Assembly: GCF_000165835.1 (NCBI RefSeq)
Contig: NC_014640.1
Coordinates: 868,001-932,000, forward strand
Reading direction: 5' to 3'
Origin: Achromobacter xylosoxidans A8
GTDB taxonomy: Bacteria > Pseudomonadota > Gammaproteobacteria > Burkholderiales > Burkholderiaceae_B
DNA length: 64,000 bases
In this document: positions 1 to 64,000 of the stretch, one piece after another
Layout: every line of letters begins with the position of its first letter
Numbering within the stretch: the stretch's first letter is position 1
Notes under the pieces: generated by a model
Database searches by the model: none
What the model was told of the DNA's origin: nothing
What the model saw: only the letters and a program-made list of their open reading frames with translations
Made by a program: the position numbers and the translations under genes

Positions 1-1
1 G

Positions 2-709
2 CGCCTGGCCGAGCAGGCCCGCCAGTTGCGCCAGGTGTACCGGCAGGCGCAGGCGGTGCGCGAATCCTGGCGCGGACTGGAAACCGGCGATCTGCGCCTG
101 GGCGCCAGCACCACCCCCGCCAGCTATCTGCTGCCCAGCCTGGTGGCCGATTTCCGCCATGCCTTTCCGGCGGTCAGCCTGCATCTGTCCGATGGCAACA
201 CGCGTGAGATCGTCGAGCGCCTGCCGGCCCTGGATCTGGCGTTCATCGAAGGCGACGTGCCTACGGGCTTGCCCGCGGACACGGCCGTGCATGCCTGGCG
301 CCAGGACGAAGTGGTGGCGGTGGTGCGCGCGGACCACGCGCTGGCGGGAAAAGGGGCGGTGACGCTGCGCGACCTGGCGGCGTCAGCGCTGATCATGCGC
401 GAACCCGGTTCGGGCGTGCGCCGGCTGGTGGAGCGCGCTTTCGCGGACGCCGGCCTGGCGCCGTCGGTGGGCCTGGAGCTGGCCGGCGTGGAGGGGGTGA
501 AGCAGGCGGTGCGGGCCGGACTGGGCGTGGGCTTCGTGTCGGTCATGTCGATGCGGCACGAGGATGGCGCCCTGGCGGCCTTGCGCCTCTTGCCCAGGCC
601 GCTGACGCGGACCCTGAGCATCCTGGTGCCGCATGCCGACGCGGCCGCCCGCGCCGCCGAACGCTTCCTGGCGATGTGCCTGGCGGTCGGGACGGCGGAC
701 GGCGTTTGA
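2..709 (+). CDS. LysR-family regulator, C-terminal part (5' truncated by window)
   Basis: The reading frame is open from the first bases and ends at a stop at 707-709, so the start and the N-terminal helix-turn-helix lie outside the window. The visible 235 residues begin in the LysR linker helix. They then show a periplasmic-binding-protein-like effector domain with LRLGASTTPASYLLPSL, a typical first strand and loop, and a second subdomain around GVEGVKQAVRAGLGVGFVS. It is presumably a DNA-binding transcriptional regulator of a neighbouring operon to the left. It converges with the M20 hydrolase, leaving 3 bases between the genes. The effector and target cannot be read from the sequence. Confidence 0.85.
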   Translation, partial: RLAEQARQLRQVYRQAQAVRESWRGLETGDLRLGASTTPASYLLPSLVADFRHAFPAVSLHLSDGNTREIVERLPALDLAFIEGDVPTGLPADTAVHAWRQDEVVAVVRADHALAGKGAVTLRDLAASALIMREPGSGVRRLVERAFADAGLAPSVGLELAGVEGVKQAVRAGLGVGFVSVMSMRHEDGALAALRLLPRPLTRTLSILVPHADAAARAAERFLAMCLAVGTADGV

Positions 710-712
710 GGG

Positions 713-1909
713 TCAGGCCTTGGCCAGGCGCTTGAGCGCCAGCTGGACCCAGTAGGTGCCGCCCAGCGGCAGCAGTTCGTCGTTGAAGTCGTAGCTGCCG
801 TTATGCAGCATGCAGGGGCCCAGGCCGTGGCCGCTGTCGCGATGGTCGCCGGTGCCGTTGCCGATCCAGACATAACAGCCCGGCAGTTCCTGCAGCATGA
901 AGGCGAAGTCTTCCGCGCCCATGGTGGGTTGCACGTGGTCGTTGACGTTGGCCTCGCCCACGATGTCGCGCAGCACGTCGGCGCAGAACGCGGCTTCCTC
1001 GGCGTGATTGATGGTGGGCGGGTAGTTGCGCTGGAACGTGAATTCGACCTCGCAGTCCATCGCCGCGCAGGTGTGGCGCGCGATCTCTTCCATACGGCGT
1101 TCGATCAGGTCCAGCACGTCCAGCGTGAAGGTGCGCACGGTGCCGCGCAATTCGGCATGGTTGGGCACGACGTTGTCGGCGCTACCGGCGTGGATCTGCG
1201 TGATGCTGAGCACGGCCGCGTCCAGCGGATTGCGGTTGCGCGTGATGATGGTCTGCAGCGATTGCGCCAGTTGCACGGCCGCCATGACCGGATCGATGCC
1301 CAGGTTGGGCATGCCGGCGTGTGTGCCCTTGCCCTTCACGATGATGGAGAACTCGTTGCTGGAGGCCATGATGGGGCCGGCGGTCAGGCCGAACTGGCCG
1401 GGCTTCATGCCGGGCCAGTTGTGCATGCCGAACACCGCTTCCATGGGAAAGCGTTTGAACAGGCCGTCGTCGATCATGCGCTTGGCGCCGCCGCCGCCTT
1501 CTTCCGCGGGCTGGAAGATCACGTAGACCGTGCCGGCGTAATCGCGGTGCTGCGACAGGTATTGCGCGGCCGCCAGCAGCATGGCCGTGTGGCCGTCGTG
1601 GCCGCAGGCGTGCATCTTGCCGGCGTTGGTGCTGGCGTGCGCGAAGGTGTTGACCTCCTGCATGGGCAGCGCGTCCATGTCGGCGCGCAGGCCCACGGCG
1701 CGGTCGCCCGGCAGATTGCCGCGGATGATGCCGACCACGCCGGTGCCACCCAGGCCCCGGTCGATTTCAATGCCCCATTCCTCGAGTTTCGCGGCCACTA
1801 CGTCGGCGGTGCGGAACTCTTCGAAAGCCAGTTCGGGATGCGCGTGGATGTCGCGGCGGATCTTGGAAATGTCGTGATGCCACGCGACGATGGGTTCGAG
1901 CAGTTTCAT
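713..1909 (-). CDS. M20-family amidohydrolase (aminoacylase/hippurate hydrolase type)
   Basis: A 398-residue zinc metallo-amidohydrolase that would hydrolyse an N-acyl amino acid or related amide in the cytoplasm. Metal-site motifs are visible: GLRADMDALP at 73-82, MHACGHDGH at 99-107 and QPAEEGGGG near 133-141. Further on are the lid dimerisation domain and a C-terminal GAEDFAFM metal-ligand segment. The start at 1909 (MKLLEPIVAW) is preferred over an upstream in-frame ATG because family members begin close to this sequence. It is divergent from fadD with 75 bases between them. The length is normal for HipO/AbgA-like enzymes. The substrate is not determined. Confidence 0.88.
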   Translation of the reverse strand: MKLLEPIVAWHHDISKIRRDIHAHPELAFEEFRTADVVAAKLEEWGIEIDRGLGGTGVVGIIRGNLPGDRAVGLRADMDALPMQEVNTFAHASTNAGKMHACGHDGHTAMLLAAAQYLSQHRDYAGTVYVIFQPAEEGGGGAKRMIDDGLFKRFPMEAVFGMHNWPGMKPGQFGLTAGPIMASSNEFSIIVKGKGTHAGMPNLGIDPVMAAVQLAQSLQTIITRNRNPLDAAVLSITQIHAGSADNVVPNHAELRGTVRTFTLDVLDLIERRMEEIARHTCAAMDCEVEFTFQRNYPPTINHAEEAAFCADVLRDIVGEANVNDHVQPTMGAEDFAFMLQELPGCYVWIGNGTGDHRDSGHGLGPCMLHNGSYDFNDELLPLGGTYWVQLALKRLAKA

Positions 1910-1984
1910 GGAGCTCTCGGGCGAAAAAAGGGAACGCAACAAGGGTATCATCAATCAAAAACCAATTTAATGGAGACAAATACC

Positions 1985-3685
1985 ATGACGCGTCCGTGGC
2001 TTGCCCATTATCCGCAGGGGGTTCCGGCGGAGATATCCACAGAGGGTTATGCCTCCCTGACTGACTTGCTGGATCGGGCCTGCAAGCAGTACGCCTCGCG
2101 CATCGCCTGCACCGCGATGGGCAGCAACATTACCTATGCGCAGCTCGACGCCCATGCGCAAGCGTTCGCCGGCTGGCTGCAAAGCATGGGCCTGGCCAAG
2201 GGCGAGCGGGTGGCATTGATGATGCCGAACGTGCCTGCCTATCTGGTCAGCATGCTGGGCACGCTGCGCGCGGGTCTGGTCGTGGTGAACGTGAATCCGC
2301 TTTACACCGCTGAAGAGCTGCAGCGACAGCTGCAGGACAGCGGCGCGTCGGCCATCGTCATCCTGGAAAATTTCGCGCACACCTTGCAGCGCGTCACGGA
2401 CCGCGGACAGCTCAAGCACATCATCGTGACCGGCCCCGGCGATCTGCTCGGCGGGCTGAAGGCGCCGCTGGTGAATCTGGCTGCGCGCTACGTCAAGAAG
2501 ATCGTGCCCGCATGGCAGATCGATGGCGCCCGCATGCTGCCCGACGTGCTGCGCGACGGCGCGCGCCAGCGCTTTGCGCCGCCGCCGCTGTCGATGGACG
2601 ACGTGGCGGTGCTGCAATACACCGGCGGCACCACCGGCGTGCCCAAGGGCGCGATGCTGTCGCATCGCAATCTGGTGGCCAATGTGCTGCAGACGGAAGC
2701 GGTGGCCCAGCCCGTGGTGCATGACCTCGCGGACCAGCAGCTCACCATCATCAGCGCGCTGCCGCTCTACCACGTGTTCGCGATGACCGTGTGCGGGCTG
2801 TATGGGCTGCATGCCGGCATGCGCAACGTGCTTATCATCAACCCGCGCGACCAGCCTTCGCTCATCAACGCGTGGCGCAAGGTGCCGATCAATGTGTTCC
2901 CCGGCGTTAATACGCTGTTTAACGCACTGGCGCACAACGACGACTTCGCCCGCCTGGACTTTTCTGCCTTGCGGCTGACCTTGGGCGGCGGCATGGCGGT
3001 GCAGCAGCAGGTCGCCGAACGTTGGCTGAAGATTACGGGCAGGCCGCTGATCGAAGGCTATGGCCTGTCGGAAACCTCGCCGGTGGCGACCGTGAATCCC
3101 ACCAACGCGACCGCGTACTCCGGCTCCATCGGCCTGCCGCTGCCGTCCACCGACGTGGCCATCCTGGACGACGAAGGCCATGAAGTGCCGCTGGGCGAGC
3201 GTGGCGAAGTGGGTATCCGCGGGCCGCAGGTCATGCTGGGATACTGGCAGAAGCCCGAGGAAACCCGCCACTCCATGACCGCCGACGGCTACTTCCGCAC
3301 CGGCGACATCGGCATCATGGACGAGCAGGGCTATACCCGCATCGTCGATCGCAAGAAAGACATGATCGCGGTGTCGGGCTTCAAGGTCTATCCGAACGAG
3401 GTCGAGGCCGCAGTGGCGCAGCACCCCGGCGTGCTGGAATGCGCGGCGATCGGCGTGCCGGACGAGCACTCGGGCGAGGCCGTCAAGGTGTTCGTGGTGC
3501 GGCGGGACCCGACGCTGACTGAAGCGCAGATCCAGGATTGGTGCCGCGAAAAGCTCACGGGCTACAAGCGTCCGCGCTACGTGGAATTCCGCGACGAGCT
3601 GCCCAAGAGCAACGTGGGCAAGATACTGCGCCGGGAGCTGCGTCCCGATGCGGTTGCGGGTGCGCCCACGGGCACCGCGGCGTAA
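1985..3685 (+). CDS. fadD: long-chain fatty acid--CoA ligase
   Basis: A 566-residue ANL-superfamily adenylating enzyme that activates fatty acids to acyl-CoA for beta-oxidation. The AMP/P-loop motif YTGGTTGVPKG starts at residue 212, the GYGLSETSP motif lies near 358-366, and the hinge and C-terminal GDIG, DRKKDMI and SNVGKILRREL motifs follow. The N-terminus (WLAHYPQGVPAEI, LMMPN, VNVNPLYT) closely resembles E. coli FadD. The ATG at 1985 is chosen because GGAG at 1972-1975 sits nine bases upstream. An in-frame ATG at 1970 would leave no ribosome site. It is divergent from the M20 hydrolase and convergent with the inositol phosphatase. Confidence 0.92.
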   Translation: MTRPWLAHYPQGVPAEISTEGYASLTDLLDRACKQYASRIACTAMGSNITYAQLDAHAQAFAGWLQSMGLAKGERVALMMPNVPAYLVSMLGTLRAGLVVVNVNPLYTAEELQRQLQDSGASAIVILENFAHTLQRVTDRGQLKHIIVTGPGDLLGGLKAPLVNLAARYVKKIVPAWQIDGARMLPDVLRDGARQRFAPPPLSMDDVAVLQYTGGTTGVPKGAMLSHRNLVANVLQTEAVAQPVVHDLADQQLTIISALPLYHVFAMTVCGLYGLHAGMRNVLIINPRDQPSLINAWRKVPINVFPGVNTLFNALAHNDDFARLDFSALRLTLGGGMAVQQQVAERWLKITGRPLIEGYGLSETSPVATVNPTNATAYSGSIGLPLPSTDVAILDDEGHEVPLGERGEVGIRGPQVMLGYWQKPEETRHSMTADGYFRTGDIGIMDEQGYTRIVDRKKDMIAVSGFKVYPNEVEAAVAQHPGVLECAAIGVPDEHSGEAVKVFVVRRDPTLTEAQIQDWCREKLTGYKRPRYVEFRDELPKSNVGKILRRELRPDAVAGAPTGTAA

Positions 3686-3691
3686 GGGCCG

Positions 3692-4567
3692 TCAGTCCTT
3701 CTTGTCCAGGTGCGGCGCGATCATTTCGTGCAAGGCGCGCTCGATGGCCTTGTTGCCGGCCACGACGCGCCCGCCGATGGGCCAGGGATCCTGCCGGTGC
3801 ATGTCCGAACACGCGCCGCCCGCTTCGCGCAGGATCAGCGTGCCGGCAGCCACGTCCCAGGGCGCCAGGCCCATTTCCCAATAGCCGTCATAGCGGCCGC
3901 AGGCGGTCCATGCCAGGTCCAACGCAGCCGCGCCCATGCGGCGCACACCGCGGGCGCGGTTGATGGCGTCGTGCAGCATGGGCATATATTGCGCGGCGAA
4001 TGAAAAGTCGCGGAACGGAAACCCGGTGGCCAGAACGGCGTCTTCGATGGTCGGCGTGCGCGAACACTTGATGCGCCGGCCGTTGAGCCAGGCGCCCAGG
4101 CCGTGGACCGCGGTAAAGAGTTCCTCGCGGCAGGGGTCGTACACCACGCCGACCACGGGCGTGTCCTCGGCCAGCGTTTCGGTGGCTGATATGGCGGTGC
4201 CGGCGTGCGCGATCAGCGCGATCGACACCGCGTAATGCGGAATGTCGTGCAGGAAGTTGGTGGTGCCGTCCAGCGGATCGATATACCAGGTGGCGCTGCC
4301 CTGCGGCTTGCCGCCGGTCTCTTCGGCGACGATGCCGAATTTGGGCGTGCGCGCTTGCAGCTCCTGGATAATGGCAGCCTCCGCCTCGCGGTCCGCCTGG
4401 GACACGAGATCGTTGCGCGCCTTGCGGTCGATCACGAGATCCGCGCGGTGATGCGCGTAGGATTGCAGTATGGCCGCGCCGGCATGGGCCGCCGTGACTG
4501 CCGCGTCGATCGCGGCGCACAGGTCGATGGGCGAGGTCTGCGAGCGGGGCTGATCGTAGGTATCCAT
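3692..4567 (-). CDS. suhB: inositol monophosphatase family protein
   Basis: A 291-residue Mg-dependent phosphatase of the IMPase/SuhB family. EETGG at 82-86 and DPLDGTTNF at 97-105 supply metal ligands, and the C-terminal APWDVAAG motif supplies the last aspartate. The ATG at 4567 (MDTYDQPRS) gives the normal family length. A much longer in-frame extension upstream runs antisense to mnmC and is not real. It is divergent from mnmC. SuhB proteins dephosphorylate inositol-1-phosphate and in some bacteria join rRNA antitermination complexes; which role applies here cannot be seen. Confidence 0.9.
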   Translation of the reverse strand: MDTYDQPRSQTSPIDLCAAIDAAVTAAHAGAAILQSYAHHRADLVIDRKARNDLVSQADREAEAAIIQELQARTPKFGIVAEETGGKPQGSATWYIDPLDGTTNFLHDIPHYAVSIALIAHAGTAISATETLAEDTPVVGVVYDPCREELFTAVHGLGAWLNGRRIKCSRTPTIEDAVLATGFPFRDFSFAAQYMPMLHDAINRARGVRRMGAAALDLAWTACGRYDGYWEMGLAPWDVAAGTLILREAGGACSDMHRQDPWPIGGRVVAGNKAIERALHEMIAPHLDKKD

Positions 4568-4711
4568 GAAACCAGTGTAAGCCCATGTATGCGTCAACTC
4601 CGTGGCTGCGCCCCTAAACCGCCGCGCCGCGTGTGGCGTCCGCCCAACGCAGCCGCATCCGATAATCCGCGCTGAGTCCCATTCTCCATTTCGTCCGCCG
4701 TCGCCGTTTCC

Positions 4712-6583
4712 ATGTCCTCTAGCTATGCTCCCCTGATCCCCGCCAAGGCTGAGTTCGACGCCGACGGCCGGCTCTACAGTCCCGCTTATGGCGATGTCTA
4801 CCATTCGCCATCGGGTGCGTTGGGCCAGGCGGAACACGTGTTCCTGCGAGGCAACGGCCTGCCCGAGCGTTGGCGTGGTCGCCGCGGTTTCACCGTTTGC
4901 GAAACGGGCTTCGGGTTGGGGCTGAACTTCCTGGCCCTCTGGAAAGCATGGCGCGACGATCCCCTGCGCAGCGCCGCGCTGCACGTGGTGTCGCTTGAAG
5001 GGCATCCCTTCGAACGCGAAGACCTGGCGGCTTTGCTGGCCCGCTACGCGCCCGAGTCCCTGGCCGGCCTGGGACGGCAGCTGGCAGAGCGATGGCCGGT
5101 CCTGTTGCCCGGATTGCATCGCCTGGAGTTCGAGGGCGGCGCCGTCACGCTGACGCTGGGCTTCGGCGATGCCCAGGTCCTGGCGCCCCGCCTGAACGCG
5201 AGCGTGGACGCATTCTTCCTGGACGGCTTCGCGCCGGAGCGCAATCCGCGGATGTGGGAGCTTTCCCTGCTGCGCGACCTGGCCACGCTGGCCGCACCCG
5301 GCGCCACGCTGGCTACCTGGGCCTGCACCGGCGAATTGCGCCAGACCTTGCGGACGGCGGGTTTCGAGGCGCGGCGGGCGCCCGGCTACGGCGGCAAATG
5401 GCATATGACCGTGGCGGCTGCCATCGCGCCGGGCTGCGCGGCCCCGAGCGCCCCGGACGAGGATTCCCGCCACGCCGTGGTGGTGGGGGCGGGGCTGGCG
5501 GGCGCAGGCATTGCCCAGGCATTGGCCGCGCGCGGGTGGCGTGTGACGGTGCTCGACGCAGGCCTGGCGCAGGGCGCGCCATCGCATGCCGGGCATGTCG
5601 CGGCGGCTTTGACTCCGGTGGTGGCGCGCGATGACAACGCGCGGGCGCGTCTGTCGCGCGCGGGCAGTCTGCGCGCGTTGGCGCGATGGCAAAGCCTGCC
5701 CGAAGGCGCGGCGCCGCTGGTCTGCGGCACCGTGCAGTTGGAGCGCGACGAAGGCCGGTCCGCGGCGCTGGCCGGCACCCTGGAGACCTTGGCCTTTCCC
5801 GGGCACTGGGTGCGCCAGGTGAACCGCGACGAAGCCAGCGCCCTGGCCGGCCTGCCGCTGGCGCGGGGCGGGGTGTATTTCGGACAGGGCATGTTGCTGC
5901 AGCCTGGCAGGCTGATAGAGGCGCTGCTGGCGGCGGACGGCGTGACGGTCCTGCCCGGCAAGGTGGCCAGTGTCGACCGCAACGGCGCGGGCTGGAGCGT
6001 GCGCGATCTGGCCGGCGCCGAGCTGGCGCGCGCCGATACCGTCATCCTGGCCAATGCGTTCGGCGCGCGCGCCGTGCTGGCCGATAGCGGTCTGCTGGAT
6101 CCCTTGCCCCGTGTGGCGCAGATGCATGCGCTCGCGGGCGAGGTAACGCTGGTGCCAGCCCGGGCACTGCACGGCGGTCCGCGCTGCATCGTCGGCGGCG
6201 AGGGCTATCTGCTGCCCGATGTGGGCACCGGTTGCGTGGCCGGCAGCACTTACGTGCATGGCGCGGCCGAAGCGCGGGTCGGCGCCGAAGGTCAGCGTGT
6301 CACCCTGGACAAGGCTGCGGGCCTGCTGGGCGGCGGCTTTCCGGACTTTGATTCCCTGGAGCCTGGCAGCCTGCCGGGTTGGGCCGGCTGGCGGGCCGTG
6401 CTGCCGGGGCGGCTGCCGGCCGTGGGCGAGCTTCCTCAGGCCCCGGGTCTGTGGCTGGCCGTCGGTTACGCGTCGCGCGGCCTTTCATGGTCGGCGCTGA
6501 TGGGCGACCTGATCGCCGCGCGCCTGGCCGGCGAGCCGTCGCCCCTGGAAACAGATCTGGCGCAACTTATTTCGCCACGTTGA
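4712..6583 (+). CDS. mnmC: bifunctional tRNA 5-methylaminomethyl-2-thiouridine biosynthesis protein MnmC
   Basis: A 623-residue two-domain enzyme finishing the mnm5s2U modification at wobble U34 of tRNAs such as tRNA-Lys(UUU), which is also encoded in this window. The N-terminal MnmC2 methyltransferase has the SAM motif [10 protein letters not shown] at 64-73 and [15 protein letters not shown] near 169-183. The C-terminal MnmC1 FAD oxidase begins near 254 with [15 protein letters not shown] and ends with the family signature [14 protein letters not shown]. The domain order and length are normal. The ATG at 4712 follows the divergent suhB start by 144 bases. Confidence 0.95.
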
Positions 6584-6648
6584 AAAAAAGCCGGGAAGGG
6601 GGAACGGGGGCATCCCGCAGGTGGCGTAGAATGGCAGGAATTGCCAGG

Positions 6649-6696
6649 ATTTGGCGCCAAATTGGCCTGAGTTGGCCGCGAACCTGGCGTTTTGGC
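6649..6696. promoter_or_regulatory. palindrome plus phased TTGGC repeats upstream of the GH31-like gene
   Basis: A perfect 14-bp palindrome, ATTTGGCGCCAAAT, lies at 6649-6662. The pentamer TTGGC begins at 6651, 6662, 6672 and 6692, spacings of 11, 10 and 20 bases, so all copies face the same side of the helix. The block is in the 272-base gap between mnmC and the GH31-like gene. It could be an operator for the downstream gene. No regulator gene is adjacent, so the binding protein is unknown. Confidence 0.4.
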
Positions 6697-6855
6697 GGGT
6701 CGAAGGCCGCTCCTTTTGGGGGCGCTGGCCGAAGGCTTTAGACCCCTTTTATGGATGAGTTCGCAATCCAAAAGAGGGACCGAGTTTATTTCAAAGCCCA
6801 AATCCGTCAAAATAGCGTCTTTTGATGGTTTTTGGCTTAAGCCGGGGGATGCTCT

Positions 6856-9081
6856 GTGCCGCCCAAGTTCGACTTTGCCCATACTACCCAGCTCGACAAT
6901 GTCGAGCTGTTGACGTCCCGCCCCAGTCGCATCGATTTCGACGCGGGCGATGGGTTGCACCTGGTAGTCGAGGCGCATGCGCCTGGTGTTTTTCGCCTGC
7001 GCTGCGGCGAGGCGAATCACCTTAATGATGACAAGCCCGGCGCGCGTGCTCGCGCCGTGGCGGAAATGCTGCTCGCGCGCCAAGAGGCCGTGGGCGAAGC
7101 CGTTATCGCTCCGCGCGACGACGGGGAAGGCTGGCGGATCACCCAGGGCGACGTCTCCCTGGAAATCCTGTCCAACCCCGTGCGGGTCGCGATCTACCGC
7201 AACGACGAGCGGGTGTTCGAGTCCGAGGTCTCCGCGCATACGCCCGCATTCGGGCACAACGCGCTGGATCAGGCCGACGACGCCGTCTGGACGGCGGGCT
7301 TTACGCTGCAGTCCGATGAGCGCGTGTACGGACTGGGCGAAACTCCGGGCGACCTGAACCGCCGCGAAGAATCCGTGGTTTCCGACGATCCCGAGCACCG
7401 CGCCTTGCCTTTGGCATGGAGTCCGCGCGGCTGGGGCGTCTACGTCAACACGATGCGCCGCGTGGAGCATTCGGTGGGCGTGGCGCCCGCGGATTCCGCC
7501 TACGTGCTGACCGTGGACGACGTCGTGCTGGACGTGTTCCTGTTCGCTGGCGAACCCGGTGAAATCCTCAATCAGTACACCGCCCTGACCGGCCGCGCCG
7601 GCCAACCCTCGCTGTGGGCGATGGGAGCATGGCTGCAGCAGGCCCCGGGCGAGATGCCCACGGATACCGTGGCCCTGGTAGCCCGCATGCGCGAAAACCA
7701 GATTCCGGTTGATGCCGTGACGCTGGCGCAGCCGGCGGCCTGGGGCTTCCAGTCGGACAAGACGGTTTTCGAATGGGATGCCCAGCGCTTCCCCGACGCC
7801 AAGCAGATGCTGGCGCTGTTCCACAAGCACCATGTGCATGTCGCCGCTTCCGGCTTCCCCGGCGTGCTGAAGACCAGCCCGCTGTTCGAAGAACTCGAAG
7901 ACCGTGGCTGGCTGCTGGCCAAGGACGATGGTTCGGCGCAGGTGTTCGACGGCAACGCCGCTACCTCGGGACAGCCCTATGGCCTGCTGGACCTGACCTA
8001 CCGCGACATCTACAACCTGTGGGTGGAGCGCCATCGCCAACTGGTCGAAGACGGCCTGGACGCGCCCGCGTGCGACGCCCAGATCGCCATCCCTGACGGC
8101 GTCACCGCCCGCAACGGCGAAACCGGCCCCGCGCTGCGCAGCATGTATCCGCTGCTGGTGCGCCGCGCGCTGTTCGACGCGGTCGCCGGCCTGAAGGTCC
8201 CGCCGGAAGGGGTGGTGCCCAGCTCCGACCTGTTCCCCGCTGCCCAGCGTCTGCCGTGGCAGGTTGGGCCGCAGGCTGAAAACACCTGGGAAGGGCTGCG
8301 CCACACCCTGCGCACCGCCTTGTCGATCGGCGCCAGCGGCTTGCCCGTCCAGGTGCACGGCATCGGCTCGGCCGCGCGCGACCGCGCCAGCATGACGCCG
8401 GAACTGTATCTGCGTTGGCTGACCGCCGGCGTGTTCTCGTCGAACTTCGCCTTCCAGGGCGTGGACGGCCTGATGCCCTGGGACTTCGGCGAAGAAACCC
8501 TGGCGCACGCCAAGACCTGGATGCAGTGGCGCTATCGCCTGGTGCCTTATGTGCTGGGCGCCATCGAGGACTCGGCGCGCACCGGCCTGCCGGTGCAGCG
8601 GTCCATGGCCATGTCGTTCCCGAACGATCCCGTCTCGCATGATTGGGACTTGCAGTACCTGCTGGGCCCGGCCCTGCTGGTAGCGCCCATCACGGAACCG
8701 GGTAAGCAAGTGCGCGTCTACCTGCCCAAGGGCGAAGCCTGGTGGGACCTGAATACGGGGCACCGCTATGAAGGCGGCACCACCTGGACCATCGATTGCG
8801 AATTGGGCCAGTTCCCCGTGTTCGGCCGCGAAGGGCACATGCTCTGTCTGGGGCCGGCGGCGCAGCATACGGGCGAGTTCAACTCGGCCCGCATCCTGGA
8901 CGAGGTCTGGATGTTCGGCATGCCGGTGCACAACCCGGTTGTCATGCGCAACAAGATCCGCGTGATGCAGATGCAGGGCTCCAGCTACATCAAGGGGCTG
9001 GAAGGCCTGCGCATTTCTCCGTCCGAGGGCCTGGAGGTCAAGCGCCGCGGCGCGGAAGTCCGCATCTCGCGCGCACGCTGA
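6856..9081 (+). CDS. glycoside hydrolase family 31-like protein, probably catalytically impaired
   Basis: A 741-residue protein with GH31 (alpha-glucosidase/alpha-xylosidase) layout: an N-terminal beta domain with VYGLGETPGDLNRR, a barrel domain and C-terminal beta domains (LLGPALLVAPITEPG). Compared from memory with E. coli YicI, the nucleophile aspartate may survive at D407 (ACDAQIAIP) but the surrounding KTDFGE motif is gone. The acid/base aspartate aligns with Q473, and SHDIGG has become VHGIGS (G502). It may therefore be a non-hydrolytic or altered homologue. The GTG start at 6856 has GGGGG seven bases upstream. There is no signal peptide. A strong terminator follows at 9114. Confidence 0.75.
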   Translation: MPPKFDFAHTTQLDNVELLTSRPSRIDFDAGDGLHLVVEAHAPGVFRLRCGEANHLNDDKPGARARAVAEMLLARQEAVGEAVIAPRDDGEGWRITQGDVSLEILSNPVRVAIYRNDERVFESEVSAHTPAFGHNALDQADDAVWTAGFTLQSDERVYGLGETPGDLNRREESVVSDDPEHRALPLAWSPRGWGVYVNTMRRVEHSVGVAPADSAYVLTVDDVVLDVFLFAGEPGEILNQYTALTGRAGQPSLWAMGAWLQQAPGEMPTDTVALVARMRENQIPVDAVTLAQPAAWGFQSDKTVFEWDAQRFPDAKQMLALFHKHHVHVAASGFPGVLKTSPLFEELEDRGWLLAKDDGSAQVFDGNAATSGQPYGLLDLTYRDIYNLWVERHRQLVEDGLDAPACDAQIAIPDGVTARNGETGPALRSMYPLLVRRALFDAVAGLKVPPEGVVPSSDLFPAAQRLPWQVGPQAENTWEGLRHTLRTALSIGASGLPVQVHGIGSAARDRASMTPELYLRWLTAGVFSSNFAFQGVDGLMPWDFGEETLAHAKTWMQWRYRLVPYVLGAIEDSARTGLPVQRSMAMSFPNDPVSHDWDLQYLLGPALLVAPITEPGKQVRVYLPKGEAWWDLNTGHRYEGGTTWTIDCELGQFPVFGREGHMLCLGPAAQHTGEFNSARILDEVWMFGMPVHNPVVMRNKIRVMQMQGSSYIKGLEGLRISPSEGLEVKRRGAEVRISRAR

Positions 9082-9113
9082 ACCAACCGGCTGCGGCCGG
9101 TCCGGCAAAAACT

Positions 9114-9150
9114 GGGCAGTCAGGAAGGCTTTCCTTCCTGACTGCCCTTT
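9114..9150 (+). terminator. Rho-independent terminator after the GH31-like gene
   Basis: A perfect 15-bp stem pairs 9114-9128 (GGGCAGTCAGGAAGG) with 9133-9147 around a CTTT loop, followed by a short T tract. It lies 32 bases after the GH31-like stop and separates that gene from metNIQ. Confidence 0.85.
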
Positions 9151-9280
9151 CCGCGTTATGGCATGTGCTCCATAGGGACGCAACAAGGCGCGGGCGCAGG
9201 CTTTTATATTACTTGTAGTTATAAAAAATGAAAGAAACAGTCGTTCTCTGTAGAAGAGAAAAGATACAAAATCGCTTGCC

Positions 9281-10369
9281 ATGATTCAGATCGAGAACCT
9301 ATCCAAGACCTACGCCACGCCGCACGGAGAATTCCAGGCGCTGCGCGGCATCAACCTGCACATCCAGCAGGGCGAGGTCTTCGGCATCATCGGCCCCAGC
9401 GGGGCCGGCAAAAGCACGCTGGTCCAGTGCATCAACCTGCTGGAGCGGCCCAATGAAGGCTCGATCGCGATCGGCGGCCAGTCCCTGACCGGCCTGAACG
9501 AGGCGCAGCTGCGGCAGCAGCGCCGCCGCATCGGCATGGTGTTCCAGGGCTTCAACCTGCTGTCGCGCCGCACGGTGTACGGCAACGTTGCGCTGCCGCT
9601 GGAAATCGCCGGCGTGGCCAAGGCCGAGATTCCTGCCCGCGTCGAGCGCCTGCTGGCGCTGGTGGGCCTGGAGCATCTGCGCGACCGCTATCCCAGCCAG
9701 ATCAGCGGCGGCCAGAAGCAGCGCGTCGGCATTGCCCGCGCCCTGGCCAACAATCCTGACGTGCTGCTCAGCGACGAAGCCACGTCCGCGCTGGACCCGG
9801 AAACCACGCACAACATCCTGGCCTTGCTGCGCGATATCAACCGCAAGACCGGCGTGACCGTGGTCATGATCACGCACCAGATGGAAGTCGTGCGCGAGGT
9901 CTGCGACCGCGTGGCCGTGCTGTCGCAGGGCGAAGTGGTCGAAATGGGCAGCACGCGCGAAGTGTTCGCGCAGCCGCGCCACGAAGTGACTCGCGCCATG
10001 GTGTCGGCCGCCACCGCGTCCGACCTGACCGACGCCACGCTGGCGGCGGTCAAGGAACGCATCCAGGCGCTCGTGGCGGCCAAGCCGGGCCAGGCGGTGC
10101 GCCTGCTGCGCCTGTCGTTGACCGGCACCGACGCGTCGGGGTCCTTCCTGTCCGACCTGTACAAGCAGTTCTCCCTGGACGTGGGCCTGATCCAGGCGCG
10201 CGTCGAAGACATCCAGGGCGTGGCTGTCGGCACGATGTTCGTGCTGGCCCAAGGCGCGCCCGCTTCGGTCAAGGACGCGATTGCCGCGCTGGCCGCCCGT
10301 GACATTACCGTTGAAGAAATAGCTCATGAGTCCGCAACTGATCGACCTGCTTATTACGTCGCTGCTTGA
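9281..10369 (+). CDS. metN: D/L-methionine ABC transporter ATP-binding protein MetN
   Basis: A 362-residue ATPase subunit of the MetNIQ importer. Walker A GPSGAGKST is at 38-46, the ABC signature ISGGQKQRVGIARALA is near 140, and Walker B VLLSDEATSALD follows. From about residue 265 a C-terminal NIL (ACT-like) domain senses methionine and inhibits transport. The ATG at 9281 has only weak purine-rich sequence upstream. The gene overlaps metI by 44 bases, which is more than the usual 4. No SAM riboswitch could be recognised in the 130-base leader. Confidence 0.95.
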   Translation: MIQIENLSKTYATPHGEFQALRGINLHIQQGEVFGIIGPSGAGKSTLVQCINLLERPNEGSIAIGGQSLTGLNEAQLRQQRRRIGMVFQGFNLLSRRTVYGNVALPLEIAGVAKAEIPARVERLLALVGLEHLRDRYPSQISGGQKQRVGIARALANNPDVLLSDEATSALDPETTHNILALLRDINRKTGVTVVMITHQMEVVREVCDRVAVLSQGEVVEMGSTREVFAQPRHEVTRAMVSAATASDLTDATLAAVKERIQALVAAKPGQAVRLLRLSLTGTDASGSFLSDLYKQFSLDVGLIQARVEDIQGVAVGTMFVLAQGAPASVKDAIAALAARDITVEEIAHESATDRPAYYVAA

Positions 10370-10979
10370 CACCCTGCTGATGGTGGGCGTGGCCAGCGCC
10401 ATCGCGGTGGTGGTCGGCATTCCGCTGGGCGTGATCCTGACGGTGACCGCCCGCGGCAACATGCTCGAGAACCAGTCCGTCAACCACGTGCTGGGGGCGG
10501 TGATCAATGCCACGCGTTCGGTGCCGTTCGTCATCTTGATGGTCGCGATCATTCCGTTCACGCGCCTGGTGGCCCAGACCTCCATCGGCACCACCGCCGC
10601 CATCGTGCCCCTGTCGGTCGCCGCGATTCCGTTCATGGCCCGTATCGCCGAAAACGCCATGCGCGAAGTCGACCCGGGCCTGATCACCGCCGCGCGCGCC
10701 ATGGGCGCATCGCCGATGCAGATCATCATGAAGGTGTTGCTGCCCGAGTCCTTGCCTGGCCTCATCGCCGCCACCGTCGTTACCGTCGTCAGCCTGATCG
10801 GCTACTCGGCCATGGCCGGCGCCATCGGCGGCGGCGGCCTGGGCGACCTGGCCATCCGCTACGGCTACCAACGCTTCCAATCCGACGTGATGGCCGCCGT
10901 GGTCATCGTGCTGATCGTCCTGGTCCAGGTGATCCAGAGCCTGGGCGACCGCTACGTGCGCCGCATCTCGCATCGCTGA
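10326..10979 (+). CDS. metI: methionine ABC transporter permease MetI
   Basis: A 217-residue inner-membrane permease with about five hydrophobic segments. The EAA-loop segment RAMGASPMQIIMKVLLPES (near residue 120), which contacts MetN, matches MetI proteins, as does the C-terminal GGGGLGDLAIRYGYQRF. The ATG at 10326 lies inside the 3' end of metN, so translation is probably coupled. It is followed after 55 bases by metQ. Confidence 0.94.
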   Translation: MSPQLIDLLITSLLDTLLMVGVASAIAVVVGIPLGVILTVTARGNMLENQSVNHVLGAVINATRSVPFVILMVAIIPFTRLVAQTSIGTTAAIVPLSVAAIPFMARIAENAMREVDPGLITAARAMGASPMQIIMKVLLPESLPGLIAATVVTVVSLIGYSAMAGAIGGGGLGDLAIRYGYQRFQSDVMAAVVIVLIVLVQVIQSLGDRYVRRISHR

Positions 10980-11034
10980 TCTCGCGCCCGCCGCACCATT
11001 TTCTTCTCACTTCCGACATTCGGGATATCGCAAC

Positions 11035-11832
11035 ATGAGCATCAAGGTTTTGAAGTCGCTGGCCGCGTTCGCACTCGGCGCCGCCGTTTTCGCCCAGCCC
11101 GCGCTGGCCCAGGACAAGCCGCTGAAGATCGGCGTGACCGCCGGCCCGCACGCCCAGATCTTTGATGTGGTGAAGCAGGAAGCCGCCAAGCAGGGCCTGA
11201 ACATCCAGGTCATCGAATTCACCGATTACGTGCAGCCCAACGTCGCGCTGTCCGCGGGCGACCTCGACGCCAACAGCTACCAGCATCAGCCTTACCTGGA
11301 CAATGCCAATGCGGACCGCGGCTACAAGCTGGTCAGCATCGCCAAGACGGTCATCTTCCCCATCGGCATCTACAGCAAGAAGATCAAGTCGCTGTCCGAG
11401 CTGAAGGAAGGCGCGCGCATCGCGCTGCCGAACGACCCGACCAACGGCGGCCGCGCCCTGTTGCTGCTGCAGGCCAATGGCTTGATCAAGCTGCGTCCCG
11501 ACGTGGGCCTGAAGGCGACCCCGATCGACGTGGTCGAGAACCCCAAGAAGCTGCGTTTCATCGAACTGGACGCTGCTCAGCTGCCGCGCTCGCTGGACGA
11601 CACCGATGCGTCCGCCGTGAACACCAACTTCGCGCTGGAAGCGGGTCTCAACCCCGCCAAGGATGCCATCGCCCAGGAATCGCCCGACTCGCCTTACGCC
11701 AACGTACTGGTCGTGCGTGAAAAGGACAAGGACCGTCCCGAGTTCGCCAAGCTGATCAGCATCTACCACAGCCCGGCCGTGAAGCAGTTCATCGAGACCA
11801 AGTACAAGGGCGCCGTGGTGGCCGCCTGGTAA
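11035..11832 (+). CDS. metQ: methionine-binding periplasmic protein MetQ
   Basis: A 265-residue NLPA/MetQ-family substrate receptor. It has a signal peptide ending near AQPALAQ (residues 19-25) and then DKPLKIGVTAGPHAQIFD, the family start. There is no lipobox cysteine, so unlike E. coli MetQ this looks like a soluble periplasmic protein, unless anchored another way. NSYQHQPYLDNAN and PNDPTNGGRALLLLQ are ligand-site segments of the family. It is the last gene of the operon; a terminator follows at 11860. Confidence 0.93.
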   Translation: MSIKVLKSLAAFALGAAVFAQPALAQDKPLKIGVTAGPHAQIFDVVKQEAAKQGLNIQVIEFTDYVQPNVALSAGDLDANSYQHQPYLDNANADRGYKLVSIAKTVIFPIGIYSKKIKSLSELKEGARIALPNDPTNGGRALLLLQANGLIKLRPDVGLKATPIDVVENPKKLRFIELDAAQLPRSLDDTDASAVNTNFALEAGLNPAKDAIAQESPDSPYANVLVVREKDKDRPEFAKLISIYHSPAVKQFIETKYKGAVVAAW

Positions 11833-11859
11833 GTCCAAGCGCCTGCCCGAAGTTCCCAG

Positions 11860-11885
11860 AACGGCCGCCGCGAGCGGCCGTTTTC
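11860..11885 (+). terminator. Rho-independent terminator of metNIQ
   Basis: A nine-bp stem AACGGCCGC / GCGGCCGTT with a five-base loop is followed by TTTTC. It is placed 27 bases past the metQ stop. Confidence 0.8.
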
Positions 11886-11927
11886 ATTGTGGGATGGGGG
11901 CCTTGCGCAGGGCTGTTGCGTCGAATT

Positions 11928-11956
11928 TTGACAAACCGCCCCAAATCGGCCATAAT
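11928..11956 (+). promoter_or_regulatory. sigma-70 promoter of tRNA-Lys(UUU)
   Basis: A consensus -35 TTGACA at 11928-11933 and -10 CATAAT at 11951-11956 are separated by exactly 17 bases. The transcript would start near 11963, about eight bases before the mature tRNA 5' end. Confidence 0.85.
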
Positions 11957-11970
11957 TTCTGGCTTCGGTC

Positions 11971-12046
11971 GGGTTGTTAGCTCAGTCGGTAGAGCAGCGG
12001 ACTTTTAATCCGTTGGTCGCGAGTTCGAGTCTCGCACAACCCACCA
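11971..12046 (+). tRNA. tRNA-Lys (anticodon UUU)
   Basis: A 76-base cloverleaf with encoded CCA. The acceptor arms GGGTTGT and ACAACCC pair perfectly. The D-loop TAGCTCAGTCGGTAGA, the anticodon loop CTTTTAA and the T-loop GTTCGAGTC are present. It differs from the second tRNA-Lys at 40910 mainly in the acceptor, T stem and anticodon. Confidence 0.97.
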
Positions 12047-12099
12047 CCCCAATTCCCGCAGTACGCAGCAGCGCCGTCCAAGCATTGCTGACCAAGAAG

Positions 12100-12127
12100 A
12101 AACGCCGCTATCTCTAGCGGCGTTTTT
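12100..12127 (+). terminator. terminator after tRNA-Lys(UUU)
   Basis: An 11-bp stem AAACGCCGCTA / TAGCGGCGTTT with loop TCTC is followed by a T run. It may also serve the convergent chemoreceptor gene that ends at 12211. Confidence 0.85.
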
Positions 12128-12210
12128 CGTTGGTGGCTGGGTTATTGAACCAGTTGGGGCGGGAGTGGCTGAAAGCGGCGCGTGTCGCGATCGGCCCCCC
12201 TGCAATTCTC

Positions 12211-13845
12211 CTACGTCGACGCCGCGAACGCGATAAGCGCGGGCTCGGCCATCGGTACAGGCCGCGAGGTGACGGACGATGCGGTCTTGAACACTTCGAC
12301 CGCCTGCAGCAGATCCCGCGCCTGTTCAGCCATGGAAAGCGCCGCCGCCGCGGATTCCTCGACCAAGGCCGCATTCTGCTGCGTCACGGAATCCAGCTGG
12401 GCGATGGCCACGTTGACCTGTTCAATGCCGATGGCCTGTTCGCGCGAGGCTGTCGCGATCTCTCCGGTTATTGTCTTCATGCGCATGACCGACGTGACGA
12501 CGTCCTCCATGTCTTGGCCTGCCCGTACGGCGAGGTCCCGGCCCGCCTGGACCACGGAAGTCGAGGTCTCGATCAGATCCTTGATTTCCCTGGCGGAGGT
12601 GGCGCTGCGCTGGGCCAGCGCGCGGACTTCGCCGGCCACCACGGCGAAGCCCCGACCCTGGTCCCCGGCTCTTGCGGCTTCCACTGCCGCGTTCAGCGCA
12701 AGTATGTTCGTCTGAAAGGCGATGCTCTCGATCAGCGACACGATCTGCCCGACCTTTTCGGAATTGGTGGAGATCTCTGTCATGGCCGCCAGCATTTCGG
12801 ATACGACCCCGCCCGCTTTCTCCGCAGCCCTGGCGCCTTCGGAGGCCAGTTCATCGCCGCTGGCCGCATTGTCCTGATTCAGCCGCACGGTGGACGTCAG
12901 CTGTTCGATGCTGGCCGCGGTCTCTTCCAACGACGCTGCCTGCTCTTCAGTGCGGTGCGACAGGTCGGCATTGCCTTGGGCAATCTGACCTGCCGCCGTC
13001 GAGATGGACGCGGCGGAAGATTTGATCGCATCGACGATTCTGGACAGGCGCGATCGCATGGTTTCCAGCCCGTGCATCAGGCTGTGGTCATAGCGGGGAT
13101 CGAGCTGCAGCCGGCTGCTCAGATCGCCATCGGCGATGTTCACCGCCAGAAGCTGCGCATCGCCAGGATCGCCACCCAATTGGCGCAGGATGCTGCGCGC
13201 CGTGAGACAGGCAGCAGCCACGCCAAGCAACAGCGCGACCACGACGGTTATTCCCACCGCCCACTGCAATTGGTTCGCGAGGGTCCGGGTATCCGCCGCA
13301 CGCGCGTCATTGATCTGCGTCTCGAGCGCGGCGAGCGTGGACAGTGTCTCTTGGAGCACGCGCTGCTTGGGCCGCAATTCATCCTCCAATAGGTGCTGCG
13401 CGGCCTGCCGGTCACCGTTCATGCCTTCTTCCTGCACGCGAACGAACAGCGAGCGCATGTCTTGTTGTGCGGCCCCAGCGGCGGCGAACAGACGTGATTC
13501 CTCGCTGGTGGTATTGGAGCGGCTCGAGAACATGCCGCCCAGCCGATTTCGCGATTCGTTGTAGAGCTTCTCGGCTTCATTCGCCCGCAGCACTTCGGCC
13601 TGCAGCACTTTCGGATCTGTGAGGACCAGGATGTTGCGGATCGCGATGGCCTGTTCCTGGACCTGGTAGCGCATATCGATGGCCAGGCGCCGCTGTTCAT
13701 TGTTGATGGCGGTGATCTGGTAGACATCCTGCTCCAACGCCCGGATGCCGAACGTGCCCAGCACGCCAGACACCAACAGCGCCACCATGATCATTGCAAA
13801 GCCCATGGCGAGGCGGGTACGCATCTTCAGGTTTGACGGTTTCAT
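12211..13845 (-). CDS. methyl-accepting chemotaxis protein
   Basis: A 544-residue chemoreceptor. TM1 lies at about 12-33 and a four-helix periplasmic ligand domain follows. TM2 is at about 190-212 (GITVVVALLLGVAAACLTA), then a HAMP domain starting around GGDPGDAQ and a cytoplasmic signalling rod. The rod carries the invariant hairpin-tip segment FQTNILALNAAVEAARAG near residue 380. The C-terminus (AEPALIAFAAST) has no NWETF-like CheR-binding pentapeptide. The ATG at 13845 gives a normal Tar-like N-terminus; the frame extends upstream through the promoter region but that part is unlikely to be translated. The conserved element at 13897-13961 lies just upstream and is shared with the MFS/LysR genes. 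Confidence 0.93.
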   Translation of the reverse strand: MKPSNLKMRTRLAMGFAMIMVALLVSGVLGTFGIRALEQDVYQITAINNEQRRLAIDMRYQVQEQAIAIRNILVLTDPKVLQAEVLRANEAEKLYNESRNRLGGMFSSRSNTTSEESRLFAAAGAAQQDMRSLFVRVQEEGMNGDRQAAQHLLEDELRPKQRVLQETLSTLAALETQINDARAADTRTLANQLQWAVGITVVVALLLGVAAACLTARSILRQLGGDPGDAQLLAVNIADGDLSSRLQLDPRYDHSLMHGLETMRSRLSRIVDAIKSSAASISTAAGQIAQGNADLSHRTEEQAASLEETAASIEQLTSTVRLNQDNAASGDELASEGARAAEKAGGVVSEMLAAMTEISTNSEKVGQIVSLIESIAFQTNILALNAAVEAARAGDQGRGFAVVAGEVRALAQRSATSAREIKDLIETSTSVVQAGRDLAVRAGQDMEDVVTSVMRMKTITGEIATASREQAIGIEQVNVAIAQLDSVTQQNAALVEESAAAALSMAEQARDLLQAVEVFKTASSVTSRPVPMAEPALIAFAAST

Positions 13846-13896
13846 TGCTCTTTCGCTTTCAAAATGGAATTTCTGTATTCGGCTTACTCCGTCCGG

Positions 13897-13961
13897 ACTA
13901 TACGGATGGGCTGCACGCAGAAAAAGACAGAAATTTTTTTCCACCGAGTACTTTTTTCTAT
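13897..13961 (-). promoter_or_regulatory. conserved three-part promoter element, copy A (chemoreceptor)
   Basis: On the + strand: ACTATACGG at 13897-13905, AAAAAGACAGAAA from 13921, and a T6 run with CTA at 13952-13960. On the gene strand ACTATA reads TATAGT, a good -10 hexamer about 50 bases before the start codon. The TTTCTGTCTTTTT block then falls at about -35 to -45. The same blocks with the same spacings recur at 19778, 22141 and 22350. Confidence 0.6.
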
Positions 13962-14019
13962 CTTGTGAAAGACCGAGGACCGATGCGTGCGGCGCGTTCG
14001 CGCCGCTGTGCGAAAGCAC

Positions 14020-15756
14020 TCAAGCGTCTTCGGATTGCGTAATGACGCAGTTGCGGCCAGAGGCCTTGGCGCGATAGAGCAGCTCGTCTGCTTGCTTCAG
14101 CAGGGCATCGATATCGTGGATTTCATCCGCCGGCGCGCAGACCACGCCAAAACTGCTGGTGATGGACTCTATGGTCTTGCCGTCCAGCGGTACCGACAGA
14201 CGCTCGACGCGGCGGCGCATGCTCTGCGCCATTGCGCTGGCCTGCGCGGTGCTGCGGACCGTGCACAGCACGGCGAATTCCTCACCGCCGATGCGCGCCA
14301 CGATGTCCGAGCGGCGCCATGTCTGGTGGCATGCTTGCGCCACGGCCACCAGCACGTTGTCGCCGCCGGCGTGGCCGTAGGAATCGTTGATCCGCTTGAA
14401 ATGGTCGATGTCGAAGACGATCAGCGTCAGCATCTGCCCTGGCTCATCCAGGCTGGCGCACAAGGCTTCGGCGCGCGCATGAAACGCGCGCCGGTTGAGC
14501 AATCCCGTGAGGAAGTCTGTCTCCGCCAACGCGGCCAGGTCGGCGATGAGCCGCTCGCGCTCATGTTCCGTGCGGGACTTGGCGATGGCGTTGTCCTTCA
14601 ATGTCTGTATGGCATCGAACAGACCGCGGACCTCCTTGCGATAGCCGGCGGCAGAGATCGGCGCGGGGGCGTTGTCGTTGAGTGAGTTGATGATCTCGGT
14701 GGCCACGACGAATGGGCGTATCAGACGCCAGCGGAACTTGGTGAATCCCCAGGTGGCGGCCAGCAGCAGCACGATCGCGACCGTCGTGGTGGTGACCAGT
14801 TCCGTCAGCGCATTGACGCGTTGGCGTTCCAGCAGCTTTTGCAATACGTTCAGCACTTCATCGCGGAAGTCGAGAATGGATTGCATCAGGGGAACGTAAC
14901 GTTCCTGCATGCCAGCCTCGTGAGGCGGCGAGTGGGCTAGTGCAGGTGGCGCGTGGCGCAGCGCTGCGATGTACTCCAGGCCCGCGCCAAAGTACTCGTA
15001 TTGAACCCGCGGATACGCTCGGGTTTCAAGGTCCGCATGGGTGGAAAGCTGTACTTCGAGCAGCGCGCGCAATTGGGCGACGCGGCCCAGTTGTTGCTCG
15101 ATACGCTGCGTTTCCTCGTCGCTTAAAGGGCGGCGCTGAACCTGTGCAGGCATGAAGGCGGAACCAAGCAGGCCGGCCTGCTCGCGCAGGCCCGCCGCCA
15201 GCAAGGCAATGGTCATGAGGCCGGGGCTTTCTACTTCATGGCGGATCACAACGGCGGAGTTGTCGAGCGCGGTTTCCTCAAGCGCGGGAATGAGCCCGGC
15301 CATGATCACCACCACGTCGTTGAGCTCCTCGGCACTGATCAGCGTACGTCGCCTGGCAATGAGCCGATCTGCCAGGGCGCGGTGTTGGACCAGGGTTCGC
15401 GCGATATGCTGGATGGTGCCTTGCGCGTCCCTGCAGCCGTCGCAGTTGCGAGTCTGGTGCAGCGCCAGCAGCTCGGCGATTCTGCCGTCGCTGGCGCTGC
15501 GCGCGAGCTGCAACTCCTGCTGCCTGGCCTCGGATACGGGCTGGCCTTCTATCAGTGCGGCATTCATCGACCCGCGCTCCATCAGGACGGCAGCCATCGC
15601 GTCCAGCGTGCCCTGGACGACGCACAGGCTCGACCTGGCATCGCGCGCCGCCGTATGGGCGTGCCAGCTATGGGTCAGTTGGATGCCGATCAGCGCACTG
15701 ACCGGGATCAGAACGCCGATGACATATGCCACCGTGTAGCGATTCAGGGATTTCAA
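14020..15756 (-). CDS. membrane-anchored diguanylate cyclase (GGDEF)
   Basis: A 578-residue protein. An N-terminal membrane segment at about 8-27 and a second near 325-345 (TTTTVAIVLLLAATWGF) enclose a helical periplasmic sensor region containing a CDGC pair. The C-terminal GGDEF domain makes cyclic-di-GMP. The active-site GGEEF lies near 485, and the inhibitory I-site RRSD stands nine residues upstream with PleD-like spacing, so product inhibition is expected. The start appears to be TTG at 15756 with no clear ribosome site. A GTG eight codons later is the alternative. It lies next to the chemoreceptor but does not share its promoter element. Confidence 0.9.
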   Translation of the reverse strand: MKSLNRYTVAYVIGVLIPVSALIGIQLTHSWHAHTAARDARSSLCVVQGTLDAMAAVLMERGSMNAALIEGQPVSEARQQELQLARSASDGRIAELLALHQTRNCDGCRDAQGTIQHIARTLVQHRALADRLIARRRTLISAEELNDVVVIMAGLIPALEETALDNSAVVIRHEVESPGLMTIALLAAGLREQAGLLGSAFMPAQVQRRPLSDEETQRIEQQLGRVAQLRALLEVQLSTHADLETRAYPRVQYEYFGAGLEYIAALRHAPPALAHSPPHEAGMQERYVPLMQSILDFRDEVLNVLQKLLERQRVNALTELVTTTTVAIVLLLAATWGFTKFRWRLIRPFVVATEIINSLNDNAPAPISAAGYRKEVRGLFDAIQTLKDNAIAKSRTEHERERLIADLAALAETDFLTGLLNRRAFHARAEALCASLDEPGQMLTLIVFDIDHFKRINDSYGHAGGDNVLVAVAQACHQTWRRSDIVARIGGEEFAVLCTVRSTAQASAMAQSMRRRVERLSVPLDGKTIESITSSFGVVCAPADEIHDIDALLKQADELLYRAKASGRNCVITQSEDA

Positions 15757-15827
15757 AAGAACAGTGAAGACGAAGAGATTTCAACGTGCGGAAGGCGTCG
15801 GAAAGGAGGCGCTGCGTCGCGTACGCT

Positions 15828-16094
15828 TTATTCCTTTGCCCCGAGCGTGTCTTGCAGTATGACCTTGTTGAGCGCCAGGATGGCGATCAAGCGCTCTAGG
15901 CGATTGCACTCGTTCTCGAGTTTGTTCAACAGTTTCAGTTCGTAGGACGCCAGCCCGTCGTAGTGCACTTTCCATGCGTGGAAAGTGGCTTCGCTCACGC
16001 CCATGCGCGTGCAGATATCGGATATCGGCGTGCCTAGCGTTGCCTGCCTCAACGCGTGCCTGATCTGTTCTTCCGTAAAGCCCGACCGGTCCAT
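15828..16094 (-). CDS. orphan IS3-family OrfA-like helix-turn-helix protein
   Basis: An 88-residue protein resembling IS3-family OrfA: TEEQIRHALRQATLGTPISD and MGVSEATFHAWKVHYDG form the helix-turn-helix, and LENECNRLERLIAILALNKV gives a leucine-zipper-like tail ending in LGAKE. A strong GGAGGT site stands eight bases before the ATG at 16094. No OrfB, inverted repeats or target duplication can be found around it. It sits 83 bases after the tandem peptidase genes and 71 bases before the diguanylate cyclase. It could be an IS remnant or a domesticated DNA-binding protein. Confidence 0.75.
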   Translation of the reverse strand: MDRSGFTEEQIRHALRQATLGTPISDICTRMGVSEATFHAWKVHYDGLASYELKLLNKLENECNRLERLIAILALNKVILQDTLGAKE

Positions 16095-16177
16095 GTGATG
16101 CACCTCCGTATCTTGAGATGAAGCCAACACCTGCCGCGGGGACGGAAGCGTCGGCGCAATCCTTTCGGTTTTCTGTG

Positions 16178-17269
16178 TCAAGCCGCCTGCAAGCCGCGCA
16201 GCGCCTGCAGAACCGCCACCCGGGTCTGCCCCAGCACCATGCCGTGCCAGTTTTCCTCGTTGCAATAAAACGCTTCCAGTGTGGTTTGCAGGATGGTTCT
16301 TCGTAACTCCTGGGAGGCCTCGGGATGCGCGTGCAGCCAGTTCCGGCCGCATAGCGCATGCACCATCGCGTCGAAGCGTACCGCCCCGAACACGATGGCC
16401 ATCGAGGTCGGCAAGGACAACGGGCAGGCTTGATAGATCAGATCGGCGAGCTGGCCGGAGATATCGACTGACACCGAGTTGCCCTGGTAGGGGACGGTAA
16501 TGTCGCTGCCCCACCATTGGCGCGCGCGGGATACCTCGGCATCGTCGTGGCGGCCGGCATAGAGCTTTTCGCCATGGCCGCGAGGCCCCCAACCGGTATG
16601 CACGTCGATCCAGCCGATATGGGTGCGTGTGCGCGCATGCTCGTGCAGGATGCGGCGCAGGTTCAATAGCGATGCCGCGGGGCGGTCGCCTCCGTAGAAC
16701 AGGCCGTCGGCGTGCGTATACTGGCCGCGCGAGACAGCCTGCGCGAAGGCGGACTGCCCGTGCTCGGCGATGAATTGAGCGATCTGTTGCTGGTTTGATG
16801 GCGTGGGAGGCCATTCCTCAGGCAGCAGCAGGTCGTGTATCCGCGCATACTCAGGGTTCGCGGGCAGCGGCCGCCCATCGAAGGGCAGTCCATTGCGGTT
16901 CAGGTCTATATTGCATTCGTCGGTGCGCGCGATCCACGAATAACCGTAAGGATTGACCGCGTGCACTAGCAGCAAGGCCACGCCAGCCTCGCGTGCCCGG
17001 CTCAGCATGACGCTATCGTCCAGTAACGCCAGTTGGCAGCCCGAACCGCAGAAACCTTCCACTCCCAATACCGCGGAAGTCATGATGAGGATACGGTCGG
17101 CATCGGGATCGCCGATGTAGGCGACATCCGTGGCCAGCGCTTCGCCTTCCCTACCGGCGTGGTCGATGCCGTAGGAATGGAACGAATCGGCAAGCGGCCT
17201 GGCTGCCAGCGCAAAGCGCTCGCGCGCCTGGGCGTAGCTGCGGGAGAAGTAGCTGGCGCTGGTTCGCAT
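16178..17269 (-). CDS. DUF2817 (M14-like) protein, probable pseudo-peptidase
   Basis: A 363-residue member of the DUF2817 family related to zinc carboxypeptidases, and a tandem copy of the upstream gene. The family zinc motif HGVEGF is here LGVEGF: His68 is replaced by Leu, while Glu71 is kept. The family segment LEFGT with the likely catalytic Glu is IVFGA here. NPYGYSW, NIDLNRN and IDVHTG are retained. It therefore probably folds like its partner but cannot hydrolyse normally. The start overlaps the stop of the upstream copy as TGATG, so the two are translationally coupled. A scaffold, inhibitor or ligand-binding role is inference. Confidence 0.85.
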   Translation of the reverse strand: MRTSASYFSRSYAQARERFALAARPLADSFHSYGIDHAGREGEALATDVAYIGDPDADRILIMTSAVLGVEGFCGSGCQLALLDDSVMLSRAREAGVALLLVHAVNPYGYSWIARTDECNIDLNRNGLPFDGRPLPANPEYARIHDLLLPEEWPPTPSNQQQIAQFIAEHGQSAFAQAVSRGQYTHADGLFYGGDRPAASLLNLRRILHEHARTRTHIGWIDVHTGWGPRGHGEKLYAGRHDDAEVSRARQWWGSDITVPYQGNSVSVDISGQLADLIYQACPLSLPTSMAIVFGAVRFDAMVHALCGRNWLHAHPEASQELRRTILQTTLEAFYCNEENWHGMVLGQTRVAVLQALRGLQAA

Positions 17270-18360
17270 CAAGCCTCCTGCAGACCGGAGAGAGCCTGCA
17301 GCACGGCGACGCGACTCTGGCCCAGGATCATGCCGTGCCAATCGGCGGCGTTGCAGTAGAACGCTTCCAGCGTGGCGTTCAGGATGGCGTCGCGCTTGGC
17401 GTCGTCGGCCCCAGGATGCGCAAGCAGCCAGTTGCGGCCGCGCAGCGCTTCGATCATGTCTTCAAAAGGCAGAGTGCCGAATTCCAGTGCCATCGGCGTG
17501 TGCTGGGCGTCGGGGCAGGTCTGGTAGATCAGGCCGGCCAACTGGCCGGTAATGTCCGCGGAAGCGGAGCTGCCTTCGTAGGGAACCGCGATATCGCTGC
17601 CCCACCATTGGCGCGCGCGTGCGACAGCGGCGGCGTCGCGGCGCCCCGCGTATATTTTTTCGCCGTGCCCGCGCGGCCCCAAGCCTGTATGCACATCGAT
17701 CCAGCCGATATGCTTGCTACGGCTGCCGTGCTGCTGAAGGATATGGCGCAGGTTCAGCAGCGATGCCGTAAGGTGCGTGCCGCCGTAGAACAGGCCGTCG
17801 GCATGCGTGTACTGCCCGCGGGTCACGACCTGCGCGAACGCCGACCGGCCATGCTCGGCGATATAGGCATCGATCCGCGAGGCGTTCGCAGCCGTGGCTG
17901 GCCATTCCGCAGGCAGCAGCAGGTCATGTATCCCCGCGTATCCGGGGTTCTGGGGCAGGGGGCGTCCGTCGAAGGACTGGTCGTTGCGGTTCAGGTCGAC
18001 ATTGTCTTCGTTCGTGCGCGCCAGCCAGGAAAACCCATACGGGTTGATGGCGTGCACGAGCAGCACGGCCACGCCGGCTCTGCGGGCGCGCTCCAGCATG
18101 GCGGCATCGTCCAGCAGGGCGAGTTGACAGCCCGAGCCGCAGAAGCCCTCCACGCCATGTGTGGCGGAGGTCATTATCAGCAGCCGTTCAGCGTCGGTCG
18201 GGCCGATCAGCGCGACGTCGGTCGCCAGGGCTTCGCCGTGGCGGCCGGCGGGTTCGATGACATAGGATTGAAACTGTGTGGCCAGGGGTTTGGCCGCCAG
18301 CACGAAGCGATGGCGCGCTTCTTCGTAGCTGCGGGAAAAGTAGCTGGAACCGTGCTGCAT
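17269..18360 (-). CDS. DUF2817 (M14-like) zinc peptidase/amidase
   Basis: A 363-residue putative metallo-carboxypeptidase or amidase of the DUF2817 family, with the expected residues intact. These are HGVEGF (His68, Glu71), NPYGFSW, NVDLNRND, IDVHTG as a further zinc-ligand segment, and LEFGT with the likely catalytic Glu near the C-terminus. No signal peptide is visible, so it acts in the cytoplasm. It starts inside the stop of the MFS gene (TAATG overlap) and overlaps the next, degenerate copy in the same way. The operon therefore runs permease, peptidase, pseudo-peptidase. The substrate is unknown but is presumably what the permease imports. Confidence 0.85.
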   Translation of the reverse strand: MQHGSSYFSRSYEEARHRFVLAAKPLATQFQSYVIEPAGRHGEALATDVALIGPTDAERLLIMTSATHGVEGFCGSGCQLALLDDAAMLERARRAGVAVLLVHAINPYGFSWLARTNEDNVDLNRNDQSFDGRPLPQNPGYAGIHDLLLPAEWPATAANASRIDAYIAEHGRSAFAQVVTRGQYTHADGLFYGGTHLTASLLNLRHILQQHGSRSKHIGWIDVHTGLGPRGHGEKIYAGRRDAAAVARARQWWGSDIAVPYEGSSASADITGQLAGLIYQTCPDAQHTPMALEFGTLPFEDMIEALRGRNWLLAHPGADDAKRDAILNATLEAFYCNAADWHGMILGQSRVAVLQALSGLQEA

Positions 18361-19706
18361 TAGGCCTCCTGGCCGTCGATGTCGTCGTGGGTGCGGTCGT
18401 CAATCCAGAACAGCACCACCGTGGAGAGGGCTATGGCCACCATCAGGAACCACGCCGGCGCCATGGAATTTCCGGTCACGTGCAGCAGCCAGGTCACGAA
18501 GAACTGCGCAAAGCCGCCGAACACGGATATGCCCAATCCATACACGACGGACATGCCGGTCGTGCGCACGGCCTTGGGGAAGAGTTCGGGAAGCATCGTG
18601 AATGCGGGCGCCGACTGCAGGGCCACCAGCAGCGCGAACAGGGCGACGAGCAGCATCAGCCGCTCGGTGCTGGGCGCGGCCATCAGCCATTGGAAGCAGG
18701 GGAGCAGGACGATCAGGGTGGCGAGGCGCGACCAGAAGATCACGCGCTTGCGGCCGTAGCGGTCGGCCAGCATGCCGACGAACGGGGCAATCAGGAAGCC
18801 GACCGCGCCGAACACGACGCTGGCCGATAGCGTGGACGTGGCCGGCAAGCCCAGTTCCCGGTTGGCGTACGCCGGCATGTAGAAGCTGAGGATCTGCGTG
18901 CTGACCATGCCACCGATCAACAGCAGGATGCCCTTCAATATGGTGACCTTGTACTCGGCAAAGATGCGGCGCAACGGCTGGTGAGGGGTGGCACGGCGTA
19001 GTGCCGCAGGCTGGGGTTTGCCGGAGTCCGGGGGCGAGCTCGTCAGTGTTTCCTCAAGGTTGCGGCGGATGTAGGCGCCGACGGGCACGGTCAGGATGCC
19101 GATGACGAACGGCACGCGCCAGCCCCAGGCGTGCATCTGCTCGGTGGTCAACCCCATGGTCAGCAGCGTCACGACCAGCGCCCCAAGCATCACGCCTAGC
19201 GACTGGCTGCCGAACTGCCAGCTGGAATAGAAGCCGCGCTTGCCGCGCGGCGCGTGTTCGACCAGCAGGGTGGTCGAGGCTCCGACCTCGCCGCCGGCGG
19301 CGAAGCCCTGGATCAGGCGGGCCAACACCATCATGACCGGGCCGACCATGCCCAATTGTGCATAGGTGGGCGCCACGGCGATCAGGGCACAGCCCAGGCC
19401 CATCAGCCACAGTGTCAGCGTCATGGCCGCGCGGCGGCCGTGGCGGTCGGCATAGGAGCCGATCAGCATGCCGCCCACGGGCCGCATCAGGAACCCCACG
19501 CCGAAAGTGGCGGTGGTCAACAGCAATTGGCCGTAGCCCGAGGCGGCCGGAAAGAACAGTGGACCCAGCACCAGCATCAGGAAAGTGAAAACGGTGAAGT
19601 CGAAGAATTCGAGTGCGTTGCCGATGGTGGTGCCGGCGATGACGCGCCGGCGCATGGACGGCGTATGTAGTGAGTTGGTCGCAGCTGCTGCGATTGCGAT
19701 AGACAT
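18360..19706 (-). CDS. MFS transporter, metabolite:H+ symporter (ProP-like) type, copy 1
   Basis: A 448-residue permease with about 12 membrane segments. The MFS signature GSYADRHGRRAAM lies in the loop between segments 2 and 3, and ARLIQGFAAGGEVGASTTLLVEHAP is typical of the MHS family (ShiA, KgtP, ProP). It imports an organic acid or related solute. The ATG at 19706 follows an AGGGG site. It is near-identical to the copy at 20726 over the first about 170 residues and more diverged after that. It leads the operon with both DUF2817 genes. The conserved element is upstream at 19778. Confidence 0.9.
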   Translation of the reverse strand: MSIAIAAAATNSLHTPSMRRRVIAGTTIGNALEFFDFTVFTFLMLVLGPLFFPAASGYGQLLLTTATFGVGFLMRPVGGMLIGSYADRHGRRAAMTLTLWLMGLGCALIAVAPTYAQLGMVGPVMMVLARLIQGFAAGGEVGASTTLLVEHAPRGKRGFYSSWQFGSQSLGVMLGALVVTLLTMGLTTEQMHAWGWRVPFVIGILTVPVGAYIRRNLEETLTSSPPDSGKPQPAALRRATPHQPLRRIFAEYKVTILKGILLLIGGMVSTQILSFYMPAYANRELGLPATSTLSASVVFGAVGFLIAPFVGMLADRYGRKRVIFWSRLATLIVLLPCFQWLMAAPSTERLMLLVALFALLVALQSAPAFTMLPELFPKAVRTTGMSVVYGLGISVFGGFAQFFVTWLLHVTGNSMAPAWFLMVAIALSTVVLFWIDDRTHDDIDGQEA

Positions 19707-19777
19707 GGTTTCCCCTGGTGTCTGTTTGAGGAGGAGCTGATCCGTGGTCCCGGGCCTTGGGCCACTCCCCGAAGGGC

Positions 19778-19842
19778 ACTATACGGATGCCCTGAGATAA
19801 GAAAAAGACAGAAAATTTGTTTTGGTGCTCACATTTTTATAT
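19778..19842 (-). promoter_or_regulatory. conserved three-part promoter element, copy B (MFS copy 1 operon)
   Basis: On the + strand: ACTATACGG at 19778-19786, AAAAAGACAGAAAA from 19802, and TTTTTATATAG from 19834. The spacings equal copy A within one base. The gene-strand -10 TATAGT places the transcript start near 19771 and gives a leader of about 65 bases. Confidence 0.6.
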
Positions 19843-19953
19843 AGTGCGGCCCCCTTTTTTTTTGCACCAAATTTCCCTGATGCCGTTGGCAGTCCGATGG
19901 ATGGATTGGACCTTGCATTGCATGTGCCTCGGGCTGCGTGGGCAGGATGGCTC

Positions 19954-20685
19954 TCAGGTTGTCGTGGGCTGCCTCTGGCCCTGCAGCGTCCATTCCCGTT
20001 GCAACTTGTCGTCGCGCAGATGGTCGCGCGGCCGGGTCTCAGGCATGGCCATGAATGTGTCGGAGGTGACGGCGCCGATGTCCTGAAGCGCGCGGTACGC
20101 CGTTGACTCACGCCAGGCGGCGGCAGCCTGGGGAGTGGGCCAGTGGGTGATCAGCAAATAGACAACACCGCCGGTTTCCGGCGGGGCGTCGTCGGGGCCG
20201 ATGAGCTGGTAGGGACGGGCTTCGTACTCCCCCGTCAGGGTTTCCAAGGGGGAGGCGCCAATATCGGCCAGACAGGTCAGGATTTCTGTCAAGGCGCGGA
20301 GTTGCGCGTCGGCCAGGGGGATGGGGACAGTCAGACGAGTTTCGGTCATGACTTTTCCGGTCATGGCTTCACCGGGTGCGGGTTCGCGCCATTTGCGCAT
20401 ATAGACCGCTGTCCACCAACGGTCGTATGCTGCCTTCTGGGCAGCCTTGTGCCGCGGGTGGTTATGCCAGGCGTCCATTTGTTCGGCGCTGGCGAAGCGC
20501 ACGCCTACATACCGCCAGGCTGAATCAAGGATTGCCCCGCCATACACCGATTCAAAGCCATCCTGGCTGACCGCGACAGGATGCAGTGCATCGTTGAAAC
20601 GGGCGAAACCGTCCTCTTTGCCGGGAACGATCTTGAAGCCGCTCTCCAGCACGGTTCGCGTGGACTGCACGGGTGATTTCGTCAT
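19954..20685 (-). CDS. ABM-like (antibiotic biosynthesis monooxygenase-fold) two-domain protein
   Basis: A 243-residue protein that seems to hold two dimeric alpha-beta barrel modules. The first, at about 15-110, has FKIVPGKEDGFARFNDAL and ASAEQMDAWHNHPRHKAAQ, the latter typical of ABM/heme-degrading-fold proteins. The second, at about 120-225, has YLLITHWPTPQAAAAW. ABM-fold proteins include monooxygenases and small-molecule isomerases; no specific reaction can be assigned. The ATG at 20685 with a GAGGAT site is preferred to an upstream start that would overlap the permease gene. It follows MFS copy 2 by 40 bases and is probably its operon partner. Confidence 0.7.
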   Translation of the reverse strand: MTKSPVQSTRTVLESGFKIVPGKEDGFARFNDALHPVAVSQDGFESVYGGAILDSAWRYVGVRFASAEQMDAWHNHPRHKAAQKAAYDRWWTAVYMRKWREPAPGEAMTGKVMTETRLTVPIPLADAQLRALTEILTCLADIGASPLETLTGEYEARPYQLIGPDDAPPETGGVVYLLITHWPTPQAAAAWRESTAYRALQDIGAVTSDTFMAMPETRPRDHLRDDKLQREWTLQGQRQPTTT

Positions 20686-20725
20686 GTGATCCTCAATGTT
20701 GAAGGGAAATTCGGGCTTTACGGAC

Positions 20726-22072
20726 TCACGCTGCCTGCGCGTCGATGTCGTCATGGGTGCGGTCGTCTATCCAGAACAGCACCAGCGTTGAAAGCGCCGT
20801 TGTCACCATCAGGAACCACGCTGGAGACATGGGGTTTTCAGTGGCATGCAGCAGCCAGGTCACGAAGAATTGCGCGAAGCCGCCGAACACGGAGATGCCC
20901 AGTCCGTACACCACCGACATGCCGGTCGTGCGCACGGATTTTGGGAAGAGTTCAGGCAGCATCGTGAAGGCCGGCGCCGACTGGAGGGCCACCAACAGGG
21001 CGAAGGCGGCGGTGAGCAGCATCAGCCGTTCGGTGCTGGGCGCGGCCATCAGCCAATGGAAACCGGGCAGCAGGATGGCAAGCGTTGTGACGCGAGACCA
21101 GAAGATCACGCGCTTGCGGCCGTAGCGGTCGGCCAGCATGCCGATGAAGGGGGCGCCTGCGAAGCCGAGAGCGCCGAAAACGACGCTGGCCGACAGCGTG
21201 GAGGTGGCAGGCAGACCCAGTTCCCGGTGGGCGTAGGTTGGAATGTAGAAGTTGAGGATCTGCGTGCTGACCATGCCGCCGATTACCAGCAGCATGCCTT
21301 TGAGTACGCTTGCTTTATGCTCGGTGAATATCCGGCGCAGGGGCTGATGCGTGGCGGTGCGACGCAAGCCCTTGGTGTGCGCCGGCTTGGCGGCCGGGGG
21401 CTCGACAGTCAGGGTTTCTTCCAGATTGCGGCGGATGTAGGCGCCTATCGGCACGGTCAGGATGCCGATGAAGAACGGGACCCGCCAGCCCCAGGCCTGC
21501 ATCTGCTCCGTGGTCAGCCCCATGTTGAGCAGCATCACGACCACTGCTCCGAGCGTGACGCCGAGGGCCTGGCTGCCGTATTGCCAGCTGGAATAGAAGC
21601 CACGCTTGCCGCGCGGCGCGTGTTCGACCAGCAGGGTGGTCGAGGCCCCGACCTCGCCGCCGGCGGCGAAGCCCTGGATCAGGCGGGCCAGCACCATCAT
21701 GACCGGGCCGACCATGCCCAATTGCGCATAGGTGGGCGCCACGGCGATCATGGCACAGCCCAGGCCCATCAGCCACAGCGTCAGGGTCATGGCCGCGCGG
21801 CGGCCGTGGCGGTCGGCATAGGAGCCGATCAGCATGCCACCCACGGGCCGCATCAGGAACCCCACGCCGAAAGTGGCGGTGGTCAACAGCAATTGGCCGT
21901 AGCCCGAGGCGGCCGGAAAGAACAGTGGGCCCAGCACCAGCATCAGGAAAGTGAAGACGGTGAAGTCGAAGAATTCGAGTGCGTTGCCGATGGTGGTGCC
22001 GGCGATGACGCGCCGGCGCATGGATGGCGTATGTAGCGCGCTGGGCGCGGCTGCGGCGATTGCGATAGACAT
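20726..22072 (-). CDS. MFS transporter, metabolite:H+ symporter (ProP-like) type, copy 2
   Basis: A 448-residue paralogue of the permease at 18360, with the same signatures (GSYADRHGRRAAM, RLIQGFAAGGEVGAS). About the first 170 residues differ from copy 1 at only a handful of positions. The central loop (LTVEPPAAKPAHTK versus LTSSPPDSGKPQP) and the C-terminal half are more diverged, a mosaic pattern pointing to gene conversion. It leads a short operon with the ABM-like gene and carries the same upstream element at 22141. It probably transports a related but not identical solute. Confidence 0.9.
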   Translation of the reverse strand: MSIAIAAAAPSALHTPSMRRRVIAGTTIGNALEFFDFTVFTFLMLVLGPLFFPAASGYGQLLLTTATFGVGFLMRPVGGMLIGSYADRHGRRAAMTLTLWLMGLGCAMIAVAPTYAQLGMVGPVMMVLARLIQGFAAGGEVGASTTLLVEHAPRGKRGFYSSWQYGSQALGVTLGAVVVMLLNMGLTTEQMQAWGWRVPFFIGILTVPIGAYIRRNLEETLTVEPPAAKPAHTKGLRRTATHQPLRRIFTEHKASVLKGMLLVIGGMVSTQILNFYIPTYAHRELGLPATSTLSASVVFGALGFAGAPFIGMLADRYGRKRVIFWSRVTTLAILLPGFHWLMAAPSTERLMLLTAAFALLVALQSAPAFTMLPELFPKSVRTTGMSVVYGLGISVFGGFAQFFVTWLLHATENPMSPAWFLMVTTALSTLVLFWIDDRTHDDIDAQAA

Positions 22073-22140
22073 GGTGTCCCCTCGTGTCTGTTGAGAGGGG
22101 TCGGCTCGTGATTCCGGGCCTTCGACTCCTCTTCGAGGGC

Positions 22141-22206
22141 ACTATAAGGACGCCTTGGAATAAGAAAAAGACAGAATTTAAGTTCTAATGAATACTTTTT
22201 TTTATA
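22141..22206 (-). promoter_or_regulatory. conserved three-part promoter element, copy C (MFS copy 2 operon)
   Basis: On the + strand: ACTATAAGG at 22141-22149, AAAAAGACAGAA from 22165, and a T8 run then ATAG from 22196. The distances are 24 and 31 bases, as in copies A and B. The gene-strand -10 reads TATAGT and the transcript start would lie near 22134. Confidence 0.6.
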
Positions 22207-22349
22207 GGGTAAATTACCCAGGAAATTCAGTGCAGATACCGGGGCGAGTGGCGTTTCTACCCCTGGGGACGCCGTGGCTGCCTAGCCGAGGCGGCGCTTC
22301 TGCCGCAGGCCGGCCTTGACTTCGGACCCGGGACTTCCGCTCGCAGGCG

Positions 22350-22411
22350 CCATACGGTTGCCATAGAATCAAAAAGACAGAAATCGGGTGCTGCGATCCG
22401 TTTTTTTTATA
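22350..22411 (+). promoter_or_regulatory. conserved three-part element, copy D (LysR gene upstream)
   Basis: CATACGG at 22351-22357, AAAAAGACAGAAA from 22371 and T8-ATAT from 22401. The first spacing is two bases shorter than in copies A-C. Relative to the LysR gene the element is inverted compared with the other three, as expected for an autoregulatory site within a divergent control region. Confidence 0.5.
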
Positions 22412-22439
22412 TCTCCACAAATCCGCCGGAGCCGAACGC

Positions 22440-23405
22440 ATGAACCTACGTCAATTGCGCGCCTTCACGCTGATTGCCGAGCATGGCAGCATCCGCGCCG
22501 CGGCACGCGCGCTCTCAGTAACGCAGCCTGCCGCGACACGCAGCTTGCGCGAACTGGAGCAGAGCGTGGGTGTCGAGCTGGTACGCCGCAGCGTCAAGGG
22601 CGTGGAACTGACGACCTACGGCGAAGCGTTGTACAAGCGGGCCATCGTCATCATGCAGGAGGCCCGGCGGGCTCGCGAGGAAATCGGACAGATGCGCGAT
22701 GGCGAGGGCGGCACGTTGAACTTGGCCGTGAGCTCGGCGGCGCTGGTGGTCGTGCCGGACGCGCTGGTCGCTTTTCGCGCACGCATGCCGCGCGTGGCGG
22801 TTTCGTTCAATGAAGTGGCGCCGCCCTACAGCCATGAGCAGCTGGAGTCGGGCCGCTACGATTTTCTCGTGCAGACCGAGTACGACGGGGAGATCAGCGA
22901 CGGCTTCGCGCACCGGCCGCTGTTCACGCTGCCGCTCGCGGTCGGTGCGCGTCTGGGCCACCCGTTGCGCAGGGCGCGCAGTCTGGCGGAACTGCATGAC
23001 GCGCCTTGGCTGGTGCCAGGCAATTCGGAAGCTCCTGCAAATCTGTTGAGGATGGCCTTCGCCGCGCACGGCCTGTCCCTGCCGCGCGACACCATATCCT
23101 GTCATTCGGTGGCGGTTGCGTTGGCCATCATGGCCAAAAGCGATGCGCTGGGCATCTTCGTGCGCCCATTGTTCGAGCACGATCTCCTGCCGTCGAACAT
23201 GCGCATGATGGCATTGGCGCACGAGCTTCCCTCTGCCCGGATCTCGATCCTGGCGAGGAAGGAATCGCCGCCCACGCCAGCCGCCGAGTGCTTTATCGAT
23301 TGCCTGATCGCCACTCGGGACGCCATGGCCACCTCCAGCAAGGAAGGCCGTCCGGCGCGCAAGAATCCGGTCTACATGGACCTCGCGGAACCTGTTCGTC
23401 CATGA
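22440..23405 (+). CDS. LysR-family transcriptional regulator
   Basis: A 321-residue regulator. The winged helix-turn-helix fills residues 1-60 (FTLIAEHGSIRAAARALSV, QPAATRSLRELEQ). A linker helix and an effector-binding domain (about 92-295) follow, and a basic tail ends the protein. It is the only regulator gene inside the block that carries elements A-D, and copy D lies 29 bases before its ATG. The simplest inference is that it binds these elements and controls the two permease operons, the chemoreceptor and itself. Its effector is unknown. It converges with the LuxR-type gene. Confidence 0.92.
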   Translation: MNLRQLRAFTLIAEHGSIRAAARALSVTQPAATRSLRELEQSVGVELVRRSVKGVELTTYGEALYKRAIVIMQEARRAREEIGQMRDGEGGTLNLAVSSAALVVVPDALVAFRARMPRVAVSFNEVAPPYSHEQLESGRYDFLVQTEYDGEISDGFAHRPLFTLPLAVGARLGHPLRRARSLAELHDAPWLVPGNSEAPANLLRMAFAAHGLSLPRDTISCHSVAVALAIMAKSDALGIFVRPLFEHDLLPSNMRMMALAHELPSARISILARKESPPTPAAECFIDCLIATRDAMATSSKEGRPARKNPVYMDLAEPVRP

Positions 23406-23426
23406 GACCGGCATGCGGGGCGCGGG

Positions 23427-24230
23427 TCAACGCGCCGCCCTGCTGCGTTTGGGCATGCTCGCGCCCAGCAGCACCATGAGTTCCCGATGGTTGCGTACGC
23501 CCAGGTGCTGGAACGCCCGGTAGCGATACGTCAGCGCGGTGGTCTCCGATACGCCCATTTCGCGAGCGGCCTCCCGGGTGGTCAGGCCGTCCAGCACATG
23601 CGTGACCAGTTGCCGTTCGCGGCCCGATAGCTTGGTCATGAGCTGTACCTGCAGCGGCTGGTCAGCGGGCGCGCGCCGGGTCACCTGGACATGGCGCATG
23701 ACGGCCGCCGCAATCAGGGGAGCGTGCTGCGACATGCGCTCGAAATCCTTGGGGCCATAGTCGGGATATGAGAAATTCCGGTGCAGGCTGACCGCCACCC
23801 GATAGCCGTCGGGAAACACGGCCAGCAGCGACATGCGCTCGCGGATGCCGGGGTCGTCGTAGCAGACGCGGCGGTAGTGCGCATCCGCGACCTCTGCCGC
23901 GAACTGGTGCCCGATCCACAGCTGGCGCGCTTTCGCCGGCTTGCGCCTGGACAGCCAGATCATGTTTGAGTCCTGCTTGTCGAAGCCCAGGCGCATGTAT
24001 TCGATGGCGGTCAAGGTCGCCACTTCGCCGATGGCGCTGGCGCTGGAAACGGCTTCCACGCGGCCGCTGCTGCGCAGCGCGAATACCGTGCAATGGCTGG
24101 CGGGCACCGTAGCGCCCAATGCGTCCAGCACCTCGGCGGCGAAGTTCTCGGCGCCGATGGCATTCATCAGCGCGACACTCAGATCCTGGCCGGGAGGCGG
24201 GGGGCGCGGCGGCAGCGGCAGCAGTTTCAT
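23427..24230 (-). CDS. LuxR-family regulator with GAF-like sensor domain
   Basis: A 267-residue regulator. An N-terminal alpha-beta sensor region (about 15-185) looks GAF-like. The C-terminal LuxR/FixJ helix-turn-helix lies at about 198-258 (LSGRERQLVTHVLDGLTTREAAREMGVSETTALTYRYRAFQHLGV). It lacks the aspartate-acceptor receiver domain and the usual acyl-homoserine-lactone pocket motif. It is divergent from the aromatic-catabolism operon, and an 18-bp near-palindrome lies between them, so it probably controls that operon. Confidence 0.85.
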   Translation of the reverse strand: MKLLPLPPRPPPPGQDLSVALMNAIGAENFAAEVLDALGATVPASHCTVFALRSSGRVEAVSSASAIGEVATLTAIEYMRLGFDKQDSNMIWLSRRKPAKARQLWIGHQFAAEVADAHYRRVCYDDPGIRERMSLLAVFPDGYRVAVSLHRNFSYPDYGPKDFERMSQHAPLIAAAVMRHVQVTRRAPADQPLQVQLMTKLSGRERQLVTHVLDGLTTREAAREMGVSETTALTYRYRAFQHLGVRNHRELMVLLGASMPKRSRAAR

Positions 24231-24243
24231 AGCGGGTTAGCCT

Positions 24244-24261
24244 GTCCTGATTAATTAGGAC
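24244..24261. promoter_or_regulatory. near-palindromic candidate operator between the luxR-type gene and the monooxygenase operon
   Basis: GTCCTGATTAATTAGGAC is an 18-base inverted repeat with one mismatched pair, placed 13 bases before the regulator start and 75 bases before the monooxygenase start. This symmetry and size fit a LuxR-type dimer site. The assignment is inference. Confidence 0.45.
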
Positions 24262-24336
24262 ATATTAACGAGTCCGCCCCAGCAGAATATGACGCAAGCC
24301 AATACGGTTGTTTGATGACACGATCAGGACTTGCGC

Positions 24337-25989
24337 ATGCCCCTAGAAAGAATCGGACCCTTCGAGTACCGGCGCTTCCCGCCCTCGCTTCCCCCGCTCG
24401 CGCCGCCAGGCGAGGAGGCCCGGCATCATCGCGTGCTGATCGCAGGCGGTGGTCCGGTGGGGCTGGCGGCAGCGTTGGGATTGGCCAGGCTGGGCATAGA
24501 CAGTGTCGTGATCGAGGCCGACGACTCGGTCTGCGAGGGCAGCCGCGCAGCCTGTATTTCGCGCCGCAGCCTTGAAATCCTGGAGCGTCTGGGCGTGGCG
24601 CCGGCCTTCATGGAAAAGGGCCTGGCCTGGACGCGGGGCCGCAGCTATTACGGCACCGAGGAAGTGCTGGTGTTCGATATGCCGTCGTCGCAGGGCGACA
24701 AGTACCCGCCGATGATCAATCTGCAGCAGTACTACATCGAACAGTTCCTGCTGGATGCCATCGACGAAATCAACCGCCGTTTCCCGGGACGGGTGGATAT
24801 CCGCTGGGCCAGCAAGGTGTCCGAATGCAGGCCCGACGCGGCCGGCGTGACGCTGCGGATCGAAAATCCGCTGGGAAGCTACGACACACGCGCCGATTGG
24901 CTGCTGGCCTGCGATGGCGGCCAGAGCTTCATACGCGCCAGCCTGGGCCTGGAGCTGAAAGGCACCGGCTACCAAGGCCGCTATGCAATCGTCGATATCG
25001 AACTGGCGAGCGAGCATCCGGCGGAGCGCCGCGCCTGGTTCGATCCGCCCTGGGCGCGCGGAACCACCATATTGATGCACCGTCAGCCGGACAACATCTG
25101 GCGCGTGGACTACCAATTGAAGGCCGGCGCGGACGCAGCGCAAGCCTTGCAGCCGGACCCGGTGCGCGCCTTTGTGCAGACCCATCTGGATGCCATCGGC
25201 GAAGGGCATCTGCCGTGGGCGCCCGTGTGGACTTCGGTCTACCGCGCTGGCGCGATGACGCTGGATGCCTATCGTCATGGTCGCATCCTGTTCGCGGGCA
25301 ACGCCGCGCATGCCATGCCGATTTTCGGCGTGCGCGGGCTGAACTCGGGCTTTGACGACGCCGACAACCTGGTCTGGAAACTCGCTGCCGTGTTGCAAGG
25401 GAAGGGCACGGAAGCCCTGCTGGACAGCTATTGCAGCGAGCGGCGGCAGGCCTTCCACATCAACGCCGAGAACGCCATGCGCAGCACCGAATTCATGTCG
25501 CCGCCACATCGGGGTTTCGATCTGATGCGCGAGGCCAGCCTGTCGTTGGCCGGCCGGCATCCGGGGATTGCGCGCGTGGTCAATCCGCGGCAGACGCAAG
25601 CCCTCGCCTATGCGCATTCGCCGCTGTCGACGGAAGACGAGGGTGGCGGCGCATGGGCGCCTGGCGCGCCGTTGGTGGATGGCCAGACTGCGGATGGCCG
25701 ACACCTGACCGATCTGCTGACACCTGGCGGTTTTACTTTGCTGGTGTTCGCGTCATGGCCGGAGCAGCACGCGCTGGAAGCGATGACGGCCTCGGCGGCG
25801 TGGCGATTCCTGCCTTGCCACTGCGTCGCGTTTGCGGCCGCCGATGCGATGTGGCCCGGGTCCGAGGCCGGCATGGCCTACCTCCTGAGGCCTGACGGCC
25901 ATGTTTGCGGCCGGTGGCGTTCGCCGTCGCTGGACACGGTGCTATCCGCCATCCAACGCGCCTGCGGCGCACCAGGAGCCATCCAATGA
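24337..25989 (+). CDS. FAD-dependent aromatic monooxygenase (MhpA/PheA-like)
   Basis: A 550-residue class A flavoprotein hydroxylase. The dinucleotide motif VLIAGGGPVGLAAALGLARLG lies at about 34-54. The substrate/FAD motif that usually reads GDAAH..P..G.G.N is GNAAHAMPIFGVRGLNSG here, with Asn replacing the normal Asp. A thioredoxin-like C-terminal domain ends the protein, as in phenol hydroxylases. The ATG at 24337 has AGGA seven bases upstream. It leads an operon with DUF2783, receptor, VOC and FAH genes; ring hydroxylation would be the first step. The stop overlaps the DUF2783 start (ATGA). Confidence 0.88.
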   Translation: MPLERIGPFEYRRFPPSLPPLAPPGEEARHHRVLIAGGGPVGLAAALGLARLGIDSVVIEADDSVCEGSRAACISRRSLEILERLGVAPAFMEKGLAWTRGRSYYGTEEVLVFDMPSSQGDKYPPMINLQQYYIEQFLLDAIDEINRRFPGRVDIRWASKVSECRPDAAGVTLRIENPLGSYDTRADWLLACDGGQSFIRASLGLELKGTGYQGRYAIVDIELASEHPAERRAWFDPPWARGTTILMHRQPDNIWRVDYQLKAGADAAQALQPDPVRAFVQTHLDAIGEGHLPWAPVWTSVYRAGAMTLDAYRHGRILFAGNAAHAMPIFGVRGLNSGFDDADNLVWKLAAVLQGKGTEALLDSYCSERRQAFHINAENAMRSTEFMSPPHRGFDLMREASLSLAGRHPGIARVVNPRQTQALAYAHSPLSTEDEGGGAWAPGAPLVDGQTADGRHLTDLLTPGGFTLLVFASWPEQHALEAMTASAAWRFLPCHCVAFAAADAMWPGSEAGMAYLLRPDGHVCGRWRSPSLDTVLSAIQRACGAPGAIQ

Positions 25990-26189
25990 TTGAAGACGCC
26001 GCGGTCCAGGATCGCATCTACGCCCGTTGCAGCAACGCCATCGCTACCGCGGGGCGCGGACGCGAGTCCCTGTTTTTGGCACGCCTGGCCTTGCTGCTGT
26101 TCGAGCAGGTCCAGGACGAGCAGCGTTGCCTGGACGCCATCGAGCAAGCCTTGCGCGATTTGCCCAACCCTTCGCTTTCAGCCGATTGA
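25986..26189 (+). CDS. DUF2783-like small protein, partner of the FAD monooxygenase
   Basis: A 67-residue protein, mostly helical by appearance (GRGRESLFLARLALLLFEQVQDEQRCLDAIEQAL). It starts in the ATGA overlap with the monooxygenase stop, so the two are translationally coupled. The second FAD monooxygenase in this window (53235) is followed by a related small protein in the same arrangement. They share the pattern R-G-E-SLFL-L-LLL. The family has no known function. Conserved pairing suggests an accessory or stabilising subunit, which is inference. Confidence 0.75.
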   Translation: MIEDAAVQDRIYARCSNAIATAGRGRESLFLARLALLLFEQVQDEQRCLDAIEQALRDLPNPSLSAD

Positions 26190-26219
26190 CCGGCGACGAC
26201 CATTCCAAAGGAGACAGAC

Positions 26220-27197
26220 TTGAATCGACGCCATTTCCTCGAGGCGCTGGCGGCCACGGCCTTGACCGCTGCCGCGCCGCTGGCCCGCGCCCAGGGCAAG
26301 TATCCAGAACAATTGATCAAGTGGGTGGTGCCGTATCCCGCTGGCGGCGGCACCGACAATCTTGCGCGCACGCTGGCGGAGTCCATGCGCGCCGCGTTGG
26401 GGCAGCAGATCATCATCGACAACCGGCCGGGCGCCGCGACCAACATCGGCGCGGAGCAGGTCGCGAACGCCAAGCCCGATGGCTATACCGTCATGTCGGC
26501 GGATAACGGTGTGTTGGCCTTCAATGAGCACTTGTTCCGGAAACTGGCTTTCAGTCCGGAAAAGGATTTCACCTACATCGGCGCCATCGGCAAGTTTCCG
26601 CTGGTGCTGGTGGTGCACCCGGCGTTTCCCGCCGCGGACTTCAAAGCCTTCATGGCGCGCGTGCAGGCCGAGCCAGGCAAGGTGGACTATGCCTCGGTCG
26701 GCAACGGCTCGCCGCATCATCTGGCCATGGAACTGTTCCAGAGCCGCACCGGGGCGCGCCTGACGCACGTGCCTTACCGCGGCGCCGCCCCGGCCATGCA
26801 GGATGTGATGGGCGGGCAGGTCCCGGTGATGTTCCTGGACCTGGCTTCGGGAGCGTCCATCATCAAGGCCGGCAAGGTCAGGCCGCTGGCCATCGGTTCG
26901 CAGGTCCGTTCGCCGCTGCTGCCGGACGTGCCGACGCTGGCCGAACTGGGCGTGCCGGACGCGGAGGTTTTCGCATTTCAGGGCATGCTCGGCCCCAAGG
27001 GGATGCCGGCGCCAGCGGTCGCGCGCCTGAACCAGGAACTGAACGCCGCCCTGGCCAACCCCAACGTGGTCAAGCGTTTTGCCGAGTTCGGCTTTGAACC
27101 CCTGCCTGGAACGCCCGATGAATTCAGGGCGCTGGCGCGCGCCGAATCGGCCCGTTGGGGCGAAGTCATCCGCGCCAACAAGATCTCGCTCGATTGA
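26220..27197 (+). CDS. Bug-family (TctC-type) solute-binding protein
   Basis: A 325-residue periplasmic receptor of the tripartite tricarboxylate transporter family, greatly expanded in Alcaligenaceae. The N-terminus MNRRHFLEALAATALTAAAPLARAQG is a signal peptide with paired arginines and cleavage near 25. WVVPYPAGGGTDNLARTLAE, VIIDNRPGAATNIGAE-like sequence and HVPYRGAAPAMQDVMGGQVP are Bug landmarks. The start is TTG at 26220 with AAGGAG six bases upstream. No membrane subunits accompany it. It probably delivers the aromatic substrate of this operon. Confidence 0.92.
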   Translation: MNRRHFLEALAATALTAAAPLARAQGKYPEQLIKWVVPYPAGGGTDNLARTLAESMRAALGQQIIIDNRPGAATNIGAEQVANAKPDGYTVMSADNGVLAFNEHLFRKLAFSPEKDFTYIGAIGKFPLVLVVHPAFPAADFKAFMARVQAEPGKVDYASVGNGSPHHLAMELFQSRTGARLTHVPYRGAAPAMQDVMGGQVPVMFLDLASGASIIKAGKVRPLAIGSQVRSPLLPDVPTLAELGVPDAEVFAFQGMLGPKGMPAPAVARLNQELNAALANPNVVKRFAEFGFEPLPGTPDEFRALARAESARWGEVIRANKISLD

Positions 27198-27205
27198 GGA
27201 ACCCT

Positions 27206-27748
27206 ATGGACCATACTGCCGCCCGTCCCGTGCAGGGACTGCATCATTTCGCCTGGCGCTGCCGGGATGCCGAGGAAACCCGGCGCTTCTACGAGGACTT
27301 GCTGGGCTTGCCGCTGGTGCATGTCATCAAGAAGGACTCCGTACCCAGCACCGGGGAATTCTGCCCGTACGTGCACATCTTTTTCCGCATGCGCGACGGC
27401 TCCTGCATCGCGTTCTTCGACCTGGGCGACCAGACCGCGGCGCTGCCGTCGCCGAACACGCCGGGGTGGGTCAACCACATCGCCCTGCGGGTGCCGGAGC
27501 GCGACGATCTGCTGGCGATGAAGGCGCGGCTCGAAGCCCATGGCGTGGAGGTAGTCGGCGTTACGGACCACGATAGCTACATCGAATCGATCTACTTCTT
27601 CGATCCCAATGGCTTGCGGCTGGAGCTGACGGTCGAAGTGGCGGCGCCGGAAGTTGTCGAGGGTTACGTGCGCGAGGCCCGTGCGGCGCTGGACCTCTGG
27701 ACCCAGGATAAGCGCGGTCTTGCGGCGGCGCCGGGGAGGCTGGCATGA
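27206..27748 (+). CDS. VOC-family (glyoxalase/extradiol dioxygenase-like) protein
   Basis: A 180-residue single vicinal-oxygen-chelate module. The likely metal ligands are the histidine in GLHHFAWRC (near 13), the histidine in WVNHIALRV (near 92) and the glutamate in GLRLELTVE (near 153), the His-His-Glu set of VOC enzymes. In this operon, between a hydroxylase and an FAH hydrolase, ring cleavage of the hydroxylated aromatic is the likely role. The ATG at 27206 follows GAGGA. The stop overlaps the FAH start (ATGA). Confidence 0.85.
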   Translation: MDHTAARPVQGLHHFAWRCRDAEETRRFYEDLLGLPLVHVIKKDSVPSTGEFCPYVHIFFRMRDGSCIAFFDLGDQTAALPSPNTPGWVNHIALRVPERDDLLAMKARLEAHGVEVVGVTDHDSYIESIYFFDPNGLRLELTVEVAAPEVVEGYVREARAALDLWTQDKRGLAAAPGRLA

Positions 27749-28764
27749 CGCAGGCGGCTTTGCCATTGCGCGTGGCGACGCGCAGGGACGGTACGCGCGA
27801 CGGGGAACTGATGCTGGTGAGCGCTTGCGGGCAGCGCTGGGCGTCCGCCGGGCCCGGCGCCGCCACGTTGCAGGTCCTGCTGGATGATTGGGATGCGTTG
27901 GCGCCGCAGCTCGTCCGCCGCAGTCAGGAACTCGACACGAGCGAGTGGGCCGGCGCCGGTGCGTTCGATGGGGGCCAATGCATGGCCCCGCTGCCGCGGG
28001 CCTACCAGTGGGCGGATGCCTCGGTCTACCGGAATCATGCGCGGCTGATCTACCAGTGGCGCCGGGAGCCCATTCCGCCGCGCTATGAGGAGGAGCCGCT
28101 GGTGTACCAGGGCGGGTCGGACGTGATGCTCGGGCCGGAAGAGCCCATCGTGGCGGTCGACGAGGCCCATCTGATCGACCTGGAAGCCGAGGTTGCGGTG
28201 ATTACCAAGGATGTGCCCATGGGCGCCAGCGCGGCGCAGGCAGCCGGTCTGATTGCCCTGGTGGTCCTGCTCAACGACGTTTCCCTGCGTGGGCTGATCC
28301 CGGGTGAACTTGCCAAGGGTTTCGGCTTCTATCAGAGCAAGCCCGCGACCAGCTTCGCGCCCATCGCGGTGACGCCGGACGCACTGGGCAGCGCCTGGAA
28401 GGACTGCATGCTGGACCTGCCCGTGCGTATAGAGATCAATGGCGAGCGTTTCGGCGAGCCGCATGCCAATAGCGAGATCGTCTTCAATTTCGCCCAGATC
28501 ATCGCGCACCTGGCCAGGACGCGCAGCCTGGCGGCGGGCAGCATCGTCGGCGCGGGGACCATCAGCAATGCGGATCCTGCCGCGGGCAGCGCCTGCATCA
28601 CCGAAGCGCGGGTCCGCGGCCAGCTCGACGGCATGCCTGAAGAGCGCCTGCCGCCCTATCTGCGGCGCGACGACCGGGTCCGCATCTACGCGCGCGGGCC
28701 GGATGGCGGCATGCCCTTCGGCGCCATCGACCAGCGCGTGGAAATCGCAGGGGGAGGGCGCTGA
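27745..28764 (+). CDS. fumarylacetoacetate hydrolase (FAH) family protein
   Basis: A 339-residue FAH-fold enzyme that would hydrolyse or rearrange the ring-cleavage product. Family features include DLEAEVAVITKDVP (metal ligand Glu), LLNDVSLRGL (Asp), GFYQSKPATSFAPIAVTP and GSIVGAGTISN. The N-terminal segment to about 90 is longer than in short FAH enzymes and resembles eukaryote-like FAH. It is coupled to the VOC gene by an ATGA overlap and ends the operon. It converges with the small zinc-finger gene. Confidence 0.88.
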   Translation: MTQAALPLRVATRRDGTRDGELMLVSACGQRWASAGPGAATLQVLLDDWDALAPQLVRRSQELDTSEWAGAGAFDGGQCMAPLPRAYQWADASVYRNHARLIYQWRREPIPPRYEEEPLVYQGGSDVMLGPEEPIVAVDEAHLIDLEAEVAVITKDVPMGASAAQAAGLIALVVLLNDVSLRGLIPGELAKGFGFYQSKPATSFAPIAVTPDALGSAWKDCMLDLPVRIEINGERFGEPHANSEIVFNFAQIIAHLARTRSLAAGSIVGAGTISNADPAAGSACITEARVRGQLDGMPEERLPPYLRRDDRVRIYARGPDGGMPFGAIDQRVEIAGGGR

Positions 28765-28773
28765 CGGGGGATG

Positions 28774-29061
28774 TCAGGACAGGGTGCGGGCCGGCATGGC
28801 CGAGAGATCGTGCAGGCTCAGGCCGCAGCTGCGGGCGCGTTCCGCCATCAATTCGCTATGCGCCAGGGCGCGCCGACTTTCCTCCAGCAGCACGTCGAGC
28901 TGTTCCTGCAGGCTGGCCGCCATGGTCCAGGCGCGCTCGGCGAACAGGGCCGAGAAGGTGTCGGCGCAAGCCTTGCAGATGGCTGCGCCGTTCTTTTCGA
29001 GCAGCGGGGCGCCTTGCGCAAGCGTCGATTGGCAAAAAATGCAGGCGAGAGCGCGGTTCAT
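28774..29061 (-). CDS. small ClpX-type zinc-finger-like protein
   Basis: A 95-residue protein. The first 40 residues carry two CxxC pairs (CIFC at 7-10, CKAC at 29-32) with the spacing and hydrophobic pattern of the ClpX N-terminal zinc domain. A helical tail of about 55 residues with many Glu/Arg follows. There is no ATPase part. It could be a stand-alone adaptor or dimerisation module, but no function is established. It converges with the FAH gene and sits alone. Confidence 0.65.
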   Translation of the reverse strand: MNRALACIFCQSTLAQGAPLLEKNGAAICKACADTFSALFAERAWTMAASLQEQLDVLLEESRRALAHSELMAERARSCGLSLHDLSAMPARTLS

Positions 29062-29170
29062 GCAGGGCGGCCGGTCCTGAGGTTGGAGGGGCGCGCTACC
29101 CGGCGGGTACTTGCGCCATCACATCAATGGACTACGGCGCTGGCGGCCGACTCTTAAATCGACGGGCACC

Positions 29171-29590
29171 TTAGTCCACGATGAAGCCCCCCGGGCCCGA
29201 CTGGCCCAGCAGTTCGCGGGCGCACTGCGCGGCCTGGCCGACGGTGGCCACGGCCAGGAATGGCACGCCGAAGGCGCGGGTCATTTTTTCGCCGCGCTTG
29301 CGGATCTTGTCCAGCGCTTCGGCGTCGCCTTCCACCGCGATGAATGCGCGGCAGCGGGCCTTCAGGCGCGGCATGTTGGCGGTCTGCCATTCGATCATGG
29401 CCTTGCGGTCGGCTTGGCCGGCTTCCTGTCGCATGTCGGGCACCACCATGACGAAGTGCCGGGGGTTGTCCACCAGCATCTCCATTTCGCGTATCCAGCT
29501 GGCGGAATAGCCGTCGGGCGCGCCGCCATGCCTGGCGGTGACGATGGGAAACTGGGATAGGTCGTGGAAGAAAAACTGTTCGTGGTTCAT
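29171..29590 (-). CDS. hypothetical STAS/SpoIIAA-like protein coupled to fur
   Basis: A 139-residue alpha-beta protein whose strand-helix pattern (FPIVTARHGG, HFVMVVPDMR, RCRAFIAVEGD, GVPFLAVATV) recalls SpoIIAA-like/STAS modules. This is a weak structural impression. GGAG precedes the ATG at 29590, which overlaps the fur stop as ATGA, so the pair is co-translated. The ligand is unknown. Confidence 0.7.
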   Translation of the reverse strand: MNHEQFFFHDLSQFPIVTARHGGAPDGYSASWIREMEMLVDNPRHFVMVVPDMRQEAGQADRKAMIEWQTANMPRLKARCRAFIAVEGDAEALDKIRKRGEKMTRAFGVPFLAVATVGQAAQCARELLGQSGPGGFIVD

Positions 29591-30027
29591 TCGAATTCTC
29601 CGTGAGGAAGGGCGGCGGCGTCTTTGCCGCAGCCGCAGTGGCCGTAAAGCACCAGGCTGTAGGAGTCCAGCAGAAAGCCGCTGTGCTTGGCGATCTTCCT
29701 GACCAACTGGCCCATGGCCGGGTCGCTGGACTCCAGGACCCGTCCGCAATCGGTGCAGACCAGATGGTCGTGGTGCCCCTTGTCATTGAGCTCGTACACC
29801 GTGGTGTGGGCGTCGAGCTGAGTACGTTTGAGCAGGCCGGCGCCTTCAAGTTGCGTGATGACGCGATAAACCGTGGCCAGGCCGATGTTGCTGTGGTCCG
29901 AGAGCAGGTGGCGGTATATGTCGGCCGGGCTCATGTGCAGGCCGGCGTGCTGATAGAAGAGATCCAGGATCTTCATCCGCGGGAAGGTGGCCTTGATGCC
30001 GGCATGGCGCAGCCTTGAGTGGTCCAT
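29587..30027 (-). CDS. Fur-family metalloregulator
   Basis: A 146-residue repressor close to classical Fur. The DNA-binding winged helix contains IGLATVYRVITQLE, the dimer/metal domain has HHDHLVCTDCGRVLE, and YGHCGCG lies near the C-terminus. The CxxC plus CxC pattern suits a structural zinc site. AAGGAG stands seven bases before the ATG at 30027. It is divergent from an AraC gene with a Fur-box-like sequence in between, suggesting autoregulation. Whether this is the main Fur or a paralogue cannot be told from the window. Confidence 0.9.
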   Translation of the reverse strand: MDHSRLRHAGIKATFPRMKILDLFYQHAGLHMSPADIYRHLLSDHSNIGLATVYRVITQLEGAGLLKRTQLDAHTTVYELNDKGHHDHLVCTDCGRVLESSDPAMGQLVRKIAKHSGFLLDSYSLVLYGHCGCGKDAAALPHGEFE

Positions 30028-30059
30028 GGGGGTTCTCCTTGCGGGGCTGATATCCAGGT

Positions 30060-30078
30060 GAGAATGATGTACATTTCC
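30060..30078. promoter_or_regulatory. candidate Fur box between fur and araC genes
   Basis: GAGAATGATGTACATTTCC matches the 19-bp Fur consensus at about 13 positions by eye. It lies 33 bases before the fur start and 53 before the araC start, so it could control both. Confidence 0.45.
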
Positions 30079-30130
30079 AACTGGATCCGCTCGCCGGAAA
30101 CCGTCAACCTGTAGCTCAAACCTGCCAACC

Positions 30131-30913
30131 ATGCTTCATGTGGCCGTGGCGCCTCCCCTGCCGGACGTATTGCTGACGCCGTTCAGCGTCCAGGGGCGGC
30201 GCGAATCCAAAGGTATTGCCGTGCCCTCTCATGTTCATGACGAGGGCATGCTGGTGCTGGTGCACGAGGGGCTGGTGGTGGTGCAGGCGGGCGCTCAGGT
30301 CTGGACGGTGATGCCGGGCAGCCTGGGCTGGATTCCGCCGGGCGTGCAGCATGGAGCACGCTGGTTCGGCGAGGCGCGCGGTTCGTTCCTGTACGTGCGC
30401 CGCGATGCCTGCGGGCGCCTGCCGGACCGCTGCCGGTCCTGGCCCGCGTCCCGGTTGATCGAAGCCTTGATGGAGCGCTTTACCTCGGTCCAGCCGAACA
30501 CCGCGTTGTCTCCCGCCTACCAGCAGCAGCTGTTCGACGTGCTGCTGGAAGAGCTCAAGCAGCGCGAGCATGAGCCCGTGCTGCTGCCGATGCCCGCCGA
30601 TGCGCGCTTGCAGGATCTGGCGAATACCTTGCTGGACCGGCCCGACGACACTGCCGGCATCGACGAATGGGCGCAGCGGCTGAACATGTCCTCGCGCACG
30701 CTGATGCGCCGCTTCCGCCAGGAAACCGGCGTCACGCTGGGACAGTGGCGCCAGCAGGCCCGCCTGCTGCGCGCCCTGGAACTGCTGTGCCGCGGCGGCT
30801 CGGTCACCGAGGCCGGCTTGTCGGTGGGCTACGAGAGCACCAGTGCCTTCATCGGCAGCTTCCGCGCCGCATTCGGCGTGACGCCCACGCGCTACCTGGC
30901 CGAACGCGAGTAG
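30131..30913 (+). CDS. AraC-family transcriptional regulator
   Basis: A 260-residue regulator with an N-terminal cupin domain (about 15-95; SHVHDEGMLVLVHEG and PGSLGWIPPGVQHGARW are cupin strands with metal-type histidines). Two C-terminal helix-turn-helix motifs lie at about 165-258 (IDEWAQRLNMSSRTLMRRFRQETG; SVTEAGLSVGYESTSAFIGSFRAAFGVTPTRYL). It is divergent from fur, with the candidate Fur box between. The target is unknown. Confidence 0.88.
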   Translation: MLHVAVAPPLPDVLLTPFSVQGRRESKGIAVPSHVHDEGMLVLVHEGLVVVQAGAQVWTVMPGSLGWIPPGVQHGARWFGEARGSFLYVRRDACGRLPDRCRSWPASRLIEALMERFTSVQPNTALSPAYQQQLFDVLLEELKQREHEPVLLPMPADARLQDLANTLLDRPDDTAGIDEWAQRLNMSSRTLMRRFRQETGVTLGQWRQQARLLRALELLCRGGSVTEAGLSVGYESTSAFIGSFRAAFGVTPTRYLAERE

Positions 30914-31052
30914 GGTGGCCCCTGCTGCGCGCTTTACGGATCTTCACGGTTCTCCGACAGTTTTGCCGATCTTCCCGAGCACCCCTTGCCTAGTATGACG
31001 CCAGGGTTGGACAGGACTTTTCGTCCTGCCCGCCATGCATCAGGGGTGTTTC

Positions 31053-31103
31053 ATGAATGACTTGTTTTTTCTTGCGTTGGCGCCGGCCAGGAGCGCGCCG
31101 TGA
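31053..31103 (+). CDS. 16-codon upstream mini-ORF coupled to the hydrolase gene
   Basis: A short frame reads MNDLFFLALAPARSAP from the ATG at 31053, with AGGGGTG upstream. Its TGA overlaps the GTG start of the following hydrolase as GTGA. It could be a leader peptide that delivers ribosomes to the GTG start, or chance. Confidence 0.35.
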   Translation: MNDLFFLALAPARSAP

Positions 31104-31963
31104 GCCAGCAACGCGTCGGCGCACTGCTCATCCACGGCTTGGGCGGCACCGAATTCGACATGGGCGCCATGCACAAGGTGCTGGCGCGCGCCGGGATCGA
31201 GCCCCACGGCGTGACCTTGCCCGGCCATGCCGGTTGTCCGGAAGACCTGCTTGATGTGCGGGTCGAGGACTGGATGGCGGTGGTCACGCAGCGCTATCGC
31301 GAACTCTGCGCGCAGTACGAGGTGCTGCACGTCATCGGGATGTGCCTGGGCGCCTTGCTGGCGGTGGAACTGTGCAAGCGCGAATCGCACACGCGGGGCG
31401 CGCTGGTGTCGCTGTCCGCGCCGGTATTCCTGGATGGGTGGAGCACGCCCTGGTATCGGGCCTTGCGTTATCTGGTGTACCGCCTGCCGGGCCTGCCGCG
31501 CCGGATGCGGGTGCGCGAAGAGGATCCATACGGCGTGAAGAGCGAGCTGGTGCGCGCTTTCATCAAGGCGGGCTTTGCGCGCGGCGACGGCTTCCATTAT
31601 CAATGGGTGCCGCTGGCTTGCGTGCGCCAGGTGGACCGGCTGCGCGGCATGGTCCAGCGGGGGCTGGAGCGCATGCGCTGTCCCACCTTGATCATGCACG
31701 CGGAAGAGGATGAACTGACCAGTCCGCGTTCAGCCCGTTTCCTGGCGCGGCGCATACCGGAGGCGACGGTGGTGATGCTGCAGGACAGCTACCACATGAT
31801 CTGTGTGGATCAGGAACGCGAGCGCGTGATGCGCAACGTCCTGGGATTTTTGGGCAAGGACCCGGACATCGTCCGGATGCGCAGACGTTCGCGCGTGCCC
31901 GACGCCGATACCCATCCCACGCCGGCCATGCTGGCGCAAGCCAGCCATTCCTGCGCGGGCTGA
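31100..31963 (+). CDS. alpha/beta hydrolase with cysteine at the nucleophile position
   Basis: A 287-residue alpha/beta hydrolase. The oxyanion segment IHGLGGTE is at 11-18, and the nucleophile elbow is GMCLG at 80-84, with Cys82 where lipases have Ser. Candidates for the acid and base are the Asp in EEDELTS and the His in DSYHMIC. A Cys elbow recalls PHA synthases and dienelactone hydrolases, but the length and lid region look like monoacylglycerol-lipase types. The start is GTG at 31100 with AGGAG upstream. The substrate is unknown. Confidence 0.82.
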   Translation: MSQQRVGALLIHGLGGTEFDMGAMHKVLARAGIEPHGVTLPGHAGCPEDLLDVRVEDWMAVVTQRYRELCAQYEVLHVIGMCLGALLAVELCKRESHTRGALVSLSAPVFLDGWSTPWYRALRYLVYRLPGLPRRMRVREEDPYGVKSELVRAFIKAGFARGDGFHYQWVPLACVRQVDRLRGMVQRGLERMRCPTLIMHAEEDELTSPRSARFLARRIPEATVVMLQDSYHMICVDQERERVMRNVLGFLGKDPDIVRMRRRSRVPDADTHPTPAMLAQASHSCAG

Positions 31964-31974
31964 AAGCTGTTGCC

Positions 31975-32436
31975 TCAGGCTGCGGCGGGCTGGTCGGGGT
32001 GCATGGGGCCTTGCGGGTCGTTCTCGGCGTCCGGCCGCGGCGGCACCGGGGACAGCCCCAGCGTCAGCCGCAGACGTTGGCAATCGGGGTTGGGCGAACC
32101 GTCGGGCATCCAGATGTCGAATTCCCGGCAAGGCGTGGGGCGGTTCTCGTAAATGGCGCAATGGATGCCGGGCTGGCCGAGTTCGCCGCGCAGCGAGATG
32201 CAGCGGCCGCCGCCGGTTTCCGTGCCCTTCATGCAGGCGCGCAACGGACTCATCTGGGTGACCAGCTCTACCGGCACGTGGCCGCCGTTTTCGCCGGCCA
32301 ATTCGCCGCAATAGAACGACACCCTGAAATGCGCGCAGCATGCCCCGCAGTCCAGACAGGGGTTGGCGGCCGGATCGTCGCCTGCCAGCACGGCGGGGGA
32401 GACGAAGGAGATGAGCGAGGACTCTAGCAGGGTCAT
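31975..32436 (-). CDS. YkgJ-family cysteine cluster protein
   Basis: A 153-residue protein with the CxxCGACC cluster (CLDCGACC at about 27-34) and further cysteines in FYCGEL, RACMKG, RCISL, HCAIYENRPTPCREF. This is the typical YkgJ/Fe-S or zinc-chelating pattern. Its biochemical role is unknown. The ATG at 32436 is the first methionine giving family length; the ribosome site is weak. It is divergent from tag. Confidence 0.85.
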   Translation of the reverse strand: MTLLESSLISFVSPAVLAGDDPAANPCLDCGACCAHFRVSFYCGELAGENGGHVPVELVTQMSPLRACMKGTETGGGRCISLRGELGQPGIHCAIYENRPTPCREFDIWMPDGSPNPDCQRLRLTLGLSPVPPRPDAENDPQGPMHPDQPAAA

Positions 32437-32665
32437 GGAGCGCGGAAGGCTGAAAACCTGTCCAGGCCCCGGCAAGCTCGCAAAACGGGCCGCGTGTCGC
32501 GGACCCCCATACAGCGCCGGGACGCGCGTGGACAGGGCCGGCGCGGGATCAGGGCTGCAAATATTAGCGGGATATGATCGGCGGCCGCCATGATTTTTTT
32601 GCCCTTTTATCGGGGACGTTGCTGCGGTAGCATCGGTAGCCCCGATAGCGGCCAGGAGCCTGCCC

Positions 32666-33271
32666 TTGAACGCCAAAACCGAATCCCCCGACGGCCTGGT
32701 CCGTTGCGGCTGGGTGGACACGTCCGCCGAATACATGGCCTACCACGATACCGAATGGGGCTACCCCGAGGGCGACGACCGGGCGCTGTTCGAGCAGCTC
32801 TGCCTGGAGGGGTTCCAGTCGGGCTTGAGCTGGCGCACCATCCTGTCCAAGCGCGACGCGTTCCGCCGCGGTTTCGCCAACTTCGAACCCGCCAAGGTGG
32901 CGCGTTTCGGCGAAAAAGAGGTGCTGAGGCTGCTGGGCGACGCGGGCATCGTGCGCCATCGCGGCAAGATCGAAGCCGTGATCAACAATGCCGCCCGCGC
33001 GCTGGAGATGATCGAGCGGGAGGGCTCGCTGGGCGCCTACCTGTGGCGCTTCGAAGCGCCAAAAGGGGCGCCGTCCACGCGTGGCGCCTCGACTTCGGCG
33101 CAATCCGAGGCCCTGTCCAAGGCGTTGAAGAAACTGGGCTGGAAGTTCGTCGGGCCCACCACGGTCTACGCCTTCATGCAGTCGGTGGGCATGGTGAATG
33201 ACCACAGCCCCGATTGCCATTGCCACGCCGCCAGCGAAAAGGCCCGCAAGGCGTTCAAGCGGCCGGCGTAG
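32666..33271 (+). CDS. tag: DNA-3-methyladenine glycosylase I
   Basis: A 201-residue base-excision repair enzyme removing 3-methyladenine. RCGWVD and YHDTEWGYP near the N-terminus and DHSPDCHCH at the C-terminus provide the Cys/His zinc snap of Tag. LCLEGFQSGLSWRTILSKR carries the conserved Glu and Trp of the base pocket. The start is TTG at 32666 with AGGAG seven bases upstream. It converges with the sulfatase-fold gene. Confidence 0.94.
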   Translation: MNAKTESPDGLVRCGWVDTSAEYMAYHDTEWGYPEGDDRALFEQLCLEGFQSGLSWRTILSKRDAFRRGFANFEPAKVARFGEKEVLRLLGDAGIVRHRGKIEAVINNAARALEMIEREGSLGAYLWRFEAPKGAPSTRGASTSAQSEALSKALKKLGWKFVGPTTVYAFMQSVGMVNDHSPDCHCHAASEKARKAFKRPA

Positions 33272-33289
33272 CGGCCGCCGGGCGGGGGT

Positions 33290-35212
33290 TCAGGCGGCCG
33301 GCTTTTCGCTGGAGCCGGACGATTCGGCAGCCTGGCCTGGCAGGCTGTAGCGGCCTTCGCGATAGGCCCAGCTGGGCCACAGCGCATGCGCCAGCGCTTC
33401 GGCGGCCAGATCCGGATCCAGCGGCATGGGCGCGTATTCCTCGGGCGCCGTATAGCGGTACTGCAGCGGCGTCTTGTTGGGCGCCATCACCAGCAGCTCG
33501 TCTTCCTTCAGGTAGCCGTAGGTGCTGTCGTATTGCATGATGGCCCGGCCCGGCGTGCTGCGGGTGAGGTCATGGCCGATCATCGGATGCTCTGTGTCCA
33601 CGCCTATCAGCGACAGCAGGGTCGGCGCCAGGTCGATCTGGCTGATCAGGCGGTCGTCGCGCCGCGGCTCGATGCCGGCGCCCAGGATGACGGCCGGAAT
33701 GTGGAAGTGGCGCACGGGCACCAGGCTGGCGCCGAAGACGCGGGAATCGTGGTCAGCCGCTACCAGGAACACGGTGTTCTCCCAGTACGGCGAGGCCTTG
33801 GCGCGTTCGAAGAACCGGCCCAGCGCCCAGTCGGCGTAGCGCACGGTGTTTTCCACGGTGGCCGGGTTGCCGTCGGTCTGGATGCGGCCCGCCGGGTACT
33901 CCCAGGGCGAATGGTTGGACACGCTGAAGGCCAGCGTGAAGGTGGGCTGGTCGCCGTCTTCGCGCAGCAGCCGGTCCAGCTGGTTGAACATGTCCTCGTC
34001 CGAGGCGCCCCAGGTGCCGACGAAGGCCGGATCCACGAAGTCGGAGCGGTCCACGATCTGCTTGAAGCCGTTGCCCAGGAAGAAGCCCTTCATATTGTCG
34101 AAGTGCGATTCGCCGCCATAGATGAAGCGCGAGTGGTAGCCATGGCGTCCGAGCAGGTCGGCTAGCGAGAAGAAGCCGCGCTGCGAGCGCGGCAGCTTCA
34201 GCACCGCCTGGGCGGGGGTGGGCAGAAAGCCGGTGACCACCGCTTCCAGTCCACGCACCGAGCGGGTGCCCGTGGCGTAGGCGCGGGTGAAGGTCCAGGC
34301 CTCGCGCGCCAGGGCGTCCAGCTCCGGCGTCAGGTCGGCGCCACCCAGGCCGGCGCAATACTGCGCGCCCAGGCTTTCTTCCAGGATGATCACCAGGTTG
34401 AGCGGCCGCGCCGTCTTGCGGCTGGCCGGCTGGCGGTGCAGGCTGGGGTAGTCCGGGTTGGCGGGCGGGTTGGGCAGGCCGGCCTGCGCCAGCACCAGCC
34501 CGTGCATCTTGTCGTCGTCCATGCCGCCGTACACGGCCGAGGCGGACTTTTCGTTCTTCATGCTGTAGACGGCGTAGAACACGTTGTAGAGCGAGTTCAG
34601 CGCCAGCGTGTTGAGCATGCCGTCCGAGCTGTAGGCGACCGAGGACGGGTTGATGGGGCGATGGCCCAGCGTGCCGCGGATGGCGAGGATGACGATGGCC
34701 AGGATCGCCAGGCTGGCCAGCGGCATCTGCCACCAGCTCAGCGGCGCGTCGGGCTGGGCGTGGCCGAACAGGCCGTAGGCGCCCCAGCCGATCAGCGCCA
34801 CGACCGCCAGGCCGCCCACCAGCGCGCCCTTGTAGCCGCGCCAGAGCATGCCGGAGACTTCGCGGGGATGTTTCAGATACTCGACGAACAGCCGGTTGGG
34901 GCGGGAGTCGTATTCGATGATGAAGGGCGGCGTGGCCACTTCCAGGAAGGCCAGCAGGATGAAAGCGACCAGGTACCAGTAGCCGGCCAGGGTGGCGGCC
35001 AGCGGGATGTGGCCGAACAAAGGCGACAGCACGGCCGGCAGCGCCGCCAGCACGGCGATCTGGTGCGCATCGATGCGCAGTCCGCCCAGCAGCAGGGGGA
35101 TCAGCCCCCCGGCATCGCGCACGCGCTTGGACTGCCAGGCGGCCAGCGCCAGGCGGCTGAGCGTCAGCAGCGCAAACGCCGCCACCACGAAAATCAAGGT
35201 CGAATGCCGCAT
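33290..35212 (-). CDS. LTA synthase/MdoB-like membrane phosphotransferase (sulfatase fold)
   Basis: A 640-residue inner-membrane enzyme. Four to five membrane segments occupy residues 1-180 and an extracytoplasmic alkaline-phosphatase-superfamily domain follows. The metal and nucleophile segments are LVIILEESLGAQYCAG (Glu), YATGTRSVRGLEAV (nucleophile Thr), VAADHDSR (Asp-His) and VRHFHIPAVI (His). Relatives transfer phosphoglycerol or phosphoethanolamine to envelope glycans. The acceptor here is not known. The ATG at 35212 gives MRHSTLIFVVAAF, a membrane start. Confidence 0.88.
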   Translation of the reverse strand: MRHSTLIFVVAAFALLTLSRLALAAWQSKRVRDAGGLIPLLLGGLRIDAHQIAVLAALPAVLSPLFGHIPLAATLAGYWYLVAFILLAFLEVATPPFIIEYDSRPNRLFVEYLKHPREVSGMLWRGYKGALVGGLAVVALIGWGAYGLFGHAQPDAPLSWWQMPLASLAILAIVILAIRGTLGHRPINPSSVAYSSDGMLNTLALNSLYNVFYAVYSMKNEKSASAVYGGMDDDKMHGLVLAQAGLPNPPANPDYPSLHRQPASRKTARPLNLVIILEESLGAQYCAGLGGADLTPELDALAREAWTFTRAYATGTRSVRGLEAVVTGFLPTPAQAVLKLPRSQRGFFSLADLLGRHGYHSRFIYGGESHFDNMKGFFLGNGFKQIVDRSDFVDPAFVGTWGASDEDMFNQLDRLLREDGDQPTFTLAFSVSNHSPWEYPAGRIQTDGNPATVENTVRYADWALGRFFERAKASPYWENTVFLVAADHDSRVFGASLVPVRHFHIPAVILGAGIEPRRDDRLISQIDLAPTLLSLIGVDTEHPMIGHDLTRSTPGRAIMQYDSTYGYLKEDELLVMAPNKTPLQYRYTAPEEYAPMPLDPDLAAEALAHALWPSWAYREGRYSLPGQAAESSGSSEKPAA

Positions 35213-35557
35213 CGGGCCTCCAGGTTGTTCTGCTGCCCGGTCCGATGGGCCGGGGTCTGTCGTTCAGGCATTTGAGCGGTGCCGGCGTCGAAAATTCGGT
35301 AGGCGCCGGTGCTCGGGTCACATTTCGCAGCGCGCAGCCATTTCGTTTTGTAACTGGCTGCTGCGCGGCCAGGCACGCGCCATGCTGGGCAAACCCCGGG
35401 CGACGCGTGCCGAGCGGCTTCGCGGGGGCGTCGAGCCTGGAAAAATCCGCACACATTATGGGGCCGGCAACGCCGGACCAAGCCGCGGGCCGCGATACCC
35501 TGGGAGGTAACAGGAGCCGGCAGCGGTACGCCGGCCGCAATGCCAAGGATAATAACC
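35213..35557. other. 345-base intergenic region
   Basis: The gap lies between two divergent genes (sulfatase-fold and AsmA). It contains an imperfect inverted repeat near 35328-35367 (CAGCCA / TGGCTG flanked by GC-rich arms). I see no credible gene or consensus promoter. Confidence 0.4.
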
Positions 35558-37645
35558 ATGACGCGCTCTGGAAAAATAGCGATCGGGATTGTAGGGGGAG
35601 CGGCGCTCCTCGTGGCGGTACTGGTGGTGGTGATCGCCACCTTCGACTGGAACCGCGCCAAGCCCTTCATTAACGAGCGGGCCAGCGCCGCGATCGGACG
35701 CCCCTTCGCCATCAACGGCGATCTCAGCGTTGAATGGGGGCGTGATTCCGACGGGGGCGGCTGGCGCGCCTGGGTGCCATGGCCGCACATCATCGCCAAC
35801 GACATATCGGTGGGCAACGCGCCCTGGGCCAAGGCGCCGCAGTTCGCGACCCTCAAGCGCGGGGAGCTCAGCCTGGCGCTACTGCCGCTGCTGCGCCAGC
35901 GCGTCGTCATCCGCCGCATCCAGCTGACCGAACCCGCCGCCGACCTGCAGCGGCTGGCGGACGGCCGCGCCAACTGGGAGTTCACCCTGCCGGAAACCGG
36001 CGAACCGTCGCCCTGGGTGCTGGATATCAACGAGATCGGCTTCGACAAGGGCCGCGTGGGGCTGGTGGACGAGGTCCTCAAGGCAGACCTGACCGTGCTG
36101 GTGGATCCCCTGGGCAAGCCGGTGCCGTTCGCGGACGTGGCCGGCGCGGCCTTCGCGGCGGAAGAGGGCGGCGCCGCGCCGTCGCCGCGCGACTATGTGT
36201 TCGGCTGGAAGCTGGACGGCAAGTACAAGGGCCTGGCCACCAAGGGCGAAGGCAAGGTCGGCGGCATGCTGGCCCTGCAGGACGCCAGGCAACCCTTTCC
36301 GGTGCAGGCGGACGTGGCTATCGGCGGCACCCGGGCGTCGGTGGCCGGCACCCTGACCGACCCGGTCAACCTTGGCGCGCTGGACCTGCGGCTGAAGCTG
36401 TCGGGCGCGTCGATGGCGCAGCTGTATCCGCTAACCGGGGTCACCCTGCCGGACACGCCGCCGTATTCCACCGACGGCCATCTGGTGGCCAAGCTGCGTA
36501 ATCCCGGTGGCGCGGTGTTCGACTACAAGGGCTTCAACGGCAAGGTGGGCAATAGCGATCTGCATGGCGACATCAGCTTCGCGCTAGGCATGCCGCGGCC
36601 CAAGCTGACCGGCAAGCTTTCCTCCAAGCAGTTGCGCATGGAGGACTTGGGGCCGCTGATCGGCGTGCCGTCGGGCAAGGTCGCGGGCGCGGCAACGGAC
36701 CAGGCCAAGGATGCGCCGGCCAAGCCCAAGGGCGGCAAGGTGCTGCCTACCCAGGCCTTTCGAACCGACCGCTGGCGCGACATGGACGCCGACGTCTCGC
36801 TGGATGCGGGCCGCATCGTGCACGACAGCAAGTTGCCGCTGTCGGACCTGTCCGTGCATCTGGTGTTGCAGGATGGCAAGCTGGCCCTGGAGCCCCTGCG
36901 CTTCGGGATGGCCGGGGGCAACATCAACTCCACCATACGCCTGGATGGCTCCGGCGCGACCCTGACCGGGCGCGTCGACATCAGCGCGCGCCGCCTGCGG
37001 CTCAAGCAGCTCTTTCCCGGCACCGCCGCCATGCAGAAAACGCTGGGCGAGCTGAATGGCGACATGGCGGTGAGCGGCGCAGGGAATTCGGTCGCCACCT
37101 TGTTGGGCACGGCGACGGGCGATGTGAAGATGTTGGTCAATGACGGCGTGATCAGCCGCAGCCTGATGGAGATCGCGGGGCTCAACGTGGGTAACTACGT
37201 CGTTTCCAAGCTGTTCGGCGACGACGAGGTGAAGATCAACTGCGGCGCGGCCGACCTGGAAATGAAGAGCGGCGTCATGACGCCGCGGGTGTTCGTGTTT
37301 GATACCGAGAACGCGCTCATCAGCATTACCGGCACGGCCGACTTCAAGAACGAGAAGCTGGACATGGACATTACTCCGGACAGCAAGGGCTTCCGTATCT
37401 TCTCGCTGCGCTCTCCCTTGTACGTCCGCGGTACCTTCGGCTCGCCGGACGTGGGCGTGCACGTGCTGCCTCTAGCCGCGCGCGGCGCGGGCATGGTCGC
37501 TTTGGGGGTGTTGCTGACGCCGGCTGCCGGTCTGTTGGCCCTGGTGGCGCCCAGCACCACGGACGAGAACGCCTGCGGCCCCTTGCTCGAACAGATGCGC
37601 AAGCCGCCCAAGGCGTCCGCGCCCGCCGCGGCGAAAGGCAAATAG
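35558..37645 (+). CDS. AsmA-family envelope protein
   Basis: A 695-residue protein anchored by one N-terminal membrane helix (about 7-29). AsmA-type repeats follow (TFDWNRAKPFINERASAAIGRPFAINGDL; RGELSLALLPLLRQRVVIRRIQL; a C-terminal DFKNEKLDMDITPDSKGFRIFSLRSPLYVRGTFG). AsmA/TamB-like proteins bridge the periplasm and are linked to lipid transport and outer-membrane assembly. The ATG at 35558 is chosen over 35540 because AAGGAT is eight bases upstream. It converges with the second diguanylate cyclase. Confidence 0.9.
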   Translation: MTRSGKIAIGIVGGAALLVAVLVVVIATFDWNRAKPFINERASAAIGRPFAINGDLSVEWGRDSDGGGWRAWVPWPHIIANDISVGNAPWAKAPQFATLKRGELSLALLPLLRQRVVIRRIQLTEPAADLQRLADGRANWEFTLPETGEPSPWVLDINEIGFDKGRVGLVDEVLKADLTVLVDPLGKPVPFADVAGAAFAAEEGGAAPSPRDYVFGWKLDGKYKGLATKGEGKVGGMLALQDARQPFPVQADVAIGGTRASVAGTLTDPVNLGALDLRLKLSGASMAQLYPLTGVTLPDTPPYSTDGHLVAKLRNPGGAVFDYKGFNGKVGNSDLHGDISFALGMPRPKLTGKLSSKQLRMEDLGPLIGVPSGKVAGAATDQAKDAPAKPKGGKVLPTQAFRTDRWRDMDADVSLDAGRIVHDSKLPLSDLSVHLVLQDGKLALEPLRFGMAGGNINSTIRLDGSGATLTGRVDISARRLRLKQLFPGTAAMQKTLGELNGDMAVSGAGNSVATLLGTATGDVKMLVNDGVISRSLMEIAGLNVGNYVVSKLFGDDEVKINCGAADLEMKSGVMTPRVFVFDTENALISITGTADFKNEKLDMDITPDSKGFRIFSLRSPLYVRGTFGSPDVGVHVLPLAARGAGMVALGVLLTPAAGLLALVAPSTTDENACGPLLEQMRKPPKASAPAAAKGK

Positions 37646-37650
37646 GCGAT

Positions 37651-39252
37651 TCAGCCCGGCGACGCCATGCGCGCGCCGGCCTGGACGTTGTCGTCCGCGA
37701 CGCAGACCGCGTTGCGGCCATGGTTCTTGGCGTAATAGAGGGCCTGATCCGCGCGTTGCAGGGCGGCGTCGAGCGTCGCGCCGTGTTCCGGGTAGGCCGC
37801 GACGCCGGCCGAAATAGTGAGCGGAATGGCGATCACACCGGGCTCGGCTGCGATACGCAGGCGCAGCCGTTCCACCAGACCGATCGCAGCCTCCAGCGGC
37901 GCGCCGGGCAGCAGCATGACGAATTCCTCGCCGCCTGCGCGCGCAAGGGTGTCACCGCTGCGCGATCCTTCACTCATCAATTGCGCCAGCTCGCGCAGCG
38001 CGCGATCGCCCGCCGCGTGGCCATGGCGGTCATTGATGTGCTTGAAGTGGTCGATATCGATGGCCACGATCGCCACCGGCTGTTCCTCGGCCTGCAGCAG
38101 CGCCAGGGCTTCGTTCAGGCCGCGCCGGTTCAACAAGCCGGTCAAGGTGTCCGTGGTGGTCTCGCGGCGCAGGTCGCGGATCTTGTGGTGGATCGAGGCC
38201 AGCCCCATCAGTAGCGCGCGCTTTAGCTGCGCGACTTCCGAGTACCACGAGCGCACATGGCGGATGCGGTCCGCCGAGTCCGGGTTCTGCATATGCGTGG
38301 CGATGCTGGCCAGTTCCCCCAGCGGCCGGGCGATCCAGCGCGACAACAGCCAGATGGACGCCAGCGACAGCAGCAGCAGCGGCAAGGTCTGGCGGGCCGT
38401 GGCCAGCAGCAGATCGCTCAGGGGCTGCAAGGTGGCATCCACCGGGCGTTGAGCGATGATGCTCCAGCCCATGCTGGGCACGGGTGCATAGCCTGCAAGC
38501 ATTTCGCGGCCATGTTCATCCGTGTAGCGCATTTCACCAGTTTCGCCGCGCAGGGCGGCGGCGAAGTCGCTTGGCGAAGGGACGATCTGCCCCAGGCTGC
38601 TGCGGTCGGAATGGTAGATCTGCGCGCCATTGCGATCCAGGACGTACAGGGAGGACTCGCCACGATAGAAATGCTGATTCAGCAGATGGTCCAGCGCATT
38701 GTGCTCATGCAGGTAGAACGCGCCGCCGAAAAAGCCCAGGTAGCGGGCGTCGGCCGAAAAAATCGGGTGGGTGTAGAGAATCATCCAGCGGTTCTGGCGG
38801 CCTATGTAGGCGGCGCCGACAGTCGGGCGCTGATTGGCTATCGCCTCTTTGGTCGCTTCGCTGCGCAGCTGCTGCCCCAGCAAATCCTGGCCCGACGTCG
38901 ATGTCGCCAACACCTTGCCTTGAGGCGAGACGATAAAGGTGGAGTTGAAGTGGGCCAACTGCCGTTCCTGCCGCAGTATCTCGGTCGTCATGTGTTCGGG
39001 ATGGGTCTCCATGTCAGCCAGCATTTCGGCGCTATATGACAGATAGCGCCTCAGATCTGTCAGGAAAATCTCGGTCGTGGATGCCAGCTTGGAGGCATAG
39101 GCCCGGTTGAGTTCCAGTGCGGTATGCAGCAGCAGGTCGCGCTGCACCACGTAGCTCGCGTGCAGGCTGCCGACCAGCGCCAGGGCGACCGAAAAAAGAC
39201 AGATCCACAGGATGAGACGCCGCAGATCGATCCGGAACATGACGCGATCCAT
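37651..39252 (-). CDS. Cache-domain diguanylate cyclase (GGDEF)
   Basis: A 533-residue membrane enzyme. TM1 lies at about 10-32 and a periplasmic dCache-like sensor at about 40-285 (SPQGKVLATSTSG, YVLDRNGAQIYHSD, PVPSMGWSIIAQRPVD). TM2 at about 290-312 and a HAMP-like stretch (IARPLGELASIATHM) precede the GGDEF domain. AGGEEF is intact and the I-site RSGD sits nine residues upstream, so it should make c-di-GMP with product inhibition. The ATG at 39252 overlaps the TetR stop (TGATG); MFRIDL at 39240 is an alternative start. Confidence 0.9.
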   Translation of the reverse strand: MDRVMFRIDLRRLILWICLFSVALALVGSLHASYVVQRDLLLHTALELNRAYASKLASTTEIFLTDLRRYLSYSAEMLADMETHPEHMTTEILRQERQLAHFNSTFIVSPQGKVLATSTSGQDLLGQQLRSEATKEAIANQRPTVGAAYIGRQNRWMILYTHPIFSADARYLGFFGGAFYLHEHNALDHLLNQHFYRGESSLYVLDRNGAQIYHSDRSSLGQIVPSPSDFAAALRGETGEMRYTDEHGREMLAGYAPVPSMGWSIIAQRPVDATLQPLSDLLLATARQTLPLLLLSLASIWLLSRWIARPLGELASIATHMQNPDSADRIRHVRSWYSEVAQLKRALLMGLASIHHKIRDLRRETTTDTLTGLLNRRGLNEALALLQAEEQPVAIVAIDIDHFKHINDRHGHAAGDRALRELAQLMSEGSRSGDTLARAGGEEFVMLLPGAPLEAAIGLVERLRLRIAAEPGVIAIPLTISAGVAAYPEHGATLDAALQRADQALYYAKNHGRNAVCVADDNVQAGARMASPG

Positions 39253-39896
39253 CAGGCGCGGACCCGGCCTTGCGGCAAGCCGGAGGACGGCGGGCTCGCG
39301 GTCAGCGCATCCCAGGCGCACATCGCCTGTCTGGCCACGGCTTGCAGGGTTTTGCGGGTGGCGCCGTCGCGCGCCTGGATCGACATGCCGTGCAGCACGG
39401 TGGTGTAGAAGGCGGCCAGGCTCTTGAGGTCGGTGCCTGTCGGCAGTTCGCCCTCGGATGCGCCGGCCTGGAGACGGGCCAGGATGCGGCTTTGCATTTC
39501 GCGGCGGTTGTCGCCCAGGAAATCGCCCACGCCGGTCTGATTCATGCAGCCTGCCGGCGCGCCCAGCACGATCATGCAGCCAGACGGCGTGCCGGGAGCG
39601 GTAAAGCGTTCTGCCGATGCCAGCAGCATGGACAGAATGGCTTCGCGGGCGGTGGGCGCATCTTGCAGCGCGCGCCGCGCCGCGCCGCCCTCGGTTTCGC
39701 GGTAGAGCTCCACCGCTTCGCGGAATAGTCCTTCCTTTGAGCCGAATGCCCCATAGAGGCTGGGCGAATTGATGCCCATCGCCGCCGTGAGGTCGGTCAG
39801 CGATGCTCCGTCATATCCCTTCGACCAGAAGACGTCCATGGCCTTGTGCAAGGCCTGGGCCCGGTCGAAGTTCCGGGGGCGCCCACGTTCTGCCAT
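39252..39896 (-). CDS. TetR/AcrR-family repressor
   Basis: A 214-residue repressor. The N-terminal helix-turn-helix lies at about 5-50 (RGRPRNFDRAQALHKAMDVFWSKGYDGASLTDLTAAMGINSPSLYGAFGSKEGLF) with the usual TetR spacing. The C-terminal ligand domain has the segment SGCMIVLGAPAGC typical of the YcdC/RutR-AcrR-like group. It is divergent from an SDR gene across a 26-bp palindromic operator. Its stop overlaps the start of the diguanylate cyclase, linking the two. Confidence 0.92.
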   Translation of the reverse strand: MAERGRPRNFDRAQALHKAMDVFWSKGYDGASLTDLTAAMGINSPSLYGAFGSKEGLFREAVELYRETEGGAARRALQDAPTAREAILSMLLASAERFTAPGTPSGCMIVLGAPAGCMNQTGVGDFLGDNRREMQSRILARLQAGASEGELPTGTDLKSLAAFYTTVLHGMSIQARDGATRKTLQAVARQAMCAWDALTASPPSSGLPQGRVRA

Positions 39897-39920
39897 GGGC
39901 GTGATTTTACCCGGCAGGGA

Positions 39921-39942
39921 TTTTTGTGGTGATTGATAAAAA
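39921..39942. promoter_or_regulatory. weak second operator-like site upstream of tetR
   Basis: TTTTTGTGGTGATTGATAAA shares the left half (TTTGT.GTGAT) of the main operator at 39976 and lies 25 bases before the tetR start, so it could be a lower-affinity repressor site. Confidence 0.3.
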
Positions 39943-39975
39943 AATAGTTGACGGACGTTGGCTGGCTCGGCGAAT

Positions 39976-40001
39976 ATATTTGTACTGATCACTACAAATA
40001 T
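39976..40001. promoter_or_regulatory. 26-bp palindromic TetR-type operator in the tetR-SDR intergenic region
   Basis: The sequence runs ATATTTGTAC to ACAAATAT symmetrically around TGATCA at 39986-39991, with only one mismatched base pair (C39985/C39992). It spans the ATG at 40000, so SDR translation more likely starts at 40012. The size and symmetry suit a TetR-family dimer or pair of dimers; the divergent TetR is the obvious ligand. Confidence 0.7.
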
Positions 40002-40011
40002 GGGTGTGCCA

Positions 40012-40758
40012 ATGTCGAATCTGACTGGGAAAGTTGCTTTTGTCACCGGCGGAAGCCGGGGTATCGGCGCCGCCATCGTGCGCCGCCTGGCGGCCGACGG
40101 GGCCGACGTGGCTTTCACCTACGTGAGCGCTTCCTCGGCCGCCACCGCGCAGGCGCTGGCGCGCGAATTGTCCGCGGACGGGCGCCGCGCGCTGGCCATC
40201 CAGGCGGACGCCGCGGATGCCGCCGCCGTCCGGGTCGCGGTCGAACGGGCCATTGCCGAGCTCGGGCCTATCGACGTGCTGGTCAACAATGCCGGCATCT
40301 TTCTCACCGGCGCCATCGGCGAGACCAGCCTCGACGACTACGAGCGCACCATGGACATCAACGTGCGGGCGCCCTTCGTCGCCATCCAGGCGGCGCAGGC
40401 GTCCATGCCGGACGGCGGACGCATCATCAACATCGGCAGCTGCCTGGCCGGCCGCGCCGGCCGCGCCGGCGTCGCGCTGTATGCCGCCAGCAAGTCCGCG
40501 CTGGTCGGCCTGACCCAGGGCCTGGCGCGCGACCTGGGCGCACGCGGCATCACCGCCAACGTGGTGCACCCCGGCCCCATCGACACCGACATGAATCCCG
40601 CCGACGGCGCGCATGCGGCAGATCTGGTGGCTGTGCTGTCCCTGCCGCACTACGGCGAAGCTCGCGACATCGCCGGCATGGTGGCGTTCCTGGCCGGGCC
40701 GGAAGGGCGCTACGTCACGGGCGCGAGCCTGTCGGTGGACGGCGGCTACGCCGCTTGA
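40012..40758 (+). CDS. short-chain dehydrogenase/reductase (SDR)
   Basis: A 248-residue classical SDR. It has TGGSRGIG (cofactor loop, about 13-20), NNAG (near 88-91), catalytic Ser in NIGSCLAG, YAASK (Tyr-Lys pair, near 155-159) and a terminal VTGASLSVDGGYAA. The NADP(H) preference and substrate are not determinable by eye. The ATG at 40012, with GGGTG upstream, is preferred because the ATG at 40000 lies inside the operator. It is divergent from, and probably repressed by, the TetR gene. SDRs paired with this kind of repressor are often induced by reactive electrophiles, which is inference here. Confidence 0.9.
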   Translation: MSNLTGKVAFVTGGSRGIGAAIVRRLAADGADVAFTYVSASSAATAQALARELSADGRRALAIQADAADAAAVRVAVERAIAELGPIDVLVNNAGIFLTGAIGETSLDDYERTMDINVRAPFVAIQAAQASMPDGGRIINIGSCLAGRAGRAGVALYAASKSALVGLTQGLARDLGARGITANVVHPGPIDTDMNPADGAHAADLVAVLSLPHYGEARDIAGMVAFLAGPEGRYVTGASLSVDGGYAA

Positions 40759-40790
40759 TGCGGCCTGTTTGAAAGTTTTTTCGGGGCGAC

Positions 40791-40819
40791 TTGCACAAAC
40801 CAAAAAAGCTGCATATAAT
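40791..40819 (+). promoter_or_regulatory. sigma-70 promoter of tRNA-Lys(CUU)
   Basis: -35 TTGCAC at 40791-40796 and a perfect -10 TATAAT at 40814-40819, with a 17-base spacer. The start would be near 40826, giving an 84-base leader before the tRNA. Confidence 0.85.
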
Positions 40820-40909
40820 CTTGCTTCTTCGCACTACACACGTAACGAAGCGCAGCGGCGGCGGACTAAAAAACGCGCAGCAAAGCGGACGAGACTGAGT
40901 GAAGTTGCA

Positions 40910-40985
40910 GGGCTGTTAGCTCAGTTGGTAGAGCAGCGGACTCTTAATCCGTAGGTCGAGTGTTCGAGCCACTCACAGCCCACCA
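40910..40985 (+). tRNA. tRNA-Lys (anticodon CUU)
   Basis: A 76-base cloverleaf with encoded CCA. The acceptor GGGCTGT / ACAGCCC pairs fully, with a D-loop TAGCTCAGTTGGTAGA, anticodon loop ACTCTTAAT and T-loop GTTCGAGCC. It is the isoacceptor of the UUU species at 11971. Confidence 0.97.
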
Positions 40986-40993
40986 GAATTCCC

Positions 40994-41027
40994 AAAGGCC
41001 GTTGACGTCACCGTCAACGGCCTTTTT
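40994..41027 (+). terminator. terminator after tRNA-Lys(CUU)
   Basis: The stem AAAGGCCGTTGACG / CGTCAACGGCCTTT with loop TCAC is followed by T5. It lies nine bases after the tRNA. Confidence 0.9.
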
Positions 41028-41138
41028 GTTTTTTCTGTTCAAGCGCGCGGCGGCAGGCTGTGCGGCTCGCGGGAGCCATGAAAAATGCATGCGCTGCGCC
41101 ATTGAGAAAAGCGGGATGGCGGGACACGGACTTTTGAT

Positions 41139-41157
41139 ATGATTGCTAATCATTCTT
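41139..41157 (+). promoter_or_regulatory. candidate Fur box/promoter of the FecI-type operon
   Basis: ATGATTGCTAATCATTCTT shares TAATCATT and several flanking bases with the Fur consensus (about 12 of 19). It overlaps a -35-like TTGATA at 41134 and lies 26 bases before the sigma-factor start, so iron-repressed expression is expected. Confidence 0.55.
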
Positions 41158-41182
41158 ATTTCCAAATCCCGACGCGCGTGCC

Positions 41183-41698
41183 ATGTCCGCTCCCGATACT
41201 GCCCGCCACGCGGCCTTGTTGACCTGGTACAGCGATCATCACGGTTGGCTGGTCGGATGGCTGCGCCGCAAGCTGGGCTCGCCCTGCGACGCGGCCGACT
41301 TTGCGCAGGATACCTTTGTGCGGCTGATCGGCCGCGACGATCTGGCGGCGATCAGGACGCCGCGCGCCTATCTCACAACGACCGCAACCCGCCTGGTGAT
41401 CGACGACGCGCGCCGGCGCAAGCTCGAGGCGGTGTGCCTGGAGAGCTGGGCCATCCTGCATGGCGGCGAGGCGGCGCCCGCGCCTGAGCAGTTGCTCGAA
41501 ACCGTGGAGATCCTGGCGGCGTTGGCGCGCATGCTCGATACCTTGCCCGCCAAGCCGCGCAGCGCCTTCCTGCTGCACAGGCTGGAAGGGCGGAACTACG
41601 GCGAGATCGCCGCCGAACTGGGCGTATCCACCAGCATGGTGAAGCAGTATGTTGCGCGCGCGCTTGCTCATTGCTACCTGGCGATGGAGGCGGCGTGA
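41183..41698 (+). CDS. FecI-type ECF sigma factor
   Basis: A 171-residue extracytoplasmic-function sigma factor. Region 2 lies at about 12-75 (DAADFAQDTFVRLIGRDD; TPRAYLTTTATRLVIDDARRR) and region 4 at about 110-165 (LPAKPRSAFLLHRLEGRNYGEIAAELGVSTSMVKQYVARAL). It would direct transcription of the TonB receptor downstream after a ferric-siderophore signal. The stop overlaps the GTG start of the anti-sigma gene (GTGA). Confidence 0.93.
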   Translation: MSAPDTARHAALLTWYSDHHGWLVGWLRRKLGSPCDAADFAQDTFVRLIGRDDLAAIRTPRAYLTTTATRLVIDDARRRKLEAVCLESWAILHGGEAAPAPEQLLETVEILAALARMLDTLPAKPRSAFLLHRLEGRNYGEIAAELGVSTSMVKQYVARALAHCYLAMEAA

Positions 41699-42663
41699 AG
41701 ACCGGTGCCGTTCCTGCCATCGTGGAGCACGCCGCGCAATGGATGGCCACGCTGCGCGATGAGGGCGCCAGCGACGCCGACCGCGAGGCCTGTCGGCGGT
41801 GGCGGGCGGCGGATCCGCAGCACGAGAAGGTCTACCGCCGGCTTGAGGATCTTTGGGGCAGTTTCGACCAGGCGGCAGCCTTTGATTCTCCCGCGGTGGC
41901 CCGGCGCATCCTGGAGCAGTCCAGCCGCAAGCCGCGGACTGGCCGCCGCGCCCTGGGGGCGGCGGCGCTGGCTCTGCTGATCTGCGGTGCCGCGCTCTGG
42001 CGCATGGCGCCGCCGGCCTGGCTGTTGGCCGATCACCGCAGCGGAGTCGGCGAGTGGCGCGTCATTGAACTGGACGACCATAGCCGCATCACCCTGAACA
42101 GCGATTCGGCCATCGACGTGCGCTTCGATGCCCGCGAGCGTCTGATCACCTTGCGGCAAGGCGAAATCCTGGTCGATGTGGCGCACGAGGCCGCGGGACG
42201 GCCCTTCGTGGTGCGGACGCCGGACGGCACCGCGCAGGCGCTGGGCACCCGCTATGCCGTGCGGCGCGGCGAGGGACATACCGACGTCATCGTGCAGCAA
42301 TCCCGCGTGCGGGCCTGCGCCCAGACGTCCGCACCGGTTTGCGCCGACCTGGCGGCCGGGCAGCGCGTGCGCATGGGCGGCGGTCAGGTCGGCGAGGTCG
42401 AATCCGTCGATCCGGAGCAGGCGCTGGCCTGGACGCGGCGCAGCCTGGTGGTGGACAACCAGCCGCTGGCCGACGTGCTGGCGGAGCTGGGCCGCTACCG
42501 CAAGGGGCGGCTGCAATACGACGCAGGCGCGCTCGACGGCTTGCGCGTGTCGGGGGTGTTCCCGCTGGAAGCGCCTGATCAGGCGCTGGCCTCGCTGGCG
42601 GCCAGCCTCCCCATTACGGTCAGCCGATACACCTCTTGGCTGGTGCTGGTGCAGCGCCGTTGA
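41695..42663 (+). CDS. FecR-type anti-sigma factor
   Basis: A 322-residue membrane regulator. The N-terminal cytoplasmic DUF4880 domain (AAQWMATLRDEGASDADREACRRWRAADPQHEKVYRR) binds the sigma factor. One membrane helix lies at about 84-104 and a periplasmic FecR domain follows (GEWRVIELDDHSRITLNSDSAIDVRF; RQGEILVDVAHEAAGRPFVV). The GTG at 41695 has GGAGG upstream. It is the middle gene of the FecI-FecR-receptor unit. Confidence 0.93.
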   Translation: MKTGAVPAIVEHAAQWMATLRDEGASDADREACRRWRAADPQHEKVYRRLEDLWGSFDQAAAFDSPAVARRILEQSSRKPRTGRRALGAAALALLICGAALWRMAPPAWLLADHRSGVGEWRVIELDDHSRITLNSDSAIDVRFDARERLITLRQGEILVDVAHEAAGRPFVVRTPDGTAQALGTRYAVRRGEGHTDVIVQQSRVRACAQTSAPVCADLAAGQRVRMGGGQVGEVESVDPEQALAWTRRSLVVDNQPLADVLAELGRYRKGRLQYDAGALDGLRVSGVFPLEAPDQALASLAASLPITVSRYTSWLVLVQRR

Positions 42664-42751
42664 AAAAAAATCCTGCATTCCGCTGTCCCTGGCGCGGTTT
42701 GCTTCGTCATGACTCATGAGTAGCCATCAATCTGGAGAGGGTCGTCCGCTC

Positions 42752-45184
42752 ATGAGTCATTCCAAGTCTGCTGCGCGCGCCTTGCGCGCGCTGTCCGCCG
42801 CGGCCGCGTTGGCCGCGTTTCATCCTGTCTGGGCGCAGCCGCTGGCAGCGCCATCCGCGACGGCCGCCCGCGCGGTCGATGTGCCGCCCGGCCCGTTGGC
42901 GCCAGCGCTGAACCGTTATGCCGAACAGGCTGGCCTGATCCTGTCGTTCGATCCGGCGTTGACCGCCGGGCTGCAAAGCCCGGGCCTGTCCGGCACGGTG
43001 GCGCCCCGCGAGGCGTTCGCTGGGCTGTTGGCCGGCACCGGCCTGGAGGCGGTTGCGCGCGGCCAGGCCGGATACACCATCAGGCGCGCGCCCGGCGCCT
43101 CCACCAGCACGCTGGAGCCGATCACCGTGCATGGCAGCGGCGAGCAGGCCTGGGGGCCGGTCGACGGTTATGTCGCGCGCAAGAGCGCGACAGCCACCAA
43201 GACCGATACGCCGTTGATCGAGACGCCGCAGTCGATCAGCGTCATCACGCAGGCGCAGATGGCGGCGCAGGGCGTCAGCCGCGTGGACGAGGCTTTGCGC
43301 TACAGCGCGGGCGTGCGTACCGAGCCCATCTATGACACGCGCCGCGGCACTTACTACGTGCGTGGCTTCAATGTCGCCAACAACGGGCAGTATCTCGACG
43401 GCCTGAAGCTGGCCTACTCAGGCGGCTACGGTGGCTGGGAAGTCGATCCCTACACGCTGGAACGCCTGGAAGTCCTGCGCGGCCCCTCGTCCGTGTTGTA
43501 CGGGCAGACCGTGCCCGGCGGTCTCGTCAACCAGGTCAGCAAGCGTCCGCTGGAGACGCGCAGTGGCGAACTGGCGGTGCAGTACGGCAGCTTTGATCGG
43601 AAGCAGCTCTCGGGCGACTTCACCGGCCCGCTGGACGATGCGGGCCATTGGCTCTACCGTCTGACGGCGGTGGGGCGCGAGGGTGGCACGCAGACCAATC
43701 ACGTCGACGACGACCGCGTCCTGCTGGCGCCGTCGCTGACCTGGAAGCCGAGCGCGGCGACCTCGATCACGCTGCTGGCGCAGTACCAGCACGACCGCAC
43801 AGGCAATACGGCCAACTTCCTGCCGGCGGCAGGCACGCTCTGGCCTGTTGCCAACGGCCATATCCCCGTGGACTTCTTCACGGGCGACCCGACCTTTGAC
43901 CAGACCGACCGGCGCAAGGCGCAAATCGGCTACCTGGCCGAGCACCGGGTCAACGATCAGCTGACGCTGCGCCAGAACCTGCGCTATTCCACGCTGGACG
44001 TCGATTACCGCAGCCTGGGGGCGAACGGCGGCTGGGTGCAGACGCGCGAGCCCTACACGGACCTGCGCCGGATTTCGCTGGTCAGCAAAGAGGGCTTCCA
44101 TTTGTTCACGCTGGACAACCAGGCGCAGTTCAACCTGTCTCATGGACCAGTGGCGCACACATTGTTGTTGGGCGCGGATTACCAGGAATCGCGCTTCGAC
44201 CGGCTTTACGGCTTGCGCACGGCCGCGGTGGACCCGATCAATGTGTGGAACCCGGCGTATGGCCGGCCGTTTCCCGGCGCGACGCCGCAGGCGTCCAACG
44301 ACACCAACCAGGTGCGCCGGCAGTTCGGTCTGTATGCGCAGGACCAGATCAAGTTCTACGACAAATTGGTGCTGCAGTTGGCCGGCCGCTACGATTGGGC
44401 GCGTTCCACCACCGGTGAGACGATCCTGCGTACCGGCGTGGAAACCACGACGCGCACCAATGATGAACAGTTCAGCGGCAAGGTCGGGCTGGTCTATCTG
44501 GCCGACAACGGTCTCGCGCCCTACGCGTCGTACACCGAGTCCTTCGAGCCGGTGGCGGGCGCGGGCTACGGCGGCACGCCATTCGAACCCACGCGCGGCA
44601 AGCAGTATGAGATCGGCCTGAAGTATCAGCCGGCCGGCGCCCGCAGCTTCGCGCAAGTCTCGCTCTTCGATCTGCGCCAGACCAATGTGTCGACGGCGGA
44701 CCTGGCCCATCCCGGCTTCAGCGTGCAGACCGGTGAAATCCGTTCGCGCGGCATCGAGTTGGAAGGCACCTGGGAAGTCACGCCGCAGTTGAACCTGCTC
44801 GCGTCCTATACATACAGTGACGTCAAGGTGACCAAGGCGGCGCGGACCGCGGTCAACCTGGGCAAGCGTCCGCCCTACATTCCCGATCACATGGCGTCGC
44901 TGTGGGCTGATTACCGCCTGTCGGCCACGGGACCGCTGGCCGGCTTGTGGTTTGGCGCGGGTGTGCGCTACATGGGGGCGACCAATGACATCCCGGATGC
45001 AGTGCGCGTGCCTGCCTACACGCTGGTGGACGCCGCGCTGCGCTATGACATGGGGAGCTACCAGTTCTCGTTGAACGCCAGCAACCTGTTCGACAAGCGC
45101 TATGTGGCGGCGTGCGACAGCGTGACCAACTGCTATTACGGCCTGGAGCGGACTGTCATGGCGCGGGTGGCTTACCGCTGGTAG
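42752..45184 (+). CDS. TonB-dependent siderophore receptor with signalling (STN) domain
   Basis: An 810-residue outer-membrane receptor. The signal peptide ends near FHPVWAQ, and an N-terminal STN domain follows at about 40-100 (FDVPPGPLAPALNRYAEQAGLILSFDP-like). This allows contact with FecR. A plug (ETPQSISVITQAQMAAQG, LRGPSSVLYGQTVPGGLVN) and a 22-strand barrel follow, and the protein ends in the aromatic W of VAYRW. It resembles FpvA/FecA-like transducers. The ATG at 42752 has GGAGAGGG upstream; an ATG at 42716 has none. The siderophore is unknown. Confidence 0.93.
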   Translation: MSHSKSAARALRALSAAAALAAFHPVWAQPLAAPSATAARAVDVPPGPLAPALNRYAEQAGLILSFDPALTAGLQSPGLSGTVAPREAFAGLLAGTGLEAVARGQAGYTIRRAPGASTSTLEPITVHGSGEQAWGPVDGYVARKSATATKTDTPLIETPQSISVITQAQMAAQGVSRVDEALRYSAGVRTEPIYDTRRGTYYVRGFNVANNGQYLDGLKLAYSGGYGGWEVDPYTLERLEVLRGPSSVLYGQTVPGGLVNQVSKRPLETRSGELAVQYGSFDRKQLSGDFTGPLDDAGHWLYRLTAVGREGGTQTNHVDDDRVLLAPSLTWKPSAATSITLLAQYQHDRTGNTANFLPAAGTLWPVANGHIPVDFFTGDPTFDQTDRRKAQIGYLAEHRVNDQLTLRQNLRYSTLDVDYRSLGANGGWVQTREPYTDLRRISLVSKEGFHLFTLDNQAQFNLSHGPVAHTLLLGADYQESRFDRLYGLRTAAVDPINVWNPAYGRPFPGATPQASNDTNQVRRQFGLYAQDQIKFYDKLVLQLAGRYDWARSTTGETILRTGVETTTRTNDEQFSGKVGLVYLADNGLAPYASYTESFEPVAGAGYGGTPFEPTRGKQYEIGLKYQPAGARSFAQVSLFDLRQTNVSTADLAHPGFSVQTGEIRSRGIELEGTWEVTPQLNLLASYTYSDVKVTKAARTAVNLGKRPPYIPDHMASLWADYRLSATGPLAGLWFGAGVRYMGATNDIPDAVRVPAYTLVDAALRYDMGSYQFSLNASNLFDKRYVAACDSVTNCYYGLERTVMARVAYRW

Positions 45185-45284
45185 GGCGATTAAGTTCAGG
45201 CTTAATGGTGGGTAAACGCAGGTTGAATCACAGCGGCTCCGATGCTCTTTATAGTGGCTCCGTACCCGTCCGAGAGAGCCGCGC

Positions 45285-45941
45285 ATGTCCAGTACCGTCC
45301 ATTTACCCGCCTATCCCCGCGCCGTGTTGTTCGACCTGCTGACGGCCTTGCTCGACTCCTGGACCGTATGGAACCGCGCCGCCGGCTCCGAGGCCGCCGG
45401 GCGGGCCTGGCGCGCGGAGTACCTGCGCCGCACCTATGGCTGCGGCGCCTATCAACCCTATGAGCGCCTGGTGCAGGAGGCCGCGTCCGCGGTCGGCTTG
45501 CCGGCGGCGGCGCCGGCCGCGCTGGAAGCGGGCTGGGACGAACTGCCTGCATGGGACGGCGCCCGAGAACTGTTGCAGGCCTTGCGGCCGCATTGCCGTC
45601 TGGCCGTGGTCACCAACTGTTCCGCCCGCCTGGGGCGGCGCGCCGCTGGCTTGCTGGGGGTGGATTGGGACGTAGTGGTGACGTCGGAGGAAGCAGGTTT
45701 CTACAAGCCCGACCCGCGCCCCTATGAACTGGCATTGGCGCAATTGCAGGTGCAGCCCTCCCAGGCCGCATTCGTCGCCGGGTCCGGTTATGACATGTTC
45801 GGCACCAGCAAGGTGGGCCTGCGCACGTATTGGCACAACCGGGTGGGACTGACGTTGCCGGAAGGCGCGGCGCGGCCTGAAGTGGAGTCCGCGCGGCTGG
45901 ATGCGGCGCTGCCCTGGCTGGAACGGTTCGGCGCAGGCTGA
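45285..45941 (+). CDS. HAD-superfamily hydrolase, haloacid dehalogenase type II-like
   Basis: A 218-residue HAD protein. The nucleophile Asp is in VLFDLLTALLDSW (residue 17), motif II in VVTNCSARLG, the Lys in EEAGFYKPDPRPYELAL and motif IV in VAGSGYDMFGTSKVGL. TYWHNR after motif IV matches the TxWxNR segment of L-2-haloacid dehalogenases. The usual DLxGT loop is DLLTA here, so substrate use may differ. It follows the TonB receptor by 100 bases but need not belong to that operon. Confidence 0.82.
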   Translation: MSSTVHLPAYPRAVLFDLLTALLDSWTVWNRAAGSEAAGRAWRAEYLRRTYGCGAYQPYERLVQEAASAVGLPAAAPAALEAGWDELPAWDGARELLQALRPHCRLAVVTNCSARLGRRAAGLLGVDWDVVVTSEEAGFYKPDPRPYELALAQLQVQPSQAAFVAGSGYDMFGTSKVGLRTYWHNRVGLTLPEGAARPEVESARLDAALPWLERFGAG

Positions 45942-45992
45942 CGGCGAGCAATGCCTGGGGGCATGCCGCGCTTTGCCGGCCTGTTCCCGGCA

Positions 45993-46472
45993 TCATCCCG
46001 CCGGCAACGAAATCGCATCTCCCAACCCTTTGACCTCCTTCAGCACGAAGGAGGTGTAGACCTCCTTCACGCCCGGCAAGGCGCCAAGTACGTAGCGCGC
46101 CAGATCGCCGAAGGCGTCCAAATCGCGGGCGATCACCGTCAACTGGTGATCGTAGCGGCCCGACACGCAATGGCATGTCAGTACTTCCGGCACGTCCTTG
46201 ATGGCGTCCTCGAACGCCTTGACGTGCTCCGCACCCTTCATGTCCAGCGAAATCCAGACGAACGCGGTCACGCCGAAGCCCAGCTTCTTGACGTCGACCT
46301 CGGCCCGGTAGCCGCGGATCACGCCCTCGTCTTCCAGGCGCTTGACGCGCCGCCAGCAAGGGGAGGGAGTGAGCGAAACGCGTTCGGCCAGATCGGCGCT
46401 GGACAGCCGTCCGTCGACCTGCAAGGCGGCCAGGATCTGCAGGTCTGTGGGGTCGAAATTCTTGTTTTGCAC
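45993..46472 (-). CDS. Lrp/AsnC-family regulator
   Basis: A 159-residue regulator. The winged helix-turn-helix is at about 6-60 (DPTDLQILAALQVDGRLSSADLAERVSLTPSPCWRRVKRLEDEGVIRGY) and the RAM effector domain at about 70-150 (VPEVLTCHCVSGRYDHQLTVIARDL). It is divergent from the aldolase-aminotransferase-deacylase-permease operon, which it probably activates in response to an amino acid. A 15-bp palindrome sits just before its start. Confidence 0.93.
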   Translation of the reverse strand: MQNKNFDPTDLQILAALQVDGRLSSADLAERVSLTPSPCWRRVKRLEDEGVIRGYRAEVDVKKLGFGVTAFVWISLDMKGAEHVKAFEDAIKDVPEVLTCHCVSGRYDHQLTVIARDLDAFGDLARYVLGALPGVKEVYTSFVLKEVKGLGDAISLPAG

Positions 46473-46483
46473 GATTTTTCCAA

Positions 46484-46498
46484 GAAATCCAGGATTTC
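46484..46498. promoter_or_regulatory. 15-bp palindrome, candidate Lrp-type operator
   Basis: GAAATCC-A-GGATTTC is perfectly symmetrical, in an AT-rich stretch 12 bases before the lrp-type start and 140 bases before the aldolase start. It fits the 15-bp size of Lrp sites. Confidence 0.5.
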
Positions 46499-46637
46499 GC
46501 CAATTTCAATCCAAAATATTACACGTTGACGTCAAAAATTCGGAAATATTCGCGATTCGGCTCCGGTATCTTTGTTTGGCTGTTTGAGGGGGCGTCGACA
46601 CGATGAATGCTCCCGGTTTGAACACTATGGAGCAGAC

Positions 46638-47432
46638 ATGAAAGATTCGAATCCGATACGCAAGGCACTCCTGGCCCTGGAGCCTTCCGAGGGCTGCTGG
46701 CTGACTTTGGCGAGCCCGGCCGTGGCCGAGGCGATTGCGCATTGCGGCTTCGATTGGCTGGTCGTCGACATGGAGCATGCGCCCAATGATGTGGCGGGCC
46801 TGACGGCGCAATTGCAGGCCATCGATGCGGCGCGCGCGCATGGCGCGGCGGCGTATCCGATCGTGCGCGTGACGGTTAACGATGCGGCGCTGGTCAAGCG
46901 CGCCATGGACTGCGGCGCCAAGACGATCATTTTCCCGAACATCGACACGGTCGAGGACGCGCGCCGCGCCGTCGCAGCCATGCGCTTTCCCTTCGAAGGC
47001 AATGGCGGCGTGCGCGGGGTGGCGGGGCTGGTGCGGGCCGGCATGTATGGGCAAGACCCGTCCTACGTCAAGCTGGCCAATGAGCAGGCCTGCGCGGTCC
47101 TGCAGATCGAATCGGCGCAGGCGGTGCGCAACGTGGAAGCCATTGCCGCCCTGCCTGGGGCGGATTGCCTGTTCGTCGGCACGGCCGATCTGGCGGCCAG
47201 CCTTGGCCGCCTGGGCGACATGGCCCACGCCGAGCTGCGCGAGGCCGTGAGCCGCGTGATTGAGGCCGGCAAGGCGGCGGGCAAGGCGGTCGGCATTTTC
47301 GCCAACGATCCCGAAGAGGCGGCGCGCTACCGCAAGCTGGGGGTGCAGTTCATCGCCTTGCACTCCGACGTGGCCTGGCTGGCCCGGGGCGCCCGTCAGG
47401 CGCGCGCGCAGTTCGACGCGGCGTGCCGCTGA
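46638..47432 (+). CDS. HpcH/HpaI-family aldolase
   Basis: A 264-residue class II pyruvate-type aldolase. FDWLVVDMEHAPND (near 38-51), FPNIDTVEDARRAV, GVRGVAGLVRAGMYG and VGTADLAASLG are HpaI/GarL/RhmA landmarks including metal and pyruvate-site residues. It cleaves a 4-hydroxy-2-oxo acid, or condenses pyruvate with an aldehyde. The ATG at 46638 has GGAG five bases upstream. It is the first gene of an operon with an aminotransferase, which could supply or consume the 2-oxo acid. Confidence 0.9.
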   Translation: MKDSNPIRKALLALEPSEGCWLTLASPAVAEAIAHCGFDWLVVDMEHAPNDVAGLTAQLQAIDAARAHGAAAYPIVRVTVNDAALVKRAMDCGAKTIIFPNIDTVEDARRAVAAMRFPFEGNGGVRGVAGLVRAGMYGQDPSYVKLANEQACAVLQIESAQAVRNVEAIAALPGADCLFVGTADLAASLGRLGDMAHAELREAVSRVIEAGKAAGKAVGIFANDPEEAARYRKLGVQFIALHSDVAWLARGARQARAQFDAACR

Positions 47433-47475
47433 GCGGGCGGCGCGATCTCTTTCTTCTGGCAAGACAGGAACAGGC

Positions 47476-48678
47476 ATGAACACAGCAGTATCTTCCGGCG
47501 GCTTCAGCGCCACCGCGCGCGCTAGCGTGCAGACCTTGCGTTCGTCGCAAATCCGCGAAGTCGCCAATGCAGGCATGGGCCGCGCCGACGTGCTGCCGTT
47601 CTGGTTCGGCGAGCCCGACGAGCAGACGCCGGCAGCATTCCGCGACGCGGCGATCGCCCATATCGCTTCCGGGCAGACGTTCTACGTCCAGACCCTGGGT
47701 GTGCCGGCGTTGCGTGAACGCCTGGCCACGTATGTGAGCGGCCTGCACGGCCAGCGCGACGTGGACAACATCGCGGTGACCAGTTCGGGCACGTCGGCGC
47801 TGATGACCGCCGTGCAGGCCGTCGTGGGCGCGGGCGATCACGTGGTTGCCGTGACGCCGCTGTGGCCCAACCTGGTGGAAATGCCCAAGGTGCTGGGCGC
47901 GCGGGTGACGACCGTGGCGCTGTCGTTCTCGGAGAGCGGCTGGCGCCTGGATCTGGACGCCTTGCTCAGCGCCTTGACGCCGGATGTGCGGGCGCTTTTG
48001 GTGAACTCGCCGAACAATCCCACGGGCTGGGTGATGACCGCCGAGCAGCAGCGCGCGGTGCTGGAGCATTGCCGCAAGCACGGCATCTGGATCATCTCCG
48101 ACGATGTCTATGAACGCTACTACTACGAAGGCGCGGTGGCGCCCACGTTCCTCGACATCGCCGCGCCGGATGATCGCGTGGTCAGCTGCAACTCGTTCTC
48201 GAAGGCCTGGCTGATGACGGGCTGGCGCGTGGGCTGGGTGGTGATGCCACGCGGACTGCTGCCGGAGATCGGCAAGCTGATCGAATACAGCAACACCTGC
48301 ACGCCCGGCTTTGTGCAAACCGCCGCCTTGTGCGCGCTGGAACAGGGCGAGCCTGTCATCGCGCGCACGGTGCAGCGGCTGCGCTTGGCGCGCGACCATC
48401 TGGCAGCGAGGCTGGGCGAGGTGCCTGGGGTCGAGCTGGCCGGCGCGGCGCCGGGCGCGATGTACACCTTCTTCCGCGTCCGCGGCGTCTCGGACAGCCT
48501 GGCGTTCTGCAAGGACCTGGTGGTGCGCGGCGGCCTGGGCCTGGCGCCGGGCGTGGCTTTCGGTCCCGAGGGCGAGGGCTATCTGCGCTGGTGCTACGCC
48601 AGCGCGCACGAGCGCCTGGATGAAGGCGTGGCTAGACTATCGCGCTTTCTGGACGCGGCCCGGGGCCAGCCAGCCTGA
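47476..48678 (+). CDS. PLP-dependent class I/II aminotransferase
   Basis: A 400-residue fold-type I aminotransferase. It has FWFGEPDEQTPAAFRDAA, NSPNNPTGWVMT, ISDDVYERYYYEG (Asp and Tyr of the PLP site) and SFSKAWLMTGWRVGW with the Schiff-base Lys near 248. The C-terminal GAMYTFFRVRG and YLRWCYASAHERL carry the carboxylate-binding Arg. The substrate amino acid is not evident. It follows the aldolase by 43 bases with AGGA upstream. Confidence 0.92.
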   Translation: MNTAVSSGGFSATARASVQTLRSSQIREVANAGMGRADVLPFWFGEPDEQTPAAFRDAAIAHIASGQTFYVQTLGVPALRERLATYVSGLHGQRDVDNIAVTSSGTSALMTAVQAVVGAGDHVVAVTPLWPNLVEMPKVLGARVTTVALSFSESGWRLDLDALLSALTPDVRALLVNSPNNPTGWVMTAEQQRAVLEHCRKHGIWIISDDVYERYYYEGAVAPTFLDIAAPDDRVVSCNSFSKAWLMTGWRVGWVVMPRGLLPEIGKLIEYSNTCTPGFVQTAALCALEQGEPVIARTVQRLRLARDHLAARLGEVPGVELAGAAPGAMYTFFRVRGVSDSLAFCKDLVVRGGLGLAPGVAFGPEGEGYLRWCYASAHERLDEGVARLSRFLDAARGQPA

Positions 48679-48714
48679 GCGCCGGCGCCGGACCTCAACA
48701 TTAGGGCAAGAGCC

Positions 48715-49899
48715 ATGAATACTCCTGAGCTTCCCCGTTCCCTGGAATGGATAGAACGGCTGGTGCGCTTCGATACGACCAGCCGGCTGTCGAACCTGGG
48801 CCTGATCGAAACGGTGCGCGACCACGTGGCTGCGGCCGGGCTTGCGCCCAGGCTGATCTACAACGCCGACGGCAAGAAGGCCAACCTCTTCGTGACCGTC
48901 CCCGCGGCCGACGGCGGCACTCAGGGCGGGGTGGTGCTTTCGGGCCATACCGACGTCGTGCCGGTGGACGGCCAGGCCTGGAGCAGCGATCCGTTCGCGC
49001 CCGAAGTGCGCGATGGCCGGCTGTACGGACGCGGCACCTGCGACATGAAGGGTTTCATAGGGACGGCGCTGGCCATGCTGCCCTCGTTCACGTCGCGGCG
49101 CCTGCGCGTGCCGCTGCATCTGGCGCTGAGCTATGACGAGGAGGTCGGCTGCCTGGGCGCGGACGCCATGCTGCGCGAGCTGGCGAAGCTGGAGATCCGG
49201 CCCGATAGCTGCATCGTGGGCGAGCCGACCGAAATGCGCGTGATCTCGGCGCACAAGAGCAGCAATCTGTACCGCTGCACCGTGCATGGGCATGCCGCGC
49301 ATTCTTCGCTGACGCCGCGTGGCGTCAACGCGATCGAATATGCGGCGCGCGCCATCTGCCACATCCGCGATATGGCCGACAGCCATCGCCAGAACGGACC
49401 GTTCGACCAGGACTTCGAGGTTCCGTACACCACCGCGAACACCGGCACGATCTCGGGCGGCCTGTCCGTCAACACGATCCCGGACCGTTGCCAGTTCGAG
49501 TTCGAATTCCGCACCATTCCGGGCGTGCTGGCGCCGGACGTGATCGGCGGCCTGCGCCGCTACATCACCGGCGAACTGCGCGACCGCATCAAGGCGGAGC
49601 ACCCACAGGCCGACATCGAGCTGGAGGCGATGGCAGAAGTGCCGGGTTTCGATACCGCCGCGACCGCCGAGATCGCGCGGCTGGCGCAGGCGCTGACCGG
49701 TATGCGCGGCACCGAGAAGGTGGCGTATTGCACCGAGGCGGGCTTGTTTCAGCGGGCAGGAATGACGGCCGTGATTTGCGGTCCGGGCAATCTGCAGCAG
49801 GCGCACCGGCCCGATGAGTATGTGGCGCTGTCGCAGATCGGCCTGTGCGAACAGTTCATGGAAAAGCTGGCGGGCCATCTTGCGATAGCCCGTCCATAA
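48715..49899 (+). CDS. argE: M20 deacetylase, acetylornithine deacetylase (ArgE) type
   Basis: A 394-residue zinc deacylase. SGHTDVVPVDGQAW (metal His/Asp), GRGTCDMKGF (bridging Asp), SYDEEVGCLGA (catalytic Glu-Glu), VGEPTEMRVISAHK and a final AHRPDEYV (metal His) match ArgE. ArgE releases ornithine from N-acetylornithine. In this catabolic operon it may instead deacylate another N-acyl amino acid. It is preceded by the aminotransferase (36 bases) and followed by the permease (40 bases). Confidence 0.85.
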   Translation: MNTPELPRSLEWIERLVRFDTTSRLSNLGLIETVRDHVAAAGLAPRLIYNADGKKANLFVTVPAADGGTQGGVVLSGHTDVVPVDGQAWSSDPFAPEVRDGRLYGRGTCDMKGFIGTALAMLPSFTSRRLRVPLHLALSYDEEVGCLGADAMLRELAKLEIRPDSCIVGEPTEMRVISAHKSSNLYRCTVHGHAAHSSLTPRGVNAIEYAARAICHIRDMADSHRQNGPFDQDFEVPYTTANTGTISGGLSVNTIPDRCQFEFEFRTIPGVLAPDVIGGLRRYITGELRDRIKAEHPQADIELEAMAEVPGFDTAATAEIARLAQALTGMRGTEKVAYCTEAGLFQRAGMTAVICGPGNLQQAHRPDEYVALSQIGLCEQFMEKLAGHLAIARP

Positions 49900-49939
49900 G
49901 TTGATCGATAGTTAATTCTTCAAAAAAACAGAGGGAAAA

Positions 49940-51256
49940 ATGGCTTACTCGGAGAAGACAACGTGGAATGCGGCGGCCGCTGCCCGCGACAAGGCGGCGC
50001 CATCAGGCGACCGGCGCGCCCAGGCGCGGCGCGCGGTGATCGCCGCGTCCATCGGCAATGCGCTCGAATGGTTCGACATGATCGCGTACGGCACCTTCGC
50101 GCTGATCATTGCCAAGCTGTACTTTCCGTCCGCCAGTGAGAGTTCCTCGCTGCTGCTGGCGCTGGCCACGTTCGGCGTGTCGTTCCTGATGCGGCCGCTG
50201 GGCGCCATCGTGCTGGGAAGCTATGCCGACCGGGCCGGGCGCAAGGCGGCGCTGACGGCTTCCATTTTCCTGATGATGATAGGCACGCTGATCATCGTGG
50301 TGGTGCCCACGCACGCGCAGATCGGCGTTGCCGCGTCGGTCATCATCCTGGTCGCACGGTTGATCCAGGGCTTTTCGGCGGGCGGAGAGTTCGGCAGCGC
50401 GACGGCCTTCCTCATCGAATATGCGCCGGATCGGCGCGCCTACTATGCCAGCTGGCAGGTCGCCAGCCAGGGCGCCGCGATCCTGCTGGCGGCGCTGTTC
50501 GGCGCCGTGCTCAACGCGACCTTGACCCAGGCGCAGCTGGAAAGCTGGGGCTGGCGCATTCCGTTCGTGTTCGGCCTGCTGATTGCGCCGGTGGGCTACT
50601 ACATCCGCCATCACATGGATGAGACGCCAGAATTCAGCGCGGCGCAGGCTTCGGCTTCGCCCCTGAGCGACATGTTTGCGGGACAGAAACTGCGGCTGCT
50701 GGTGACGGTGGGCTTCGTGGCGCTGGGCTCGGTGGGCAACTACCTGGCGCTGTATATGCCCACGTACTCGATTCGCCAGCTGGGCCTGCCGCCGACCATC
50801 GGCTTTCTGGCGACGCTGGTCACGGGCGTCATCATGACGGTAGGCGCGCCTTTTGTGGGCGCGCTGGCTGACCGGATCGGACCCGCGCGCATCATGACGG
50901 CCGCGGCCCTGTTGACCGCAGTGCTGTGCTATCCCTTGTTCTATCTGCTGGTGTCGTATCCGACGGTGGGCGTGCTGATGATCGTCCAGGTCATTCTGGG
51001 CTTGTTGGCGACGCTGTACTTTGCGCCCATGCCGGCGCTGATGTCCGCGATTTTCCCGGTGCAGGTGCGCACCACGGGCCTGTCATTGGGCTACAACATC
51101 GCGGTGACGATCTTCGGCGGCTTCGCGCCGTTCATCCTGACCTGGCTGATCGCGACCACCGATTCCAAGCTGTCGCCGAGCTACTACCTGCTGGCCATCG
51201 CGCTCATGGCCATGGTGTCGCTGAACGTGGCGCGCCGGACGTTCCAGCAGCGCTAG
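49940..51256 (+). CDS. MFS transporter, metabolite:H+ symporter type
   Basis: A 438-residue permease with about 12 membrane segments. It carries the MFS loop GSYADRAGRKAAL and the MHS-family segment ARLIQGFSAGGEFGSATAFLIEYAP. It is related to, but clearly different from, the two permeases at 18-22 kb. As the last gene of the aldolase/aminotransferase/ArgE operon it probably imports the operon's amino-acid derivative. A GC hairpin without T tract follows at 51266. Confidence 0.9.
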   Translation: MAYSEKTTWNAAAAARDKAAPSGDRRAQARRAVIAASIGNALEWFDMIAYGTFALIIAKLYFPSASESSSLLLALATFGVSFLMRPLGAIVLGSYADRAGRKAALTASIFLMMIGTLIIVVVPTHAQIGVAASVIILVARLIQGFSAGGEFGSATAFLIEYAPDRRAYYASWQVASQGAAILLAALFGAVLNATLTQAQLESWGWRIPFVFGLLIAPVGYYIRHHMDETPEFSAAQASASPLSDMFAGQKLRLLVTVGFVALGSVGNYLALYMPTYSIRQLGLPPTIGFLATLVTGVIMTVGAPFVGALADRIGPARIMTAAALLTAVLCYPLFYLLVSYPTVGVLMIVQVILGLLATLYFAPMPALMSAIFPVQVRTTGLSLGYNIAVTIFGGFAPFILTWLIATTDSKLSPSYYLLAIALMAMVSLNVARRTFQQR

Positions 51257-51265
51257 GCGCCAGGC

Positions 51266-51290
51266 GCCGGCCTTCGCCTTGAAGGCCGGC
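51266..51290 (+). terminator. hairpin after the MFS gene, no T tract
   Basis: A perfect 10-bp stem GCCGGCCTTC / GAAGGCCGGC with loop GCCTT, ten bases past the stop. The missing T run makes it a weak or Rho-assisted terminator, or an mRNA-protecting stem. Confidence 0.45.
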
Positions 51291-51489
51291 CCGCGCTGGG
51301 CGGAATGTAGCCCATTGTTGCGGGATTGCGCGCCTTTTCGCTCCGGCTGGGGCCGCGCCGTACAGCGCGGCCGCGCTATCTTCAGGACCCTGCTGATAGT
51401 ACAAAATGTTGCCTGCCTCCCGTCCCGCGCTTGCTAGCATGGTCTGGCCGGAATGATCCGGCACACCGACGGAATAAGTGGAGGTTGCC

Positions 51490-52137
51490 ATGAGCTCAAG
51501 AACAATATTCAACCGGATCGCAGTTGTCGCGGCCACGGGTGCCTTGCTGGCGGGATGCGCCACGCAGCAGCAGACCAACACGGCCGTGGGTACGGGCGCC
51601 GGGGCGGCCATCGGCGCCGGCATCGGCGCCTTGATCGGCCACGGCAAGGGCGCGGCCATCGGCGCCGGCATCGGCGCGGTGGCGGGTGGCCTGGTGGGCT
51701 ACAACTGGAAAGTGGTCAAGGAAGACGTGCAGAAGTCGGGCGCTTCATCGTTGGGTATCGACGTGGTGGAAATGCCCGATGGCAGCCTGAAGGTCAACAT
51801 TCCCAGCGGCGTGTCGTTCGATACCGACAAGACGCAGCTCAAGCCCGCGTTGCTGCCGGTGCTGGACAGCGTGGCGCGTTCGCTCAACCAGCATCCTGAA
51901 TTGCGGGCCAAGGTGGTCGGCCATACCGACAGCACGGGCGCGTTGGCGCACAACCAGACGCTGTCGGTCAATCGCGCCAAGAGCGTCACGGACTACCTCG
52001 GCAAGCAGGGCGTGGCAGCCGGCCGCCTGACGGTCGAAGGCCGCGGACCGAACGATCCGATCGGCGACAATGCGACCGCCGAAGGCCGCGCGCTGAACCG
52101 CCGCGTGGAAATCTACCTGTACGCGGTCCAGCAGTAA
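51490..52137 (+). CDS. OmpA-family lipoprotein
   Basis: A 215-residue envelope protein. The lipobox LLAGC gives an acylated Cys near 23. A glycine-zipper stretch (GAGAAIGAGIGALIG ... GAGIGAVAGGLVGY) at about 35-75 suggests membrane insertion. The C-terminal OmpA domain (about 105-212; SFDTDKTQLKP, GHTDSTGALAHNQTLSVNRAKSV, EGRALNRRVEI) binds peptidoglycan. The ATG at 51490 has GGAGG upstream. It is similar to YiaD-type proteins. Confidence 0.92.
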   Translation: MSSRTIFNRIAVVAATGALLAGCATQQQTNTAVGTGAGAAIGAGIGALIGHGKGAAIGAGIGAVAGGLVGYNWKVVKEDVQKSGASSLGIDVVEMPDGSLKVNIPSGVSFDTDKTQLKPALLPVLDSVARSLNQHPELRAKVVGHTDSTGALAHNQTLSVNRAKSVTDYLGKQGVAAGRLTVEGRGPNDPIGDNATAEGRALNRRVEIYLYAVQQ

Positions 52138-52159
52138 GCCTGGGCCAGCCCAGTGTCCG

Positions 52160-52194
52160 AGGCGGCTGGCGCAACGCGCCGCCGCCTTTTTTTT
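52160..52194 (+). terminator. strong terminator after the OmpA lipoprotein gene
   Basis: The stem AGGCGGC-GGCGC / GCGCC-GCCGCCT, with one bulged T and loop AAC, is followed by eight T. It lies immediately before the ribosome site of the pterin dehydratase gene. Confidence 0.88.
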
Positions 52195-52206
52195 CCGGAG
52201 TCCGTC

Positions 52207-52527
52207 ATGAGCATGTTTCCTCCCGCCCGCGTCGGCACCGATACCGCCGTGGCCGCTTTGTCAGGTTGGCAGGCGGTTGCGATGCGCGACGCCATCGAAA
52301 AGCGCTTCCGCTTTCCCAATTTCAATGCGGCATTCGGCTTCATGGCGCGCGTCGCCATGTTCGCGGAGAAGCTGAACCATCATCCCGAATGGACCAACGT
52401 CTATAACCGTGTGGACGTGACCCTGACCACGCATGACGCTGGCGGCGTGACCGAATTGGACGTGCGCATGGCGCAGTTCATGGATGAAGCGGCTGCGCAA
52501 CTGGGCGCGACCGCGCCTAAGGGCTAG
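52207..52527 (+). CDS. phhB: 4a-hydroxytetrahydrobiopterin dehydratase
   Basis: A 106-residue PCD/DCoH enzyme recycling the pterin carbinolamine made by phenylalanine hydroxylase. [56 protein letters not shown] contains the His-His-Pro-Glu-Trp and terminal His active-site motif. GGAG stands seven bases before the ATG at 52207. No phenylalanine hydroxylase gene is in the window. Confidence 0.93.
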
Positions 52528-52558
52528 GGCCTGAGCGAGTTGCAATCGCGGCTGTGGG

Positions 52559-53014
52559 CTAGTCTTCCGCCCCGTCCGCGTCCGGCTGCAGATGGCCGAT
52601 CACGCGGTCCAGCATGTCGCCCAGCAGGCGTTGCTCGTCGTCGCTGAGGCAGTTGAAGATCTCCTCATTGCGGCGGGCGATCAGGTCGATGACGCGCTGG
52701 TATTGCGCCAGGCCGGCCGGGGTCGGCGCCAGCACCACGCCGCGCCCGTCGGAGGCGGACATGGTTTTTTCGACCAGTCCGCGTTCCACCAGCGCCTGCG
52801 CCGAGCGGCTGGCCTGGCCTTTGTTCAGATTGGCCGCGCGCGCCAGGTCGTTGACCGACAGGGGCGCGTAGCGGCCGATGGCCGCCAGGCAGCGCGCCTC
52901 GCCTAGCGGAATGCCGCAGTCTTCCAGATAGGCGCGATTCGTGTCCCTGTCCGTGATCTTGTTGAGCACGTGCAGGCGGTAGGTCAGGAATCGTTCGAGG
53001 GCGGGCGGGTTCAC
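52559..53014 (-). CDS. MarR-family regulator
   Basis: A 151-residue winged-helix regulator with the MarR recognition region LSVNDLARAANLNKGQASRSAQALVERGLVEKTMSASDGRGVVLAPT at about 52-98. It is the last gene of the operon FAD monooxygenase, DUF2783, MarR. The start is GTG at 53014, overlapping the DUF2783 stop as GTGA. It probably represses its own operon through the paired inverted repeats at 54878-54921, relieved by the aromatic substrate. Confidence 0.92.
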   Translation of the reverse strand: MNPPALERFLTYRLHVLNKITDRDTNRAYLEDCGIPLGEARCLAAIGRYAPLSVNDLARAANLNKGQASRSAQALVERGLVEKTMSASDGRGVVLAPTPAGLAQYQRVIDLIARRNEEIFNCLSDDEQRLLGDMLDRVIGHLQPDADGAED

Positions 53015-53238
53015 GTCGGACTGGCAGAAGCAGAGGCGGGACAGTGTGCCACAGGGGCGTTGGCCAGGCAGGCGGCTTCCGCCTGGGCCAGCAGCGCGGC
53101 GGCGTCGCGCGCATCGCTTAAGCGGGCCAGCAGCGACAGGCTCAGGATCGACAGGAAGAGCGACGCTTGCTCTTCGCCGACGCGCGTCAGGGCTTGCGCC
53201 ATGGCGGTATAGGTCTGGTCCAGTTCATCGTTGTTCAT
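53011..53238 (-). CDS. DUF2783-like small protein
   Basis: A 75-residue, mainly helical protein (ALTRVGEEQASLFLSILSLSLLARLSDARDAAALLAQAEAACL) homologous by pattern to the 67-residue protein at 25986. It starts in the ATGA overlap with the FAD monooxygenase stop and ends in the GTGA overlap with the MarR start. All three proteins are therefore made from one coupled mRNA. Confidence 0.72.
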   Translation of the reverse strand: MNNDELDQTYTAMAQALTRVGEEQASLFLSILSLSLLARLSDARDAAALLAQAEAACLANAPVAHCPASASASPT

Positions 53239-54860
53239 GCTTGGTCTTCCTTGGGCGCATCCAGGGCGATCGAGGGGTAGTAGGGCCGGAGGGCGGCGCG
53301 CAGGGTGGCGGCCGCGGGGGTGATCCAGCGGCCCAGTACGTAGCCGTCCGGCCGCAGCAGGTAGACGGCGCTGCCTTGGGCGCCATAGCGCTGGCGCAGT
53401 TGCCCGTGCGTGTCCTGCAAGGCGTCGGCGCCCGTCTTCAGCACGCGCAGCGGCTGGGGGGCATCGCGAGTGGCAGCGGCCAAGGCCTCCAGTTCCGCTG
53501 CCAGCCTGGCGTCGGGTTCGAGCGCCAACGCCACGAAGCCTGCGCCGAAGCACGCGCTGAGATGCAGCGGCGCGCCGCGATCCTGCAGCAGCGCTTCGGG
53601 CGCGGGCTGGCCGGGCGCGGCGGCGGCGCCGGCTTGCGGCGCGCCGTCAGCCAGATTCAAGGGCGAGGCATCGTAGGAGATGGGCGCCGACTGCCGCGGG
53701 TTGATCAACTGGCGCACTCGCTCGTCCGAGAGGGCCAGACGCAGGGCGGCCTCGCGCATCAGGCGGAAGCCGAAATCCGGCGGAGCCATGAATTCGGTGC
53801 TCTTGGCGCCGTAGGCCAGGTTCTGGCGGGTGGCGTGGACGCGCTCCACGCTGTAGCTGTCCAGCAGGCTGTCGGGGGCTTGGCCTTGCAGCACCCAGGC
53901 CAGCTTCCAGGCCAGGTTGCCCGCGTCGTCCAGCCCCGAGTTCAGGCCCCGCACGCCGAAGATCGGCACCAGGTGGGCGGCGTCCCCGGCGAACAGCACG
54001 CGTCCGTGGCGGTAGCTGTCCAGCGTCAGGCACTTGGCGTTGTAGATGGAGATCCACAGCGGCTTCCAGGGCGCGCTCTCGCCGATCATGTCCAGATGGC
54101 TCTGCACGCGCGGCAGCACGTTCTCCGGCTTGACGGCCTCCTCGGGATCTTCGTCGTCGCGGATCTGGTAATCCACGCGCCAGACATTGCCGGGCTGGCG
54201 ATGCATGAGCAGGGTGGAACCGGGATTGGACGGCGGATCGAACCAGGCCAGGCGCTCCACCGGACGGCTGGATGCCTGTTCGATGTCGACGATGACGTAG
54301 CGCCCTTCGTACTGCATGCCTGTCAGCTTCAGGCCCATGGCTTCGCGCACGGTGCTGCGGCCGCCATCGCAGGCGATCAGCCAGTCGGCGCGCACGGTGT
54401 GGCGGCCGCCTTCGGCTTCCACTTCGGCCGTGACGCCGTCCGCGTCCGTCTGCAGGCCTGCAAGCCGCGCCGACCAGCGCAGCGCGGCCCGTTCCGGATG
54501 GCGCTGCATGGCCTGGTGGGCGTACTCCTCGACGGCGTACTGCTGGATATTGACCATGGGGGCGTAGCGTTGCAGCGGGTCGTGCGGCATTTCGAAGTGC
54601 AGCACCTCGCTGTTGCGGTAGTAGCTGCGGCCTCCGGTCCAGGCCAAGCCGGTGGCGGTCAGGGGGCGGTCGGCGCCGACCCAGCCCATGATTTCCTGTG
54701 ACCGCCGCGAAATGCAGATGGCGCGGCTGCCGCTGCAGTAGTCGTCGTCCGCCTCCAGGGTCAGCGTAGCGATGCCGTATTCGGCCAGCAGGGCGGCCAG
54801 CGTCAGGCCGACGGGGCCGCCGCCGGCGATCAGGACGGGAACGTGCGCGGGTAGCGGCAT
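53235..54860 (-). CDS. FAD-dependent aromatic monooxygenase (MhpA-like)
   Basis: A 541-residue class A flavoprotein hydroxylase, paralogous to the one at 24337. VLIAGGGPVGLTLAALLAEYG (about 8-28) is the FAD motif, ACDGGRSTVREAMGL is the DG motif, and FAGDAAHLVPIFGVRGLNSGLDDAGNL is the intact GD motif. A thioredoxin-like C-terminal domain follows. The ATG at 54860 has GGAG seven bases upstream; the longer frame would run through the operators. It would hydroxylate a phenolic substrate. No ring-cleavage genes accompany it here. Confidence 0.9.
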   Translation of the reverse strand: MPLPAHVPVLIAGGGPVGLTLAALLAEYGIATLTLEADDDYCSGSRAICISRRSQEIMGWVGADRPLTATGLAWTGGRSYYRNSEVLHFEMPHDPLQRYAPMVNIQQYAVEEYAHQAMQRHPERAALRWSARLAGLQTDADGVTAEVEAEGGRHTVRADWLIACDGGRSTVREAMGLKLTGMQYEGRYVIVDIEQASSRPVERLAWFDPPSNPGSTLLMHRQPGNVWRVDYQIRDDEDPEEAVKPENVLPRVQSHLDMIGESAPWKPLWISIYNAKCLTLDSYRHGRVLFAGDAAHLVPIFGVRGLNSGLDDAGNLAWKLAWVLQGQAPDSLLDSYSVERVHATRQNLAYGAKSTEFMAPPDFGFRLMREAALRLALSDERVRQLINPRQSAPISYDASPLNLADGAPQAGAAAAPGQPAPEALLQDRGAPLHLSACFGAGFVALALEPDARLAAELEALAAATRDAPQPLRVLKTGADALQDTHGQLRQRYGAQGSAVYLLRPDGYVLGRWITPAAATLRAALRPYYPSIALDAPKEDQA

Positions 54861-54877
54861 GCTGTCTCCGGATATTG

Positions 54878-54921
54878 GTTGTTTGCGCAACTATATTCTC
54901 AAAAAGGTTGTACGCGCAACC
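54878..54921. promoter_or_regulatory. tandem inverted repeats, candidate MarR operators
   Basis: Two similar inverted repeats lie upstream of the monooxygenase operon: GTTG-N6-CAAC at 54878-54891 and GGTTG-N6-CAACC at 54906-54921, 29 bases apart. Each is followed by an ATATT. The GTTG...CAAC symmetry is common in MarR sites, and the operon ends with a MarR gene. Confidence 0.6.
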
Positions 54922-54982
54922 ATATTGTTGGGGCAAAAAAAACCCGCCGGATCAGGGCGGGTCGTCGGGCTGTAGGGGCGTT

Positions 54983-55681
54983 TCAGTTGCGCACGTAATA
55001 GATACGCATCGCCTGCTGTTTCTGCGCGCCGTCCAGTACGCGCAGCACCACGACCTTGGCCGTGAAACCATCGGGCAGCTTCAGCTGGCCCAGCGCGTAG
55101 TCGTAACGGTCGACGTTCAGGGCAGGGCCTTCCGGCGTGACGGTGGCGGCGCGGCCATTGGGATAGGTGCCGTCGATGGAGAAGGTCAGCGTGCCCTTGA
55201 ACGGGGCTCCCTGGCGCTCTTCGCGCATGACCAGCACCTGGTAATCCAGCAGGCCGGGCGCGCGCTTGAAGGTGGCGGAGCGGATACCCAGGTTGCCGCC
55301 GCGCGGGTCGGCCGGCATGGCGTCCTGGAACAGCACCAGTTCCTTGTTCAGCGTGTCGATCTTGCTGCGGGCGTCAGAAAGGTCGGCGGTCAGTTTTTCG
55401 TGGCCGGACTTGTTGGCGTCGCGCTGCTGGGTGGCTTCCTCGAGCTGGCTTTGCAGGCGCTGGCGCTCAAGATTTGCCGTGCTGAGTTCGCTGTGCAATT
55501 GCTCGGACTGTTCCACGGTCAGGCGTTGCGGACCGTAGTTGGTCTGCAGGAAGAGCACGCCGCCGGCGCCCAGGGCGATGCCCACCAGCAGCAGGACCAG
55601 CCAGCGCGGCATGCGGCGCGTGCGTTGGCCGGGCTGGTACACGGAGGGCTTGAACACAGCCCGTTGCGATCTTCCGAACAT
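54983..55681 (-). CDS. DUF6776-like single-pass membrane coiled-coil protein
   Basis: A 232-residue protein of unknown function. A basic N-terminus is followed by one membrane helix at about 26-46 (LVLLLVGIALGAGGVLFLQ). A coiled coil lies at about 55-115 (EQSEQLHSELSTANLERQRLQSQLEEATQQRD) and a C-terminal beta-rich domain at about 125-232. The ATG at 55681 has AGGA six bases upstream; an ATG at 55687 is the alternative. The family name is from memory. Confidence 0.75.
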   Translation of the reverse strand: MFGRSQRAVFKPSVYQPGQRTRRMPRWLVLLLVGIALGAGGVLFLQTNYGPQRLTVEQSEQLHSELSTANLERQRLQSQLEEATQQRDANKSGHEKLTADLSDARSKIDTLNKELVLFQDAMPADPRGGNLGIRSATFKRAPGLLDYQVLVMREERQGAPFKGTLTFSIDGTYPNGRAATVTPEGPALNVDRYDYALGQLKLPDGFTAKVVVLRVLDGAQKQQAMRIYYVRN

Positions 55682-55828
55682 CCCCATTCCTAGAAAACTT
55701 CCTGTATGTTTGCTCGCCCGCGCGCAGCGCGCGCAGGTCAAAGCGCTAGAGAATACCCCGTTAGCCGGGGCGGTTGGGTGCGCGGACAAGCCTGGTTGCG
55801 CACCTTGATATTGTGAAATATGTGGACA

Positions 55829-57555
<1,727 letters not shown>

Positions 57556-57635
57556 GGAAGATCCGTGTCAGAAAGGCAATATTGCTGAGAATTGTGTTCC
57601 GAGCACATAAGTCTGGGCCTATGGCGCGGCTTCTC

Positions 57636-57641
57636 TATAAT
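57636..57641 (+). promoter_or_regulatory. -10 box upstream of lptD
   Basis: A perfect TATAAT lies 35 bases before the GTG at 57677; no good -35 is visible at 16-18 bases upstream. It is a plausible promoter for lptD-surA-rsmA. Confidence 0.5.
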
Positions 57642-57676
57642 ACCGGCTCGTTTCCGTTAGCATTGGCCCTCCGTGG

Positions 57677-60085
57677 GTGCCGGTGTCGCGTTCCCACCAT
57701 CGTCAAAAAGGGCTGTTTTCACTCGTGCGCAAGGTTCGATGGTTGATCCTCTCTGCTGTCAGTGTCGCCGCCGGAGCCGTCCAGGCCCAGGGTAGCCAGG
57801 GCAGCGTTCCCGCCGCGTCGTCGACCTCGGCGACCCCCGTGTTGCGCACTTCGCCGGGCTTGCGGATGCACCGCCTGCCGGACGACAGCATTCCCGCCTT
57901 CATGGAGGCGGACTCCATCGACGGCGATCCGGACTCCGACCTGACCCTGACCGGCAACGCCCAGGTGCGCCGCATCGACAGCGTGATCAAGGGCGATCGC
58001 ATCAACTACCGCAAGGACACGGGCGAAGTCGACGTCCAGGGCAGCGCGCGCATGATGCGCGACGGCACCCTGGTGATCGGGCCGAACGCCAAGTTCAACG
58101 TGGACAAGTCCTCGGGCGAGATTGAAAAGCCGAATTTCTGGATGGGCGCCAACGGCGGCTTCGCCGTCGCCGAGCATGCGGACATCTTCAGCCGGTCGCA
58201 GATGCGGATGCACACAGTGACTTATAGCGGCTGCGCCTGCGAAACGCCGTCCTGGTACATCAAGGCCAAGACCGTCGACATCGACTACGACGAGAACGAA
58301 GGCGTGGCGCGCAGCGGCGTGCTGTATTTCAAGGACGTGCCCATTCTGGCGTCGCCCTACATGACCTTCCCGGTCAAGAAGGAGCGCAAGTCGGGCTTTC
58401 TGATGCCGACTTACGGCACGACCAGCCAGGGCGGCTTCGATTTTTCGATTCCGTATTACCTGAATCTGGCGCCGAACTATGACATGACCGTGCAGCCGCG
58501 CTACTTCTCCAAGCGCGGGCTGCAGATGGGCGGGGAGTTCCGTTATCTCGGCAGCACCTATAGCGGCATCCTGGATGGCACCTACCTGCCCAATGACAAG
58601 CTGACCGACAGCGACCGTTGGATGTACTGGTGGCGCCACCAGCAGATGCTGCCCTACGGGTTCTATGCGGACTGGGATATCGCGAAGGTGTCGGATGACA
58701 ACTACTTCCGCGACATTTCGCAGCTGGGCCTGAACCAGGCCTCGACGACCTATTTGCCGCAACGCGCGCGGGTGGGCTGGACGTCTGCGTCCGGCTATTG
58801 GAGCGGCTATGTGCAGGTCCACAAGTATCAGACGCTGCAGGATCCCGATGCTCCGCTGGCGCCGCCGTATGACAAGGAGCCGGAACTCGCCTTCCGCGGC
58901 GCCCGCTATGACTGGGGCGGTTTTGACGTCGACTGGACTTCGACGGCCGTGCGCTTCCGCAGGTCGTTGTTCGACGGCCAGCGCTTGGGACCCGATGGCA
59001 ACCGCTTCCAGACCTATCCCACGGTTTCCTACCCCATCGTCAAGCCGGGCTGGTTCATCGTGCCCAAGGCGGGCGTCAATTACACGCAATACGACACCGA
59101 CTGGTACAACCTGAGCCCAGGTACTCCGCGCTCCCAATCCCGTACGGTGCCGATCATGTCTCTGGATTCGGGGCTGATCTTCGAGCGCGATACTTCGCTG
59201 TTCGGCAAGGCTTCCACGCAGACCTTGGAGCCGCGCCTGTACTACCTGTACGTGCCCTACCGCGACCAGTCCAAGCTACCCGTCTACGATACCTCCCTGG
59301 CCGATTTCAGCTTCTCGCAGGCGTTCGATGAGAACATCTATACCGGCGGGTGGGACCGTATCGCGAATGCAAACCAGCTGACCGCGGCGTTGACCACGCG
59401 CTGGCTCGATGCCGATACCGGCTTCGAACGTTTGTCGCTGGCAGTGGCGCAGCGGTTCTATTTCGCGGACCAGAAGGTCACGCTACCCTACGAGACACCG
59501 CGCGAAAACGTGCGCTCCGACTTTTTGGTTGGGGCTAGCGCAGCCTTGACCGATACGCTCAGCACGGAAGTCGCGGCCCAATACAACCCCTATGACAACA
59601 ACTGGTCACGCGGTTTGATCAGCGCGCGTTGGTCCCCCCAACGTCTGACCACGGTCGCCTTGTCCTATCGCTATCAGCGTGACCCCCAGCCGGGTGTCGC
59701 TTATCAACCCCAAGGCCAGAACCAGGTCAGCATGGCGGTCCAATGGCCGTTCAGCAAGCGTTGGTACGGTGTCGGACGGGTGGACTATTCCTTGCGTTCC
59801 GGACCGTCGAGCACGATCGCCAATACGACGGACTCTCCGCGGGTGACGCAGGCCATCGCTGGCCTGGAGTACAAGGGCGATTGCTGCTGGGTGGGCCGCG
59901 TGGTCTACCAGCGGTACGCTATTTCCGCCACGGACGCCAACTCCGCAGTGTTCTTCCAGCTTGAGCTGACCGGCCTGGGTTCCCTCGGAACCGACCCGAT
60001 GAACCTGCTGAACAGAAGTATCCCCGGCTACTCGCGCATTACGCCGCCAGTGCCCACCGGGACCACATTTGAAAGGTATGAATGA
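57677..60085 (+). CDS. lptD: LPS-assembly protein LptD
   Basis: An 802-residue outer-membrane beta-barrel that inserts lipopolysaccharide, working with LptE. A signal peptide ends near AVQAQ, an OstA/LptA-like jellyroll follows (ADSIDGDPDSDLTLTGNAQVRR onward), then the barrel. Cys186 and Cys188, and the adjacent Cys736-Cys737 pair, can form the interdomain disulfides needed for function. The start is uncertain: GTG at 57677 is the longest option, and GTG at 57725 (VRKVRWLILS) gives a more ordinary signal peptide. The stop overlaps surA. Confidence 0.94.
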   Translation: MPVSRSHHRQKGLFSLVRKVRWLILSAVSVAAGAVQAQGSQGSVPAASSTSATPVLRTSPGLRMHRLPDDSIPAFMEADSIDGDPDSDLTLTGNAQVRRIDSVIKGDRINYRKDTGEVDVQGSARMMRDGTLVIGPNAKFNVDKSSGEIEKPNFWMGANGGFAVAEHADIFSRSQMRMHTVTYSGCACETPSWYIKAKTVDIDYDENEGVARSGVLYFKDVPILASPYMTFPVKKERKSGFLMPTYGTTSQGGFDFSIPYYLNLAPNYDMTVQPRYFSKRGLQMGGEFRYLGSTYSGILDGTYLPNDKLTDSDRWMYWWRHQQMLPYGFYADWDIAKVSDDNYFRDISQLGLNQASTTYLPQRARVGWTSASGYWSGYVQVHKYQTLQDPDAPLAPPYDKEPELAFRGARYDWGGFDVDWTSTAVRFRRSLFDGQRLGPDGNRFQTYPTVSYPIVKPGWFIVPKAGVNYTQYDTDWYNLSPGTPRSQSRTVPIMSLDSGLIFERDTSLFGKASTQTLEPRLYYLYVPYRDQSKLPVYDTSLADFSFSQAFDENIYTGGWDRIANANQLTAALTTRWLDADTGFERLSLAVAQRFYFADQKVTLPYETPRENVRSDFLVGASAALTDTLSTEVAAQYNPYDNNWSRGLISARWSPQRLTTVALSYRYQRDPQPGVAYQPQGQNQVSMAVQWPFSKRWYGVGRVDYSLRSGPSSTIANTTDSPRVTQAIAGLEYKGDCCWVGRVVYQRYAISATDANSAVFFQLELTGLGSLGTDPMNLLNRSIPGYSRITPPVPTGTTFERYE

Positions 60086-61680
60086 TGCGTAGGTTGCACT
60101 CTTTGCGCCGCCTCTCCGGCAATGCGCTGCTGCTGGCCGTGTGCGCCGGCTTGCCCATGGCCCATGCGGCCGAGCAGGGTGGCAAGGCCGCGAGCAATGG
60201 CGCCAAGCCGAATCCCGCCGCGCAGAAGAATGCCGCGCCGGCGCCCGCGCCGCAGCGCGAGCAGTTCGTCGACGGCATTGCCGCCGTGGTGGACAAGGAC
60301 GTGATTACATTGCGTGAATTGCGCGATGCGTCCCTGCGTATTTCAGGCGAGTTGAAGTCCCGCGGCATCCAGGTGCCCGATGACCAGACCCTGCAGCATC
60401 AGGTGCTGCAACGCCTGATCATGGAGCGCGTGCAACGCCATGAAGCAGACCGCCTGGGCATACGGGTGGATGATGCGCAAGTCGATCAGGCCATCCAGAC
60501 CATCGCCGCCCGCAACAAGATCACCGTGGCCCAGTTGCGCCAGGAGATCGAAAAATCCGGCACGCATTGGGATGGCTACCGCAAGTCGTTGCGCGATGAG
60601 ATCCGCACCGACCGCCTGCGCCAGCGCGCGGTGGACTCCACGATCGTGATTTCCGATGCCGAAGTCGATGCCTTCCTGAAGGACCAGCGCCGCAATCCGG
60701 CGTTCGGCGCGGCGCCGCAGGCGGCCCCGCAGCCGCAGCCGCAGGCCCAGCCGCAACCCGAGCCCCAGCAGGCCGCCGCGCCGTCGGGCCCGATGCTTTA
60801 CGCCCTGGCCCAGATCCTGGTGCGGGTGCCTGAAGGCTCGTCGCCCGAGCAACTGGCCGCACTGCGCAAGAAGGCCGAAGGCCTGCTGGCGCAAGCCAAG
60901 CGCGGCGACGACTTCGCCAGCCTGGCTGCCGCGGCCTCGGACGGTCCCGAAGCCTTGCAGGGCGGCGTCATGGGCGTGCGCCCGCTGGACGGCTGGCCCG
61001 ACCTGTTCGTGCAGGCCGTCAGCAATCTGCAGAAAGGGCAGGTCAGCAGCCTGATCCAAAGCGGCAACGGCTTTCACATCATCAAGGTGATGGACCGCGG
61101 CACCGCCCAGCCCGCGCCTGCCCGCACGGCCCGCGCCCCGGCGCCGGCCCAGGCGCCGCAGCCCGCCGCCGCGCCCGCGCAGGCGCCTGCGCACCAGGGC
61201 CCGGTGGAAGTGATGCAGACCCGCGCCCGCCACATCCTGATCAAGACCTCCACCGTTATGAGCGACGAACTGGCGCGTCAGCGCCTGGAGCAGGTCCGTC
61301 AGCGCCTGGTGAGCGGCGGCGCCAAGTTCGAGGACATGGCGCGCCAGTATTCGCAGGACGCCACCGCCCCGCAAGGCGGCGAACTGGGCTGGCTGAACCC
61401 GGGCGAAACCGTGCCGCCGTTCGAGGCCGCCATGAACGCCTTGAAGCCGGGCGAGATCAGCCAACCGGTGCAATCGCCCTTTGGCTGGCACCTGATCGAA
61501 GTGGAAGAGCGCCGCCAGCACGACGCCACCGACGACATGGCCCGCATGAAGGCTCGCCAGATCCTGTTCGAACGCCGCGCCCAGCCCGCGTTCGAAGATT
61601 GGCTGGAGCAGCTGCGCGCCCAGGCCTACATCGACAACCGCCTGGAAAAGCAGCAGAAGATCCAGCAGAACAACCGTTAA
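60082..61680 (+). CDS. surA: periplasmic chaperone/peptidyl-prolyl isomerase SurA
   Basis: A 532-residue outer-membrane-protein chaperone. The signal peptide ends near MAHAAE, and an N-terminal SurA core (DGIAAVVDKDVITLRELRDA) is followed by two parvulin domains (LYALAQILVRVPEGSS...; QTRARHILIKTSTVMSDELAR...). It is about 100 residues longer than E. coli SurA because of two Ala/Pro/Gln-rich linkers at about 210-236 and 344-376, next to the parvulin domains. It starts at the ATG overlapping the lptD stop, which couples chaperone and client. Confidence 0.95.
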   Translation: MMRRLHSLRRLSGNALLLAVCAGLPMAHAAEQGGKAASNGAKPNPAAQKNAAPAPAPQREQFVDGIAAVVDKDVITLRELRDASLRISGELKSRGIQVPDDQTLQHQVLQRLIMERVQRHEADRLGIRVDDAQVDQAIQTIAARNKITVAQLRQEIEKSGTHWDGYRKSLRDEIRTDRLRQRAVDSTIVISDAEVDAFLKDQRRNPAFGAAPQAAPQPQPQAQPQPEPQQAAAPSGPMLYALAQILVRVPEGSSPEQLAALRKKAEGLLAQAKRGDDFASLAAAASDGPEALQGGVMGVRPLDGWPDLFVQAVSNLQKGQVSSLIQSGNGFHIIKVMDRGTAQPAPARTARAPAPAQAPQPAAAPAQAPAHQGPVEVMQTRARHILIKTSTVMSDELARQRLEQVRQRLVSGGAKFEDMARQYSQDATAPQGGELGWLNPGETVPPFEAAMNALKPGEISQPVQSPFGWHLIEVEERRQHDATDDMARMKARQILFERRAQPAFEDWLEQLRAQAYIDNRLEKQQKIQQNNR

Positions 61681-61698
61681 ACGCATTACAGGCTTTAC

Positions 61699-62490
61699 AT
61701 GTCACAGCACCAGGCGCGCAAGCGTTTCGGCCAGAACTTCCTGACCGACGAGAGCGTGGTCGAGTCCATCGTCCGGGCGGTTTCGCCCGCCCGCGACGAC
61801 ACCGTGGTCGAGATCGGCCCGGGCTTGTCCGCGCTTACCCGGCCGCTGCTCGAACGTCTGGATCATCTGACGGCGGTCGAGATCGATCGCGACCTGGCGG
61901 CGCGACTGCGCAAGCAGTTCGACGCCAGCCGCCTGACCGTGGTCGAGGCCGATGCGCTGACAGTGGATTTTTCCCAGTTCGGACCGGCGCTGCGGGTGGT
62001 GGGCAATCTGCCTTACAACATCTCCAGCCCGTTGCTGTTCCATCTGATGACCTGGGCCGGGCACGTCCGCGACCAGCATTTCATGCTGCAGCGGGAAGTG
62101 ATCGACCGCATGGTCGCGCAACCTGGTTCAGGCGACTTCAGCCGCCTGTCGGTGATGCTGCAATCGCGCTACCGCATGCACAAGCTGTTCGACGTGCCGC
62201 CGGAAGCCTTCGATCCGCCTCCCAAGGTGGTGTCGGCGATCGTGCGCATGGTGCCCTTGCCGGCGGACCGCTTGCGTCCGGTCAGCGAGCGGGCCTTTGA
62301 AACAGTGGTGGCGCGCGCGTTTTCACAGCGGCGCAAGATGTTGCGCCGGGTGCTGGCGGACTGGGCTGCGCAAGTGCCTTGGGAAGCCCTGGATATCGCG
62401 CCCACGGCACGCGCCGAGGATATTTCGGTGGATCGCTATATTCGCCTGGCGGATGCACTGGTGGCGGCAGGAGTGCTGCAGGCCGGTTGA
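61699..62490 (+). CDS. rsmA: 16S rRNA dimethyladenosine transferase RsmA (KsgA)
   Basis: A 263-residue methyltransferase that dimethylates two adjacent adenosines near the 3' end of 16S rRNA. It has [14 protein letters not shown], the SAM motif [12 protein letters not shown] and the catalytic [12 protein letters not shown] near 101-112. The normal C-terminal RNA-binding domain follows ([26 protein letters not shown]). It follows surA by 18 bases. Its terminator has been split by an insertion sequence. Confidence 0.97.
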
Positions 62491-62507
62491 AGCTGGACCC
62501 CAAAAAT

Positions 62508-62520
62508 CTAAAAGCCCGCT
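62508..62520 (+). terminator. left half of the rsmA terminator, interrupted by an IS
   Basis: AAAAGCCCGCT at 62510-62520 is the 5' stem arm. Its 3' arm lies at 63959-63969, beyond the IS. Removing the IS and one TAC copy restores an 11-bp stem with a three-base TAC loop and a T6 tail. Confidence 0.8.
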
Positions 62521-62522
62521 AC

Positions 62523-62544
62523 TGAACTGACCCCCAGAAGTTGG
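62523..62544 (+). repeat. left terminal inverted repeat of the IS
   Basis: TGAACTGACCCCC followed by AGAAGTTGG; it pairs with the complement of 63934-63955 at 20 of 22 positions. Confidence 0.9.
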
Positions 62545-62555
62545 ATGATCAGAAG

Positions 62556-63395
62556 CTAAAGCCCGAAGGCCTGAGCTCGGTACTGCACCGGACTCAGGCC
62601 TTTTAGCTTGAGTTTGATGCGTTCGTGATTGTAATAACGGATGTACTGGCGGATGCCCGCCTGTAACTGCGCGACGTTTTCGAAGCGATTCAGGTGGAAG
62701 AATTCGGACTTCAACGTGCCAAAGAAGCTCTCCATGGCGGCGTTGTCCAGACAATTTCCCCTGCGCGACATGCTTTGGGTAAGCGACCGATCTGCCAGCA
62801 TGCGGCGGTATTGGGGATGTTGATACTGCCAGCCCTGGTCTGAGTGCAGGATGGGGCTGTCGGTGGGCTTGAGCCGCGCCAGCGCTTTCTTCACCATGGT
62901 GCCAATAAGCTTGAACACTGGCCGTTGGCTGGTCTCATAGGCCACGATCTCACCGTTATACAGGTCCATGACCGGCGACAGATACAGCTTTTCGCCTCGT
63001 ACCTTGAACTCGGTCACATCGGTAACCCACTTTTGGTTCGGCCGCTCAGCAACGAAGTCGCGCGCCAGCACGTTGGCCGCCACGTGATGCGACTGGCCTC
63101 GGTAAGAGCGGTACTTTTTGACTCGCACCAACGACTTCAGGCCCAGCCTCTGCATCAGCTTCTGTACCGTTTTGTGATTCACTAATTCCCCCGCCTGGCG
63201 TAACGCGGCCGTGATCCGGCGATAGCCGTAGCGGCCCTTGTGGCGTGCATAGACCGCACTGATGCGTGCCTTCAAATCAGCGTACTGATCGGCAGCGCCC
63301 TGCGCCTTCAGGTGATAGTAGAACGTGCTGCGCGACAGTTTGGCTGCGCGCAGCAACCGTTCCAGCGGATGCTTATGCCTCAATTCTTGGACCAC
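62556..63395 (-). CDS. IS3-family transposase OrfB (DDE integrase core)
   Basis: A 279-residue catalytic part, IS150 type. An HTH_21-like start (YGYRRITAALRQAGELVNHKTVQKLMQRLGL) precedes the rve integrase core. The DDE residues are Asp in WVTDVTEF, Asp in ILHSDQGWQYQ and Glu in CLDNAAMESFFGTLK. In IS3 elements the active product is the OrfAB fusion made by -1 frameshifting. The frame upstream of the GTG at 63395 is open back to the slippage site at 63449, so the fusion is possible. Confidence 0.94.
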   Translation of the reverse strand: MVQELRHKHPLERLLRAAKLSRSTFYYHLKAQGAADQYADLKARISAVYARHKGRYGYRRITAALRQAGELVNHKTVQKLMQRLGLKSLVRVKKYRSYRGQSHHVAANVLARDFVAERPNQKWVTDVTEFKVRGEKLYLSPVMDLYNGEIVAYETSQRPVFKLIGTMVKKALARLKPTDSPILHSDQGWQYQHPQYRRMLADRSLTQSMSRRGNCLDNAAMESFFGTLKSEFFHLNRFENVAQLQAGIRQYIRYYNHERIKLKLKGLSPVQYRAQAFGL

Positions 63396-63904
63396 TTGCG
63401 CTTTGCAACGAGCGCTTGGGTCTTTTCCGCTTCGATCAAGGCATCGAGCTTTTTTAGGTAGTCCAGCTCCGCTCGCAGGTTCGCGACCTCTTCGCGTAGC
63501 TCCTCCTCGGTCATGTCTTTGGGCACTGGCTCGGGGGGATACTTATGTGGCATGGCGCGTTGTCCTCTCGGCTGGGGCTCCAACGCCCCAATACCATGCT
63601 TATGATACTGAGCGCGCCATTGGCCTATCGAACCCGCTGACCGAATATCGTAGAGCGCGACCACCTCTCGGTCTGACAGCCCCTCCCGCTCGGCGTGCTT
63701 CAACACCCTCAGCTTGAACTGCGCGTCATAGTGACCGGACTTCTTGGCCAAGGCCGCGCGCCCATGGATCTGAAAACCCGACACCCAACGCCGCAGCATC
63801 GAGTAGTCGACCTGCAGTTCAGCAGCAATCAACTCAATACTGTGTTGCCCTGATAAACATTTCTTGACCGCGCGCAGCTTAAAGCGCTCGTCGTACTTCG
63901 TCAT
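63380..63904 (-). CDS. IS3-family transposase OrfA
   Basis: A 174-residue DNA-binding part with two helix-turn-helix modules (KYDERFKLRAVKKCLSGQHSIELIAAEL; YDAQFKLRVLKHAEREGLSDREVVALYDI). A C-terminal leucine-zipper region follows (MTEEELREEVANLRAELDYLKKLDALIEAE) for dimerisation. It overlaps OrfB, which lies in the -1 frame. The ATG at 63904 lies 51 bases inside the right end. Confidence 0.93.
   Translation of the reverse strand: MTKYDERFKLRAVKKCLSGQHSIELIAAELQVDYSMLRRWVSGFQIHGRAALAKKSGHYDAQFKLRVLKHAEREGLSDREVVALYDIRSAGSIGQWRAQYHKHGIGALEPQPRGQRAMPHKYPPEPVPKDMTEEELREEVANLRAELDYLKKLDALIEAEKTQALVAKRKWSKN
63449..63455 (-). other. programmed -1 frameshift heptamer A-AAA-AAG
   Basis: On the minus strand the codons CTA AAA AAG of OrfA (Leu-Lys-Lys) place A6G in the slippery register used by IS150-type elements. 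After slipping, the frame runs open into OrfB. Confidence 0.8.
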
Positions 63905-63933
63905 GTAAAAACCCCCGAAGGTTGGATCTACGT

Positions 63934-63955
63934 CCAACTTTCGGGGGTCAGTTCA
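63934..63955 (-). repeat. right terminal inverted repeat of the IS
   Basis: On the minus strand it reads TGAACTGACCCCC followed by GAAAGTTGG, the partner of 62523-62544 with two mismatches. Confidence 0.9.
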
Positions 63956-63958
63956 TAC

Positions 63959-63971
63959 AGCGGGCTTTTTT
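63959..63971 (+). terminator. right half of the rsmA terminator, displaced by the IS
   Basis: AGCGGGCTTTTTT carries the 3' stem arm and the T tract of the hairpin whose 5' arm is at 62510-62520, now 1.4 kb away. Confidence 0.8.
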
Positions 63972-64000
63972 CAATTCAGTGCCTACAGCATGCGTTTTTG

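Follow-up and report, generated by a model that had tools for sequence, protein, structure and literature searches.

The window analyzed here, a 64,000-nucleotide stretch of the Achromobacter xylosoxidans A8 genome, holds four copies of a short DNA element upstream of genes for a chemoreceptor and two permeases and beside a gene for a LysR-type regulator. The question that this locus raises is whether the four copies are control sites of that regulator. A preliminary description had proposed such a regulon, and we regard this proposal as partly supported: its core is strengthened by comparison with related genomes, and its functional claims stand as predictions. Based on the sequence comparisons described below, we place at roughly three in four the probability that the element is the operator and promoter of the LysR-type protein encoded at 22440 and that this protein acts there as an activator.

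The 12-mer AAAAAGACAGAA was read at 13921-13932, 19802-19813, 22165-22176, and 22371-22382 (copies A, B, C, and D, respectively), which places the four copies where the preliminary description had put them. Each 12-mer is preceded by ATACGG or ATAAGG (at 13900, 19781, 22144, and 22352 in copies A-D), at a distance of 21, 21, 21, and 19 bases, and each is followed by a T run with TA, so the two-block spacing and T run described earlier hold for all four copies. The copies had also been called evenly spaced, which is true of the blocks within each copy and not of the placement of the copies along the DNA. The -10 hexamer TATAGT reported for three copies was seen on the gene strand of copies A (13897-13902), B (19778-19783), and C (22141-22146), ∼52-73 bases before the ATGs of the chemoreceptor, MFS1, and MFS2 genes (13845, 19706, and 22072, respectively). 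In copy D, this operon-side -10 has decayed to TATGGC, and the GACAG block and T run are retained. When copy A was inspected at the 17-bp spacing of a -35 element, the hexamer present was TTTTTC, a poor one as judged by eye.

Table 1. Element copies and genes of the locus (positions within the window)
Feature	Position	Strand	Remarks
Copy A	13897..13965	-	upstream of chemoreceptor gene; R2 E 2.8e-6
Copy B	19778..19846	-	upstream of MFS1-M14b-M14a-HTH-GGDEF; R2 E 9.3e-9
Copy C	22141..22209	-	upstream of MFS2-ABM; R2 E 1.2e-9
Copy D	22347..22415	.	lysR-proximal, presumed ancestral; R1 E 3.8e-9, without R2 match at E≤1
LysR-type regulator, 321 aa	22440..23405	+	Pfam HTH_1 and LysR_substrate; presumed element binder
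MFS2, metabolite/H+ symporter-like permease	20726..22072	-	Pfam MFS_1/Sugar_tr; NCBIfam below cut-off
ABM (antibiotic biosynthesis monooxygenase-like) domain protein	19954..20685	-	Pfam E 2.2e-7
MFS1 permease	18360..19706	-	Pfam; 87% identical to MFS2
DUF2817/M14-fold protein b, HxxE intact	17269..18360	-	Pfam, AlphaFold and Foldseek, motif
DUF2817/M14-fold protein a, HxxE His replaced by Leu	16178..17269	-	Pfam, motif
HTH_Tnp_1 protein, 88 aa	15828..16094	-	Pfam; conserved in group
GGDEF-domain protein, listed start TTG	14020..15756	-	Pfam
Methyl-accepting chemotaxis protein, 4HB sensor and MCPsignal	12211..13845	-	Pfam

The element recurs before the genes that the preliminary description had named. 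Copy A precedes the chemoreceptor gene; our analysis adds that the DUF2817 genes come after copy B, behind MFS1, and the ABM gene after copy C, behind MFS2. From strand and spacing, we infer that the genes downstream of copies B and C form two operons, MFS1-M14b-M14a-HTH-GGDEF and MFS2-ABM, with the GGDEF gene the probable last member of the first. The HTH_Tnp_1 protein resembles OrfA of IS3 elements, is present without the rest of a transposase, shares 81-93% identity with its counterparts in the other five members of the group defined below, and is perhaps domesticated. When positions 12000-24500 were searched for RNA families, only a tRNA match at 12000-12043, cut by the edge of the searched region, reached threshold; a known RNA family, such as an RNA leader, was rejected as the identity of the element, over which no threshold match fell. 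When residues 1-200 of the receptor were compared by sequence with solved structures, no match at E≤0.1 was obtained.

Of five occurrences of the 12-mer in the 7.36-Mb genome, four lie within this 8.5-kb stretch, a concentration beyond chance; the reversed 12-mer, used as a control, occurs once. The remaining exact match (C1:1500593) was not counted as a copy, since neither a matching first block nor a T run was seen around it and the profiles did not report it. With up to three mismatches, the composite ATAMGG-N15-12-mer is found at copies A, B, and C with none and at two further sites with three, one of them the distant osmC site described below; the reversed composite gives two sites at the same limit. 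Two profiles were built. Profile R1 contains 31 of the 44 distinct copies, including those of the window, and because the window's copies were in R1, profile R2 was built from 19 copies that all come from outside the window's group. This group comprises six Achromobacter genomes (G000, G001, G004, G005, G017, and G042) defined by a LysR identity of at least 84% and common gene content. The genome-wide matrix scan suggested in the preliminary description was run with R2 over these six genomes. At E≤1, it finds copies C, B, and A and the distant site (E 0.03) in the window's genome and nothing else, so that copy D goes undetected at this limit; all 22 matches in the six genomes fall at this locus or at the osmC promoter, and the dispersed repeat that many copies within coding sequence or far from genes would have indicated is rejected. 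On the same six genomes, R1 gives four further matches elsewhere (E 0.03-0.9).

The element is the conserved feature of the lysR promoter region in the genus. Among the 43 Achromobacter genomes searched, 39 contain a LysR ortholog of at least 68% identity (in G028, included here, the gene is in two pieces). Strong R1 matches (E 3e-13 or better) were found in 39 of 39 genomes with the ortholog and in 0 of 4 without it, a split that ties the element to lysR and that applies equally to any other factor tied to the same block, because the element, lysR, MFS, and M14 genes nearly always travel as one. The four genomes lacking LysR (G015, G020, G024, and G025, each at least 99% complete) have no R1 match better than E 0.07. 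One of them, G025, has an M14 ortholog (73%; L162:6053-7123) without LysR, an MFS1-like gene in the stretch, or a strong element; because the MFS gene is missing too, this genome does not separate LysR from the operon.

When 27 orthologous promoters were aligned without gaps, 48 of 69 element columns were at least 90% conserved compared with 3 of 87 flanking columns, a contrast somewhat flattered because the 69-bp limits were chosen after conservation had been seen. This count covers 27 loci outside the group, with the six group loci and orthologs without a fetched locus left out. The DNA between the element and the lysR start is poorly conserved. Of the 38 relatives in which a LysR ortholog was found, 20 had their gene layout compared, and lysR is divergent from an MFS-M14 pair, with the element between them, in each of the 15 non-group loci laid out. 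Two genomes, G029 and G014, have a second MFS-M14 pair (L051:10197-12616 and L052:7798-10217, respectively), and R1 finds one element in each genome, at lysR.

Beyond the genus, R1 searches of 225 further family genomes at E≤0.01 yielded one strong match, in G088 (E 4e-16), at the same coordinates as the element in Bordetella genomosp. 5, on a contig with a gene for a LysR of 75% identity. Seven other genomes have weak single matches (E 6e-5 to 0.0096). On a Paraburkholderia contig (L084:873-6414), a DUF2817 gene (36%) and an OsmC-like gene are found in the vicinity of a gene for a 38%-identical LysR, an arrangement hinting at an older link among the LysR, DUF2817, and OsmC families.

Within the group, a counterpart of the element precedes the orthologous chemoreceptor gene in all five other genomes, so this copy is present in 6 of 6, as is a fifth site ∼630 kb from lysR (C1:259410-259452), upstream of an OsmC-like gene. 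Among the matches listed, receptor orthologs have 82-92% identity in these five genomes and the next best protein in the genus has 53%; OsmC relatives are at ∼90% in five group genomes and a remnant in G004, and the best outside those genomes reach 53-59%. In the window's genome, the osmC site carries TATAG at the corresponding end, has ACTATA and the 12-base block separated by the same 18 bases, and includes a T run with TTATA at its end. It is found by R1 in 6 of 6 group genomes (E 4e-5 to 0.017) and by R2 in 5 of 6 (E 0.03-0.45; missed in G001). By score alone its membership is marginal, and the case for it is carried by persistence in the six genomes: 19 core bases are invariant in all of them, and the site remains in G004, where the osmC gene is truncated, and in G042, where the flank on the CRP side has been replaced.

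The osmC site adjoins a gene for a CRP/FNR-type regulator (L156:4846-6297), which raises the prospect that this protein, or another DNA-binding protein such as a global regulator, binds the element and that lysR is merely one of its targets. Linkage to lysR is no proof of binding by LysR, and on its own it does not identify the binder, given that lysR, MFS, and M14 genes nearly always come as one block. We nonetheless consider another binder improbable, because the site is kept in G042 after loss of the original CRP side, the element is absent from 4 of 4 genomes without LysR, and in most genomes the copy beside lysR is the best preserved.

Binding by the LysR-type protein is also consistent with the architecture of the region. 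The regulator has the HTH_1 and LysR_substrate domains of its family, and a conserved control region lies between its gene and a divergent target operon. In two published accounts (PMC8407307, PMC11602165), control regions of LysR-type proteins are described as ∼50-60 bp long, with recognition taking place at an upstream site and activation at sites close to -35 and -10. The extent and position of the element fit the regions described there. As in this recognition- and activation-site model, the regulator gene here is divergent from an operon, and a region of the usual size lies upstream of a promoter with a weak -35. The locus differs from the model in that AAAAGACAG, the part kept in essentially all copies, is universal rather than a clear T-N11-A dyad, and in that the putative operator is present at several promoters, one of them ∼630 kb away. 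Among 31 copies, a T-N11-A pair occurs at columns 39-51 in 84% and at columns 21-33 in 81%, frequencies that AT-rich DNA easily gives, and the best dyad in these copies is imperfect, pairing 61% of positions; as a LysR-box signature, this pattern is suggestive, not proof.

If LysR binds the element, it could act mainly as a repressor, in which case the regulon would not be activated by LysR. Proteins of this type are able to act as repressors, and the -35 region is where the invariant block is found. The copies nevertheless keep a good -10 without a recognizable -35, which is the layout of an activator-dependent promoter; we rate repression as the main role slightly less probable still than binding by another protein.

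We propose the following history. Most Achromobacter species examined have one element of ∼69 bp, a putative control region with lysR on one side and, transcribed divergently from it, an MFS permease-M14 hydrolase pair on the other, and this arrangement is presumably ancestral. One end of the element would be the operon -10 (TATAGT or TATATT), and the T-rich TATA end would face lysR; between them, LysR would contact the AAAAGACAG block and the bases from there to the T run, replacing the missing -35. In the window's group, the element would then have been copied before the duplicated permease genes (copies B and C), the chemoreceptor gene (copy A), and the distant osmC-like gene, and the original copy D would afterwards have lost its operon-side -10.

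Copies B and C are not independent, because both precede duplicated MFS genes (87% protein identity); their leader sequences are also alike, and the receptor leader is different. This protein identity and the shared leader together indicate that these two copies come from duplication. That all copies are a mere repeat or duplication leftovers without a regulatory role is highly unlikely, given that the R2 search of the six genomes at E≤1 turned up no additional copies and that species lacking the duplication strongly conserve a single copy, even though copies B and C do accompany duplicated genes and leaders.

The proposed loss of the -10 can be followed among group members. In G004 and G005, an MFS gene comes directly after the lysR-proximal copy, which keeps TATAGT. 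This copy has a decayed -10 in G000, G017, and G042, where copy C lies ∼206 bases on and the GACAG block (with one change in G042) and the T run are kept. This pattern suggests separable functions, with the TATAGT end serving the operon and the remainder serving LysR and lysR. In G001, the lysR-proximal copy is only a weak remnant; because of this remnant and because R2 misses copy D, the autoregulation predicted for lysR does not seem to be kept everywhere.

In the activation model, inducer-bound LysR would switch on together the genes for import (two MFS permeases), hydrolysis (M14), and chemotaxis (the receptor), and jointly with these c-di-GMP signaling (GGDEF) and the OsmC-like protein. 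The bacterium may thus seek, import, and break down one compound as a single program.

The two DUF2817 proteins bear on what this compound might be. In public records such proteins are labeled M14 family metallopeptidase. The AlphaFold model of protein b has a mean pLDDT of 86 and matches M14 enzymes by Foldseek at a probability of 1.00, carboxypeptidase T giving the best E value (4.5e-6), with AstE-like proteins and the cyanophycin dipeptide hydrolase CphZ among its 50 matches listed; the fold is alike, whereas query-normalized TM-scores are 0.32-0.51 and identities 8-16% across these 50. By sequence, protein b gave a single match to solved structures, at E 0.31. The HxxE ... H residues bind zinc in M14 enzymes, and protein b has both the fold and these residues. 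Protein a differs from M14 enzymes in lacking the HxxE His, with Leu in its place in 6 of 6 group genomes; the His is retained in protein b and in all 17 M14 copies from 15 other loci. Protein a is under purifying selection despite this change, as its pairwise dN/dS is 0.03-0.08 (0.06-0.09 for protein b), and it is a candidate for a conserved pseudoenzyme beside an intact paralog. An amide- or peptide-like substrate or ligand is a guess, if a reasonable one. In another Achromobacter (L050:7527-15328), genes for an ABC transporter, two amidohydrolases, and a solute-binding protein lie downstream of the M14 gene in the same orientation, a neighborhood that is a possible clue to the substrate. 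Literature searches for DUF2817 by family name returned nothing relevant, and those for M14 family metallopeptidases in Achromobacter returned no report.

The nearest curated family of the regulator is AbgR (NF007307), against which it scores 174.9 bits, below the cut-off of 336; E. coli AbgR scores 629 bits, and the two proteins are 30% identical. The score rules out that they are the same regulator. The AbgR-abgABT system of E. coli, for use of p-aminobenzoyl-glutamate, also has a LysR-type gene divergent from hydrolase and symporter genes. AbgA and AbgB are M20-type hydrolases, and the abgT product is not known as an MFS protein; the hydrolase here has an M14-type fold according to the structural model. 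A second parallel is NahR of naphthalene plasmids, described as a LysR-type regulator of catabolic operons that include the chemoreceptor gene nahY (PMC8006333). There, nahY is co-transcribed with pathway genes, whereas the receptor gene here has its own copy of the element. A search of the literature on Achromobacter LysR regulons, transcriptomes, and chemotaxis, by title and start of abstract, found no report on this system.

This kind of regulon is already known; what is new is a predicted one, small and directly testable, that involves DUF2817 and an uncharacterized LysR-type regulator. It is of interest because it is small and has grown recently, and because it contains a conserved M14 paralog that lacks the HxxE His. 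Several stages of this growth can be seen in related genomes, among them a lone putative operator next to lysR, duplication of the cassette, recruitment of the chemoreceptor, the osmC site far away, and decay of the ancestral copy. More tentatively, and with the odds against the picture as a whole, one Achromobacter group may have turned a transport-and-hydrolysis switch into a program of behavior by spreading its LysR operator to a chemoreceptor gene, a probable unit ending in a diguanylate cyclase gene, and a distant OsmC-like gene, while keeping next to the intact M14 hydrolase, under strong purifying selection, a paralog without the His predicted to bind zinc, which may be a pseudoenzyme with a substrate-binding or regulatory role in that pathway. 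If the receptor and the regulator answer to the same compound, the ligand of one would point to that of the other.
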